From Actinomycetota bacterium (GTDB lineage Bacteria > Actinomycetota > JAICYB01), in the NCBI GenBank assembly GCA_035540895.1, contig DATLFR010000242.1, forward strand, positions 1-47,706: DNA of 47,706 nucleotides, written 5' to 3'. A model generated the notes under the pieces. It made no database searches, had not been told where the DNA came from, and saw nothing but the letters and a program-made list of their open reading frames with translations. This document shows, piece by piece, positions 1 through 47,706 of the stretch (position 1 is the first letter of the stretch; each line of letters starts with the position of its first letter). The position numbers and the translations under genes were made by a program.

Positions 1-405
1 GCGCCCGCCGCCAAGCCGAGCTCCGGAGGGTCCGGCGGTGGTGCGAAGAAGATCGTGATCACCATCTCCCAGCAGCGCCTGCGCGCCTACGAGGGCAACC
101 GCGTCGTGCTCGACACGGTCGTCTCCACCGGCAAGCCCGGACACGCCACCCCGCGTGGCAACTTCTCGATCCTGTCGAAGACGGAGAGGCACTGGTCGAC
201 GCAGTACCACGTGTGGATGCCGTACGCGATGCGCGTCTACAAGGGCATCTTCATCCACGAGATCCCGATCTCTCCGGACGGCCGGCGCCTGGGCGCGAAC
301 CAGCTCGGACAGCCCGTCTCGGCGGGGTGCGTCCGGGTCGGCATCGGACCCGCGGCCAGCCTGTACCGCTGGGCTCCCGTGGGGACACCGGTCATCATCC
401 AGTAG
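1..405 (+). CDS. L,D-transpeptidase (YkuD domain), 5'-truncated by window edge
   Basis: The frame is open from base 1 and ends at TAG 403-405, so only the C-terminal 134 codons are visible. After a Gly/Ser-rich linker (about residues 7-14 of the visible part) comes a YkuD fold: the strand around ITISQQRLRAY, a His in the segment FIHEIP, and the catalytic motif SAGCVRVG with the nucleophilic Cys encoded at 328-330. The usual family motif is SHGC-x-R; here Ala replaces the motif His. These enzymes make 3-3 cross-links in peptidoglycan outside the membrane, using a Cys thioester intermediate. The upstream linker suggests an N-terminal binding domain or signal sequence outside the window. The fold assignment is firm; substrate and exact subclass are not visible. 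Confidence 0.85.
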   Translation, partial: APAAKPSSGGSGGGAKKIVITISQQRLRAYEGNRVVLDTVVSTGKPGHATPRGNFSILSKTERHWSTQYHVWMPYAMRVYKGIFIHEIPISPDGRRLGANQLGQPVSAGCVRVGIGPAASLYRWAPVGTPVIIQ

Positions 406-440
406 CCCCGGACGCCGGCCCCCGGGCGGGGCGTCACACA

Positions 441-485
441 GGTAGGGGCGATAGCTCGGCCCAGCGGCGAGGTATCGCCCCCACC
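441..485. terminator. Long inverted repeat between convergent genes, likely terminator
   Basis: GGTAGGGGCGATA at 441-453 pairs with TATCGCCCCCACC at 473-485 with one mismatch. An inner GCTCG/CGAG pair extends the stem towards a short loop. No T tract follows on either strand, which is common in high-GC bacteria. It lies between the transpeptidase gene (plus) and mtnP (minus), where a bidirectional terminator would be expected. The remainder of 406-641 shows no gene. Confidence 0.5.
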
Positions 486-641
486 TGCGTGTCCGGGGGT
501 CCCTGCGCCCTGAGCCGTGGACGATGACTCGGTCCATGATCGAGGTATCGCCCGCGCCTCCCACGCTGCCGGAGGGGTCGACGCCGGCGGTGGTCCATCG
601 GGGGTCCGCCTGAGCGCCCCCGGGTGGAGCGGGCACGGACG

Positions 642-1442
642 TCACGGGCGCAGCGGCGTCCCGTCCCACGCGTGGGAGCACGGGCAGGAGCGGTCCGTCG
701 GCACGCGCTCGACGAGGCGGAGCAGGGCCTGGCGCAGCGTGTCCAGGTTGGCCGCGAACATCCGGAAGACCTCGTCCATCGTGATCGGCTCGACCCCGTC
801 CCCGTCGCGCAGGTAGGCGTCGTGGTCGGTTATCAGCGAGACGTTCACGTAGCACATCTCGAGCTCCCGGGCGAGGTACGCCTCCGGGTACTGGGTCATG
901 TTGATGACCTCCCAGCCCGCCGACCCGAACCAGGCCGACTCCGCCTTCGTTGAGAAGCGGGGGCCCTGGATCACGACGACCGTTCCCCGCTCGTGCACCG
1001 GGAGCCCGGCCTCGCGCACCGCCTCGCAGGCGAGCGGCCGCAGCTCGGGGCAGTAGGGCTCGGCGAACGAGATGTGGACCGGGTCCGGGCCGTCGTAGAA
1101 GGTCTGCTCCCGGGAGTACGTCCGGTCGACCAGCTGGTCGCAGACGACGACGTGTCCGGGCTCGACGTGGCGTTGCAGGCTGCCGGCGGCGCACGGTCCG
1201 AGCACCCGGGTGACCCCCAGCTCGCGCATCGCCCAGAGGTTGGCCCGGTAGTTGACCCGATGGGCGGGGATCTCGTGCTTCGGCCCGTGGCGGGGGATGA
1301 ACGCGACCGGACGTCCGGCCACCTCGCCGAGGGAGACCGGTCCGGACGGGGCGCCGTAGGGGGTCTGCACCTCCTCGGTCCGGAGGCCCTCGGCCAGCGA
1401 GTAGAAGCCGGACCCGCCGAAGATCCCGATCTCGGCGGTCAC
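642..1442 (-). CDS. mtnP: S-methyl-5'-thioadenosine phosphorylase family (MTAP/MTIP)
   Basis: The 266-residue protein has the purine-nucleoside phosphorylase fold of the MTAP family. It shows the N-terminal GIFGGSGFY phosphate loop, RHGPKHEIPAH, the CAAGS segment, QGPRFSTKAES, and the base/ribose site VINMTQYPEAYLARE. It cleaves methylthioadenosine (or methylthioinosine) with phosphate, salvaging the by-product of polyamine or related SAM chemistry in the cytosol. Length is typical. The start overlaps the stop of the upstream fmdB-like gene by 4 bp (1439-1442), so the two are translationally coupled. Adenosine versus inosine preference cannot be settled by eye; the NMT motif favours the MTAP/MTIP branch over ordinary purine nucleoside phosphorylase. 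Confidence 0.92.
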   Translation of the reverse strand: MTAEIGIFGGSGFYSLAEGLRTEEVQTPYGAPSGPVSLGEVAGRPVAFIPRHGPKHEIPAHRVNYRANLWAMRELGVTRVLGPCAAGSLQRHVEPGHVVVCDQLVDRTYSREQTFYDGPDPVHISFAEPYCPELRPLACEAVREAGLPVHERGTVVVIQGPRFSTKAESAWFGSAGWEVINMTQYPEAYLARELEMCYVNVSLITDHDAYLRDGDGVEPITMDEVFRMFAANLDTLRQALLRLVERVPTDRSCPCSHAWDGTPLRP

Positions 1443-1747
1443 TTGTCCTTCGGCTTGCTCGATGTGTCCGAGCTCTTCGTGTCCGAGGACTTCGAGTCGG
1501 AGGACGTCGAGTCGGAGGACTTCGAGTCGGACGACTTCGAGTCCGAGGACCTGCTCTTCGAGCTACCCGAAGAGCCGTAGTCGGTCTTGTAGAACCCCGA
1601 CCCCTTCAGGACGATCCCCACGGGGTGGTAGACGCGCTTCAGGGCGCCGCGGCAGGTCTTGCAGCGCTTCAGCGGCGGGTCGGACATCGACTGCACGACC
1701 TCGATCTCCTCGCCGCACTTCTGGCAACGGTAGGCGTACGTAGGCAT
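1439..1747 (-). CDS. FmdB-family zinc-ribbon protein with Ser/Asp/Lys repeat tail
   Basis: The 102-residue protein opens with MPTYAYRC and has a second Cys pair (CKTCRG), giving the CxxC...CxxC zinc ribbon of the FmdB regulatory-protein family (about residues 1-45). This is followed by the conserved GIVLKGSGFYKTDY segment. The last 40 residues are a low-complexity Ser/Asp/Lys tail encoded by 15-bp tandem units. FmdB-like proteins are common in actinobacteria, often as the first gene before unrelated metabolic genes; their role is not established. Here it leads an operon with mtnP (ATGA overlap). Confidence 0.88.
   Translation of the reverse strand: MPTYAYRCQKCGEEIEVVQSMSDPPLKRCKTCRGALKRVYHPVGIVLKGSGFYKTDYGSSGSSKSRSSDSKSSDSKSSDSTSSDSKSSDTKSSDTSSKPKDK
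1481..1555. repeat. 15-bp tandem repeat encoding the acidic tail of the FmdB-like protein
   Basis: About five consecutive 15-bp units of the form GTCGGAGGACTTCGA with scattered single-base changes. All are in frame and give the Ser-Asp-Ser-Lys-Ser pattern of the minus-strand gene. The copies are long enough for length change by slippage. Confidence 0.8.
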
Positions 1748-1797
1748 GCCACCGAGTATGCACGTAGAGCGTCGTTGCCGCCCTCTACGCTGCGGCC

Positions 1798-2739
1798 ATG
1801 GACCGCGTCCTGACGATGATGAAGGCGCCCACCGGGGGGTACGTGGGCGACGGGCACGTCCACCCCGCCGTCCTCGACGCGGCCCGGCAGGAGCTCGCGG
1901 AGGCGAGGACGGCCGGACAGGTGACCGACGGGTACGTGGTGAGGTGCGGCGACGACATCGCCCTCGTCGTCCTGCACGCGGGCGACGCCGCGGCCGTGGC
2001 CGCCCTCGGCTCCCGGACCTTCTCCCGGTGCTGGACCGTGGCCCGCGAGCTGGGACAACACGGCTGCCGGAACGGCGGACCCGTGCACGAGACGGTCTCC
2101 GTCACGCTCGACGGGGAGCCGGAGACGGTCCTCTGCTTCATGGCCGACAAGGCTCCCGCGGGAGCCTGGAACCTCTTCCTGTACCGGGTGTTCGCCGACC
2201 CCTTCAACACCCCGTCGCTGCTGAGCGACCCCCGGATGATCGACGGGTTCGGGTTCGCGGTGCGGGCACCCGACGGCACCGAGATGGCGTTCGGGCTGCC
2301 GGGCGACCTGCACGCGTTCCTGGGAGCGGCGTCTGGTAGCGCGATCGTCCGCCAGGTCGACTCGCGGTTCTCCAGTCGCACGGCGGCGGTGGCGTCGGAG
2401 GGGCCCGACCCGATGCTGGTGGTGCGCTGCCACGACGGGTTCCCGTCGGTGGGGGAGACGCTCGAGCCGTTCGCCTTCCCCTACGCGGTCGCCGGCCCGG
2501 CGGGCCCCCTCGTGCCGGTGTCCACGAACGAGGACGCCACCACCCGGGTGTTCGGACGGGCCATCGGGCTCGGGTTCCAGGTGACCGACGAGCGCCTCGT
2601 GGGCCCGCGGGACCTGTTGGGAGACAGGGCTTTCGACGGGTCGCGGCTGCGTGCCGTGGCGGCCGCCGACGACCTTCGGCGCCACGGACCTTTCTCGCCG
2701 GCGGCCGCCACCCTGCGTCCGTTCCACTCGCACGTCTGA
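1798..2739 (+). CDS. Archaeal-type fructose-1,6-bisphosphate aldolase/phosphatase homologue, degenerate active site
   Basis: The 313-residue protein aligns by eye over its whole length with the class V FBP aldolase/phosphatase. Matching segments are KAPTGGYVGDGHVHP (family K-A-D-x-GG...), CGDD at 50-53, ADKAPAGAWN (family MDKTEPGAFN), RVFADPFNTP, GETLEPFAFP and the C-terminal RRHGPF. The family enzyme is the bifunctional Mg-dependent gluconeogenic enzyme of archaea and some bacteria. Several metal ligands look lost: the first Asp (family KAD) is Pro11, and the family KDDP segment reads GPDP. The protein is also some 50-70 residues shorter than usual. It may be a non-catalytic or altered paralogue. 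A TACGCT hexamer at 1786-1791, six bases before ATG, fits a leaderless transcript. Confidence 0.75.
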   Translation: MDRVLTMMKAPTGGYVGDGHVHPAVLDAARQELAEARTAGQVTDGYVVRCGDDIALVVLHAGDAAAVAALGSRTFSRCWTVARELGQHGCRNGGPVHETVSVTLDGEPETVLCFMADKAPAGAWNLFLYRVFADPFNTPSLLSDPRMIDGFGFAVRAPDGTEMAFGLPGDLHAFLGAASGSAIVRQVDSRFSSRTAAVASEGPDPMLVVRCHDGFPSVGETLEPFAFPYAVAGPAGPLVPVSTNEDATTRVFGRAIGLGFQVTDERLVGPRDLLGDRAFDGSRLRAVAAADDLRRHGPFSPAAATLRPFHSHV

Positions 2740-2784
2740 CCTCCGCTGGCCCCCCGGGCCGCGTCCTGGCATCCTTGTCCGGCG

Positions 2785-3663
2785 ATGTCGGTGCGCAAGG
2801 CGGTCATACCTGCGGCAGGGCTCGGCACCCGCTTCCTCCCGGCGACGAAGGCTCAGCCCAAGGAGATGCTCCCGCTCGTCGACAAGCCCGCGATCCAGTA
2901 CGTGATCGAGGAGGCGGTCCGGGCCGGTTGCGACGACATCCTCATCATCACCGGGCGTGGGAAGCGCAGCCTGGAGGACCATTTCGACCGGTCCTTGGAG
3001 CTCGAGTCGGTCCTGGAGGAGAAGGGCGACCGGACGTCCCTCGACGAGATGCGCGCCATCTCGGAGATGGCCGATATCCACTACGTCCGCCAGAAGCGGC
3101 CCCTCGGCCTCGGACACGCGGTCCTGGCCGCCGAGAAGCACGTGGGCAAGGAGCCTTTCGCGGTCCTGCTCGGTGACGTCGTGGTGTCCGAGCGCGACCC
3201 GCTGCTCTCGGATCTGATGTCCGTGTACGAGCGGTACGGACGCAGCGTCCTGGCCGTGCAGGAGGTCCCACGCGAGGACATCCACCTCTACGGGGCCGTC
3301 CTGCCGGAGCCGGTCGAGGAGGGGGTGGTCCGGATCCGCGACTTCGTGGAGAAGCCCCCCGTCGACAAGGCTCCCTCCAACCTCGCCTCCCTCGGGCGCT
3401 ACCTGCTCACCCCGGAGGTCTTCGAGGACCTGCGCCGCACCGAGCCCGGGCGCGGGGGGGAGATCCAGCTCACCGACGCGATCCGGTCACTCGCCCAGCG
3501 TCAGGCCGTCTACGCCCACGTCTTCGAGGGGAAGCTCTACGACGTCGGCCGCAAGATCGACTACCTGCGGGCGACCGTCGAGCTCGCGTTCGAGCGCGAG
3601 GATCTGGGCAAGGAGTTCCGAGACTTCCTCACCGAGTTCGCCGTCCGGAACAAGCTGATCTAA
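2785..3663 (+). CDS. galU: UTP--glucose-1-phosphate uridylyltransferase
   Basis: The 292-residue nucleotidyltransferase has the N-terminal GLGTRFLPATK loop at residues 12-22, then PKEMLPLVDKP, the RQKRPLGLGHAV substrate segment, LLGDVV at the catalytic metal site, and EKP around the sugar-phosphate site. It makes UDP-glucose from UTP and glucose-1-phosphate in the cytosol for cell-wall and glycolipid synthesis. Length is normal for GalU. Its stop at 3661-3663 directly abuts the GTG start of moeA, so the two are likely co-transcribed although their functions are unrelated; this galU-moeA pairing is seen in other actinobacteria. Confidence 0.95.
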   Translation: MSVRKAVIPAAGLGTRFLPATKAQPKEMLPLVDKPAIQYVIEEAVRAGCDDILIITGRGKRSLEDHFDRSLELESVLEEKGDRTSLDEMRAISEMADIHYVRQKRPLGLGHAVLAAEKHVGKEPFAVLLGDVVVSERDPLLSDLMSVYERYGRSVLAVQEVPREDIHLYGAVLPEPVEEGVVRIRDFVEKPPVDKAPSNLASLGRYLLTPEVFEDLRRTEPGRGGEIQLTDAIRSLAQRQAVYAHVFEGKLYDVGRKIDYLRATVELAFEREDLGKEFRDFLTEFAVRNKLI

Positions 3664-4881
3664 GTGATCTCCGTCAACGAGGCCCGCGAACGGATCCTCC
3701 AGCGGATCGAGGTGCTCGACCCGCTCGAGCTCGCCGTGACCGAGGCCCACGGATGCGTCCTGGCCGAGACGGTCACCGCGCCGGAGGACCTCCCGGCCTT
3801 CCCGTCGTCCGCGATGGACGGGTTCGCCCTGCGGTCGGGGGACACGTCCGCCGCCGCGCAGAACCCGGTCAGTCTCACCGTCACCGGGGAGGCCGCCGCC
3901 GGACGCCCGTTCGCGGGCAGGGTGGCCTCGGGGGAGGCCGTGCGGATCATGACCGGGGCGGCGATCCCGGAGGGAGCCGACGCGGTCGTCGCCCAGGAGG
4001 AGGTGGCGGTCGTCGGGTCGTCGCTCGCGGTGGGACGGGTGGTCAAAGCGGGCGACAACGTGCGTCCGGCCGGTGAGGACGTGGCCCGCGGCGAGGAGGT
4101 CCTGCAGCCCGGACAGCGGCTGCGCGGCATGGACATCGGCGCCCTGGCCGCGCTCGGACGCAGCCGGGTTCTGGTCCGGCCGCGCCCTCGGACCGTCGTC
4201 CTCTCGACCGGAGACGAGCTGCGGGAGCCGGGCAGCGACCTCGGACCCGGCCAGATCCGCGACTCGAACTCCTTCACGATCGCCGGCATGGCCCGGGAGG
4301 CCGGGTCGGCTCCCGTGCGGGCCGGAATCATCCCCGACGACCCCGACGTGCTGAGGGAGACGTTCCAGTCCTACCTGCCCCAGGCCGACGTCTTCATCTC
4401 GTCGGGGGGAGTCTCGGTCGGGGACCACGACCACGTGCGCGACGTCCTGTCCCAGCTGGGCAAGGTCGAGTTCTGGAAGGTGTCCGTCAAGCCGGGCAAA
4501 CCGCTCGCGTTCGGGTTCATCGAGGGCCGCCCCTTCTTCGGCCTTCCCGGCAACCCGGTCGCCGTAGCCGTGACGTTCGAGCTGTTCGTGCGGCCCGCCC
4601 TGCTGAAGATGGCCGGGCGGCGCACGCTCATGCGCCCCCAGATCGACGCCGCCTTCCAGGACGACTTCCGTCAGCGGCCGGGCCGGGAGACGTACCTGAG
4701 GGTGCGGGCGTGGCGGGACGCCGAGGGGTGGAAGGCCCGACTGACCGGGCGCCAGGGCTCCAACATCGTCTCGTCGGTGGCCAAGGCGAACGCGCTCGCG
4801 GTCATGCCTGGGCACCTCAGTCACCTGCGGCCGGGCGACCAGGTGCGCCTCATGCTCCTCGAGCCGCTCGAGGGCTGGTGA
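3664..4881 (+). CDS. moeA: Molybdopterin molybdenumtransferase MoeA
   Basis: The 405-residue protein starts at GTG immediately after the galU stop. It shows the MoeA domain order: SSAMDGFA near the N terminus, IMTGAAIPEGADAVV, the MogA-like domain with STGDEL and SSGGVSVGDHD, then KPGKPLAFG and GLPGNPVA, and the C-terminal beta-barrel domain. MoeA inserts molybdate into adenylated molybdopterin to give active molybdenum cofactor. The stop overlaps the start of the moaC-mogA fusion (GTGA at 4878-4881), placing consecutive cofactor steps in one operon. Confidence 0.95.
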   Translation: MISVNEARERILQRIEVLDPLELAVTEAHGCVLAETVTAPEDLPAFPSSAMDGFALRSGDTSAAAQNPVSLTVTGEAAAGRPFAGRVASGEAVRIMTGAAIPEGADAVVAQEEVAVVGSSLAVGRVVKAGDNVRPAGEDVARGEEVLQPGQRLRGMDIGALAALGRSRVLVRPRPRTVVLSTGDELREPGSDLGPGQIRDSNSFTIAGMAREAGSAPVRAGIIPDDPDVLRETFQSYLPQADVFISSGGVSVGDHDHVRDVLSQLGKVEFWKVSVKPGKPLAFGFIEGRPFFGLPGNPVAVAVTFELFVRPALLKMAGRRTLMRPQIDAAFQDDFRQRPGRETYLRVRAWRDAEGWKARLTGRQGSNIVSSVAKANALAVMPGHLSHLRPGDQVRLMLLEPLEGW

Positions 4882-5825
4882 CATCGAGCGCCCACCTCGA
4901 CCCGTCCGGACGGCTGAGGATGGTCGACGTGGGAGCGAAGGCGGAGACCCGACGGACGGCCACGGCCGTCTGCCACGTCCACATGTCGGACGAGGCCCGA
5001 CGCGCGGTGGCCGAGGGGACCGCGTCGAAGGGCGATGTGCTCGCGGTCGCGCAGGTCGCGGGGGTCCAGGCGGCGAAGCGCACCCCTGAGCTGATCCCCG
5101 GCTGCCACCCGTTGCGGATCTCGGGCGTGGACATCACGTTCGCCGCCACCGACGAGGGCTACACGGTCACCGCCCGGGTGAAGGGCACCGACCGCACCGG
5201 GTTCGAGATGGAGGCCCTCACGGCCGCGTCCGTGGCCGCGCTCACCGTCTACGACATGTGCAAGGCGATAGACCCGGACATGACGATCGACGGTCTGCGT
5301 GTCACGGACAAGACCGGCGGGACATCGGTCCGCGCCGTCCGGCTGGACGGCACCCGGGCCGCCGTCCTGACCGTCTCGGACAGGTCGGCCGCCGGGGAGC
5401 GCGCGGATGGGTCCGGACCCGCTGCCCGCGCATGGCTCGAGGCACGCGGCGCATCGGTGATCGAGACGAGGGTGGTCCGGGACGACCGCGGGGAGATCGC
5501 GGCCGCCTTGCGCGATCTGGCGGCGGCGGCCCAGCTCGTCGTGACATCGGGCGGCACGGGGGTGTCTCCCACCGACGTCACGCCCGAGGCCACGCTGGAC
5601 GTGGCCGACCGGGTGGTGCCCGGACTGGCCGAGCAGATCCGAGCGGAATCGCTCCGGGTGACCCCCAACGCCCTGATATCGAGAGGCGCCGCCGTCGTGG
5701 TCGGGGACGCTCTGGTGGTCAACCTCCCCGGCAGCCCGAAGGCGGTGGGGGAGGCGCTCGACGCTATCGCCGCCGTCCTCCCGCACGCCCTGACCCTGCT
5801 CCGGGGGGAGCAGCCTCACGCATGA
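4878..5825 (+). CDS. Fused MoaC - MogA/MoaB molybdenum cofactor protein
   Basis: I chose GTG 4878, which overlaps the moeA stop, giving 315 residues. The first about 155 residues are MoaC (cyclic pyranopterin monophosphate synthase): MVDVGAKAETRRTATA, then KGDVLAVAQVAGVQAAKRT, IPGCHPL, and EMEALTAASVAALTVYDMCKA. The rest is a MogA/MoaB molybdopterin adenylyltransferase domain: LTVSDRSAAGERADGSGP, TSGGTGVSPTDVTPEAT and NLPGSPKAV. One polypeptide therefore serves an early and a late step of Moco synthesis, next to MoeA. Such fusions are known in other bacteria. A longer frame reaches back into moeA, but the conserved MoaC N terminus supports this start. Confidence 0.93.
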   Translation: MTSSAHLDPSGRLRMVDVGAKAETRRTATAVCHVHMSDEARRAVAEGTASKGDVLAVAQVAGVQAAKRTPELIPGCHPLRISGVDITFAATDEGYTVTARVKGTDRTGFEMEALTAASVAALTVYDMCKAIDPDMTIDGLRVTDKTGGTSVRAVRLDGTRAAVLTVSDRSAAGERADGSGPAARAWLEARGASVIETRVVRDDRGEIAAALRDLAAAAQLVVTSGGTGVSPTDVTPEATLDVADRVVPGLAEQIRAESLRVTPNALISRGAAVVVGDALVVNLPGSPKAVGEALDAIAAVLPHALTLLRGEQPHA

Positions 5826-5827
5826 AC

Positions 5828-5877
5828 CACATCGATGTGATCACATCATTGAAAGTATCGGCACCGGCTGCTAGGTT
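5828..5877 (+). promoter_or_regulatory. Promoter with overlapping palindromes upstream of small membrane-protein gene
   Basis: TTGAAA (5849-5854), a 17-bp spacer and TAGGTT (5872-5877) form a good sigma-70-type promoter about 50 bp before the gene starting at 5925. Just upstream lie two overlapping perfect 12-bp palindromes, CACATCGATGTG (5828-5839) and ATGTGATCACAT (5835-5846). They abut the -35 box, a usual position for an activator site. No regulator is identifiable nearby. Confidence 0.5.
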
Positions 5878-5924
5878 CCCCATCAGCACAAGCGGCCCGT
5901 CTTCGGTTGGCGCGGGAGCACAGT

Positions 5925-6428
5925 GTGGGGATACTTGTACTGGTACTCCTTCTCACAGCATGGGGTCTGGTACTAGGCCCGTCGCTCCTGAGGAACGCTC
6001 AGCAGACGTCCCCGATCCGGACAGAGATGATGTTCAACCGCGCGCTGAAGGCGATGAGCCAGCCGCGGCGCCCGCGGAACGCGGCGGGGGGCCGCTGGGT
6101 CATGGTGCCGCGGACCGCTGACTACCCCGTCTCCTACCCGGGGCCCGGCGGACGGCCTCCCTCGGGGGGGCCGCGCGGTCCTCGTCAGAGCGCCGCGGAG
6201 AGGCGTCGCCGGAACATGACCGCGCTCTCCGTCTTCGTGATCGCCACCTTCTTCCTCGGCCTGCTACCCCCGCTTCGGTTCCTGCTGTGGCCGTGCCTGC
6301 TCGCGTCGGTCCTGCTGATCGCGTACGTGGCGGCGGCGATCGCGTTCGCTGCGCGCGCGGCCGCGCCCGGCGCGCACCTGGAGCCGACGAGCGTCCGCCC
6401 GCCCGAGGCGGCGGGCGGGGGGTTGTAA
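5925..6428 (+). CDS. Small membrane protein of unknown function
   Basis: I do not recognise the family. GTG 5925 is preceded by GGGAG at a 6-base spacing, giving 167 residues; a TTG 18 bases upstream is less likely. A hydrophobic segment at about residues 2-20 is followed by a Pro/Arg/Gly-rich cytosol-type stretch. Two close hydrophobic segments (starting near MTALSVFVIATFFLGLL and LLWPCLLASVLLIAYVA) follow, and a Pro/Gly-rich tail ends the protein. Three membrane spans are predicted by eye. It has its own promoter and a strong terminator, so it is probably a single-gene unit. Confidence 0.7.
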   Translation: MGILVLVLLLTAWGLVLGPSLLRNAQQTSPIRTEMMFNRALKAMSQPRRPRNAAGGRWVMVPRTADYPVSYPGPGGRPPSGGPRGPRQSAAERRRRNMTALSVFVIATFFLGLLPPLRFLLWPCLLASVLLIAYVAAAIAFAARAAAPGAHLEPTSVRPPEAAGGGL

Positions 6429-6448
6429 CACCGACAAGGAACCAGGGC

Positions 6449-6526
6449 GGTCCCGAGCCGACGCCCGTCGGCCGGGACCCCGTCCAGGGCGCGGGTCAGG
6501 CCGAGACCCGCGCCCACCTTTTCTCT
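6449..6526. terminator. Two tandem terminator hairpins between convergent genes
   Basis: The first hairpin has GGTCCCG (6449-6455) and GCCGAC (6457-6462) pairing with GTCGGC and CGGGACC (6467-6479), with one bulged A. The second is a perfect 11-bp stem, GGGCGCGGGTC (6487-6497) with GACCCGCGCCC (6505-6515), followed by ACCTTTTCTCT. The T-rich tail marks the second as an intrinsic terminator for the plus-strand gene. Both may also serve the minus-strand acyl-CoA dehydrogenase. Confidence 0.7.
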
Positions 6527-6547
6527 ATACGGGGCTCTCGCCGAGCG

Positions 6548-7699
6548 TCAAACCGCCTCGTCGGCGACGAGGCGCGCGACCTGCTCGCGGTGGTAGGTCG
6601 GGTCGCCCAGGAGCATCTCGTTGGCCTTGGCCCGCTTGAAGTACAGGTGCATGTCGTGCTCCCACGTGAAGCCGATCCCGCCGTGCACCTGGATCCCGGC
6701 CGAAGCCACCCGGGTGTACGCGTCCCCGCAGTAGGCCTTGGCGACCGAGGCGGCCAGCGGGAGCTCTTCGTCGCTCGATGACGCGGCCCAGGCCGCGTAG
6801 TACATCGCAGAGCGGGCCATCTCGACGTCCACGAGCATCTCGGCGCACTTGTGCTTCACGGCCTGGAACGAGCCGATCGGACGTCCGAACTGCACGCGCA
6901 CCTTCGCGTACTCCACGGACATGTCCAGCACCTTGTGCGAGCCTCCCACCGACTCCGCGCAGAGCAGCGCGGTGGACCGCTGCAGCGCCCGCTCGAGGAC
7001 CGGCCAGCCCGCGTCCGCCTCCCCCAGCACCGAGTCCGCACCGATCTTCACGCCGTCGAACGTCACCTCGCACCAGCGGCGGGTGGTGTCCATCGTCTTC
7101 AGCTGGTCGACGGACACACCCGACGTCTCGCGGTCGACGAGGAAGAGCGTCACCCCCTGGGTCGGGTCGCCGTCGCCCGTCTTCGTGCGGGCGGCCACGA
7201 CGATGTGGTCGGCCAGGTGGGCATCGGGGACGAACGACTTCTTGCCGTCCAGCACCCACGCATCCCCTTCCCGCCGCGCCTGCATGGTGATGCCCCCGGC
7301 GTCGACGCGTCCGGACGCCTCCGTGTAGGCGACGGTCGCCCGGCGCTCGCCGGACGCGATCGCCGGCAGGACGGCCTTGCGCTGGGCGTCCGTGCCCGCT
7401 TCCTGGACCGCGACCGCCCCGAGGCAGACGCTGGCGAAGAACGGACCCGGCACCAGCGCCCGGCCCATCTCCTCGAGCAGGACGGCCAGGTCGACGTAGG
7501 ACATCCCCTGGCCCCCGTGCTCCTCGGGGATGGCGATGCCCATCCACCCGAGATCGGCCATGTGCTTGTAGAAGCCGGCGTCGAACCCGTCGTCGGACTC
7601 CATGACCTTGCGGACGAACGCGGGCGGACACTCCTTGTCCAGGAAGTCCCGCGCGTACGTCTGAAGTGATTCCTGGTCCGGGTTCAGCCCGAAGTCCAT
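6548..7699 (-). CDS. Acyl-CoA dehydrogenase family protein
   Basis: The 383-residue flavoprotein has the acyl-CoA dehydrogenase layout. An all-helical N-terminal domain (MDFGLNPDQESLQ) is followed by a middle beta domain (VAYTEASGR, AWVLDGKKSFVPDA) and a C-terminal helical domain (VQFGRPIGSFQAVKH, QVHGGIGFTWEHDMHLYFKRA). It would oxidise an acyl-CoA thioester using FAD and pass electrons to ETF. It lies 16 bases downstream of a second dehydrogenase on the same strand and has a strong GGGGAGG site, so the two form an operon. Such pairs in actinobacteria often act as heteromeric enzymes on bulky (for example steroid side-chain) acyl-CoAs, but the substrate is not visible here. Confidence 0.9.
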   Translation of the reverse strand: MDFGLNPDQESLQTYARDFLDKECPPAFVRKVMESDDGFDAGFYKHMADLGWMGIAIPEEHGGQGMSYVDLAVLLEEMGRALVPGPFFASVCLGAVAVQEAGTDAQRKAVLPAIASGERRATVAYTEASGRVDAGGITMQARREGDAWVLDGKKSFVPDAHLADHIVVAARTKTGDGDPTQGVTLFLVDRETSGVSVDQLKTMDTTRRWCEVTFDGVKIGADSVLGEADAGWPVLERALQRSTALLCAESVGGSHKVLDMSVEYAKVRVQFGRPIGSFQAVKHKCAEMLVDVEMARSAMYYAAWAASSSDEELPLAASVAKAYCGDAYTRVASAGIQVHGGIGFTWEHDMHLYFKRAKANEMLLGDPTYHREQVARLVADEAV

Positions 7700-7715
7700 C
7701 TGTCCTCCCCTTTGG

Positions 7716-8909
7716 TCAGCTGCGGCCGGGGTCCTTGGGGAGCCCGAGGACCCTCTCCCCCAGGATGTTCCGCAGGATCTCGCTCGTGCCGGCCTCGATC
7801 GTGTTGCCCTTGCTGCGCAGCATGCTGTACTCCCACAACCCCCCGTCGGGGGCGCGCTCGTCCCCCCGGCGCAGCTGATGCGCCAGACCCAGGACGTGCG
7901 TCGCCGTCTCGTTGAGGCGCTGGTTCAGCTGCGACCAGGCGAGCTTCACGACCGACCCCTGGGGGCCGGGGGCGCCCCGGCGCTGGACGTCCGTCAGCGT
8001 CCGGTAGATCGTGAAGCGCAGGGCCATGGCGTCCACGTGGTGGCGGGCCAGCTCGTCGCGCGTCAACCGGTCGGACGCGTGGCCGGTCCTACGGGCCAGC
8101 TCTACCAGCTGGTTCAGGGCGTTCTCCAGCTGGATCTGCAGCCCCGTCCCGAGGTTGGCCCGCTCGTGCATCAGCGTCGAGATCACCACGTTCCACCCAC
8201 CGCCGACCTCGCCGAGCACGTTCTCCTTCGGCACCCGTACGTCGGAGAAGAAGACCTCGTTGAACTCCGCGTCGCCGGTGATCTGCACGAGCGGCTTCAC
8301 CTCGACGCCGGGGGAGTGCATGTCCACGAGCAGCCCGGTCATCCCCGCGTGGCGGGAGCCCGGGTCGGGGTCGGTCCGGGCGATCAGCAGGCACCAGTCC
8401 GAGAGGTGGGCGTACGACGTCCAGACCTTCTGTCCGTTCACGACGAACGCGTCGCCGACGTCGACCGCGCGGGTCTTGAGGGCGGCGACGTCGGACCCGG
8501 CGTCCGGCTCTGAGAACCCCTGGCACCAGATCTCGGTGCCGTCCAGGATCTTCGGCAGGTACCGCGCCTTCTGCTCCTCCGTCCCGAGCTGGGCGATCGT
8601 GGGGCCGGCGATGTGGGTGCCGATCACGGTCGGGAAGCCGGGCAGCTTCGCCCGGGCGAGCTCCTGGTTGTAGATGGCGACCTGCATGGGGGTGGCGTCC
8701 CGGCCCCCGTAGGCGGACGGCCAGTGGATGCCGATCCAGCGGTCCGCCGCCATCTTCGCCTGCAGGTCGCGCAGGAAGTCGAGCCGGTCGGAGTGGGAGG
8801 TCCAGTCGCTGCGGTCCATGCCCTGCCAGCCGTCCGGCAGGTTCTGCTGGAGCCAGGTGCGCAGCTCGGCGCGGAACGAGGCCTCTTCGGGGGTGTCGCG
8901 GAAGTCCAT
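7716..8909 (-). CDS. Acyl-CoA dehydrogenase family protein
   Basis: I placed the start at ATG 8909 (MDFRDTPEEASFR), giving 397 residues. The frame continues upstream into GC-repeat sequence with no protein character. The protein has the acyl-CoA dehydrogenase domains: WQGMDRSDW and HWPSAYGGRDAT in the N-terminal part, FSEPDAGSDVAALKTRA and NGQKVWTSYAHLSDW around the flavin/substrate site, and a C-terminal helical bundle with EAGTSEILRNILGERVLGLP. It is paired with the dehydrogenase 16 bases downstream. Sequence differences between the two suggest unequal subunits rather than duplicates of one enzyme. Confidence 0.9.
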   Translation of the reverse strand: MDFRDTPEEASFRAELRTWLQQNLPDGWQGMDRSDWTSHSDRLDFLRDLQAKMAADRWIGIHWPSAYGGRDATPMQVAIYNQELARAKLPGFPTVIGTHIAGPTIAQLGTEEQKARYLPKILDGTEIWCQGFSEPDAGSDVAALKTRAVDVGDAFVVNGQKVWTSYAHLSDWCLLIARTDPDPGSRHAGMTGLLVDMHSPGVEVKPLVQITGDAEFNEVFFSDVRVPKENVLGEVGGGWNVVISTLMHERANLGTGLQIQLENALNQLVELARRTGHASDRLTRDELARHHVDAMALRFTIYRTLTDVQRRGAPGPQGSVVKLAWSQLNQRLNETATHVLGLAHQLRRGDERAPDGGLWEYSMLRSKGNTIEAGTSEILRNILGERVLGLPKDPGRS

Positions 8910-9276
8910 CGGTCCGGCGATGCTACAGCAGGACTGTCTCATAGGGCGACTGGGAGCGAGGGGCGGGACGGCGCGCGGCTGTCCTGCGCGCGGCTGTCGC
9001 GCGCGCCCGCTCTCGCGCGCGCCGCTGTCGCGCGCGCCCGCTCTCGCGCGCGCCGCATCCCCTGGCGCCCACCGCCGGCGCACCCCGGGCTGGGTGCCAA
9101 CCCATCCCCGTCCGCCGGCGGAGCACGCCGCATGCGGCGTCACCCGCCGGCGCACAGCGTCGCAGGGGGCTCCCGTCCGACCTGCGCCGGCGGCGGGCGA
9201 CAACCGAGGGACCGCGGGGCTCCCGGTCAGGCCGCGCCCGCGGGCGGCGCGGCGCCCCCGTTAGGATGTCCGGGCC
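8910..9276. repeat. Gene-free GC repeat region with 31-bp tandem repeat and palindrome
   Basis: No gene is supported in this 367-base gap between divergent genes. It holds two exact 31-bp tandem copies (8993-9023 and 9024-9054) rich in alternating CG, preceded by a partial copy, and a perfect 16-bp palindrome ACGCCGCATGCGGCGT at 9125-9140. Several CGCCGGCG-type motifs surround the palindrome. A TAGGAT hexamer (9261-9266) lies shortly before the plus-strand gene start. Alternating CG could adopt Z-DNA. Confidence 0.75.
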
Positions 9277-9918
9277 ATGCCGGAGCTGAACGAGATCCAG
9301 GAGCAGATCCGGGACCGCTTCGACCGCAAGAGCGCGGGACGGGAGCTCGCCCTCCAGGGCGCCCGCCGCACCATCCGCTCGTGCGCGAACGCGATCCGGG
9401 CCATCCACCGCCACGAGTGGGACACCGCTCTCGAGCGGATCGCGGAGGCGGAGGCGAGCCTGCGGGAGGCCGAGGACGCGCTGCGTCCGTTCCCCGAGAT
9501 CTTCTTCGCCGGGTTCCTGCAGGACGCCCAGATCGAGTACGTGGAGGCGCGGTGCACCTACGCGATCCTGCGGGAGGAGCCGTTCCCCTCCCACACCGAC
9601 CTGCAGATCATGGAGGCTCCCTACCTCAACGGACTGGGAGACACGGTGGGGGAGTTGCGCCGCCACATCCTGGACCTGATGCGCCACGGAGAGCTCGAGC
9701 GGTGCGAGCAGCTCCTGCAGGCGATGGACGACCTGTACGTCGTGATGACCTCGATGGACTACCCGGACGCCATCACCGGGGGGCTGCGCCGCCGGGCGGA
9801 CGTGGCCCGGTCCCTGCTCGAGCGCACCCGGGGCGAGTTCTCCATCGCCCTGATCCAGCAGCGGCTCGAGGCGAGGCTGGCCGCACACGCGGACCGGCTG
9901 CGCGAGTCCGGTGCATGA
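9277..9918 (+). CDS. Translin-family protein
   Basis: The 213-residue, almost all-helical protein matches the translin family by eye: AIRAIHRHEWDTAL, FFAGFLQDAQIEYVEA, YLNGLGDTVGELRRHIL, and the strongly conserved MDYPDAITGGLRRRADVARSLLE followed by RTRGEFSIAL. Eukaryotic translin and archaeal relatives form octameric rings that bind single-stranded nucleic acid; with TRAX they act as an RNase. In bacteria the family is sparse. There is no TRAX-like partner in view. The next gene is a lipoprotein, probably unrelated. The family call rests on several conserved blocks in order; function in this organism is unknown. Confidence 0.8.
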   Translation: MPELNEIQEQIRDRFDRKSAGRELALQGARRTIRSCANAIRAIHRHEWDTALERIAEAEASLREAEDALRPFPEIFFAGFLQDAQIEYVEARCTYAILREEPFPSHTDLQIMEAPYLNGLGDTVGELRRHILDLMRHGELERCEQLLQAMDDLYVVMTSMDYPDAITGGLRRRADVARSLLERTRGEFSIALIQQRLEARLAAHADRLRESGA

Positions 9919-9949
9919 CCCGGACGGACTCCCGGAGCGTTCACCTACC

Positions 9950-10735
9950 GTGACCAAGATCGCGACCGCCGCCTGCGTGCTGCTCGTGCTCGTGTCCGGG
10001 TGCGGGCGCGACCGGACATCGGACGCCCCCCGGAGCCCCTCCCCACGGACGGCACCAACCGGGGACGACGAGGCCACGAACGCCTCCGGACAGCCGGACG
10101 GCACCCGTCCGGGCTCCCCGCGGCCGGGGTCCGCCGCGCGTCGGACGCCCACCCCGGAGGCGCCGGGTACGCCGGTCCCGTACGCGAGGGTGAAGGAGAA
10201 CGAGGCGGTCACCTGGGAGCAGGCCCTGGCCTGGTGGCCGTACCGTCCGCTGCTGCGCTACAACGGCCCTCCCAAGCCCGGGCTCGACGGGAGCGAGGCC
10301 GTCTTCGCCACCAGTCAGAAGGGAGGCCGCAAGGGCGATCCGCGCAAGGAGTTCAGCGTGCTGACCGTCTTCTGGCAGGTCCCCGGGACCGACTCGAGCA
10401 ACTCGACCTACCTGGCGATGGTCGAGGCGGGGGGGATGGCTGTCTCGGCGCGCTTCTACCCGCCGTCGATCCCCTTCGAGAAGACGGCGCAGGGAGGGAA
10501 GGCGGTCGTCGTGCGGGGGACGAACGCCTGGATGACCGAGCTGCGGACCGACCGTGCCGAGGCCGAGAAGGAGTCGTGGCGCGAGTACGGCTCCCAGGAC
10601 ATCCGCTACATCCAGTGGCAGGAGTACCTACCGCGCGACAGCGGGACGATCGACTGGTTGGTCATGACCCACGCGACCGGCTGGACCGAGCGGGAGTCGG
10701 TCGACGCGGTCAACGCGATGGTGGAGGTCCGCTAG
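9950..10735 (+). CDS. Secreted lipoprotein, unknown function
   Basis: GTG 9950 gives 261 residues beginning with a Lys, a hydrophobic stretch and the lipobox LVSGC (Cys about residue 18), typical of a lipoprotein signal peptide. An upstream ATG at 9911 would put 13 odd residues in front of the signal. A Ser/Thr/Pro-rich linker follows, then a globular domain with several Trp residues (WEQALAWWPYRP, WQEYLPRD). I do not recognise the domain. The stop overlaps by 4 bases the stop of the convergent LLM oxidoreductase gene. Confidence 0.75.
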   Translation: MTKIATAACVLLVLVSGCGRDRTSDAPRSPSPRTAPTGDDEATNASGQPDGTRPGSPRPGSAARRTPTPEAPGTPVPYARVKENEAVTWEQALAWWPYRPLLRYNGPPKPGLDGSEAVFATSQKGGRKGDPRKEFSVLTVFWQVPGTDSSNSTYLAMVEAGGMAVSARFYPPSIPFEKTAQGGKAVVVRGTNAWMTELRTDRAEAEKESWREYGSQDIRYIQWQEYLPRDSGTIDWLVMTHATGWTERESVDAVNAMVEVR

Positions 10736-11973
10736 AAGAGCCCGGCTCCCGTCGCGCCCTGCACCATCGGCGCGTCGATCGTGTAGTCGGGGTCCGGTTC
10801 GGGCTCGGCTAGGCTGCGGCGTTCCAGCGCATCTGCATTCCAGGCGGCCACACGGCGAGCCCGGTCCGGCTCGGCGGCCGCGTCGCGGTCCATGAACTCC
10901 GGGAGCACCTCGCGTGCGAGCAGGTCGTACGACTCGCAGATGTCCTCGTGCCGGTTGTGTCCGCACTGGCTGAAGAAGATGACCTGGTCGACCCCGGCCT
11001 CCTCGTAGGCACGCAGGACCTCCCGGATCTGGTCCGGCGTCCCGATGCAGCCGCGGATGGCATCGGGGGCCTGTCCCATCATCTGCTCGCGGAACGAGAC
11101 GAACGCGTCCCCGGTCTCGAGGTAGCGCTTCCAGATCTCGGACCTCCCCGGCGCGTGGGAGCCGAACGCGTAGTACCAGGCGAGCGCGTACGCGAAGAAG
11201 TGGGCTCCCTGCTCGCCCTTCGCCTTCGCCTCCTCCTCGGACGGACAGCACATCAGCGGGGTGACGATCGCCACGGACGGGTTGATCGCCTCGCCGATGG
11301 GCACGCACTCCTTGGCGATGGTCCGGTAGTAGTCGGACACCCACTGCTCGGCCTCCGAGACGGACACGAACGCGAACGCGAGCGCCCCCATCCCGCTCTG
11401 CGCGGCCAGGTGGATGGTCTCCCGCTGGCTGCACGCGAGCCACAGCGGTGGGTGCGGCTTCTGGACCGGCTTCGGCACGCAGTTGCGCGGCGGCATCTTC
11501 ACGAAGCGTCCGTCGATCCCCGTGAAGGGCTCCTCGACCATGAGACGGACCGCCGCCCGCGTCCCCTCCCGCCACGCCTCCCGCTTATCGGACCGGTCGA
11601 GCCCGAACCCGCCGAGCTCGGCCACCGAGGAGGACTCGCCGGTCCCGAACTCGACCCGCCCCCCGGACACGAGGTCCAGCGTCGCCACCCGCTCGGCGAC
11701 CCGGGCCGGGTGGTTGTACTGCGGCGGGGTCTGGATGATCCCGTGGCCGAGCCTGATGTCGCGGGTGCGCTGCGAGTACGCGCCGAGCAGCACCTCGGGG
11801 GCCGACGAGTGCGAGTACTCCTCGAGGAAGTGGTGCTCGACCTGCCATACGTAGCCGTAGCCGAGGCGGTCGGCGAGCTCGACCTGGTCGAGGATCTCGG
11901 TGAACAGACGCTGCTCGTCCCCCTGTTGCCAGGGCCGGGGCAGGTTGTGCTCGTAGAAGAGGCCGAACCGCAT
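10732..11973 (-). CDS. LLM-class flavin-dependent oxidoreductase
   Basis: The 413-residue protein has the bacterial luciferase-like monooxygenase TIM barrel: an N-terminal MRFGLFYEHNLP, then YVWQVEHHFLEEYSHSSAPE, RTRDIRLGHGI, ERVATLDLVSGGRVEFGTG and KPHPPLWLAC. These enzymes use FMN or F420 to oxidise a wide range of substrates. Which cofactor is used cannot be told by eye. It starts 10 bases after the ABC-2 permease stop on the same strand, so it is probably the third gene of an ATPase-permease-oxidoreductase operon, suggesting the pump may export a product or antibiotic-like compound. Confidence 0.9.
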   Translation of the reverse strand: MRFGLFYEHNLPRPWQQGDEQRLFTEILDQVELADRLGYGYVWQVEHHFLEEYSHSSAPEVLLGAYSQRTRDIRLGHGIIQTPPQYNHPARVAERVATLDLVSGGRVEFGTGESSSVAELGGFGLDRSDKREAWREGTRAAVRLMVEEPFTGIDGRFVKMPPRNCVPKPVQKPHPPLWLACSQRETIHLAAQSGMGALAFAFVSVSEAEQWVSDYYRTIAKECVPIGEAINPSVAIVTPLMCCPSEEEAKAKGEQGAHFFAYALAWYYAFGSHAPGRSEIWKRYLETGDAFVSFREQMMGQAPDAIRGCIGTPDQIREVLRAYEEAGVDQVIFFSQCGHNRHEDICESYDLLAREVLPEFMDRDAAAEPDRARRVAAWNADALERRSLAEPEPDPDYTIDAPMVQGATGAGLF

Positions 11974-11983
11974 GTCCGGAAGC

Positions 11984-12778
11984 CTATCGGGACAGCCGCC
12001 GGTCGAGCAGGTACAGCGGGAGCCACAGCATGCCGAGCCCGGTGACCATCAGCCACAGGGCGTGTCCAGCGGCGCGGGCGGGCTCCCCGGTGGACATCAG
12101 CGCCCGCATCAGCTCGGTGCCGTGGTACAGGGGCATGAACCAGGCCACGGTGCGCAGCCAGTCCGGGAGCCGGTCCAGCGGGAAGAAGACGCCGGAGAAC
12201 ATGAACATCGGGGTGAGCAGCATCGTCCAGTAGTAGGCGAGGAAGTCGACGCGCCGGATGAAGTACGTGTAGCTGAGCCCCATCACCGAGAACACGAACC
12301 CGATCACCGCGATACCCGGGACGGTCAGCAGCCCCCACCACGAACGGTAGAGGCCGAAGGCGGTGGCGATCACCGCGAAGGCTCCTCCGTAGATGGTGGC
12401 GCGGGTCGAGGCCCACAGGACCTCCCCCAGAGCGACGTCGGGCACCGATACCGGGGTGGCGGACGCGGCGTCGTAGATCCGCTGCCGCTCCATCTTGAAG
12501 TGGGCGTTCCAGGTGGCCTCGAACGTGGCCCCGTACATCGCCGAGACCGCCAACAGTCCCGGCGCGATGAACTCGATGTAGCGGACGCCCCGCACCGACT
12601 CGAGGTACTGGCCGAGGCCCAGGCCCATCGCGACCAGGTAGATGACGGGCTCCATGAACCAGGCCATCAGCCCGAGCAGCCAGACGCGGCGGAAGACCAC
12701 CGCGTTGCGGTTCCAGTACCTCAGCGCGTGGCGCAGCGACACGTCGAGCCGGCGCCGGGGAGCCGCGACCGCGCTCAC
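11984..12778 (-). CDS. ABC-2 type transporter permease
   Basis: The start is set at GTG 12778, which overlaps the stop of the ATPase gene (GTGA), giving 264 residues. Six hydrophobic segments are visible, including VFRRVWLLGLMAWFMEPV, LLAVSAMYGATFEA, FAVIATAFGLY, WGLLTVPGIAVIGFVFSV and the conserved ABC-2 block MFMFSGVFFPLDRLP. This is the membrane half of a DrrB/NodJ-like exporter. With the upstream ATPase it forms a drug or polysaccharide export system; the substrate is not evident. Confidence 0.88.
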   Translation of the reverse strand: MSAVAAPRRRLDVSLRHALRYWNRNAVVFRRVWLLGLMAWFMEPVIYLVAMGLGLGQYLESVRGVRYIEFIAPGLLAVSAMYGATFEATWNAHFKMERQRIYDAASATPVSVPDVALGEVLWASTRATIYGGAFAVIATAFGLYRSWWGLLTVPGIAVIGFVFSVMGLSYTYFIRRVDFLAYYWTMLLTPMFMFSGVFFPLDRLPDWLRTVAWFMPLYHGTELMRALMSTGEPARAAGHALWLMVTGLGMLWLPLYLLDRRLSR

Positions 12779-13701
12779 TCGAGGAGCCCCCTCCCGGTGA
12801 GGACGAGGAAGACGTCCTCGAGCGACCCGCCGCGGAGCCAGACGAGTCCGGGGTCGATGTCCAGGGTGCGGATCCTTCCGAGCACCTTCTCCCCGTCCTC
12901 CGTGTAGATGAGCCACCTGTCCGGGAGCCTCTCGAGGCTGGCTCTGTCCGCGATCTGCTCGATCTCACCCTTCAGCTCGTCCGGGGGCTCGATCACCTCG
13001 ACCACCTCGCTGGTCGTATGCGCCTTCACGAGCTCCCGAGGCGCACCCTCGACGAGTACCCGGCCCTCGTGCATGATCACGAGCCGGTCGCACAGCTGCG
13101 CCGCCTCCTCCATGTAGTGCGTGGTCAGCAGCAGCGTGACGCCCATCCGCTTGAGGGAGCGCAGCTTCTCCCAGACGAGGTGCCGGGCCTGAGGGTCGAG
13201 CCCGGTGGTCGGCTCGTCCAGGATCAGGACCTCCGGCTCGTTCATGAGCGCCCGCGCGATCAGCAGGCGCCGCTTCATCCCCCCGGACAACTCGGAGATC
13301 TCGCGCTCCCGCTTCTCGGAGAGAGCCATGTACTCGAGGAGCTCGTCCGCCCGCGAGATCGCGTGGGTCCGAGGCAGGCCGAAGTAGCGCGCGTAGATGA
13401 GGAGGTTGTCCAGGACGGTCACGTCCTCGTCCAGGCTCTCCTCCTGGGGGACGACGCCCATCCGGTCCTTGATGGCGCGGGGCTGGGCGCGGACGTCCAT
13501 CCCCAGCACCTCGAGCGCCCCGGACGTCGGCGGCAGGGAGCAGGCGATCATCCGCATCGTGGTCGTCTTGCCGGCTCCGTTCGGCCCGAGGAAGCCGAAG
13601 CAGGACCGGGCCGGGACCTCGAACGAGACCCCGGACACGGCGACGAACTCCCCGTACGTCTTGACGAGGTCGCGCGCGACGACCGCTGGATCTGCTCTCA
13701 C
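12775..13701 (-). CDS. ABC transporter ATP-binding protein (DrrA/NodI type)
   Basis: The 308-residue protein has Walker A GPNGAGKTT at residues 39-47, a Q loop GVVPQEESLDEDV, the signature LSGGMKRRL, Walker B VLILDEPTTGLDP, and the H loop TTHYMEEA, followed by a C-terminal domain typical of DrrA/NodI exporters. GTG 13701 is preceded by GGAGG. It powers the adjacent permease, with which it shares a 4-bp overlap, and lies 44 bases downstream of the protease gene on the same strand. Confidence 0.92.
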   Translation of the reverse strand: MRADPAVVARDLVKTYGEFVAVSGVSFEVPARSCFGFLGPNGAGKTTTMRMIACSLPPTSGALEVLGMDVRAQPRAIKDRMGVVPQEESLDEDVTVLDNLLIYARYFGLPRTHAISRADELLEYMALSEKREREISELSGGMKRRLLIARALMNEPEVLILDEPTTGLDPQARHLVWEKLRSLKRMGVTLLLTTHYMEEAAQLCDRLVIMHEGRVLVEGAPRELVKAHTTSEVVEVIEPPDELKGEIEQIADRASLERLPDRWLIYTEDGEKVLGRIRTLDIDPGLVWLRGGSLEDVFLVLTGRGLLE

Positions 13702-13745
13702 GGTTCCTCCCGGACGCGGAGCCTAGCAGTCCGGGAAGGCGAGGC

Positions 13746-14654
13746 CTATCCGGTCCAGAGGGTGAAGGTGCGGCCCATCTCGGTGCCGGCTCGCGCGAGG
13801 CTCGCGTCCATGCGCTGGACGACGATGAAACCACCGGCCGCGATATGCGTGAGGACACCGAGCGCCTGGGCGGGGGGCTGGGCGAGGCTCGGGAGCGTCG
13901 GGATCTCAGTGACGAGCACGCCGCTGCCGGAGTCGCCCGAGATCGCGGCCCCGTACCCCAGGACCCACGAGTCCAGCTCGAAATCGAGGCCTAGGCTGCG
14001 GCGGGACTGCGTCGCCGGGTTGCCCGGCATGATGCGGGTCCCCGCAGCGTGGACGCCGACGTCGGGGGAGCCGATCCCGATGCCCCAGCCGAAGTGCCGG
14101 AGCTCACGGACCGTGCTGTCCCGGGCCGTGAAGATGCCGGACGGGGCAGTGAAGGTGCACATCTGGGGAGACGCGTTGGCGCGTCCGTTCTCGTTCAGTC
14201 GGATCAGGGCGAAGTCGGTGCCTGCGCCGCAGCCGTTCCCAGCCGCGTCTCCACCCTCGCACCACCGGTAAGCGAGCTCCCCGATCGGACCCACGACGCC
14301 GTGCGCGTACACCGGGTCCCCGAAATCGGGAGCCCCGAGGGACTCCAACGTGCAGTGGCCGGCCGTGGAAACGTAGACATCGGTCCCGTCGGTGACGAGG
14401 AAGGACATGGAGCAGTACGCGAGCTCGAGCGGCCCCGCATACAGGACCAGCGCACCGCCCGGCCGGACCCCCGGACACGGGTAGGTGACGTCGCCATGAT
14501 CGGTCCCGGCGCCGAGCGCTCGCGGCGCGAAAGCGATCCGCGCACACGACGCCGGGTCCTTCGGAAGCTCGGACAGGGCGTGAGCGGGGCTCGCGGCGCC
14601 GGCGAGGGCCGAGACGAGCAGGAGCGGGAGGACACGAGCTGCGATGCGGGTCAC
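13746..14654 (-). CDS. Secreted trypsin-like (S1) serine protease
   Basis: GTG 14654 with AGGAGG six bases upstream gives 302 residues. A signal peptide (TRIAARVLPLLLVSALAG, ending near ASPAHA) is followed by a chymotrypsin-like domain with all three catalytic residues: His100 in STAGHC, Asp147 in GTDFALIRLN and Ser242 in SGDSGSG. Cys residues are spaced for disulphides, consistent with export. The longer open frame upstream would run through the tRNA and integrase and is not real. It is the last host gene before the integrated element. Confidence 0.87.
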   Translation of the reverse strand: MTRIAARVLPLLLVSALAGAASPAHALSELPKDPASCARIAFAPRALGAGTDHGDVTYPCPGVRPGGALVLYAGPLELAYCSMSFLVTDGTDVYVSTAGHCTLESLGAPDFGDPVYAHGVVGPIGELAYRWCEGGDAAGNGCGAGTDFALIRLNENGRANASPQMCTFTAPSGIFTARDSTVRELRHFGWGIGIGSPDVGVHAAGTRIMPGNPATQSRRSLGLDFELDSWVLGYGAAISGDSGSGVLVTEIPTLPSLAQPPAQALGVLTHIAAGGFIVVQRMDASLARAGTEMGRTFTLWTG

Positions 14655-14729
14655 GGGGGCCTCCTGGACGCGGTTCGTTACCTCCGAGGTTCCACGCGGC
14701 AGCCGCTGTTCCTTCCTCCCCGGCGACGA

Positions 14730-14735
14730 TATGAT
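14730..14735 (+). promoter_or_regulatory. -10 box of the tRNA-Ala promoter
   Basis: TATGAT lies nine bases before the first base of the tRNA. A weak -35 candidate (TGTTCC, 14707-14712) is 17 bases upstream. Spacing fits; the -35 match is poor. Confidence 0.45.
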
Positions 14736-14744
14736 GCGTCCTCC

Positions 14745-14817
14745 GGGGGCGTAGCTCAGTTGGTAGAGCGCTGCGTTCGCAACGCAGAGGTCGACGGTTC
14801 GAATCCGTTCGCCTCCA
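14745..14817 (+). tRNA. tRNA-Ala (anticodon CGC)
   Basis: The 73-base cloverleaf folds cleanly. The acceptor stem GGGGGCG pairs with CGCCTCC (one G-T), the D arm is GCTC/GAGC, the anticodon stem CTGCG/CGCAG encloses the loop TTCGCAA with anticodon CGC, the variable loop has five bases, and the T arm is GACGG/CCGTT around TTCGAAT. The discriminator base is A; CCA is not encoded in full (A-CCG follows). It reads GCG alanine codons. Its 3' part is the integration site and is restored by the element, so the gene stays functional. Confidence 0.95.
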
Positions 14818-14818
14818 C
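14774..14818 (+). repeat. attL core (45-bp direct repeat)
   Basis: The 45 bases from the anticodon stem to one base past the tRNA 3' end are repeated exactly at 46845-46889. The bases on either side differ, so these are the precise limits of identity. This is the usual tRNA 3'-end attachment site of tyrosine integrases. Confidence 0.93.
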
Positions 14819-14877
14819 CGGGAAAGCGCAGGTCAAACGGCCTGCGCTTCCGTTTGTCCTCGGGCCACTGTAGGGTC

Positions 14878-14900
14878 TGCCGACATTCTTGCCGACATTT
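14878..14900 (+). promoter_or_regulatory. Left arm-type integrase binding site
   Basis: A 23-bp sequence made of TGCCGACATT twice, separated by CT, is repeated exactly and in the same orientation at 46719-46741. Each lies inside the element, about 60 bp from the left core and about 100 bp from the right core. Position and internal direct repeats fit the arm sites bound by the integrase N-terminal domain; this role is inferred. Confidence 0.7.
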
Positions 14901-14918
14901 CGGGAGGTGGCAGGCCAG

Positions 14919-16205
14919 GTGGCCCGGACGAAGCCCCGCGCCGGGAGGCGCGACAACCGGACCGGCTCCTACCGGTTCCGCAGCGCCAAGCGCCCGTGCG
15001 CGATCGAGCTGTGCGTGCGCGATCCGGAGACCGGGGAGCGCCGGTTCCGGACGGTCAAGGGTGTGGCCGACGACGACGCCGCTCGTCGGGAGCTCGCCCG
15101 CTTCGTGGCCGAGGTCGTCGACGGCAAGGTCGCTGCGAAGACCGGCCGCCGCACGGTCGAGATCGTGTGCCGTGAGTGGCTGGATCGCCAGCACGAGCGG
15201 GCCCGGTCCGGGCAGATCGTCCCGGGGACGGTGGCGAAGAGCCAGGCGATGGTGCGCCACATCATCCGTGAGGTCGGTCGGAAGCGAATCGACCAGCTGA
15301 AGGTCACGGACCTCGAGGACCTCTACAACGTGCGCCTCCCGAGCCGGCTGGGGGCCCGGACGATCTCCGACCTGGCGGGAGTGATGTACCAGGTTCTCCA
15401 GTACGCGCTCCGGCGCGACTACGTGCGAGTGAACGTGGCCGCGCTGGTGGAGGAGCGCCCACGTGTCGCGGACCGGGACGACGAGCCCCCGCAGGACGCC
15501 GACCTCCGCTCATATCTGGAGGCAGCGCAGGAGAAGGACTGGGACCTGTTCGCCTACCTGCTCGCGGCCGCCGCGTCGGGGGCCCGGCGTGAGGAGATGC
15601 TCGGCCTGCGACCCAAGGACGTGCTGCTCGACTCCGGGGAGCTGTGGTTCCGGCTGACCGTGTCGAAGCGCGGACACGCGAGGGACTTGGACGGGAACCT
15701 GCTCGATGGGCCGCCGATCATCGTGCGTCCGCGAGGGAAGACGCCGGCGGCGCGCCGGCGGGTCCAGGTGCCGGACGGTGTGGTTGCGGTGCTGCGGGAG
15801 CACCTGCGGCGACTGGACGAGAAGGCCCGCGAGCTGGGGATGCGGAGGTGGCCGGCGGACGGGTTCATCTTCACGGCGGAGCCACCGGGCGGGAAGGGTC
15901 CGTGGCTCATCGAGGGGGCCGAGGCGACCGGGAGGCCCTTGTATCCGGACACGGTGAACAACCGGATGGAGCGGTTGAGCCTGAAGACGGGGATCCACGT
16001 GACCCCGCACCAGCTCCGCCACTATGCGGCGACGGTGGTGGCGCCGTTCCTGACGGAGACGGAGATGCAGGGCCGGTTCGGCTGGAAGGACTCCCGGATG
16101 GTGCGACGCTACGCGCACTACCGTCAGGCCCGCGACGCGGTGGCGTCAGCGGCGCTCGGGCAAGCGCTCGGACTCACTCGTTCGGACGCAGCCTCTGAGG
16201 CGTGA
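14919..16205 (+). CDS. int: Tyrosine recombinase / phage integrase
   Basis: From GTG 14919 (GGGAGG about 11 bases upstream) the protein has 428 residues. TTG 14889 is an alternative start but lies in the arm-site repeat without a Shine-Dalgarno sequence. The N-terminal part contains an AP2-like arm-binding region (NRTGSYRFRSAKRP) and a SAM-like core-binding domain. The catalytic domain has Arg226 in GARREEM, the H-x-L-R box at His364-Arg367 with His368, and the nucleophile Tyr398 in RRYAHY. It integrates and excises the element at the adjacent tRNA-Ala site. Confidence 0.93.
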   Translation: MARTKPRAGRRDNRTGSYRFRSAKRPCAIELCVRDPETGERRFRTVKGVADDDAARRELARFVAEVVDGKVAAKTGRRTVEIVCREWLDRQHERARSGQIVPGTVAKSQAMVRHIIREVGRKRIDQLKVTDLEDLYNVRLPSRLGARTISDLAGVMYQVLQYALRRDYVRVNVAALVEERPRVADRDDEPPQDADLRSYLEAAQEKDWDLFAYLLAAAASGARREEMLGLRPKDVLLDSGELWFRLTVSKRGHARDLDGNLLDGPPIIVRPRGKTPAARRRVQVPDGVVAVLREHLRRLDEKARELGMRRWPADGFIFTAEPPGGKGPWLIEGAEATGRPLYPDTVNNRMERLSLKTGIHVTPHQLRHYAATVVAPFLTETEMQGRFGWKDSRMVRRYAHYRQARDAVASAALGQALGLTRSDAASEA

Positions 16206-16217
16206 CTGCTCACGTGC

Positions 16218-16847
16218 CTATCGGCGCCGACTACCAGAGCGAGGCGAACCGGAGGTTTCGCGCCCGGGCTGTCCTTGGGGCGGTCGCAGTCCGGCAACGG
16301 TGACGTCGACCAAGCGGCGGATGGAAGCGGTCGAGGACATCTGTCCGGCGGCGGTGAGCCCGTGCAGGCAGTAGTCGGCGAGTTCACCGACCGGTACGTC
16401 GTCTCGTACCGTGCCGTCCAGGATGGCTTCCCGAAGCACATCTTGGATCAACCCGCGAAGTTCGGCTCTGGCTGTGGCCGAGTGTCCAGGTTGGTGGAGG
16501 ACCGCTGCTAGGTCCGTCCCGGTGTGCCTTTGGATCTCCCGGGTGATGTGGGCCCACGCGTTGAGTACGGCTGTCAATCGCTCGGTGGGTTGAGACTTCG
16601 CGATCGTCTCCCTTAGGTGCTGCAGATGCCGGCGGATCTCGCGCTCGTGCCACGAGTTGAGGATCGTGGGGATGTCGCTGAAGTACTTGTAGAGGGTGGC
16701 TCGTCCGATGCCGGCGGTGTCAGCGATCTCTGACATCGTGATCGAGAGCGGGCCTCGCTCAAGGGCCAGCCGGGCTGCGGCGTCGAGGATCGCGTCGCGG
16801 ACCTCTTCGCGGTGCTTCTCGATGGTGTGGGTCCACAGACGTGGCAT
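16218..16847 (-). CDS. TetR-family transcriptional regulator
   Basis: The 209-residue protein has an N-terminal TetR helix-turn-helix (ILDAAARLALERGP, then MSEIADTAGIGRATLYKYF at about residues 38-56) and a helical ligand-binding C-terminal domain. It is divergent from the cupredoxin/membrane-protein pair, with palindromes in the shared gap, so it probably represses that pair and itself. It ends 12 bases from the integrase stop (convergent). The ligand is unknown. It is cargo rather than a phage core function. Confidence 0.9.
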   Translation of the reverse strand: MPRLWTHTIEKHREEVRDAILDAAARLALERGPLSITMSEIADTAGIGRATLYKYFSDIPTILNSWHEREIRRHLQHLRETIAKSQPTERLTAVLNAWAHITREIQRHTGTDLAAVLHQPGHSATARAELRGLIQDVLREAILDGTVRDDVPVGELADYCLHGLTAAGQMSSTASIRRLVDVTVAGLRPPQGQPGRETSGSPRSGSRRR

Positions 16848-16882
16848 GGATATATCCTACGCTCCGTTGCCGGGCGGACGCT

Positions 16883-16908
16883 CCGTCTAGACAGAGACGG
16901 TATGTCTC
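16883..16908. promoter_or_regulatory. Candidate operator of the TetR regulator
   Basis: Two overlapping inverted repeats lie between the divergent tetR and cupredoxin genes: CCGTCT-N6-AGACGG (16883-16900) and AGACA-N9-TGTCT (16889-16907). TetR proteins usually bind such palindromes in the intergenic region they share with their target. Confidence 0.5.
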
Positions 16909-16950
16909 GATAAGCTCTGCCGACTATCCGACGGAAGGGAGGAAACCCCG

Positions 16951-17487
16951 GTGGAGCATCCCCCGCCTTCATCGTCTTCTGAGGAAGTTACCCCTGGACC
17001 GGTGGTTCGCGGCATGCCGGTGTGGGTGAAGGTGTTCTTGGGGGTCATAGCCGGGCTCGTGTTGTTGTTCGTCGTACTGCAGATAGCGACAGGGGGGCGC
17101 CATGGTCCCGGACGCCACATGGGCAGCGGGGCCCATGGCGAGGCCACCCGTGTGGCGGAGGGTGCTATCGAGATTCCCGTGACGGCGCGCGAGCTCGCGT
17201 TCGATCCCTCCGAGATCACCGTGGATGCGGGCACCGAGGTGGCGATAGTCCTTACCTCGGTGGACATGCTTCACGACTTCACGATCGACGAGCTGGATGG
17301 GCACGTGGGCGCTGGGCCGGGGGAGACGGCCAAGGGGGGGTTCAGGGCTGAACCGGCCGGCCGCTACACCTTCTATTGCTCGGTTCCCGGGCATCGGGAG
17401 GCCGGCATGGAGGGCATCCTGGTCGTCCGGGGGTCTTCGACCCGTGGTGGACATCGGCCACCTGCCGGGGGCCACGACGGGCGATGA
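16951..17487 (+). CDS. Membrane-anchored cupredoxin-domain protein
   Basis: GTG 16951 is preceded by GGGAGG. The 178-residue protein has a membrane segment at about residues 25-47 (VWVKVFLGVIAGLVLLFVV), a His/Gly-rich linker, and a plastocyanin-like domain with a type I copper site: His108 (MLHDF), Cys143 (FYCSVPGH), His148 and Met153, i.e. C-x4-H-x4-M. It would face the outside and carry electrons or bind copper. It overlaps the next gene by ATGA. The TetR gene upstream may control it in response to a small molecule or metal. Confidence 0.88.
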   Translation: MEHPPPSSSSEEVTPGPVVRGMPVWVKVFLGVIAGLVLLFVVLQIATGGRHGPGRHMGSGAHGEATRVAEGAIEIPVTARELAFDPSEITVDAGTEVAIVLTSVDMLHDFTIDELDGHVGAGPGETAKGGFRAEPAGRYTFYCSVPGHREAGMEGILVVRGSSTRGGHRPPAGGHDGR

Positions 17488-18008
17488 AGTCTGGTCTTCG
17501 GAAGGTGGTCCTGACCGCGCATCTGTTCTTCTCGGTCGGGTGGACCGGAGCCGTTTGCGCCTATCTCGCCCTGGGTCTTTCCGCATCTAGGAGCGCAGAG
17601 GCTGGAACGATTCGCGCGGCGTGGATCGGTATGGAGCTGGTCGGCTGGTTCGTCATCGTTCCGCTGGCCGTCGGATCGCTCATCACGGGGATCCTGATTG
17701 CGCTGGGCACCAGTTGGGGACTCTTCCGCCACTATTGGGTCATCTTCTCGCTGGCCCTCACCGTGTTCGCCGTCGTCATCCTCCTCTTGCACATGCCGAC
17801 GGTTAGTGCGTCGGCGTCGGTGGCCCGCCAGGCCGATATCGACCGGCTCACCCAACTCGGTGGCGACCTCTTCCATCCTGGTCTGGGTCTGGCTCTTCTG
17901 CTCGTGATCCAGGTGCTCAACGTCTTCAAGCCACGGGGGATGACCAGACACGGACAGAGGGCTCGGGCTGCACGCGGTTCCACCGCAGTTCCCGGTGGCC
18001 TCGTCTGA
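17484..18008 (+). CDS. Four-helix integral membrane protein (DUF2269-like)
   Basis: The start is ATG 17484, overlapping the cupredoxin stop; 174 residues. Four hydrophobic segments are visible: VVLTAHLFFSVGWTGAVCAY, LVGWFVIVPLAVGSLITGIL, YWVIFSLALTVFAVVILLL and FHPGLGLALLLVIQVLNVF. A His in the first segment and basic tail residues resemble the DUF2269 group of predicted membrane proteins, some of which sit with copper or haem proteins. Translational coupling to the cupredoxin suggests a functional pair. Confidence 0.75.
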   Translation: MKSGLRKVVLTAHLFFSVGWTGAVCAYLALGLSASRSAEAGTIRAAWIGMELVGWFVIVPLAVGSLITGILIALGTSWGLFRHYWVIFSLALTVFAVVILLLHMPTVSASASVARQADIDRLTQLGGDLFHPGLGLALLLVIQVLNVFKPRGMTRHGQRARAARGSTAVPGGLV

Positions 18009-18011
18009 CCT

Positions 18012-18677
18012 TCATCGCTTCGCCGTCAGGCCACGCAAGGCTTCGGCGGACGTTCCGTGCTCCTGGGCCCACGTGGCCAGGTCGATCCGACGGGACAGGC
18101 CCGTCTTTTCGAACAGCTTGTGGATATGGGCCTTCACAGTCGACTCCGAGATGCACAGCGTCTCGGCGATCTGGCGGTTCGTCAGACCCTTCACGACCTT
18201 CGAGAGCACCTGGGCCTCCCGGTCCGAGAACACACGGCTGTTGCGGCCCTCGAGCGCCTGCGCGTAGGACTCCCGCCACGTCTCCCACTGTCTCGGTGAC
18301 GACAGCCCGTAGCCGGCCCCCGCGAGCCGGATGATGCCCGGCCACTGCTCGGGGGCCACCTCGTCGCGCAGGATCCAGGCGTAGACGCCCGCCGGCAGCT
18401 TCTCGTAGCTGTAGCGCTGGGCCACCTTCCGCAGGACGCACACCGCGCGGATGTCCATCTCGGCCAGCTCGGCGATCGCGTCGGGGGCGAGGATGCAGTC
18501 CTCGCAGCCGACGAGGACGTCGACCTGGTCCTCGTCCTGCAGGTGTTTCCGGACGGCCTTCCATGATCGGGACCCGAAGGCGAACCGTAGATCCGGTTCG
18601 CTGGTGATGATCGCCTCGAGGGCTCGTCGGGCAAGGGCATCGGCGTCGCAAACCGCGACGGTCATCTTCTCGGCCAT
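18012..18677 (-). CDS. LuxR-type regulator with degenerate receiver-like domain
   Basis: The 221-residue protein has an N-terminal receiver-like domain (MTVAVCDADALARRAL...) and a clear C-terminal LuxR/FixJ helix-turn-helix (SDREAQVLSKVVKGLTNRQIAETLCISESTVKAHIHKLF, about residues 150-190). The residue where the phospho-Asp would lie falls in the segment VLVGCEDC, so a normal two-component role is doubtful. It is divergent from the excisionase-like gene, the position of a lysogeny switch, and no cI-type repressor is seen elsewhere in the element. That role is inferred from position only. Confidence 0.85.
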   Translation of the reverse strand: MAEKMTVAVCDADALARRALEAIITSEPDLRFAFGSRSWKAVRKHLQDEDQVDVLVGCEDCILAPDAIAELAEMDIRAVCVLRKVAQRYSYEKLPAGVYAWILRDEVAPEQWPGIIRLAGAGYGLSSPRQWETWRESYAQALEGRNSRVFSDREAQVLSKVVKGLTNRQIAETLCISESTVKAHIHKLFEKTGLSRRIDLATWAQEHGTSAEALRGLTAKR

Positions 18678-18911
18678 CCATAAACACCTGCTCTCTCATG
18701 CGTCCGGTACTCCCGGCTCATCGGTCGACCCGGTCGGCCGGTCCTCCATGGCCGATGGGATACGAACAAGTGTACGGGTGGGAAGGACATCGCTTATACG
18801 CGTGTGTCAAGCATTGCGCGTTCGGTCGGTGGAGCCGCGCCCGTGGGCCCCCGATCTTTGACCGCTCGGCCAATGGCAGGGTTCGCCTGACCTCGGGCTA
18901 CAACCCTTGGC
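18678..18911. promoter_or_regulatory. Divergent control region between LuxR-type gene and early operon
   Basis: This 234-base gap holds no gene. It must carry promoters for both the regulator and the early operon. A TACAAC hexamer at 18899-18904 lies seven bases before the ATG of the excisionase-like gene, which lacks a Shine-Dalgarno sequence; that is the geometry of a leaderless transcript. I found no clear repeated operator. Confidence 0.4.
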
Positions 18912-19118
18912 ATGGGTGACACGACACGCAAGGCCTACAGCCCGAACGAGCTCGCGAGGCTCATCGGCGTATCGCCGGGGCATGTCCGGAATCTGATCCG
19001 GCGGGGGACGATCCCGTCCGTCCGCTTCGGCGTCCGGATCGCCGTGCCGGCGGCCTGGCTGGATGCCTACCTCGAGGGTCGTGACTGGGCGCCGATGCGG
19101 GAGGCCGCCCATGGATGA
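18912..19118 (+). CDS. Excisionase-like helix-turn-helix protein
   Basis: The 68-residue protein is a single MerR/excisionase-type winged helix: YSPNELARLIGVSPGHVRNLIRRGTIPSVRFG, then VPAAWLDAYLEG. This HTH_17 type is the usual excision factor or early regulator of actinobacterial phages. It is the first gene of a tightly overlapping early operon. It may direct excision with the integrase, or regulate early transcription. Confidence 0.82.
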   Translation: MGDTTRKAYSPNELARLIGVSPGHVRNLIRRGTIPSVRFGVRIAVPAAWLDAYLEGRDWAPMREAAHG

Positions 19119-19533
19119 CGTCCAGGTGGGCGAGTTCTTCGCGGCCCACGCCGAGGCATTCGAGGACATCCTCCTCGCTGAACGGCTGGCGACGGCCGAC
19201 CTCCCTCAGACGTGCCCGCGGCTGTTCGAGGGGCTGCGGGGGCCGGGTGGGTGCATCGTCCGGGTGTTCGAGCCGGACGGGACGTGGCGGATCCTTCCTC
19301 ACCGGACCGGGCCCTCGTCGCTGTCACCCACCGGCTTCGAGTGGGGCTACGCCGGCGCCGGACCGTGCGAGCTGGCTCACGCCGTCCTGGCGGCCGAGCT
19401 CGGGCCCATCGAGGCGGAGCTGTTCGCCGAGCCGTTCAAGCGCGAGGTGGTCGCCAGGCTGCCGAGCCAGGCCTGGGCGTTCACGGGCGAGTTCGTGCGC
19501 GCGTGGGCGCGACGAAAGGGGATCGATACATGA
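19111..19533 (+). CDS. DUF6166-like phage protein
   Basis: ATG 19111 overlaps the previous gene; 140 residues. The segment SLSPTGFEWGYAGAGPCELAHAVLAAEL matches the pattern I associate with DUF6166, found in phages, plasmids and mobile elements without known function. The N-terminal 50 residues are acidic and Ala-rich. The stop overlaps the recT start (ATGA). Confidence 0.65.
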   Translation: MDDVQVGEFFAAHAEAFEDILLAERLATADLPQTCPRLFEGLRGPGGCIVRVFEPDGTWRILPHRTGPSSLSPTGFEWGYAGAGPCELAHAVLAAELGPIEAELFAEPFKREVVARLPSQAWAFTGEFVRAWARRKGIDT

Positions 19534-20645
19534 GCGAGACGTATGTGGCCGAGCCGGAGGTGCTGGACGTCGAGCCGGCCGAGGATTCGAAGGCGATCCG
19601 TCCGTGGGCGCCGGAGGGCCACCGGGACCTGGAGGAGCTCGAGGCGCTGGCCCGCGCGTTCACGGCCTCCGGCTACTTCCCGGACACGCACAAGATCAGC
19701 CAGGCCATCGTGAAGATCCTGGCCGGACGCAGCTTCGGGCTCCAGCCGTTCAACGCCATGAAGGCGATCAACATCATCGACGGAAAGCCGGAGCTGTCCT
19801 CGACAGCGATCGCGTCGCTGATTCGCCGCCATCCGGACTACGAGTACGAGATCGAGCGGCTAGACGACGAGGTCTGCACGATCCGCTTCTACCGGGTCCG
19901 CCGCGGCGGTGACCTCGAGCGTCTGGAGCCTGGGTCGACGTTCTCGTGGGCGGACGCCGAGCGGGCGGGGCTCGCGACGAAGCGGAACTGGAGGCAGTAC
20001 CCGCGGGCGATGCTGTTCGCCCGCGCTATGTCCCAGGGGGCCCGGCTGCACTGCCCGGACGTCTTCGAGGGCGAAGTCTACGCCGAGGGCGAGATCGGGG
20101 ACACCGTGGACTCTGACCTGGCCGAGGTCGAAGCGGCCGCGGTGGCGGAGGCCGACGGGCCGGCGGTGGACCTCTGGGAGCGGGACAACGACCGCTCGGT
20201 GGCCATGCGCCGGATCCACTATACGGCCGGACAGCTCGGCGTCACGCACGAGGAGCTGTCGGCATGGGCGTGCGGTGAGACGGGGGCCGAGTCGATGGCA
20301 TCGATCTCGGCCGGCCTCCTGCGCGAACTCGACCAGGGTCTGCGCCGCGGCGAGGGTCCACGGCCGGAGTCGATCCCGGTGGCTCCGAACGGCCCCCACG
20401 TGCCCGCCGCGTCGAAGGGGGAGCGGGCCAGGCGGGAGGACTGGAACCCGGCCGTCAACGCGGCAGCCGCGCACCGTGTGCAGCCTGGCCTGTTGCGTGG
20501 CGCGTTCCTGGCCCGGTACGGCTTCGAGCCGGACGAGGCCACGATCGCTCAGGCTCGGGACTTCGGGACGTGGCTGGGTCTGTGGCTGGGCGCCGGCGGG
20601 GACATCGGCCCGGTCGCGCACGAGCCGGCCGAGGAGGCGTCGTGA
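19530..20645 (+). CDS. recT: RecT-like single-strand annealing recombinase
   Basis: The 371-residue protein matches actinophage RecT-like proteins: LARAFTASGYFPDTHKISQA, ILAGRSFGLQPFNAMKAINI, IDGKPELSSTAIASLI, then FSWADAERAGLATKRNW and PRAMLFARAMSQGARLHCPD. It would anneal complementary single strands during phage replication or recombination. No partner exonuclease is visible next to it. The C-terminal 150 residues are a less conserved acidic/Ala-rich extension that may contact replication partners. It overlaps both neighbours by four bases. Confidence 0.82.
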   Translation: MSETYVAEPEVLDVEPAEDSKAIRPWAPEGHRDLEELEALARAFTASGYFPDTHKISQAIVKILAGRSFGLQPFNAMKAINIIDGKPELSSTAIASLIRRHPDYEYEIERLDDEVCTIRFYRVRRGGDLERLEPGSTFSWADAERAGLATKRNWRQYPRAMLFARAMSQGARLHCPDVFEGEVYAEGEIGDTVDSDLAEVEAAAVAEADGPAVDLWERDNDRSVAMRRIHYTAGQLGVTHEELSAWACGETGAESMASISAGLLRELDQGLRRGEGPRPESIPVAPNGPHVPAASKGERARREDWNPAVNAAAAHRVQPGLLRGAFLARYGFEPDEATIAQARDFGTWLGLWLGAGGDIGPVAHEPAEEAS

Positions 20646-20869
20646 CGCATGGCGTGGCGTGCTCAGGCGGCTGCGGCCGCGAAGTGGACCCGCGGAGGGC
20701 CTGGCAGCGGTTCACGATGCTCCGTCACCTGGGGACCAAGGGTGGCGGCCGCCAGCGGACGAAGGCCGGCCGGGGGGTCCAGGAGTTCTACTGCACGCTG
20801 TGCGCCGACCGTCTTGACCACGAAGCCAAGGGCCAAGCGGTCGGCACTCCGCTGTTCGAGGCGTGGTGA
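20642..20869 (+). CDS. Small zinc-binding-type phage protein
   Basis: GTG 20642 overlaps the recT stop (GTGA). The 75-residue protein has Cys pairs CSGGC near the N terminus and CTLC near the C terminus, spaced like a zinc knuckle. Function is unknown; it belongs to the early operon. Confidence 0.65.
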   Translation: MTHGVACSGGCGREVDPRRAWQRFTMLRHLGTKGGGRQRTKAGRGVQEFYCTLCADRLDHEAKGQAVGTPLFEAW

Positions 20870-20876
20870 GGCGGCC

Positions 20877-21434
20877 GTGAGCGTCCGGGTCATGGGCTGG
20901 GTCTGGGACCACTCCACGGCGGCGGGGAGCGACCTTCTCGTGCTCCTGGCCATCGCGGACAGCGCCGACCACGACGGCACCAACGCGTGGCCGTCTCTCG
21001 AATCGCTAGCGAGGAAGGCTCGCATCGACCGGCGGAACGTCCGGCGCTGCGTTCGACGGCTCGAGGAGCTGGGCGAACTCCGGGTGGAGCTGAAGTCCGG
21101 AGGCCCTCCGGATCGTCGCAGAGATCGACGAACGAACCGCTACACGGTTGTGATGTCGAACGAGGGGGCGCCGACGCCCTCTCGTGGAATCGACGAGGGG
21201 GCGCTGGTGGTCGGACGAGGGGGCGCTGGTGGTGATCACGAGGGGGCGCTGGCGCCCCCCGACCCGTCCTTTATCCGTCCAGAACCGTCCGGGGGCCGAG
21301 ATGTCGAAGCTGTGGAAAACCCAAGCAACCCGGAAGCGGTCGCTGCCCTAATCCAGTCAATCAAGGACAAGCTCAGCCGCAACCGGGCCGAGGAGATCCT
21401 CGCTGAGAGCCGAGCGCGCGGAGGCCCCCGATGA
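20877..21434 (+). CDS. Helix-turn-helix replication-type protein (contains iteron-like repeats)
   Basis: GTG 20877 gives 185 residues. The N-terminal 75 residues form a helix-turn-helix found in phage replication initiators: LLVLLAIADSADHDGTNAWP, SLESLARKARIDRRNVRRCV, RRLEELGELRV. The middle is Gly/Ala/Pro-rich because the DNA carries four 12-bp repeats; the C-terminal 40 residues are helical (AVAALIQSIKDKLSRNRAEE). An initiator gene with its origin repeats inside resembles lambda O. It overlaps the next gene by four bases. Confidence 0.7.
   Translation: MSVRVMGWVWDHSTAAGSDLLVLLAIADSADHDGTNAWPSLESLARKARIDRRNVRRCVRRLEELGELRVELKSGGPPDRRRDRRTNRYTVVMSNEGAPTPSRGIDEGALVVGRGGAGGDHEGALAPPDPSFIRPEPSGGRDVEAVENPSNPEAVAALIQSIKDKLSRNRAEEILAESRARGGPR
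21160..21260 (+). repeat. Four iteron-like repeats ACGAGGGGGCGC, candidate replication origin
   Basis: The 12-mer occurs exactly at 21160, 21193, 21215 and 21238. Copies 2 and 3 continue with TGGTGGT and copy 4 with TGG. Start-to-start spacings are 33, 22 and 23 bp; the last three are about two helical turns apart. The third copy is read in a different codon frame, so the conservation is at DNA level. The fourth copy also forms a GGGGGCGC/GCGCCCCC inverted repeat. Confidence 0.6.
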
Positions 21435-21709
21435 GCGTGAAGCAGCTCTACCGCATGGCCGAGCAGGTGAAGGAAACGGAACCGCGGCTCGCTCGGGACC
21501 TGCGCCGGATTGCTGCCCTACTCGATCAGCTTCCGGGGAAGGTCGCCTACGCGGCTCGGCTCCGGGTCGATGGAGACCGGACGCCGCCCAGCATTTCGTA
21601 CAGGCCGGTGCAGCACGGCGGGCGACCGAGTCGTTCTCTGGAGGCTGTCGAACTCCTCATCGATGCTCAGCGGGCCCTCGAGGAACTGTGCTCAAGAGAT
21701 CTCGGATGA
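21431..21709 (+). CDS. Small protein of unknown function, end of early operon
   Basis: The 92-residue protein starts at ATG 21431, overlapping the previous gene (ATGA). It is helical at both ends (VKQLYRMAEQVKETEPRLAR and LEAVELLIDAQRALEELC). I do not recognise it. It is the last gene of the early operon; base composition becomes less GC-rich right after it, where the defence genes start. Confidence 0.55.
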   Translation: MSVKQLYRMAEQVKETEPRLARDLRRIAALLDQLPGKVAYAARLRVDGDRTPPSISYRPVQHGGRPSRSLEAVELLIDAQRALEELCSRDLG

Positions 21710-21785
21710 CCCCCGGCTTCCTGTCCGCGGCCGCAGCTACGATTGGGGGTCGTCACGAATCGCCCGTATGGGAGCTGCGGTGCCA

Positions 21786-23990
21786 ATGGACCTACCCGCT
21801 GAACTGCTCGCCCTGCTTCATCATGTCGAGCTCAACCAGGCCGGATGGCGTTCGCGTACCCTTCAGCGCCTCATCCTGGCTGCCATTTGGTCAGCGGAAG
21901 CTGCAGAGGTGGGCAACCTCCCGAGTCTCATTGCGGACCTCACCGACATGCCCGTAGAGCACGAGAGATTGCAGCAAGAGGCGGAGCGCCTGATGGATTC
22001 TGGCGAGATCGTCGAGCTACCTGACGGGCGACTGAAGCTCTCCGAGGAATGCCGGACATCGCTAAACGACGAGGTTCGCGTTGTTGAGGCGAATGAGGCC
22101 GATGTCCATCAAAGGTTCGTCACATGCCTTCGCAGCCATCAGCCCGACGCGGATGTTGATTCCACGTGGCGGGCATTCAATGACGAGTTCCTGGTGCCGC
22201 TCATAAAGGATCTTGGGGCGCGAACTTTTGAATTGCTCGCTCCGGGAGGGCCGCAGGCGGGAGAACTCAAAGGGTTTCAGTCACTGATGGAACCCCTTGC
22301 CAGGCGGTTCGGGGAGCCCTTCCGAGACGCAGCCCTGGCGTTCCTCGACCCAGCAAGTGCCGAGGTGCGTCAGTACCTCCTTCGGCGGCTCGATGCCTTC
22401 TTCGCGACCCAGGCGGAATCTCTCGACGATGCGACTCTCGGAGCTATCGGAGCGGCCAGAGGGGGCACCCCGGAGCTTCGAGTATTTCTCGATACGAACT
22501 TCGTGTTCTCGATGTTGAATCTACACGACAACCCCTCGAATGAGGTTGCCTCGCGCCTCACCGAACTCATCGGGCAGATTTCCAGCCACGTCCGAGTGAA
22601 GCTCTATGTGCTTCCCATCACCATTGAAGAAGCACGCCGCGTACTTAGCGCGCAAATCTACAACTTGGAAGGGATACGAGTCGGGGGTGCGTTGGCCAGA
22701 GCGGCAGTCAGTCTTCCGATGTCCGGCCTGGCAACGAGATACCTAGAGGAAGCATCCCGTTCAAAGTCATGGTTGAGTCCGCAGGACTTCTTCGGACCCT
22801 TCGAGCAGAATCTGGTGCCAATCCTCAAGGAACACGGGGTAGAGGTATTCAATGACCCTGCAATCGAAGGGCTGAGAACCGAACAAGCTGTGCTTGATGA
22901 CCTTCTTACGGAGCAGGAGGCACAACAGGCGCGCCCTCAGGGGGCCAAGCCGTACGAAACGAATCTTCATGACATGGTGTTGTGGCACTTCGTACGGAGC
23001 AGGCGACCGCAAGTCCTTGAGTCACCCCTCGACGCAGGGTTGTGGATTCTGACTCTCGACTTCGGACTGATTCGGTTCGACCGTAGAAAGGCGCAGAGAG
23101 GCGACCTTCCGTCCTGTGTGGCACCCGCCATCTTGATGCAACTGTTGCAGTTCTGGGTTCCTCGGAACGCAAATCTCGAAGCAGCGATCGTGGCTTCGAT
23201 GCGGCTGCCGCTGCTCTTCGCGCGGTTCGATCCGGAGGCCGAGCGGGTGTCAATCAGAATCCTCCGTCGCCTCTCTCGCTACGAAGACATCGGGGATCTG
23301 AGTAGCGAGACCATTTCCCACGTCTTGACGAACGAGGCGCTAAGGCAGCGCATTGGCCAAGGCGTCTCGGAGGCCGAAGAAGAGGCCCTGGTTGAGAAAG
23401 CGTTCATCGAGGAGACGCAACGTTTGGAGGACGATCTTCAACAGGAGCGTCGTGTCCTCCAGCAGGAGAGGGCAGCTGCCGGAGACCGCGAGAAGGAACT
23501 GGCGGATGCTGCAGATCAAGCGAGCCAGCAAGTCGCATCGTTACGCGAGGAACTCCAGCAAGCTACGACTCGAGCGGAAGCGCTGGATGAGACACTAGCT
23601 TCGACGCGCCAACAGGGGAGAGTGCTCGAATCGGAGTTGGGGAATGTGCAGAGAGAGGTGCGCGAGTTACAAATCGAACGTAACCGCAGACGTTACGCGA
23701 CCCGCACTCTCCTCGCGCTTGGTGTAGCGGTCGTGGGCACCCTGGCAGTGGGAGAGCTTATGAGCGCCATCCAGCTTGAAGCCGCACTCTCTCGTGTTAT
23801 CGCTGTCGCTAGCGGAGTGGTTCTGTGGATCATCTCGTCGTCCGTTGCAGTCAAAGGCGAATGGGTTTTGGGTGACTGGTGGTTCGCGCGGATGTTCGTT
23901 CAGGCCAAAGGGCTACTGGTAAGAGGCCTTGGAGGAATCGTGCTCGGAGTTGCCGCGACCGCGCTATACGAACTCTTGTGGGGTGGCTAG
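21786..23990 (+). CDS. Large membrane-anchored PIN-domain nuclease-like protein (candidate defence effector)
   Basis: ATG 21786 gives 734 residues; GTG 21780 and ATG 21768 are alternatives, and frames further upstream overlap the previous gene. The N-terminal 100 residues look helical/winged-helix. A PIN-type nuclease domain spans about residues 230-430, with acidic residues Asp236 (FLDTNF), Glu281-Glu282 (ITIEEAR), Asp396 (LHDMVLWH) and Asp425 (TLDFGL). A coiled coil fills about 528-635, and three hydrophobic segments fill 640-733. A PIN nuclease tethered to the membrane by a long coiled coil is unlike VapC (about 140 residues). It ends tail to tail with hsdR, overlapping by CTAG. Codon use is less GC-biased than in phage genes, suggesting separate acquisition. 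Likely job: RNA or DNA cleavage on infection; this is inference. Confidence 0.72.
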
Positions 23991-26900
23991 CGCGCCCGTC
24001 CCGGCAGCACCTCGTGGAGCTCAGCCACGACCCGAACATCGTCATCCGAAACTTCGCGTAGAACTATGGGCGGTTGATTCAGGGTCAAGGAGTCCGGTAA
24101 CAAGCGGATCTCGCTATGTCTCCACGAGCCGTCATCTAGTTCTTCCTTGGCGCTCTCCCAGATCTTGACCGTGAAGCTGCCTCCAAGATCCGGATCCGCG
24201 ATGTCGCGATGTTCAACGAGTAGGACTCGACCCTGACGCGTACCTTCTACCGGGTGACGGAACACACAGTAGGCGCCGTTCGGGATCCGTCGGTTCATCG
24301 ACTCTCCGAGCACTTGGGCTACGAACAGCCCAGGCCCGGGTCTCGTTCGCCCGCTGGGGCGTACCCAAGCTTCTGCTTCGACCGCTCGGGCGTCGTCTCC
24401 GAAGGTCCCCGCGGCGGCTCGGAGCGTCATGAGTGGGATGCAGTTCTCGTAGGGTTTCGCTTCTGCCTCTGGGACGATCTCGAACGGCACAGTTGAAAGC
24501 ACCGGAGCACCGGAGGCTTCCTCCGCGAACTCGAAGCCGAGCTGAACGGCCTGTTCCAGCACGGTCTGGGTCGCCTTCTCGGACTTGTCCGGCGGATAGC
24601 CGTGCTGGCGAAGGATCCGGCGGACCATGCGGCGGAGGTTCGCCCGAGCCGTCTCCTTGACCGTCCAGTCGATCGTGGCGTTGCGCCGGACCGTCTCGGT
24701 CAACTCTCGCGCAATCATGCGTAGGTTCTCGTCGCCCAGCACAGCTACGGCGCTGTCGTTGGTCTCCAGCGCGTCGTAGAAGGCGAGCTCCTCGTCGGTG
24801 AGGCCCAGGTCCTCTCCGCGGCGCTGTGCCTCGCGCATTTGGCGGGCCAGCTCGATGAGTTCCTCGATGACCTGAGCGGTCGTAATCGCACGGGCCTGGT
24901 ACTTGCGAAGGGCCGACTCAAGCATCTCGGAGAAGGCGCGCGACTGGACGACGTTGCGCCGGGCCCGCGTCTTGATCTCGTTGTTGAGGAGCTTCTGGAG
25001 CAGCTCCACGGCCAGGTTGCGGTGGGGCATCTCGCGTACGTCCGCCAGGAACTCGTCGGACAGGATGCTGATATCGGGTTTCTTGAGCCCGGCTGCTTCG
25101 AATACGTCGATGACGCCTTCGGGGGCGATGGCGTCCGACACGATTTGCTTTATGGCGTGGTCGAGGTCTTCCTCGGGGGTGCGTTTGCCGCGCTCGGTCT
25201 TAACGAGGGCGGCCTTGACGGTTTGGAAGAACGCCACCTCGTCTCGGACGTCCAGAGCCTCGGGCCTCGGGACAGAGAGCGCGAAGGCCTTCGAGAGCTC
25301 GACGACGGCTTTGACGAACCGGTCCTTGCCGTCCGGTTGCTCGAGGACCTGTTCCTGCGCGGCGGGCAGGAGGCGCATCCGATCCGCGGGCGACCCGGTC
25401 AGGAAGGCGGAATAGTCGAAGCCGTGGAACAGGTCACGGCATACCTCGAAGCGGGCGAGCATCACTGCGACGGCCTCGTCCTGATTCACAGCTGCCTCGC
25501 CCTTGCCTCCGCTCTCGGTGTAAGTGACCAGCGCCTTGCGGAGGTCGTCGGCGAGGCCCAGGTAGTCGACGACGAGGCCGCCGGGCTTGTCTCGGAAGAC
25601 GCGGTTCACTCGTGCGATGGCCTGCATGAGCGTGTGGCCGCGGAGGGGCTTGTCTACGTACATAGTGTGCAGGCTAGGCACGTCGAAGCCGGTCAGCCAC
25701 ATGTCTCGGACGAGGACGACGTTGAATGGGTCCTGGGGGTCCTTGAACCGCTGCGCGATGCCCTCGCGGCCGCGCTTAGGCCGGATGTGTCGTTGCCAAT
25801 GCGCGGGGTCGGAGGCGGAGCCGGTCATGACGACCTTGATCTGCCCGTCGTCGTCGGAGTCTGAGTGCCAGGCGGGGCGAAGCTTGACGATCTCGTCGTA
25901 GAGGTCCACACAGATGCGCCGGGACATGCAGACGACCATGGCCTTGCCGTCCATCACCTCGAGCCGCTTCTCGAAGTGGTCCACGACGTCCTTGGCGACG
26001 AGCTCAAGGCGCTTGTCGCTCCCGACGATCGCTTCAAGCTGCGCCCACTTGCTCTTGAGTCGTTCCTTTCGGGTGACTTCCTCGCCTTCGGTGACATCCT
26101 CGAAGTCCTCGTCGATCTTTGGCTTCTCGCTGTCGGACAGATCGAGCTTGGCGAGCCGGCTCTCGTAGTAGATGGGGACGGTGGCGCCGTCCTCGACCGC
26201 TCGCCGGACGTCGTAGATGTCGATGTAGTCCCCGAAGACGGCTCGGGTGTCGCGGTCGTCGAGCTCGACAGGCGTGCCCGTGAAACCGACGAAGGTGGCA
26301 TTGGGCAGGGCTGCTCGGACGTTGCGTGCGAACCCGGCGATGAACCCGTACTGGCTGCGATGGGCCTCGTCGGCGATGACCACGATGTTGCGGCGGTCTG
26401 ACAGTTCAGGAAAGGTGTCGCCCTTCTCCTCAGGCAGGAACTTCTGAATGGTGGTGAAGATGACCCCGCCCGAAGCTCGCGAGAGCTCCCGCCGCAGGTC
26501 CGCCCGGTCCCCGACCTGCTTGGGCGCCTGCCGCAGCAGCTCCTCCGATGAGGCGAAGACACCGAAGAGCTGGTCGTCGAGGTCGTTGCGGTCGGTGATG
26601 ACGACGATCGTGGGGTTCTCGAGCTCGGGGGCCAGGACGAGCTTGCCGGCGAAGAAGGCCATGGTGAGGCTCTTGCCCGAGCCCTGAGTGTGCCAGACGA
26701 CGCCTCCCCGGCCGTCGCCCTCACCGTCCGCCGCTCGGAGCGTCGTGGCGAGCGCCTTCCGTGCCGCGTGGAACTGGTGGTAGCCCGCGATCACTTTCCG
26801 GACCTCGGCGTCGTCGTGGAACACGATGAAGTGGCGGATGAGGTCGAGGAACCGGGCCTTGTCGAAGACGCCCTTCGTGAGCACCTCGAGCGGGTTCGCA

Positions 26901-27595
26901 GTGACTAGCGCAAGCTCCGTCCCCTCGATCGTGCGCCAGGGCAGGAACCACTCGCGCGGAGCGGTTAGGGAACCGAGCCGGGCATCTACACCGTCGGAGA
27001 CAACGACCGCTTCGTTGAAGCTTAGAAGGGAGGGGATCTCCTGCTTGTAGGTCTGGACCTGGCGGTAGGCGTCCCAGATGTCGGTGTCCTCGTCGGCCGG
27101 GTTCTTGAGCTCGATGAGCCCCAGCGGGAGACCGTTCACGAACACGACGACGTCGGGGCGACGATGGCTGTGCTCGTGGACGGTGTACTGGTTCACCGCT
27201 AGCCACTCGTTGTTGTCGGGGTTGTCGAAGTCGATGAGTCGGACGCGAACCCCCCGTACGCCACCGCCTTCACGAGGTACTTCGATCTGTGGCGGGTCGA
27301 CGAGCATGCGGTGGAACGAGCGGTTGTTGACGTTGAGCGAAGGGGAGTCGGTCCGAAGGACCTTGCGTAGCGCCTCCTCCCGCGCTTGTGGAGGGGCATC
27401 GGCGTTCAAGCGGACGATCGCGTCTTGAAGCCGCTCTTCAAGGACGACCTGCCGGTAGGACCTACGCTCAGCGTTGGGCATCCCCGGAGCGATATGGCCG
27501 CCGGACCGGGTCTCGTAGCCGAGATCCCTGAGCCACTCCATGAGGGCGGCTTCGGCCACCGACTCATCGAACCCGGGGGTTGACTCTATCGTCAT
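23987..27595 (-). CDS. hsdR: Type I restriction endonuclease subunit R with C-terminal LexA/S24-like domain
   Basis: The 1202-residue protein has the HsdR layout. The nuclease domain has Asp148-x13-Glu162-x-Lys164 (RRPDVVVF...LIELKNP). The SF2 motor has Walker A QGSGKS (Lys308), DEAHRSQYG and later motifs ([29 protein letters not shown]), then the helical HsdM-binding part. Unusually, about 150 extra C-terminal residues resemble the S24 peptidase domain of LexA/UmuD: LRAAAG (Ala1062-Gly1063), [12 protein letters not shown] with Ser1099, and FTVKIW with Lys1144. It cuts and translocates unmodified DNA with HsdM and HsdS. It starts 6 bases after the hsdS stop. The extra domain could be a self-cleaving regulator or a binding module. 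Confidence 0.92.
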
Positions 27596-27601
27596 GTTGA
27601 C

Positions 27602-28879
27602 CTACGCAGCTTCGGTCGCGACACGAATTTCGCCGGAGATGAGCTTCGGGAGCAACGTATCGCGCAAAGCCGCGAGCGTCCGCACTTCGCCGATGAGATG
27701 TTCACTCCTCTTGAACATGGGACCGACAAGGCCTTCGAACGCCGCCACAAGGTCGGCAGGCGGAACGGCGAACCGCGGGTGCTTAAGGCCGTCAACCGAC
27801 AACATGTTGACGGTCGTGCCGTGTGTGTATCCGATGACCTCGTTTCGCATTCGGCGCTCGAGGAGAAGGTGGTAGATGAAGAGGCGCGTCAGGGGTGAAC
27901 TCTCAAGAGCACGAACGCGGTAAAGGTGGTGGCTGAACAACGCGTCGTGGCCGAACGTGCCGGGCACGATCGCCGGGCAACCAATGAGTAGGTGGTTGTG
28001 GCCCTGCTCTGTGTTGGCGACGATTAAATCTCCAGGCTTAGCGAGATGACGTCCCTTGTACTCGCCGGCGTACCACTTGATGCCTTCGTACTTGTAGCCG
28101 CCGCCCTCAAGAACTGAGTTCAGGTTGTGGAGCGGCAGCCCCTCGCGCTCGCCGACCAAGCTCGCTCCCCGGTAGCTGAGACCTCGCACGACCTCGATGT
28201 GGTCACCGAGAGGTTCGGCCTGCCACCCTTCGGGAATCTGGCCGATGTCCGACTCCAGCAGGCCGTCGGGGAAGAGGTCCGTGATGGGGTTGGGGAGCCC
28301 GAGGTCGCGCCCTTCGGCCTTTGCGCGGATGGGATCGAAGTCAACGAACCAGGCCTTGAATATCGCCCGAGCAATCTCCGCGAGTGTCACGCTCATCCGT
28401 CGGTTCAGGTCAATCTTGTCGTCCAGAGCCCCGACCATGGTTGCGATGGCGAGTTGTTCGTCCTCGGGAATCGGCGGCCAAGTCAGGTCGGAGAGCTGTC
28501 TTGCGGATACATTCGGAAAGGTGGATCCGGTTGCTTGGGCCAGTAGCCCTCTGAGTTCGCCTTCAATCACCCCGCGGACAAGCGGCTGGAGGTGTGGCCG
28601 AGTCCTGTGACGGATTGCTGCCACCCCCCGGCCGATCGCGTACTCGCGATCTGCCCAGTTCATCCTTCCCGTGGTTGAGCCGCGAACGCAGAACAGGATG
28701 TCTCCGGTGCGGGCCAGCTTCCGGGCGTCGGTTGTGAACTGCACGGGAGACGGATGGTGAGGACCGAACTCAGTTGGGCCATTCAACAGGGGCACCCCCT
28801 CGCCTCGATCGTTGCAGGTCCCTCCCGGGGGGGACTGACCCATAACAATTTCGGCAACCTCACCGAGCGTTTTAGCCAC
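27602..28879 (-). CDS. hsdS: Type I restriction-modification specificity subunit S
   Basis: GTG 28879 has AGGAAGG seven bases upstream and gives 425 residues; TTG 28885 is possible but too close to that site. Two target-recognition domains of about 150 residues are separated and followed by helical spacers ([61 protein letters not shown]). The segment [12 protein letters not shown] is typical of the family. It sets the bipartite DNA target for both modification and cutting. It overlaps the hsdM end. The target sequence cannot be read from the protein by eye. Confidence 0.92.
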
Positions 28880-30599
28880 TGCCAAGCCTTCCTAGATCCT
28901 CTGCGATTGTGGCGTCGAGCCTCGCGGCCTCAGCCTGCTGTTCAAAGAGGAGCGCGGTGAGACGTTTCATCTTCTCCTCGAATTGCTCTTCGTCTTCCTC
29001 CGCATCCTCGGCCCCCACGTAACGTCCGGGTGTGAGGACATGGCCGTGTTGACGGATCTCCTCCAACGTTGCCGACTTGCAGAAACCGGGGACGTCGTCA
29101 TAGGCGGCAGCCGTAGCACGCCAAGCGTGGTAGGTCTCCGCGATCCGCGAGATGTCCTCGTCGGTGAGTTCCTTCTGGGTGCGGCTGACCATGGTCCCGA
29201 GCCTTCGGGCGTCGATGAACAATACGCTGCCCCGCCGGTTCCGCAGGGCCTTGCCGCCCTTGGTCGGCTTCCCGGTCTTGTCGCGTGCGACGAACCACAG
29301 GCATGCAGGAATCTGGGTTCCGTAGAAGAGCTGACCCGGCAGGGCGACCATGCAGTCGACGAGGTCGGCTTCAACGATGTTCTTGCGGATCTCGCCTTCA
29401 CCGGAGCTGTTCGAGGACATGGAACCATTCGAGAGGACGAGGCCCAGCATGCCATTGGGTGAGAGGTGATGGATCATGTGCTGCATCCAAGCGAAGTTAG
29501 CGTTGCCCACCGGGGGGGTGCCGTAGCGCCATCGGACGTCATCCCGTAGTCGGTCGCCTCCCCAGTCGCTCATGTTGAAAGGTGGATTGGCGAGGATGAA
29601 GTCCGCCTTCAGGTCGGGGTGCAGGTCAGTGTGGAACGTGTCGGCCGCCCTCTCGCCGAGGTTGGCTTCGATGCCGCGGATGGCTAGGTTCATCTTGGCG
29701 AGCCGCCATGTGGTGGGGTTGGATTCCTGGCCAAAGATGGAGATGTCGCCGAGGCGTCCGCCGTGGGCGCGGATGAACTCCTCGGACTGCACGAACATGC
29801 CGCTGGATCCACAGCAGGGGTCGTAGACGCGGCCCTTGTATGGCTCAATCATCTCGACGAGGAGACGGACGATGTGACGCGGCGTGTAGAACTCGCCGGC
29901 CTTCTTGCCTTCCTTGCCGGCAAACTGGCCGAGGAAGTACTCGTAGACGCGGCCGAGCACGTCCTGGGACTGGTTGTCGCGTCCCCCGAGCCCGATCCCT
30001 GAGATGAGGTCGATGAGCTCGCCGAGGCGACGCTTGTCGAGCACGGGTCTCGCGTAGTCCTTCGGCAGCACGCCCTTGAGGGAGGGGTTTTCGCGTTCGA
30101 TGGCGTCCATTGCGGAGTCGATGAGGGTGCCGATCTCGGGCTGCTTCGCGGCGGCCTGGAGCTTGTCCCATCGCGCGTCAGGGGGAACCCAGAAGACGTG
30201 CTCGGCCCGGTACTCGTCGGGGTCCTCGGGGTCTGCACCCTCGGTCTTCTCCAGCTCGAGGAGGTGTTGGTGTCGGGCCTCGAAGGCGTCGGAGATGTAC
30301 TTGAGGAAGATGAGGCCGAGGACGACGTGTTTGTACTCAGCGGCGTCCATATGGCCGCGCATCTTGTCTGCGGCGGCCCAGAGCGTGGCCTCGAGGTTGA
30401 GCGGTTTGAACTTCTTGTTCTTCTTCTTCAGCCATGCTTCGACGGCGTCCTTCTCGAAGACGAGGGTCTCGTACCCGGACAGCGGCGCGGGGAAGTCGCT
30501 GCCCTGCTTCTTCCGCCACTGGGTGACCGCCGGTACCGAGACGCCCGCCATAGCCGCGATCTCGTCGATGCCGATGATCTGTGCCGCTCTCGTCGCCAC
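28872..30599 (-). CDS. hsdM: Type I DNA methyltransferase subunit M with N-terminal helix-turn-helix
   Basis: GTG 30599 with GGAG five bases upstream gives 575 residues. Normal HsdM proteins begin at the block [19 protein letters not shown]; here that block starts near residue 67. The extra N terminus is an excisionase/MerR-type helix-turn-helix: [20 protein letters not shown], then [13 protein letters not shown]. The methylase part has the AdoMet motif [12 protein letters not shown], the catalytic NPPF at 338-341 and the C-terminal helices. It methylates adenine at the target chosen by HsdS. Two palindromes in its promoter make autorepression by the HTH likely (inference). Confidence 0.93.
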
Positions 30600-30607
30600 G
30601 CGTGCTC

Positions 30608-30653
30608 CTTAATCGGGTTAAGGCAGCATTGCTTAACCCGGTTAAGCAGTCAA
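30608..30653 (-). promoter_or_regulatory. hsdM promoter with two operator palindromes
   Basis: On the minus strand TTGACT (30653-30648), a 17-bp spacer and AATGCT (30630-30625) form a -35/-10 pair. Two copies of CTTAA-N5-TTAAG lie at 30608-30622 and 30632-30646, centres 24 bp apart; together they also form a larger inverted repeat matching at 14 of 15 positions. One copy fills the -35/-10 spacer. The other covers the expected start site and overlaps the Shine-Dalgarno sequence of hsdM. This is a classic repressor layout. Confidence 0.75.
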
Positions 30654-30668
30654 GACCCGAACTGTTGT

Positions 30669-30697
30669 TTGCACGCGTCCTCGCCTCGCGCTAGCAT
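30669..30697 (+). promoter_or_regulatory. Promoter of the late (packaging/head) operon
   Basis: TTGCAC (30669-30674), a 17-bp spacer and TAGCAT (30692-30697) point rightward into the structural genes. The -35 box is only 15 bp from the divergent hsdM -35 box, so regulation of one may affect the other. Confidence 0.55.
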
Positions 30698-30726
30698 GGT
30701 CGCTATTGGGAGACGTTCACCCTTCG

Positions 30727-30756
30727 GCCGGGCCCCCAGCCCGGCTTCTTCCTTTC
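30727..30756 (+). terminator. Leader terminator/attenuator ahead of the late operon
   Basis: A perfect 7-bp stem, GCCGGGC (30727-30733) with GCCCGGC (30739-30745), loop CCCCA, is followed by TTCTTCCTTTC. It lies about 25 bases after the expected transcript start and directly before an ATG with no Shine-Dalgarno sequence. It would stop transcription unless antiterminated, as with lambda late genes; this is inference. Confidence 0.55.
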
Positions 30757-31017
30757 ATGAAGACCCTCAACATCGACTCCTACCTGCACGAACAGGCGAA
30801 GGCCGACCCTGCCCCCGAACGCCGACGGCGACTCGAGGAGGCCCGCCGAGTGGGACACGACGTTCGCGGTGTCCGCGGCCTGCCTGGAGAACGGGAGAAC
30901 GCGGTCCGGACGGCCCGGCTCTTGAAGGACAACGGCTGGAGCGTCCGTGACATCGCCGCCTTCTTCGACGGCTCCTACAGCCGGTCGCAGATCGGGCGCT
31001 GGGTCCGCGGGAGGTGA
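30757..31017 (+). CDS. Small helix-turn-helix-like protein at head of late operon
   Basis: The 86-residue protein starts at ATG 30757. It is basic and helical; the C-terminal half (LLKDNGWSVRDIAAFF, SYSRSQIGRWVRG) reads as a resolvase/homeodomain-type HTH. The first half is a charged helix. No ribosome site precedes the ATG, so it may depend on the leader structure. It could be a late-gene regulator or a small DNA-binding partner of the HNH/terminase. Not recognised beyond that. Confidence 0.55.
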   Translation: MKTLNIDSYLHEQAKADPAPERRRRLEEARRVGHDVRGVRGLPGERENAVRTARLLKDNGWSVRDIAAFFDGSYSRSQIGRWVRGR

Positions 31018-31021
31018 GCCG

Positions 31022-31339
31022 GTGCCGCGGAAGCCGCCGGGTCGCTGCTCGGCCCCCGGGTGTCCGCTGCCAGCCGGGGCCCGAGGCCGGTGCCGGACGC
31101 ACGCCCTCGAGGCTGACCGCCAGCTGAAGCGACGTCAGCCCTACAGGGACTACGGCGCCGCCTGGCAACGTCGCCGGCGGCAGGTCCTGCGGGAGGAGCC
31201 GCTGTGCCGGGTGTGCGGTGCTCCGGCCGTGGACGTGGATCACGTCCGTCCCCTTCGGCTGGGTGGCGGACACGAGCTGTCGAACCTCCAGCCGCTCTGC
31301 CGGCGGCACCACGCGCAGAAGACGGCCCGCGGGCTGTAG
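31022..31339 (+). CDS. HNH endonuclease
   Basis: GTG 31022 gives 105 residues. The N-terminal half has Cys pairs (CSAPGCPLP, CRTH). The HNH core follows: YGAAWQRRRRQVL, CRVCGAPAVDVDHVRPL, GGGHELSNLQPLCRRHHAQKT, with the catalytic His in DVDHV and the Asn/His of the alpha-Me metal finger. HNH proteins just before the terminase are common in HK97-like phages and are needed there for DNA packaging cleavage together with the terminase. Confidence 0.9.
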   Translation: MPRKPPGRCSAPGCPLPAGARGRCRTHALEADRQLKRRQPYRDYGAAWQRRRRQVLREEPLCRVCGAPAVDVDHVRPLRLGGGHELSNLQPLCRRHHAQKTARGL

Positions 31340-31447
31340 GCGGCCCGGCCCCGGACCGGCGTACCACCGGTGGACGCCGGGGGCATGGACCGTCCGCCGA
31401 GGCCGGACGCGCGCCGGAAATACCTCCGGAAAAGTCGGGAGACCACG

Positions 31448-31918
31448 ATGACTGGACCGAGGGGCGGACGCCCCCGTAAGCCGACGCGGCTGAAGCTTCT
31501 GCACGGCGACGAGCCGCGGCACGTCAACCACCGCGAGCCCCAGCCGGCCGTGGCGGACAAGCCCCCGGCGCCGTTCCGTGAGATGAGCGCCGAGGCGAAG
31601 AAGGTGTGGCGGTCGCTGGCGCGCGACCTGCACGCCGCCGGGTTGCTCACCCGCGTGGACCGCTGGTCGCTGCGTATCCAGTGCGAACGCCTGGCGCTGA
31701 TCGAGCGGATCGAGGGCCTCGGCGTCCTGTCCCGGCTGCTGGTCCGGGACCGCGACGGCGACCTGCGCACGAACCCGCTGTGGCGGCAGTGGCGTGACGT
31801 CACCCGGGCCTCCGAGCTGTGGTTCCGCGAGTTCGGGATGACCCCGGCGAGCCGCAGCGGCATCGAGGTGCCCGACCAGCGCACCGAGGAAGAGCTCGCC
31901 CGGCTGCTCTTCGGCTGA
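31448..31918 (+). CDS. terS: Phage terminase small subunit, P27 family
   Basis: ATG 31448 gives 156 residues. The start GRGPRKPT-like segment (GPRGGRPRKPTRLKLLHGD) followed by ADKPPAPFREMSAEAKKVW, DLHAAGLLTRVDRW and the C-terminal FGMTPASRS is the P27 small-terminase pattern. It recognises phage DNA and delivers it to the large subunit. It lies between HNH and the methyltransferase/large terminase, as expected. Confidence 0.9.
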   Translation: MTGPRGGRPRKPTRLKLLHGDEPRHVNHREPQPAVADKPPAPFREMSAEAKKVWRSLARDLHAAGLLTRVDRWSLRIQCERLALIERIEGLGVLSRLLVRDRDGDLRTNPLWRQWRDVTRASELWFREFGMTPASRSGIEVPDQRTEEELARLLFG

Positions 31919-31950
31919 CCTGAGGCGGCTTTAGCCGCGTGGAGAGCGTG

Positions 31951-33195
31951 ATGATCCGAGACCGCATCCTTGAGCTCCGCCGTGTGCCGGCGGGTCAGCT
32001 CGAGCCCAACCCGCGCAACTGGCGGCGCCATCCGGAAGCTCAGTCAAGGGCCGTCCGGGCCGTGCTGGAGGACGTCGGATACGCCGACGCGCTCCTGGCC
32101 CGCGAGGACGACGGCCGGCTCGTCCTGATCGACGGCCATCTCCGGGCCGAGACCACGCCCGACCAGGAGGTGCCCGTGCTTGTGCTTGATGTCACCGAGG
32201 CCGAGGCGGACAAGATCCTCGCCACGCTCGATCCGCTGGCCGCGATGGCCGAGCCTGACCCCGAGGCGCTGCGCGAGCTCCTCGAAGAGGTGGAGATACC
32301 CAGCGAAGAGTTGGCCCGCGAGCTTGATCGGATGGCCGAGGTCGAGCGGAGCGGCGGACGGACGCCAGCCGACGATCTCCCCGATGAGACACCCGCGGTC
32401 ACGAAGCCGGGCGACCTGTGGGTGCTCGGCCCCCATCGGCTGCTCTGCGGCGACTCGACCAAGCCGGAGGACGTCGAACGGGTCATGGCCGGGAGGAAAG
32501 CAGCCCTGTTCGCTACCGACCCCCCCTTCGGTGTGCGGTACACAGGTGAGCGGCCGTCCCGCTCCAAGAAGGGCGGGGACTCGGGCAAGGACTGGACCGA
32601 GAAGGGTTGGCACGACATCCCCGAGGCCGAGTACGGAACGTTCCTGCGCGGATTCACGTCGGCCGCAGCGCCGCATCTCCAGGACGATGCGGCCTGGTAC
32701 ATCTGGCACGCCCACCGCCACGCGGGCCTGATCCAACAGGTGTGGCGCGTGTTGGACGTGCTGGACCACCAGCAGATCGTCTGGGTGAAGCCCGCGCCCA
32801 TGTTCGCCACCGCGTACTTCAACTGGCGACATGAGCCCTGCCTGTTCGGATGGCGGCGGGGCCACCGTCCGGATTGGGTGGATGCCCATTACGCGGCCAA
32901 GGTAACGAGCGTTTGGGAGGTGTCCTACGACGAGGGGCGGCGCAAGCAGCAGGCCGAACATCCCACGCAGAAACCGGTCGAGCTGTTCGCGATCCCGATG
33001 CGCATCCACACGCATCCCGGCGATGTCTGCTTCGAGCCGTTCTCCGGATCGGGGTCGCAGCTCGTCGCCGCGGCGCAGGAGGGCCGGGTGTGCTGCGCGA
33101 TCGAGCTCGAGCCGAGGTTCTGCGACCTGGCTGTGCGCCGGTGGGAGGAGTTCACCGGTGAGGAGGCTGTCCTCGAGGAACCCGCCGGCCGATGA
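31951..33195 (+). CDS. Phage DNA methyltransferase with ParB-like N-terminal domain
   Basis: ATG 31951 with GGAG six bases upstream gives 414 residues (GTG 31939 is possible). The first about 95 residues are a ParB/Srx-like domain (LEPNPRNWRRHPEAQ, LIDGHLRAE). The C-terminal domain is an N4/N6 methylase of the beta class: catalytic DPPF at 190-193, and the AdoMet-binding EPFSGSGS at 362-369 after HPTQKP. Such enzymes between the terminase genes are frequent in actinophages and probably protect phage DNA from host restriction. It could also shield against the element's own HsdR if targets overlap. The target site is unknown. Confidence 0.9.
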   Translation: MIRDRILELRRVPAGQLEPNPRNWRRHPEAQSRAVRAVLEDVGYADALLAREDDGRLVLIDGHLRAETTPDQEVPVLVLDVTEAEADKILATLDPLAAMAEPDPEALRELLEEVEIPSEELARELDRMAEVERSGGRTPADDLPDETPAVTKPGDLWVLGPHRLLCGDSTKPEDVERVMAGRKAALFATDPPFGVRYTGERPSRSKKGGDSGKDWTEKGWHDIPEAEYGTFLRGFTSAAAPHLQDDAAWYIWHAHRHAGLIQQVWRVLDVLDHQQIVWVKPAPMFATAYFNWRHEPCLFGWRRGHRPDWVDAHYAAKVTSVWEVSYDEGRRKQQAEHPTQKPVELFAIPMRIHTHPGDVCFEPFSGSGSQLVAAAQEGRVCCAIELEPRFCDLAVRRWEEFTGEEAVLEEPAGR

Positions 33196-34783
33196 CGTGG
33201 CTCCACCCGAGATCCGGTTCGATGAAGAACGGGCCCTGTGGGCGGAGCGGTTCTTCGAGCGGCTTCTCCGCCACACGAAGGGCCGATGGGCCGGGCAGCT
33301 CTTCCGCCTGGCCGACTGGCAGCGCGACGAGATCATCCGGCCGTTGTTCGGCACCGTCCGACAGGGCGAGGACGGCGAGTGGACACGTCTGTTCCGGATG
33401 GCGTGGCTCGAGCTGGCCCGCAAGAACGGCAAGAGCGAGCTCCTCGCCGGGATCGGGCTGTACCTGCTCATCGCCGACGGCGAGGAGGGGGCCGAGATCT
33501 ACGGCGCGGCCCGGGACCGCGACCAGGCGTCGATCGTGTGGGACGTGGCGCAGCGGATGGTCGAGCTATCCCCGTACCTGCAGGGGCGGCTTCGGATCTT
33601 CCGGCAGACGAAGCGGATCGTCGACGAACGGACGTCCAGCTTCTACCGGGTCATCGCGGCGGACGCGGCCGGGAACTTGGGCTGGAACCCACACGGTGTG
33701 TTGTTCGACGAGGTGCTCACCCAGCCCAGCCGCGACCTGTGGGATGCGCTGAGGACGGCGATGGGATCCAGGACTCAGCCGCTGATGGTGGCGGCGACGA
33801 CGGCCGGCAACGACCCGTCGAGCTTCGCCGCCCACGAGCACGAGGAGATGGCCCGGGTTGCCGAGGACCCGGCCCGGGCGCCCCACGTTTTCGTCTACAT
33901 GCGCAACACGCCGCGGGACGCCGACCCGTGGGACGAGTCGAAGTGGCCGCACGCCAACCCGGCCCTCGGGGACTTCCTCGACATCCGGGCGCTGCGCGAG
34001 GAAGCCGTGGAGGCCCACAACGACCCGGCCAAGGAGAACGCGTTCCGGCAGTACCGGCTGAACCAGTGGGTGCAGCAGACGACGCGCTGGATCCCGCTGC
34101 ACCTGTGGGAGGCGTGCGCGGACGGCGAGCTGTTCCCGCGTCCGGACTGGCCGGACCGCGAGCTGGCCGGGCAGGCCGCCTTCGGAGGCCTCGACCTGTC
34201 CTCCAAGGAGGACCTGACGGCGCTGTGCTGGTTCTTCCCGGACGTGCGGAACACGGCTGTGTGGCGGTTCTTCCTCCCAGAGGAGCGGCTGGGTGACCTC
34301 GACCGGCTCACCGGGGGCCAGGCCGCGGTCTGGGCCCGGGAGGGCTGGCTGACGCTGACGGAGGGCAACGTCATCGACTACGAGGCGATCTACGCCCAGG
34401 TCGAGGAGGACGCCCGCCGCTACAAGGTGACGGGGATCTCGGCCGACCCGTGGCTGCTCGAGCCGGTGCGGCAGGAGATCGGGAAGCGGACCGGGATCGA
34501 GATCTCGCAGGTCCGGCAGACGTACGCGGGGATGTCCGAGCCGCTGAAACAGCTCATGGTCCTGGTCCGCAGCGGCGCCCTTCGCCATGGCGCCAATCCG
34601 GTGGCTCGCTTCTGCGCTGACTCGGTCGAAGTCCGGCAGGACGACGCCGAGAACATCAAGCCGGTCAAGCCGGACCGCGGCGCGTCCGGACGCCGCATCG
34701 ACGGCATCGTTGCCCTGGCCATGGCCATCGACGCAGGGATCTTGCGGCGCCCGCGACGGAGGAGAGGAGCGGCGTTCTTCTGA
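33158..34783 (+). CDS. terL: Phage terminase large subunit
   Basis: GTG 33158 follows GGAGGAG by seven bases and overlaps the methyltransferase end by 38 bases; 541 residues. The ATPase domain has a Walker A-like ARKNGKSE (Lys92), and Walker B GVLFDEV (Asp184, Glu185). The RNase H-like nuclease domain begins GGLDLSSKEDLTAL with a further Asp in GISADPW. It drives DNA into the prohead and cuts it. Length and both domains are intact. Confidence 0.93.
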   Translation: MRRLSSRNPPADDVAPPEIRFDEERALWAERFFERLLRHTKGRWAGQLFRLADWQRDEIIRPLFGTVRQGEDGEWTRLFRMAWLELARKNGKSELLAGIGLYLLIADGEEGAEIYGAARDRDQASIVWDVAQRMVELSPYLQGRLRIFRQTKRIVDERTSSFYRVIAADAAGNLGWNPHGVLFDEVLTQPSRDLWDALRTAMGSRTQPLMVAATTAGNDPSSFAAHEHEEMARVAEDPARAPHVFVYMRNTPRDADPWDESKWPHANPALGDFLDIRALREEAVEAHNDPAKENAFRQYRLNQWVQQTTRWIPLHLWEACADGELFPRPDWPDRELAGQAAFGGLDLSSKEDLTALCWFFPDVRNTAVWRFFLPEERLGDLDRLTGGQAAVWAREGWLTLTEGNVIDYEAIYAQVEEDARRYKVTGISADPWLLEPVRQEIGKRTGIEISQVRQTYAGMSEPLKQLMVLVRSGALRHGANPVARFCADSVEVRQDDAENIKPVKPDRGASGRRIDGIVALAMAIDAGILRRPRRRRGAAFF

Positions 34784-36213
34784 TGACCGAGATCTACGAG
34801 CCCGGGCACCCGCTGTGGTGGGTCCGCCGCCTCGAGGAGCGCCTCGCTTCCCGGCGCGGCCACCTCGAGAGGTACGCCCACTACTACGCCGGCGACCACG
34901 ACCTGCAGTTCGCGACCGAGAAGTTCAGGGAGGCCTTCGGCGGGCTGTTCCGTCACTTCGCCGACAACTGGTGCGACCTGGTCGTGGATGCGGTGGAGGA
35001 GCGGCTCAACGTGGACGGTTTCCGCCTCGGTGACGACCCGGCCGGGGACAAGGGCGCGTGGGAGATCTGGCAGCGCAACCAGCTCGACGCCGACAGCCAG
35101 ATCGCGCACACCGAGGCGCTTGTCCACGGCATCTCCTACGCGCTCGTGTGGTGGGGCGAGGACCGTCGGCCCGCCGTGAACGTGGAAAGTCCGTTCCAGA
35201 CCGTGGTTGCCTTCGAGACCGGCAGTCGCCGGCGCCGGGCGGCCGCGCTGAAGAAGTGGCGGGACGACCAGGGCTACGAACTGGTCACCCTGTACCTGCC
35301 ACAGGAGATCTACAAGTGGCGTGGCCGCCACCGCGTCTCCGACGGGCCGCAGGTCGGGAGCGTCGATCCGATGCGGCTGGTCGAGCGCGAGGTGGCGGAC
35401 GAGCCGTGGCCGCTGCCCAACCCGCTCGGCGTCGTGCCGGTGGTCCCGCTGGTGAACAAGCCGACGCTGGGGGCCGAGGCCGGGCAGAGCGAGATCCACA
35501 AGGTCATCCCGATCCAGAACGCGGTGAACAAGCTGACCGCCGACCTCCTGGTGGCTTCGGAGTACGCGGCCTTCCGGCAGCGATGGGCGACCGGTCTGGA
35601 GATCCCGCGGGACCCGGAGACGAACCAGCAGATCGAGCCGTTCCGATCCGCGGTCTCCCGACTGTGGATCTCCGAGGACCCGGAGACCAGCTTCGGAGAG
35701 TTCGGGGAGACGAACCTCGAGAACTACGTGAAAGCCATCGAGATGCTCGTCCAGCACATCGCATCGCAGACACGCACGCCGCCGCACTACTTCTTCCTGC
35801 GCGGCCAGTTCCCGTCCGGGGAGAGCATCAAGGCGGCCGAGACCGGACTGGTCACCAAGGCGCGCCGCAAGATGCGCCACTTCGGTGAGGGCTGGGAAGA
35901 GGTCATGCGCCTGGCGCTTCGGGTGGCCGGCGACGAGCGCGGCGCGCAGGCGTGGGGGATGGAGACGATCTGGGCCGACCCCGAGTCCCGGACGGAGAGC
36001 CAGCACGTCGACGCCATCCTGAAGAAGCTCCAGCTCGGCGTCCCGCAGCAGCAGCTCTGGGAGGACGCCGGCTACACGCCCCAGCAGATCGAGCGCTTCC
36101 ACGCCATGCGACGACGCGAGGCCCTGGAGGCATCGACGGCCGGCGGGGACCTGCGTCGCCTGTTCGACGCGGATTCCGAGCCTGCGCCCGTCTCTCCGGA
36201 GAGGCTTCGGTAG
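34783..36213 (+). CDS. Phage portal protein (SPP1 Gp6-like)
   Basis: The 476-residue protein starts with ATG sharing one base with the terL stop region. It has the portal pattern: RYAHYYAGDHDLQFA, FADNWCDLVVDAVEERL, then VVPLVNKP and HKVIPIQNAVNKLTADLLVASEYAA, followed by the crown/stem helices. The portal forms the dodecameric DNA gate at one capsid vertex and docks the terminase. A MuF-like protein downstream supports an SPP1-type head. Confidence 0.92.
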   Translation: MTEIYEPGHPLWWVRRLEERLASRRGHLERYAHYYAGDHDLQFATEKFREAFGGLFRHFADNWCDLVVDAVEERLNVDGFRLGDDPAGDKGAWEIWQRNQLDADSQIAHTEALVHGISYALVWWGEDRRPAVNVESPFQTVVAFETGSRRRRAAALKKWRDDQGYELVTLYLPQEIYKWRGRHRVSDGPQVGSVDPMRLVEREVADEPWPLPNPLGVVPVVPLVNKPTLGAEAGQSEIHKVIPIQNAVNKLTADLLVASEYAAFRQRWATGLEIPRDPETNQQIEPFRSAVSRLWISEDPETSFGEFGETNLENYVKAIEMLVQHIASQTRTPPHYFFLRGQFPSGESIKAAETGLVTKARRKMRHFGEGWEEVMRLALRVAGDERGAQAWGMETIWADPESRTESQHVDAILKKLQLGVPQQQLWEDAGYTPQQIERFHAMRRREALEASTAGGDLRRLFDADSEPAPVSPERLR

Positions 36214-36273
36214 TGAACCGCAGTCGTCCTGGAGATACCCTGGCACGAGGACGTCCAGATCTGCGGAGGGCAT

Positions 36274-36591
36274 ATGCGCCGGGAGAGAAGGCTGTCGCGA
36301 TGCCCATTGATGTATGTGACGTTTGTGCTCATAGCGTTTGTGTGGGCGGGCTGCGGCTCAGGCGAACCAGTGACGACGACGGGGTCAGAGATATCCACGG
36401 AGCTGAGGAAGCGACTTGGAGATACTCAGGGCGCTCCTGTCCGAGACGCATACTGCCCCAATGAGCGCCTAGTCGAGGGTGACACCGTCACGTGCCGAAT
36501 CGTCTTCGGCGACGGGTCGTATCGAGACTTCGACGTGACGGTTGGTGAGCGGGATGGAGACGTCCACTTGGAGATTGACGTTGCACGCTGA
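36274..36591 (+). CDS. Small lipoprotein (DUF4333-like), phage cargo
   Basis: The 105-residue protein has an N-terminal signal with lipobox VWAGC and a short domain with two Cys residues (AYCPNE, VTCRIVFGDGSYRDFDVTV), resembling DUF4333 lipoproteins of actinobacteria. It sits between portal and MuF-like genes, where phages usually have nothing, and its base composition is less GC-rich. This suggests a lysogenic-conversion (moron) gene. Surface lipoproteins of some prophages block superinfection; that role here is speculative. Confidence 0.65.
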   Translation: MRRERRLSRCPLMYVTFVLIAFVWAGCGSGEPVTTTGSEISTELRKRLGDTQGAPVRDAYCPNERLVEGDTVTCRIVFGDGSYRDFDVTVGERDGDVHLEIDVAR

Positions 36592-36613
36592 TGAGACTCC
36601 GCCGTCCGACGTA

Positions 36614-37318
36614 ATGAGTGAGCAGCCCCGCCCGCCAGCCGTGCCGCGATGGGTTTCGCTGGTTCTCCTTGGGCTCCTGCCTTTGGCTTTGGCCTCGTGC
36701 GGTGGCTCTGATGTTGGTCGAGAGGTAGAAGAAGATAGCTCCACACGCGGCGACCTGGCCGCCCAAGACATGGAGGAAGCCGATCGAGCCTGCCGCGCTG
36801 TAAATCTCTATCTTGGAGAACTGCATCCTACGCGGCAGGCAATGGCCGAGCGCATCCTCTCGAGGAATCCTTCGTCGACCGCTCCGGGCCCTATTTCTCG
36901 CGAACTCTGGGGAAAGCTTGAAGACGTCGCTGCCCAAGAAGATCTCGACTCCGGTGGCAATGCTGGAACACTCTTGGTGGAGGCCTTCGAGCAGTGCATG
37001 TCCCTTGGCCTGTGGGCGGGGGGGCAGCCCACGGCGGAATCGCCCTCGGTGCCGCCGAGGACGGGCAACGATTACCTCACGCCGAGCGTCTTCAGCAGTT
37101 TCCTCGATCTGATTGCAGAGGAAGCGTCCCGACAGGTTGGCGACACTGTCACTCGCGATGGACTCACTTGCCATCCCCCAGAAGAAGGCGCTCGGGAAGG
37201 AGAACCCTTCTATTGCCAGTTCGCAGGGAGGAAGGGGAGTGGCGAACTCGAGGCAGTCATTCAAGACGCAGATGGAGGCCGGGTTTCCGTGAAGATTCTT
37301 CTCTACGAGAGTGTCTGA
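36614..37318 (+). CDS. Lipoprotein with DUF4333-like C terminus, phage cargo
   Basis: ATG 36614 gives 234 residues with signal LVLLGLLPLALASC ending in a lipobox. The middle is helical, with AVNLYLGELHPTRQ and WGKLEDVA. The C-terminal 60 residues (GLTCHPPEE, FYCQFAG, GGRVSVKILL) resemble the short upstream lipoprotein, so the pair may share ancestry. The gene overlaps the next start by eight bases. Low GC relative to phage head genes points to recent insertion. Confidence 0.65.
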   Translation: MSEQPRPPAVPRWVSLVLLGLLPLALASCGGSDVGREVEEDSSTRGDLAAQDMEEADRACRAVNLYLGELHPTRQAMAERILSRNPSSTAPGPISRELWGKLEDVAAQEDLDSGGNAGTLLVEAFEQCMSLGLWAGGQPTAESPSVPPRTGNDYLTPSVFSSFLDLIAEEASRQVGDTVTRDGLTCHPPEEGAREGEPFYCQFAGRKGSGELEAVIQDADGGRVSVKILLYESV

Positions 37319-37922
37319 GGACTCCGTCGCTCAACTCGATGTAGCGAAGCGCGCGTTTCTGTCGCTGACGAACCGGGAATCGACCATCGAGCGAGCTGGC
37401 CGCGCAGCAATCGGAGCGGCTACTCAGCGCAACTACCTCTACCGACCGGGTCTCTCCCCCCACGAGAGGCAGGTTGTCCGCCGAGGGTGGGTAGCTGAAC
37501 TCTTTGAGATGGGGAAGAGGTACCGCACCCCCCTCTCGCGTGCAGACTACGAGAGTGACGTGCTCTCGCTACAGGCGAGGATGAACGAATGGCATGCTCC
37601 AAGTTTCCGAGCTGACCCGCATCCTCGGTACGCCTATGCCCCTGGATTCCGGCTATCTCACTCTCAGAAGAGCATCGGCTTATACCTCAAACATCTTTGG
37701 TGCCTCGATCTTATCCCTGAGCCCCCGGCTTGCCCCGTAGACCGCATCGTTCTACTGGCCGCCGGTGTTAGGCCGGCCGACGCGCGGTGGGCCTACATGA
37801 ATGACGTCGAGGACTTCCGCAAGAAGGTCGCAATCCTCGAGGGTTGCGCGGAAGTCGCACGCGTCACGCTGCCAGTGTGGGAGTTGACACAAGGGTGGCG
37901 CGTCGGACGTGGAGCGCCGTAG
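37311..37922 (+). CDS. Protein of unknown function in the cargo cassette
   Basis: GTG 37311 overlaps the previous gene; 203 residues, no signal peptide or membrane segment. It has segments rich in aromatic residues (QRNYLYRPGLSPHERQVVRRGW, FRLSHSQKSIGLYLKHLWCL) that suggest a compact helical, perhaps DNA-binding fold. I do not recognise it. It is the last gene of a three-gene insert between portal and MuF-like genes and shares its lower GC. Confidence 0.6.
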   Translation: MSEDSVAQLDVAKRAFLSLTNRESTIERAGRAAIGAATQRNYLYRPGLSPHERQVVRRGWVAELFEMGKRYRTPLSRADYESDVLSLQARMNEWHAPSFRADPHPRYAYAPGFRLSHSQKSIGLYLKHLWCLDLIPEPPACPVDRIVLLAAGVRPADARWAYMNDVEDFRKKVAILEGCAEVARVTLPVWELTQGWRVGRGAP

Positions 37923-38024
37923 GGGGCGACCGCTCCTACTCACTGCTCCAGCGCCGCACACGAGGTCGCGCCTTGCCGCTGCCGTCGGCTTTGCGCGTTC
38001 GGGTTCACCTCAGGAGGATTCGCG

Positions 38025-38861
38025 ATGGCGGCACGCCGCGAGAGCATGGCCCTCACCGACGCGTACCGGCGCGCCCTGGTCCGGGTGAGAGGCAGCGCGA
38101 CGCGGATCCTGCTCGACCTGTTCGACGCTCGCGTGCGGGTCGACGACATCGACCGAACGGTCCGGCGCTGGACCCCCGCGGCCGCCGAGACCGTGGTGGC
38201 TGGCCAGAGAGAAGCCGTCCGGCTGACTTCCGCCTACCTGACCGCGTACATGGCAAGCGAGACCGGGGAGCCACAACCTCCGCAGGACCTGGACCTGGAG
38301 GCCTTCGAGGGTACGGCCGGCGGGCTCGAGCTCGCGGCTGTCCTCAGGCTCACCGGGGCGGCCATGAAGCACGCGTCTGCGGCCGGGCTCCCGCCGGCTG
38401 CGGTCCGGCTGGCCGGGGAGGCCCGGGCCGTGCGGACCGTGCGCGCTGAGGTGATGGGCGCGGCCCGCCGGGCGCTCGCCGATGCGATGCACGCGGATCC
38501 GCGGATCGTCGGCTGGACCCGTGTCACGTGGGGGACCTGCGGCGCTTGCCTCGGCCTGTCCGGGACGAGTTTCGCGAGCAACGTCCGGATGGATACCCAC
38601 CCGAACTGCCGGTGCGTGGCCGAGCCCCGCGTCGCCGGCGTACGTGAGCGGTGGCGGCGTCCGACCGGTGAGGAGATCTTTGCCCGGATGTCCCGAGCCG
38701 AGCAGGACGCCCTGTTCGCCGGGCGCGGGGGAGCCGACAAGGCCGATCTCGTCCGGTCGGGCGCCGTCCCGCTCCACCGGCTCGTCCGCCGCTACGAGCA
38801 CCCCGAGTGGGGGTCGGTGCTGTCCGAGGCGCCGCTGGCGGAGCTGCAGAAGACGTCCTGA
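38025..38861 (+). CDS. MuF-like phage head morphogenesis / minor capsid protein
   Basis: AGGAGG seven bases before ATG 38025; 278 residues. The N-terminal 150 residues are helical. The C-terminal part holds the MuF-type zinc motif: TWGTCGACLGLSG, then DTHPNCRCVAEP. In SPP1 the homologue (gp7) binds the portal and stays in the capsid. Its place after the portal and before the scaffold fits. Confidence 0.87.
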   Translation: MAARRESMALTDAYRRALVRVRGSATRILLDLFDARVRVDDIDRTVRRWTPAAAETVVAGQREAVRLTSAYLTAYMASETGEPQPPQDLDLEAFEGTAGGLELAAVLRLTGAAMKHASAAGLPPAAVRLAGEARAVRTVRAEVMGAARRALADAMHADPRIVGWTRVTWGTCGACLGLSGTSFASNVRMDTHPNCRCVAEPRVAGVRERWRRPTGEEIFARMSRAEQDALFAGRGGADKADLVRSGAVPLHRLVRRYEHPEWGSVLSEAPLAELQKTS

Positions 38862-38871
38862 AGGAGGCGAG

Positions 38872-39441
38872 ATGCCGGAGAACGAGGGTCAGGAACCCCA
38901 GAACCAGCCCGACGGCGGGCAGGCCGGACAGGATGCCGGCCGCACCGGGACCGACGGCACGCCGTGGGACCCGGACCGCGCGAGAGCGCTCATCGAGAAG
39001 CTTCGCCCCTTCGAGAAGAAGGCCACCGAGCTCGAGCGTCGCAACGCCGAGCTCGAGGCGAAGCTCGCCGAACACGAGAACGCCAGGCTCTCCGACCAGG
39101 AGCGCATGTCGAAGCGGTTGAAGGAGCTGGAGACCGAACGGGAGACGTGGGAGCGCGAACGCCGGGAGATCCGGGTCGCCCAGGCCCTCACGTCCGCGGC
39201 CGCCGCAGCGGGGGCCCTCTACCCAGAGGATGTCGCCCGTCTCGCGGACCCGTCCACGCTCGAGTTCTCCGACGACGGACGGCCGTCCAACGCCGAAGCC
39301 GTGGTGGAGAAGTTCCGTGAGCGACGCCCTGAGCTGTTCCGGCCCCGCGGGCCAGGTTCAGCAGACGGCGGTCCTCGCGGGACACCCGCTCCGGCCAGCG
39401 ACATGAACGCGCTCATCCGGAGAGCCGCCGGAAGGAGCTGA
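38872..39441 (+). CDS. Phage scaffolding protein
   Basis: GGAGG before ATG 38872; 189 residues. A Gln/Gly/Asp-rich start is followed by a long charged coiled coil (about residues 38-105: FEKKATELERRNAELEAKL, MSKRLKELETERETW), then a short conserved part (ALYPEDVARLADPS) and a basic C terminus typical of capsid-binding scaffolds. It precedes the capsid gene, as in HK97/SPP1-type phages with a separate scaffold. No protease gene is present. Confidence 0.85.
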   Translation: MPENEGQEPQNQPDGGQAGQDAGRTGTDGTPWDPDRARALIEKLRPFEKKATELERRNAELEAKLAEHENARLSDQERMSKRLKELETERETWERERREIRVAQALTSAAAAAGALYPEDVARLADPSTLEFSDDGRPSNAEAVVEKFRERRPELFRPRGPGSADGGPRGTPAPASDMNALIRRAAGRS

Positions 39442-39447
39442 TGAGAG

Positions 39448-40389
39448 ATGCCCTACGACAACGTGATCAGCCGCACCGACGTCGCGGCGCTCATCCCCGA
39501 GGAGGTGTCCAACGCCATCCTCACGTCGCTGCGGGACCAGTCGGCGGCGCTCACTCTGTTCCGGCGCATCACCGTGCCCCGGAACCAGAGCCGGCTGCCC
39601 GTCCTGTCTGCCCTGCCCACGGCCTACTTCGTCAACGGCGACACCGGCCTGAAGCAGACGACCGAGATGGCGTGGGCGAACAAGTACATCAACGTCGAGG
39701 AGCTGGCGGCCATCGTGCCGATCCCCGAGACGGTGCTGGACGACGCGTCCTTCGACGTCTGGGGTGAGGTGCGGCCGTCACTCGAGTCGGCGATCGGACG
39801 CACCTTCGACGCCGCCGTCTTCTTCGGTGTGAACAAGCCGGCGAGCTGGCCGGACGACATCCTCACCGGCACGACCGCCACCGGGAACGTGTACGCCCGC
39901 GGAACGAACGCGGAGAACAAGGGTGGCATCGCCGAGGACCTGAACCAGCTCATGGCCTTGGTCGAGGAGGATGGGTTCGACGTCAACGGGTTCGTCACGG
40001 CGCGCACGTTCCGGGCCCGGCTGCGGGGCGCCCGCGCCACCGACGGACAGAAGCTGCTAGACGTCTCGACCAACGAGCTCGAGGGCGTACCGGTCCGGTA
40101 CGCGATGCCGGGCCTGTGGCCGCAGGGACCGGGCGAGGTGGAGATGTTCGCCGGCGACTTCGCGCAGGGCGTGGTCGGGGTCCGTCAGGACTTCACCTAC
40201 AAGGTCCTCGATCAGGCCGTGATCCAGGACAACACCGGCGCCATCGTCTACAACCTCGCCCAGCAGGACATGGTGGCGCTGCGGGTCACGTTCCGAGTGG
40301 GGTTCCAGGTGGCCAACACGATCACGTGGGAGAAGCAGGCGGAGGGTGACCGCTACCCGTTCGCGGTCCTGACCGCACCGACCGCATAA
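39448..40389 (+). CDS. Major capsid protein (HK97 fold)
   Basis: The 313-residue protein starts six bases after the scaffold stop. It matches HK97-type phage capsids: IPEEVSNAILTSLRDQSAAL, LFRRITVPRNQSRLPVLS, AYFVNGDTGLKQTTEM, and late blocks AGDFAQGVVGVRQDFTYK and ALRVTFRVGFQV. It forms the icosahedral shell. Length is complete. Confidence 0.93.
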   Translation: MPYDNVISRTDVAALIPEEVSNAILTSLRDQSAALTLFRRITVPRNQSRLPVLSALPTAYFVNGDTGLKQTTEMAWANKYINVEELAAIVPIPETVLDDASFDVWGEVRPSLESAIGRTFDAAVFFGVNKPASWPDDILTGTTATGNVYARGTNAENKGGIAEDLNQLMALVEEDGFDVNGFVTARTFRARLRGARATDGQKLLDVSTNELEGVPVRYAMPGLWPQGPGEVEMFAGDFAQGVVGVRQDFTYKVLDQAVIQDNTGAIVYNLAQQDMVALRVTFRVGFQVANTITWEKQAEGDRYPFAVLTAPTA

Positions 40390-40400
40390 AGGAGGACGTG

Positions 40401-40601
40401 ATGCCTGACAAGAAGATGAAGCAGGGGTCCACGTCGCCGGACGAGGCCAAGGCGGCCGAGGACGAGAAGGGTTACCTGGGTCAGACCCCCGACCCGACAC
40501 CGAACGAGCACTACACGGTGCCCGGCGTTCTGGCCGGAAAGCCAACGCCGGAGACCGACGACGATCTCGCGGCGAAGGCCAAGGTGAACCTCAGGAGTTG
40601 A
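40401..40601 (+). CDS. Small phage protein downstream of capsid
   Basis: GGAGG five bases before ATG 40401; 66 residues, charged and Pro-rich (TPDPTPNEHYTVPGVLAG, KPTPETDDD). Similar short proteins follow capsid genes in actinophages, and a head decoration role is possible. Its end overlaps the 3' end of the opposite-strand UDG-like gene by 11 bases. Confidence 0.65.
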   Translation: MPDKKMKQGSTSPDEAKAAEDEKGYLGQTPDPTPNEHYTVPGVLAGKPTPETDDDLAAKAKVNLRS

Positions 40602-41310
40602 GGTTTCGGGCTTGCTCTGCGGCATGGAAGGCCTCGGCCATGCGGGCCCAGTCGTCGTCCACTCGGTTCACGCCGCCTGCGTTGCGATTGTTCGTGCCGA
40701 TCGGGCCTGTGTGCGCTTGGCACCAGATCTCCGCGGTGCCGAATCGGAACGGCCTGGCGATCGCCTCATCGACAGATGGTGAGGGCGGGTTGCCAGCCGC
40801 GATCGCGACAGCATTGAAGGCGCTCTTTCCCAGACATACGGCAAGGACGGGACGGACGATCTCGATCTGAGGGATGGCGAATTCGCGGGCAGCACGGACG
40901 AGGTCTCGCGTGGGGATGGCGGCGCTCATCCCTCCCAGCTTCACGAATGGAAAGACGTTCGTCGCGAAGACGTTGGAGAGGTCCATGTCGAAGTGCCGCC
41001 GTAGCAGCGCCTTGAGTTGCTGGTTCGTCCGACGGTGTGGGTCGTGACCGAACTCGATCCGCTCCGGCAGGACCGGCCCCTGCAGCACGTCTTCGGACGC
41101 CCAGTCCTGAAGCAGGATCATCAGCGGCGAATCAACGTTGCCCGCCGACTTGGTGTAGGGCGAAACGAAGTCGCACTCGTAGATCCCGTCGTGGTAGTCG
41201 CCGATGCTCCCGTAGCCCGGCCATCTGGTGGCCTTCCGTCGGGCGGCGAGTTCGAGGAGCCGCGCGCTCTTGTCCATGTCGGCCAAGGCTACCCAGGCAT
41301 CAGGTGCCAC
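40591..41310 (-). CDS. Uracil-DNA glycosylase superfamily protein, opposite strand in head operon
   Basis: From GTG 41310 (ATG 41277 is an alternative) the protein has 239 residues. It shows a UDG-fold pattern: SPLMILLQDWASED, FATNVFPFVKLGG, then EIVRPVLAVCLGKSAFNAV and the C-terminal AHTGPIG. UDG-fold enzymes remove damaged or unusual bases. It is the only minus-strand gene within the head/connector operon, inserted between the capsid-associated and connector genes. Either it is cargo that protects DNA, or it acts as a base-excision defence against phages with modified bases. The catalytic residues are not clear enough to assign activity. Confidence 0.65.
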   Translation of the reverse strand: MAPDAWVALADMDKSARLLELAARRKATRWPGYGSIGDYHDGIYECDFVSPYTKSAGNVDSPLMILLQDWASEDVLQGPVLPERIEFGHDPHRRTNQQLKALLRRHFDMDLSNVFATNVFPFVKLGGMSAAIPTRDLVRAAREFAIPQIEIVRPVLAVCLGKSAFNAVAIAAGNPPSPSVDEAIARPFRFGTAEIWCQAHTGPIGTNNRNAGGVNRVDDDWARMAEAFHAAEQARNLNS

Positions 41311-41330
41311 ATTGACCGCATAGGAGAGCT

Positions 41331-41882
41331 ATGGCCCTCGCCGGAGCTGAGGAACTCGTTCATCTGGTCGGCACGGAGGTTGATCAGCTCCGCGCCGAGC
41401 GCTGTCTCGAGCTGGTCTCGGCTGCCATCAAGGGTGAGGCGGGCAACGAGGTCGAGCGGCGCGACGGCCATGAGGTTCGGCTGCGCGGGACGTGGCGGAC
41501 GGAGCTGTGGCTTCCCAACCCGCCGGTGCTCTCCGTCGATGTGGTCGAGGTGGACGGGCAAACGTTGCCGGAGGGCGGCTGGGAGTGGCGCCGGTCAGGC
41601 TTGCTGCTCCGGTCGGCGCCGCCGCTGTCCAACGCCCGGCCGGTGTGGGGGTGGGGCGGACCGCGAACCGAGATCCGGATCGTGTACAGCCACGGCTTCG
41701 ATCCGGTGCCGGGTGACCTCCAGGCCGTCTGCCTCCAGGCGGCGGCACGGCTGTACGCCAACCCGGGCGGAGTACAGGCCGAGTCGATCGGGTCATACAG
41801 CGTCACGTATCCCCACAGCGGGGGTGAACTGCTCACAGCGGAAGAGCGGCGGGTCTGCCGGCGCTACAGGCAGACGGCATGA
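41331..41882 (+). CDS. Head-tail connector (adaptor) protein
   Basis: ATG 41331 with GGAG upstream; 183 residues. The helical start (ALAGAEELVHLVG) and the middle block LPNPPVLSVDVVEVDG, then EIRIVYSHGFDPVPGDLQAVC, LQAAARLYANP are typical of gp6/gp15-type adaptors. It forms the ring below the portal. It overlaps the next gene by ATGA. Confidence 0.82.
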   Translation: MALAGAEELVHLVGTEVDQLRAERCLELVSAAIKGEAGNEVERRDGHEVRLRGTWRTELWLPNPPVLSVDVVEVDGQTLPEGGWEWRRSGLLLRSAPPLSNARPVWGWGGPRTEIRIVYSHGFDPVPGDLQAVCLQAAARLYANPGGVQAESIGSYSVTYPHSGGELLTAEERRVCRRYRQTA

Positions 41883-42235
41883 CGTTCCGCGGCCTGCTTC
41901 GAGGCCAGAGCGTGGAGGTCGTTCATCGCTCGTTCGCGACGGACGACTACGGGCAGCGCATCGAGTCCGCCACGCAAGAGGTCACGTATCCGGCCTACCT
42001 GGAGCAGACCTCGGAGCAGGAGGTCACCGGGGGCGCCGAGGCGGCCATCAGCGACTGGCTGATCGTGCTGCCGCCCGAGGCAACCGGCATCCGGCCGCTC
42101 GACCGGATCCAGAGCGAGGGCCGGGTATTCGAGGTGGTCGGTTCTCCGCGGCTGGTCCGTCGGCCGGCGACCGGCGAGCTGCACCACGTTGAGGCACGAC
42201 TGAGGTTCATCGAATGGCAGACCGGATCACCGTAA
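41879..42235 (+). CDS. Head-closure protein
   Basis: The 118-residue protein begins at ATG 41879 in an ATGA overlap. It is beta-rich, with DWLIVLPPEATGIRPLDRI and FEVVGSPRLVRRPATGELHH, the pattern of SPP1 gp16/HK97 gp7-type head-closure proteins that plug the connector. It overlaps the next frame by 22 bases. Confidence 0.78.
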   Translation: MTFRGLLRGQSVEVVHRSFATDDYGQRIESATQEVTYPAYLEQTSEQEVTGGAEAAISDWLIVLPPEATGIRPLDRIQSEGRVFEVVGSPRLVRRPATGELHHVEARLRFIEWQTGSP

Positions 42236-42417
42236 CCGTGCATGGTGCCGACGAGCTGGGCCGGAAGCTGCGCCGGCTCGACCGGGAGCTAGCCGGGAAG
42301 GCCACCCTGCTCGCCCTGGCGGCCGCGGGCGAGGTGGTGCGAGGCACGGCCGCCACGAAGGCCCCCGGCGGCCCTGGGGGCGAACTGGGGCGGTCCATCC
42401 GCGTGGAGCCGCGCTGA
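42214..42417 (+). CDS. HK97 gp10-like tail protein, N-terminal part of split gene
   Basis: The 67-residue frame encodes the N-terminal half of an HK97 gp10-like protein: ITVTVHGADELGRKLRRL, LAAAGEVVRGTAATKAPGG, ELGRSIRVE. It stops at TGA 42415-42417, which shares its last base with the ATG of the next frame, whose product continues the same family. The original single gene seems to have been split by a -1 shift; termination-reinitiation at TGATG could still yield both halves. Confidence 0.7.
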   Translation: MADRITVTVHGADELGRKLRRLDRELAGKATLLALAAAGEVVRGTAATKAPGGPGGELGRSIRVEPR

Positions 42418-42674
42418 TGCCCCGCCGGATTACCGTCCACGTGGGCAGTGACCTCTTCTGGGCCCCCGTCCACGAGCGAGGCGCGGTCATCTCGGCGAAG
42501 CGAGCCCGGATGCTGCGCTTCCAGGCCGGCGGACGGACGGTGTTCGCGCGCCGGGTCCACATCCCGGCCCGGCCGTTCCTGCGGCCAGCGTTGGACGCAG
42601 GCAAGGGCCCGGCCGTGGCCGCCTTCGGGACGACGCTTCGAGTCCAGATCGAGCGGATCGCTCGTGGAGGCTGA
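42417..42674 (+). CDS. HK97 gp10-like tail protein, C-terminal part of split gene
   Basis: The 85-residue frame continues the gp10-like fold: VHVGSDLFWAPVHERGAVI, then HIPARPFLRPALDAG, the conserved C-terminal signature of the family. It starts in a TGATG overlap with the N-terminal half. It may be made by reinitiation, or the two may be a single broken gene. Confidence 0.7.
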   Translation: MPRRITVHVGSDLFWAPVHERGAVISAKRARMLRFQAGGRTVFARRVHIPARPFLRPALDAGKGPAVAAFGTTLRVQIERIARGG

Positions 42675-43062
42675 ACGGGCACTGCGTGATCTGCTGCTCG
42701 CCACCCAGGATGTGGCCGAGCTCGTGGGCGACGGTATCCACCCCGTCCACCTGCCGCAGGGCTTCCGGCTCCCGGCCGTCAGCTACCAGCGGATCTCCGG
42801 TCCCCGGATCAGGGCACACGAGGGTCCGTCGGGGCTGGCGAGGCCGCGGATCCAGGTCGATTGTTGGGCCGAGACGTACGCGGCGGCCAAGGAGCTGGCT
42901 CGCCGGGTCCGCCAGTCCGTGGACGGGTGGCGCGGCGAGTCCGCCGGGATCCGGATCAACGACGTCTCGGTGGTGACGGAGATGGACGGCTACGAGCCGG
43001 ACACCGGCATCTGGCGCGTCCAGCTCGACCTGATCGTCTGGCATGAGGAGGCAACTTCGTGA
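42664..43062 (+). CDS. Tail completion/terminator protein (DUF3168-like)
   Basis: GTG 42664 gives 132 residues: VEAERALRDLLLATQDVAEL, then HPVHLPQGFRLPAVSYQRIS and RPRIQVDCWAETYAAAKEL, the pattern of SPP1 gp17/DUF3168 tail-terminator proteins. These cap the tail where it meets the head. It overlaps both neighbours. Confidence 0.82.
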   Translation: MEAERALRDLLLATQDVAELVGDGIHPVHLPQGFRLPAVSYQRISGPRIRAHEGPSGLARPRIQVDCWAETYAAAKELARRVRQSVDGWRGESAGIRINDVSVVTEMDGYEPDTGIWRVQLDLIVWHEEATS

Positions 43063-43241
43063 ACTACACAGAGCGCGACTACCGAGGGCGCACGCAGTAC
43101 GACTGCCGGCGCTGCCCGTTCACAACGTCGCGGCGGGACGGTATCGAGCGCCACGCCCGGGAGCGCCATCCGGGCCCCGCATTCGAACCGGCGGCCGAGC
43201 CCGACGGCGAAACCAAGCGCAAGACGCGGAAGGAGGGATAG
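43059..43241 (+). CDS. Small C2H2 zinc-finger protein
   Basis: The 60-residue protein starts at GTG 43059 (GTGA overlap). It contains one classical C2H2 finger: YDCRRCPFTT...IERHARERH, spacing C-x2-C-x12-H-x4-H, followed by a basic tail. Small C2H2 proteins are occasional in actinophages in the connector region; the role is unknown. Confidence 0.7.
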   Translation: MNYTERDYRGRTQYDCRRCPFTTSRRDGIERHARERHPGPAFEPAAEPDGETKRKTRKEG

Positions 43242-43244
43242 CAG

Positions 43245-43658
43245 ATGGCGATCGGCGCACAGGGAACGCAGCTCCAGCGGGAAGACCCGGCGACCCCGGG
43301 AACGTACACGACGGTGGCCGAGGTGAGGAACATCGGGGGGCCAGGACTGTCCGTGGACACGTCCGACGTCACCTCGCACGACTCGGGTCCGTGGCGCGAG
43401 TTCATCTCGACGCTCATCGACCCCGGCGAGGTGTCGCTCGATCTGAACTTCCTGCCCGACGACCCCACGCAGACGGCCCTGCTCGACGATCTGCAGGCGC
43501 GGCGCGTGGGGACGTGGCGCCTGCTGTTCCCGAACGGGGCGACATGGGGGTTCCCGGCACTCGTGACCGGCTTCGAGCCGTCATCGCCCCACGACGGCGA
43601 ACTGTCGGCCAGCGCCACGCTGAAGGTGACAGGACAGCCCGACTTCGCCGCCGCCTAA
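43245..43658 (+). CDS. Major tail tube protein
   Basis: The 137-residue protein starts at ATG 43245. The order IGAQGTQLQREDP, VAEVRNIGGPGLSVDTSDVTSH and FISTLIDPGEVSLDLNFLPDD, ending in SASATLKVTG, is that of siphophage tail tube proteins. Its presence shows that the ancestor was a tailed phage with a long tail. Confidence 0.87.
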   Translation: MAIGAQGTQLQREDPATPGTYTTVAEVRNIGGPGLSVDTSDVTSHDSGPWREFISTLIDPGEVSLDLNFLPDDPTQTALLDDLQARRVGTWRLLFPNGATWGFPALVTGFEPSSPHDGELSASATLKVTGQPDFAAA

Positions 43659-43668
43659 GGAGACGCGC

Positions 43669-43941
43669 ATGTATCTCGACAAGGAGCAGATCCGACAGGC
43701 TCAGGACATCCCCTCAGAGGACTCGGACGTCCCCGAGTGGGGCGGCCGGGTCCGCGTGTGCGGCCTGACCGGCAAGCAGCGCGACGATTACGAGGCTTCC
43801 ATCGTGAGGTTCCGCGGCGACCGGCGCGTCCTCGACCTGCGAAACGTCCGTGCTCGGCTCGTTGTCCTGTGCGTCGTTGACGCCGACGGGCGCCGGGTCT
43901 TCGCCGACACCGACGTGTCCTGGCTGACCGAGACGTTCTAA
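43669..43941 (+). CDS. Tail assembly chaperone-like protein, likely 3'-truncated
   Basis: The 90-residue protein (MYLDKEQIRQAQDIPSEDS, VRVCGLTGKQRDDYEASIV, LRNVRARLVVLCVVDADG) matches the N-terminal part of siphophage tail assembly chaperones (gpG type), which continue past the segment equivalent to VFADTDV with a conserved helical end and a frameshift extension. Here it ends at SWLTETF. No frameshift partner and no tape measure follow. The antisense frame runs unbroken from the next minus-strand gene into this gene, which marks a deletion or insertion junction near 43941. Confidence 0.7.
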   Translation: MYLDKEQIRQAQDIPSEDSDVPEWGGRVRVCGLTGKQRDDYEASIVRFRGDRRVLDLRNVRARLVVLCVVDADGRRVFADTDVSWLTETF

Positions 43942-44509
43942 GGAAGCGGCCGGGTGCCTGGCCGATAACGAACAGTTGAGCGCGCCTACCGGTGTTGTCG
44001 AGGGCAAGCGCTACCAGGTCCTTGAATGTCTGCCGCTTTCGCATCGCGTTGCTCCCGGTATCCCATCGCGACAGTTTGAACTCCGCCACCCGTAGATTCG
44101 TTTCTAGGTCGAAGGGTCTCGTGGGGTCATTGCCGGCGGCCAGAGACGGACGTCCGCGAATCACTTCCCCGGGCTCAAGGAGACTAGGCAGGGCCAGTAC
44201 GATCGCTGCCGCATGGATGAGGTCGTTGATTCGTCCGAAGCTGTTGCGGAAGCTCACAGCTGCGTCGAACAACTCCTGCGTGACCCTGGCTCGTGTGGCG
44301 ATTCCCCTCGTTGCTTCGGCTTCCGTGCCTTCCAAGAGGTGCTCGAGGGATGCAATCGTGCTCGTCAGGTCGCCACTCTTCTGGTGTAGGAACCCTAAGA
44401 GGATCTCTGCCGCCCTCTCGAGGGGCAGTTCCTGCGTGTGGGCAGGACCGTTCAACTGGAGACACTTCCGTTCGAAGTCATGAGGGCGCTGTCCTTCGCC
44501 CCCTAGCAC
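43942..44509 (-). pseudogene. Truncated gene of unknown function fused antisense to chaperone
   Basis: From GTG 44509 about 189 residues look like a normal helical protein (ERAAEILLGFLHQKSGDL, LFDAAVSFRNSFGRI, NLRVAEFKLSRWDTG, AMRKRQTFKDLVALA, RRAQLFVIGQAPGRFL). The frame then runs on into Arg-rich sequence that is only the complement of the chaperone gene, ending at 43655. So the true 3' end seems lost at the junction. I do not recognise the family. It overlaps the upstream nuclease gene by 32 bases. Confidence 0.6.
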
Positions 44510-45386
44510 CAGAGGGTTTCCACCGGTAGCGCGTTACTTCAAGCTCTGAGGGATCGGGCGCCCAGGAACGCCATGCTCGTACGCGCCCCCCACTCGCTGC
44601 GGGCGCAGGGTCGTTCCGATTCAGGTTGATGCCCGTGACGACTATGAGGATCGTTCGGCCCGGATTCCGAAGAGCATGACGAACCTCAGCAGCCGTTAGC
44701 TCCACTGTTGGCTCCGGCCCGATTGTGCCCTTCACCTCGACGAAGTACGGGGCGGAGTTCCTTGTCTTGCGACCCTCAAGGTCCCACGACTTCTTGCGAG
44801 AGACATGCTCTACGAGCGGCCATCCATTCTTCAGGCACCAGGCCTTAGCGGCCTGCATCGCTCGATCCTCTACCGCCAGTCGCTCAGCTAGGGAGAGGCG
44901 TCCCTGTCCTCCACGCCTCTGTCTCGGCGGAGCAGCTGGCTTCCCTGTCAGCCCCCACCGAGAGAGCACGCTGGAGTCCTCGACGAGAAGCCAGCCATTC
45001 GGCCTGAAACGCATGCCGGCGGGTCTTGGCAGGTCAATCTTACGTACGGGCCGATACCGGAAGGCAAGGACGTACCCACTGTCCGGACCACGAACCGTGT
45101 AGTAGTGACGCCGGACGCGCTGGGCATCTAGACCGAGACCTGCGGCTATCAGGCGACTGGCCTCTGCCTTTGAGTTGTAGGGCTCCTTTACGACGTGCAG
45201 TGCCTCGACCTCCCAGCTCATCCTTCCGCCGCCGGGCCATGAGTCGACCAAGACAACCCGCGAGCCTTGGGTTAGAAGGGCGTACGGATGCTGGCGAACC
45301 TTCCACAGATTCCAGTGCGAACCGTTTGCATCGCTGCGTGAGGGGAAACCAGGATCCTCGTCGTTCGACCAGTTCAGGAAGAGCAT
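44478..45386 (-). CDS. DUF3883-like nuclease-domain protein, putative restriction factor
   Basis: The 302-residue protein has an N-terminal about 130-residue domain (FLNWSNDEDPGFPS, HPYALLTQGSRVVLVDSWPGG) that may be EVE/PUA-like. A C-terminal domain resembles DUF3883: AMQAAKAWCLKNGWPLVE, SWDLEG, FVEVKGTIGPEPTVELTAAEV. Asp202, Glu217 and Lys219 form a D-x14-E-x-K nuclease-type site. DUF3883 domains occur in restriction-type and plant NO VEIN proteins. With an EVE-like reader it could be a modification-dependent endonuclease; this is inference. It follows a lipoprotein gene by two bases. Confidence 0.62.
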   Translation of the reverse strand: MLFLNWSNDEDPGFPSRSDANGSHWNLWKVRQHPYALLTQGSRVVLVDSWPGGGRMSWEVEALHVVKEPYNSKAEASRLIAAGLGLDAQRVRRHYYTVRGPDSGYVLAFRYRPVRKIDLPRPAGMRFRPNGWLLVEDSSVLSRWGLTGKPAAPPRQRRGGQGRLSLAERLAVEDRAMQAAKAWCLKNGWPLVEHVSRKKSWDLEGRKTRNSAPYFVEVKGTIGPEPTVELTAAEVRHALRNPGRTILIVVTGINLNRNDPAPAASGGRVRAWRSWAPDPSELEVTRYRWKPSGARGRRTAPS

Positions 45387-45388
45387 CG

Positions 45389-45874
45389 TCAGCAGTCGAG
45401 CCTTTGGAGAGCAGCGTCATACGCGGCCGCCCGGTCATCGGATAGTTCGCCGTTGATCTGGACAAGCAGGTTGCCTTTGACGAAGGTGTGCGAGTAGAAC
45501 ATGGCGCTCTCGCGTCCCAAGCTGTCGTAGTACTCCTTCGTCTTGTCGCGATCCTCGGGAGTTTCGAACGAGAGGACTCGGCCGCCGCTGTCTTCCCCAA
45601 GGGATGGGATCAAGAACCTCGTTCCTTCATTCGCGACGAGCGGAGCAGCTCCGTAGTCGTCACGCGTCATCGGGCGGGGGCCCTCGACTTCCAGGCCTGC
45701 GTCTGCGAAGGCCTCGATGGCCGCGTTGCTTTGACACTTGGTGAATGGCGCTGGGGTTGGAGTGGGGGTGGGTGTAGTTCCCTGGCGTCCACGCTCCGTA
45801 GGCTCGCTTCCGTCCGCGCAACTGGCGCCGATCAAGATTGCGAGTGCCAGAACTAGAGCGGCGCGGGCTCCCAT
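45389..45874 (-). CDS. Small lipoprotein, unknown function
   Basis: ATG 45874 has GGAGG six bases upstream (an ATG at 45898 is less likely); 161 residues. Signal LVLALAILIGASC carries a lipobox; a Thr-Pro repeat linker (TPTPTPTPAP) precedes a globular domain with FTPE-like segments (SFETPEDRDKTKEYYDSL, AMFYSHTFVKGNLLVQI) of unknown function. It is the first gene of the minus-strand cassette that replaces the tail/lysis region. Confidence 0.68.
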   Translation of the reverse strand: MGARAALVLALAILIGASCADGSEPTERGRQGTTPTPTPTPAPFTKCQSNAAIEAFADAGLEVEGPRPMTRDDYGAAPLVANEGTRFLIPSLGEDSGGRVLSFETPEDRDKTKEYYDSLGRESAMFYSHTFVKGNLLVQINGELSDDRAAAYDAALQRLDC

Positions 45875-45987
45875 GCGTTTCCTCCAGTCAACTGACATCG
45901 GCTCTCCAACCTACCCGCTAGAAGAACCACGATGACCCTTCCGGGGGATGGTCGGTATGAGCGAAATCAAAGACTATGGAGGTGAGC

Positions 45988-46425
45988 TTACGATGGCTGG
46001 TCGATTGGGACTCCAGCGTGGTCGAGCCCGGCCCGTCGTGCAGCGTCGGCGAGGTCGCGGTCCCACGTGACCATCACGGTGTCCTCGAGGCCAAGCGTAA
46101 GCACCGATGCGAGGTGGACCGCGTCGTATCCCCGGAGGCCGCGCAACTCGGCGAGGTCGCCGGCGCTCCGCGTGACATCCTCACTGACTTCGATCAGTTC
46201 CATCTCCGCGAACCGCTCTTCCAGGGCCGACTTCGCGTCATCGAGTTGGCGTCGTGAGATGCGCCCGCTTCTTCGGGCGGCGGCGAGAGCGGCTCGCGCC
46301 TCGGGGTAGGAGAGCCGGCTGGTGACGAGGAGGTCGGCACCGTTCCAGATGTCGGAGGCTTCGGTGGATCCTTCCTCCGCTACGACGAGCTTGATGATCG
46401 CCGACGTCTCGAAGTAGACGTTCAC
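45988..46425 (-). CDS. PIN-domain toxin (VapC-like)
   Basis: The 145-residue protein is a VapC-type PIN RNase: MNVYFETSAIIKL, SYPEARAAL, GYDAVHLASVLTL, VTWDRDLADAA. The first acidic position is Glu rather than the usual Asp (FETSA instead of DTSA). It overlaps the antitoxin gene by ATGA, the normal order antitoxin then toxin. It likely cleaves RNA when free and helps keep the element in the population. Confidence 0.9.
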   Translation of the reverse strand: MNVYFETSAIIKLVVAEEGSTEASDIWNGADLLVTSRLSYPEARAALAAARRSGRISRRQLDDAKSALEERFAEMELIEVSEDVTRSAGDLAELRGLRGYDAVHLASVLTLGLEDTVMVTWDRDLADAARRAGLDHAGVPIDQPS

Positions 46426-46682
46426 CGCCGCTGTTCACGAACCAGGTCCGAAACGGTGCCCTTGGCTCGGATCCGGCGATGAGCGGAATCAGGTCTGCGC
46501 GGTCGCTTGGCCGGTGTGATGATTCCTGCGGCGACGAGGCGGTCGTAGGGGACCGGTGCCGAGGCGCCGATGAGGCGCGCGACTGGGCGGCCTCGCTCCG
46601 TGATGGTGACTTCTTCGCCGCGGCCGACTGCGTCGATCCAGCGGCGGAGGTGGTCTCGGAGTTCTCGGATGCCTACTTCCAA
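46422..46682 (-). CDS. Phd/YefM-type antitoxin
   Basis: TTG 46682 is the start: AGGAGG stands eight bases upstream, and the longer open frame upstream runs through attR. It encodes 86 residues with the Phd pattern VGIRELRDHLRRWIDAVGRG, then EVTITERGRPVARLIG, and a basic C-terminal tail that should wrap the toxin. The N-terminal domain binds DNA; paired repeats lie at the start of the gene. Confidence 0.88.
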   Translation of the reverse strand: MEVGIRELRDHLRRWIDAVGRGEEVTITERGRPVARLIGASAPVPYDRLVAAGIITPAKRPRRPDSAHRRIRAKGTVSDLVREQRR

Positions 46683-46683
46683 A

Positions 46684-46717
46684 ACGGTACACCTCCTTTC
46701 CTGCCCACGGTACACCT
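46684..46717. promoter_or_regulatory. Direct repeats at antitoxin start, candidate operator
   Basis: ACGGTACACCT occurs at 46684-46694 and 46707-46717, 23 bp apart (about two helical turns). The first copy overlaps the antitoxin ribosome-binding site, the second lies just upstream. Each contains a short GGT/ACC inverted element. Toxin-antitoxin complexes usually bind such pairs to repress their own operon. Confidence 0.5.
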
Positions 46718-46718
46718 T

Positions 46719-46741
46719 TGCCGACATTCTTGCCGACATTT
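46719..46741 (+). promoter_or_regulatory. Right arm-type integrase binding site
   Basis: Exact 23-bp copy, same orientation, of the left arm site (14878-14900): TGCCGACATT twice with CT between. It is 103 bp inside the right core and directly next to the antitoxin operator. Confidence 0.7.
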
Positions 46742-46844
46742 GCCCCCGGACGTTTTCCCTGGTCATCGGCTGAAACCGGACTTGACCTGCGGAAACGGCG
46801 ATTGCGCCTGATACCGCTTGTAACGCCCTGACCGGCCCCCGCCT

Positions 46845-46889
46845 CGTTCGCAACGCAGAGGTCGACGGTTCGAATCCGTTCGCCTCCAC
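46845..46889 (+). repeat. attR core (45-bp direct repeat)
   Basis: Exact copy of 14774-14818, equal to the 3' part of tRNA-Ala from the anticodon stem onward. The 5' half of the tRNA is absent here, so this is not a second tRNA gene. The region 46683-47259 holds only this repeat, the regulatory sites above and one gene remnant. Confidence 0.93.
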
Positions 46890-46902
46890 GGGAGTACACG
46901 CG

Positions 46903-47102
46903 TCAGGCGAGAGGCTCTGGCACCTCGACGTCCTGGACCCCACGTCGAAGAACTGATAGTTCGCGAAGGGACGGAGTACGCGGATCTGGCAGTCGCGGAA
47001 CCGGCAATGGACGAAGCCGATCCCGCGCGCAGGGCATGCAATCTCCACGTCAAACCCATCGAACTCACACCGGCTGACGAAGGTCCAGGCGGAGATGCGC
47101 AT
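46903..47102 (-). pseudogene. Short gene remnant with single-base frameshift, host side of attR
   Basis: From ATG 47102 the protein-like sequence FVSRCEFDGFDVEIACPA, IGFVHCRFRDCQIRVLRPFA, NYQFFDVG runs to a run of four C (46938-46941, plus strand). One extra base there would continue as VQDVEVPEPLA and stop at 46903. Without it the frame runs on through attR. Cys/Phe-rich repeats resemble pentapeptide or beta-helix proteins. No ribosome site is visible; it may be a decayed gene. Confidence 0.35.
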
Positions 47103-47259
47103 CGGAGTGACGTGGCGGTCCCGCTTGAGCCATATGACTCATGTTCCTGGACCTCATGCAGCATACGTTCGCATCGACCGGGGCAGATGGAGGATCCCAC
47201 GCCCAGGTTGTGGACATCGGGCTGGATGCAGACGGAAGCGACGCTGGAGGGGACAGATC

Positions 47260-47706
47260 ATGAGGGGGCAGCGGATCCGACCTCTGTCGATATGGCTGAC
47301 GGTCCTCGTCGCCGCGACCACCACGCCGCTCGCCCACGCCGAGCGCGTGGAGGACCGCGCCGGGTGCGTCGCCGCCACCGTGGACCCGTCGGGATCAGAG
47401 ACGTGCACATTCACGGCCTCCGGGGCCGTTGTCTACGCCGCCGGCTACACGGGTTCGTGGGAGATCTCGCTGTTCAGCGGACCCGACGGGTGGCGGCGAT
47501 TCGGCGGGGGATCCCCCGGCGAGTCACCTCGTCCAGCGGGGGTCATCCCAGCCGTGCGGGGGGAGCCTGTCCGCATCAGGATCTGGGCCGGCTCGGGCAT
47601 GGTGCTGGCGGCGAACCAGATGGCCGCGGCGGACCGGCTCCCGCCGGTGGCTCTGCCACCGACGCCGCCGCTGCCTCCTCTGCCGGAGGCGCCGCCCGTA
47701 CCGGAC
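47260..47706 (+). CDS. Secreted proline-rich protein, 3'-truncated by window edge
   Basis: ATG 47260 follows GGAGGGG by seven bases, and the frame is open to the last base (149 codons). A signal peptide (IRPLSIWLTVLVAATTTPLAHA) is followed by a beta-type domain with two Cys residues (AGCVAATVDP, ETCTFTASG), WEISLFSGPDGW and IRIWAGSGMV, then a Pro-rich linker (LPPTPPLPPLPEAPP). It looks like an exported surface or cell-wall protein. Family not recognised. Confidence 0.75.
   Translation, partial: MRGQRIRPLSIWLTVLVAATTTPLAHAERVEDRAGCVAATVDPSGSETCTFTASGAVVYAAGYTGSWEISLFSGPDGWRRFGGGSPGESPRPAGVIPAVRGEPVRIRIWAGSGMVLAANQMAAADRLPPVALPPTPPLPPLPEAPPVPD

Follow-up and report, generated by a model that had tools for sequence, protein, structure and literature searches.

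To our knowledge, the origins and the initiator specificities of most phages are unknown. In phage SPP1, the origin oriL lies inside gene 38. Its G38P is an origin-binding protein with this discrete origin (PMC3485210). The origin of phage lambda is found in the middle of gene O, where four iterons stand beside an AT-rich region (PMC7466680, PMC6022878), and in pSK41 RepA, of the RepA_N type, four Rep boxes are located centrally within rep, so that the linker joining the DNA-binding and C-terminal domains is encoded by origin DNA (PMC5703833). Since lambda O and pSK41 RepA_N both have it, the principle of an origin nested in its initiator gene is already known. For mycobacteriophage RepA, an origin within repA has been suspected, and repeats were not found (PMC7157519). 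As for initiators with an HTH_36 domain, to which the gene described here belongs, we came across no description of intragenic iterons in the open-access literature searched.

The window, meaning the whole stretch of 47,706 nucleotides that was analysed, is a single contig from a high-GC genome of 2.64 Mb, and it holds a complete prophage of about 32.1 kb bounded by a perfect 45-bp direct repeat. Here, attL (14774..14818, + strand) is in the 3' end of tRNA-Ala(CGC), and the perfect second copy of the 45 bp forms attR (46845..46889, +). The prophage integrase (14889..16205, +) matches PF00589 (E 1e-11), and further prophage genes comprise an excisionase-like gene and those for type I restriction-modification, the small and large terminase, the portal, the scaffold, and the capsid. 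With an ORF for a RecT-like annealing protein in the early module (19212..20645, +; phrog_561, E 1.3e-23) upstream of the initiator gene, and with the integrase, TerS, TerL, portal, capsid, and att sites all present, the location of the initiator gene in the early region is confirmed. The ORF at 21431-21709 gave no Pfam match, nor did the ORFs adjoining the short-form genes of the family, and hence no helicase or loader is recognised beside the initiator gene. Elsewhere in the prophage, the replication gene and the packaging genes are separated by what looks like a complete type I restriction-modification system (R, S, M; 23987-30599, − strand), and an ORF for a DNA N6/N4 methylase (31939-33195, +) adjoins that of the large terminase and overlaps it. 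Two ORFs called by eye, a possible TetR-type regulator (16218-16847, −) and a possible copper-binding secreted protein (16951-17487, +), lie just within the prophage at its integrase end and are candidate lysogeny cargo genes.

By Pfam and PHROG, the gene at 20877..21434 (+), which has a GTG start, encodes an HTH_36 / O-like replication initiator of 185 aa. A preliminary description of this DNA had ascribed a replication-type HTH to the protein, and this is borne out by PF13730 HTH_36 (E 1.4e-10, 41.3 bits against a curated cut-off of 25) and by the PHROG matches, annotated ‘replication initiation O-like’ and ‘replication initiation protein’ (E down to 3e-17). The match to phrog_391 spans only residues 1-158. 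In the Pfam scan, domain matches were limited to HTH_36 and a weak HTH_29, and there was none to the Phage_rep_O domain (PF04492) or to the RepA_N domain. In the AlphaFold2 model, whose input was a 65-sequence alignment, a winged-HTH DNA-binding domain of helices and two strands is found at aa 1-95 (20877..21161, +), with a pLDDT of about 95 or more over aa 1-70 and of 70-83 over aa 71-100. Its recognition helix is placed at aa 52-65 (21030..21071, +), both by the modelled helix H52-65 and by the mutual-information ranking given below. The linker (residues about 100-150), which is encoded by the repeat DNA, has low confidence and is modelled as disordered, and a C-terminal helix at aa 152-180 (H152-180; 21330..21416, +; pLDDT about 90) is a possible partner-binding segment. 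A fold search of the PDB returned generic winged HTHs and, weakly, initiator domains (4pql, 4pt7, and 5kbj, E 0.003-0.016) as well as Fur- and MarR-type repressors, and among viral models it returned phage replication HTH proteins, one of them a putative replication protein O. Searching the PDB by sequence with profile A1 gave no chain, and no further high-score copy of the window's subfamily was seen among 61 near genomes.

The preliminary description had rested on four exact copies of one repeat, and these we indeed find as ACGAGGGGGCGC on the + strand at 21160..21171 (F1), 21193..21204 (F2), 21215..21226 (F3), and 21238..21249 (F4). Their start-to-start spacings are 33, 22, and 23, in keeping with the 22-23 bp periodicity noted for the last three copies. 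Moreover, F1 and F4 each form a dyad with an inverted half-site on the − strand that the preliminary description had not noted, these being R1 (21174..21185; ACGAGAGGGCGT on the minus strand, 2 mismatches) and R2 (21252..21262; GCGCCCCCCGA on the + strand, 3 mismatches; inverted repeat I2). The array thus reads F-R..F.F.F-R, or F284-R297, F317, F339, and F362-R375 in gene coordinates, with inverted partners only for the first and last copy and two of the four sites without one, and it occupies linker-coding DNA about 280-385 nt inside the gene. Counted from the GTG at 20877, the codon phases of the copies are 1, 1, 2, and 1, so the frame of copy 3 does differ as had been claimed, and it is read as G-RGGA, the others as EGAP, EGAL, and EGAL. 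Exact ACGAGGGGGCGC occurs in the window in this gene only, and four of the nine occurrences in the 2.64-Mb assembly are those described here. When the gene was shuffled 20,000 times among synonymous codons, with protein and codon usage held fixed, a four-copy 12-mer never arose (three copies arose in 27), and the near-repeat statistic was 48 in the real gene versus a mean of 4.2 and a maximum of 19 in the shuffles. Frame analysis and shuffles therefore agree with the earlier claim that protein constraint does not explain the repeats.

A check named in the preliminary description, whether related genes keep the repeats as their linkers diverge, had a positive outcome. In L009, L041, L012-L014, L018, and L036, the linker peptide and the repeat word both differ from those of the window, and half-site positions or spacings are kept. 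Half-sites fall, in gene coordinates, at F280-R294, F313, F335, and F358-R373 in L009, at F271-R285, F303, F325, and F347-R362 in L012-L014 and L018-L019, and at F286-R299, F319, F341, and F363 in L036. The words in relatives are GGGGTGACA, GGGGTGTCA, GGGGGTTCA, GGGGCGTCA, and GGGCGGACA (nearest relatives, viral contigs). What had been called conservation at the DNA level accordingly holds for array positions, orientation, and helical spacing, and does not extend to the word, which changes from one relative to another. Because of the 22-bp spacing, one word falls in all three codon frames, and the step from L013 (GGGGTGTCA) to L014 (GGGGGTTCA) therefore alters three different peptides together; the recognition helix is SRSTVQR in the former and SRSTVKR in the latter. 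Selection acting at the DNA level on a common binding word predicts such a joint change, and selection at the protein level does not.

Intragenic near-repeats beyond all 100 of a gene's own synonymous shuffles were found in 73 of 91 distinct family genes, compared with 10 of 300 other ORFs taken as controls from the same loci, and when the genes were clustered at 70% identity, 45 of the 56 representatives still passed. Spacings between the family repeats peak at 22, 17, and 33 bp. In fact, hundreds of related phage genes carry such intragenic sites, with differing site words. Lambda O, used as a positive control, also passes the shuffle test, its annotated iterons being at gene positions 349-433, and the initiators of four further phages, Acinetobacter AB1 (gp53), Arthrobacter KellEzio (gp40), Vibrio K74, and Microcystis Mvi, have repeats beyond all 200 synonymous shuffles, spaced by 17-24 bp. 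A sampled Bacillus replisome organizer (Phage_rep_org_N) did not pass. The 18 of 91 family genes that fail include a related group (L057, L058, L062, L063, and L067, with the helix DKRTVKRI) in which the N-terminal domain is kept and intragenic repeats are absent; the origin of this group may be located elsewhere. In an HTH_36 minority (L210, L222, L228, L240, and L252), we also noticed the GGGGTGACA word on the non-coding strand of the gene. Separately, L206 and L224 carry GGGGTGACA pairs on both strands within 45 bp, outside any HTH ORF, and these are possibly a similar origin detached from its gene.

Just past the array, the family DNA is AT-rich. Across 64 genes, the AT content 30-60 bp beyond the last iteron exceeds the gene level by up to 0.16, and AT3 downstream of the array is 0.59 versus the 0.32 expected from usage by the same amino acids elsewhere in the gene (an excess of 0.28), being higher in 62 of 64 genes. 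The unwinding region of lambda lies at the same place as this flank. In the window, the candidate AT-rich unwinding region covers codons 131-150 (21267..21326), with an AT3 of 0.50 versus 0.24 for the gene, a weak signal that is not significant alone (best 24-codon window, p 0.30).

We also scanned viral contigs for the DNA string alone, with the pattern GGGGTGACA-N13-GGGGTGACA and with pairs of other words. ORFs of the HTH_36 type contained 74 of the 82 GGGGTGACA-pair sites that have a covering ORF, 77 of 101 sites for CCCCGAAC pairs, and 98 of 114 for GGGGTGTCA pairs. The window's own word, searched as AGGGGGCGC pairs, gave just five viral loci, one in an HTH ORF and one a tandem repeat outside HTH genes. 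Pattern-pair scans of 397 genomes of the phylum yielded 0 and 3 matches, of use as background only, and as the GGGGTGACA pair is absent from all 397 it is rare as such. Three expectations had been fixed before the scans of these other words, and two of them, that CCCCGAAC would go with K57 and G or A54 and GGGGTGTCA with S53, were borne out: with CCCCGAAC, Q56 occurs in 35/35 and K57 in 28/35, and 21 distinct helices have G54, and with GGGGTGTCA, R57 occurs in 39/42 and S53 in 23/42. The third concerned the window's own word, whose five loci speak neither for nor against it.

When the domain columns of 71 sequences, all below 75% identity, were ranked by mutual information, the most informative on word class were 57 (z 27.7), 54, 53, and 52, all of them in the recognition helix. 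Between word classes, R57 is present in 45/47 versus 0/24 (Fisher p 6e-17) and R53 in 24/24 versus 10/23, and shared ancestry inflates these word-helix statistics. Where proteins of different word classes come closest, with 76-82% identity in the scaffold, they differ at these same helix residues, as in a natural close pair (scaffold 82% identical) with SERSVKR and TGAC in one member and SESSVQR and TGTC in the other. A tree-based independent-pairs test had only 2-3 supported pairs, which agreed with the expected direction at residues 57, 54, and 53 without reaching significance, and shared ancestry possibly contributes to the word-helix link for that reason.

Taken as a whole, the sequence evidence leads us to read the repeats as half-sites for initiator binding in a phage replication origin that lies inside the initiator gene itself, where the linker is encoded, with a probability of about 0.83. 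Computation supports this as far as cognate recognition, and it shows the array, its constraint at the DNA level, a geometry kept across relatives, a recognition helix that co-varies with the word, and an AT-rich flank in the family. In the course of events that we infer, which extends from binding through opening and helicase loading to actual use of the origin, the N-terminal winged HTH of the encoded protein would read the word through its recognition helix. Here, the outer sites would act as dyads (F-R, 13-15 bp apart) bound as dimers, and the single inner sites, phased about two or three helical turns apart, would have protein bound along them. The bound protein may then wrap or bend the DNA into a complex resembling the lambda O-some, which would strain and open the AT-rich stretch just downstream of the array, where the host replicative helicase would be recruited and loaded.

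Among other readings, the one that asks for most attention is that the sites are operators with no origin involved, the protein using them to repress or adjust the expression of its own gene or of early genes further downstream. The winged-HTH fold is a general one with weak matches to Fur and MarR-type repressors, and co-evolution with binding sites would, on its own, be equally expected of an operator. Against this, the array is well inside the gene and not at a promoter, its helical phasing and the AT-rich flank at synonymous sites fit an origin, PHROGs place the family under replication initiation, and lambda O shows the same layout. We thus regard a purely regulatory array as unlikely, though operator and origin roles could coexist. 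That the sites serve another protein, be it host DnaA or a methylase, packaging, recombination, or partition factor, is very unlikely: the prophage does encode a type I R-M system, a DNA methylase, and a RecT-like protein, but the word varies among relatives in step with the recognition-helix residues of the encoded protein itself, which a third-party binder does not predict.

The remaining two readings dispense with a DNA-binding role altogether. Low-complexity linkers are common to the family, and some members (L092 and L097) have GVT repeats with an in-frame spacing of 21 bp, as protein-level constraint on, or tandem duplication of, a Gly/Pro-rich linker peptide would give. Yet synonymous shuffles never match the window gene, copies occur in all three codon frames, 103 of 170 family spacings are not divisible by three, and pairs of DNA words alone retrieve the gene family; this protein-repeat reading, highly improbable to us, was rejected on the shuffles and the frame analysis. 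A compositional accident in GC-rich DNA, in whose favour it may be said that the window contains no more matches to ACGAGGGGGCGC with up to 2 mismatches than chance would give, has a negligible probability given four exact copies within 90 bp, and it was likewise rejected on the synonymous shuffles of the window gene and on the array being conserved in relatives.

For the HTH_36 phage initiators as a class, we think it likely that the origin is in the linker and that residues 52, 53, 54, and 57 set the word, so that the DNA specificity and the origin of an uncharacterised phage could both be read from one gene, and that all copies, in three frames, are rewritten when the helix changes. The gene itself would then disclose the probable binding word of its protein, making the family a natural data set for deriving the recognition code of a winged-HTH family, and origins would be mappable from sequence. 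Open to study as well would be the co-evolution of a protein with a site that it also encodes, in which a helix change obliges one DNA word to change jointly in several codon frames. We expect this code to surprise specialists more than the origin.

Compared with the described systems, the window initiator has, like lambda O, a replication-type DNA-binding N-terminus, and in both genes phased initiator repeats stand where the linker is encoded. The resemblance to lambda O suggested in the preliminary description therefore stands as regards the gene place of the iterons and the shuffle test, and fails as regards family membership, in that the N-terminal domain is HTH_36 and not the Phage_rep_O (PF04492) that lambda O itself matches. 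Other differences are that single half-sites and outer dyads take the place of lambda's four dyads, that the protein is short, ends in one helix, and lacks an O-like C-terminal (P-binding) domain, and that a P-like loader is not recognised near the gene. Meanwhile, phrog_391 is common to the lambda O C-terminus and HTH_36 members. With pSK41 RepA, the likeness consists of repeats in linker-coding DNA and of the weak fold matches given above, which reach only E 0.003-0.016, and the pSK41 case differs in being a plasmid replicon with another domain family. SPP1 and the replisome-organizer modules are alike in that the C-terminal part of some family members is common to replisome-organizer and O-like families, whereas the N-terminus of the sampled Bacillus organizer is Phage_rep_org_N. 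A further case is AB1 gp53, an HTH_36 gene with intragenic repeats that stands directly upstream of a DnaB-like helicase gene (L182, 1001-2357). The AB1, KellEzio, Mvi, and K74 initiators differ from that of the window in their words and longer C-termini, and HTH_36 was assigned by Pfam for AB1 only, the other three having been found by similarity to family members. By analogy, then, the window initiator would work like lambda O from outside the lambda O DNA-binding family, and what is new, as far as the open literature searched shows, is the generality of this arrangement in HTH_36 phage initiators together with the word-helix code.
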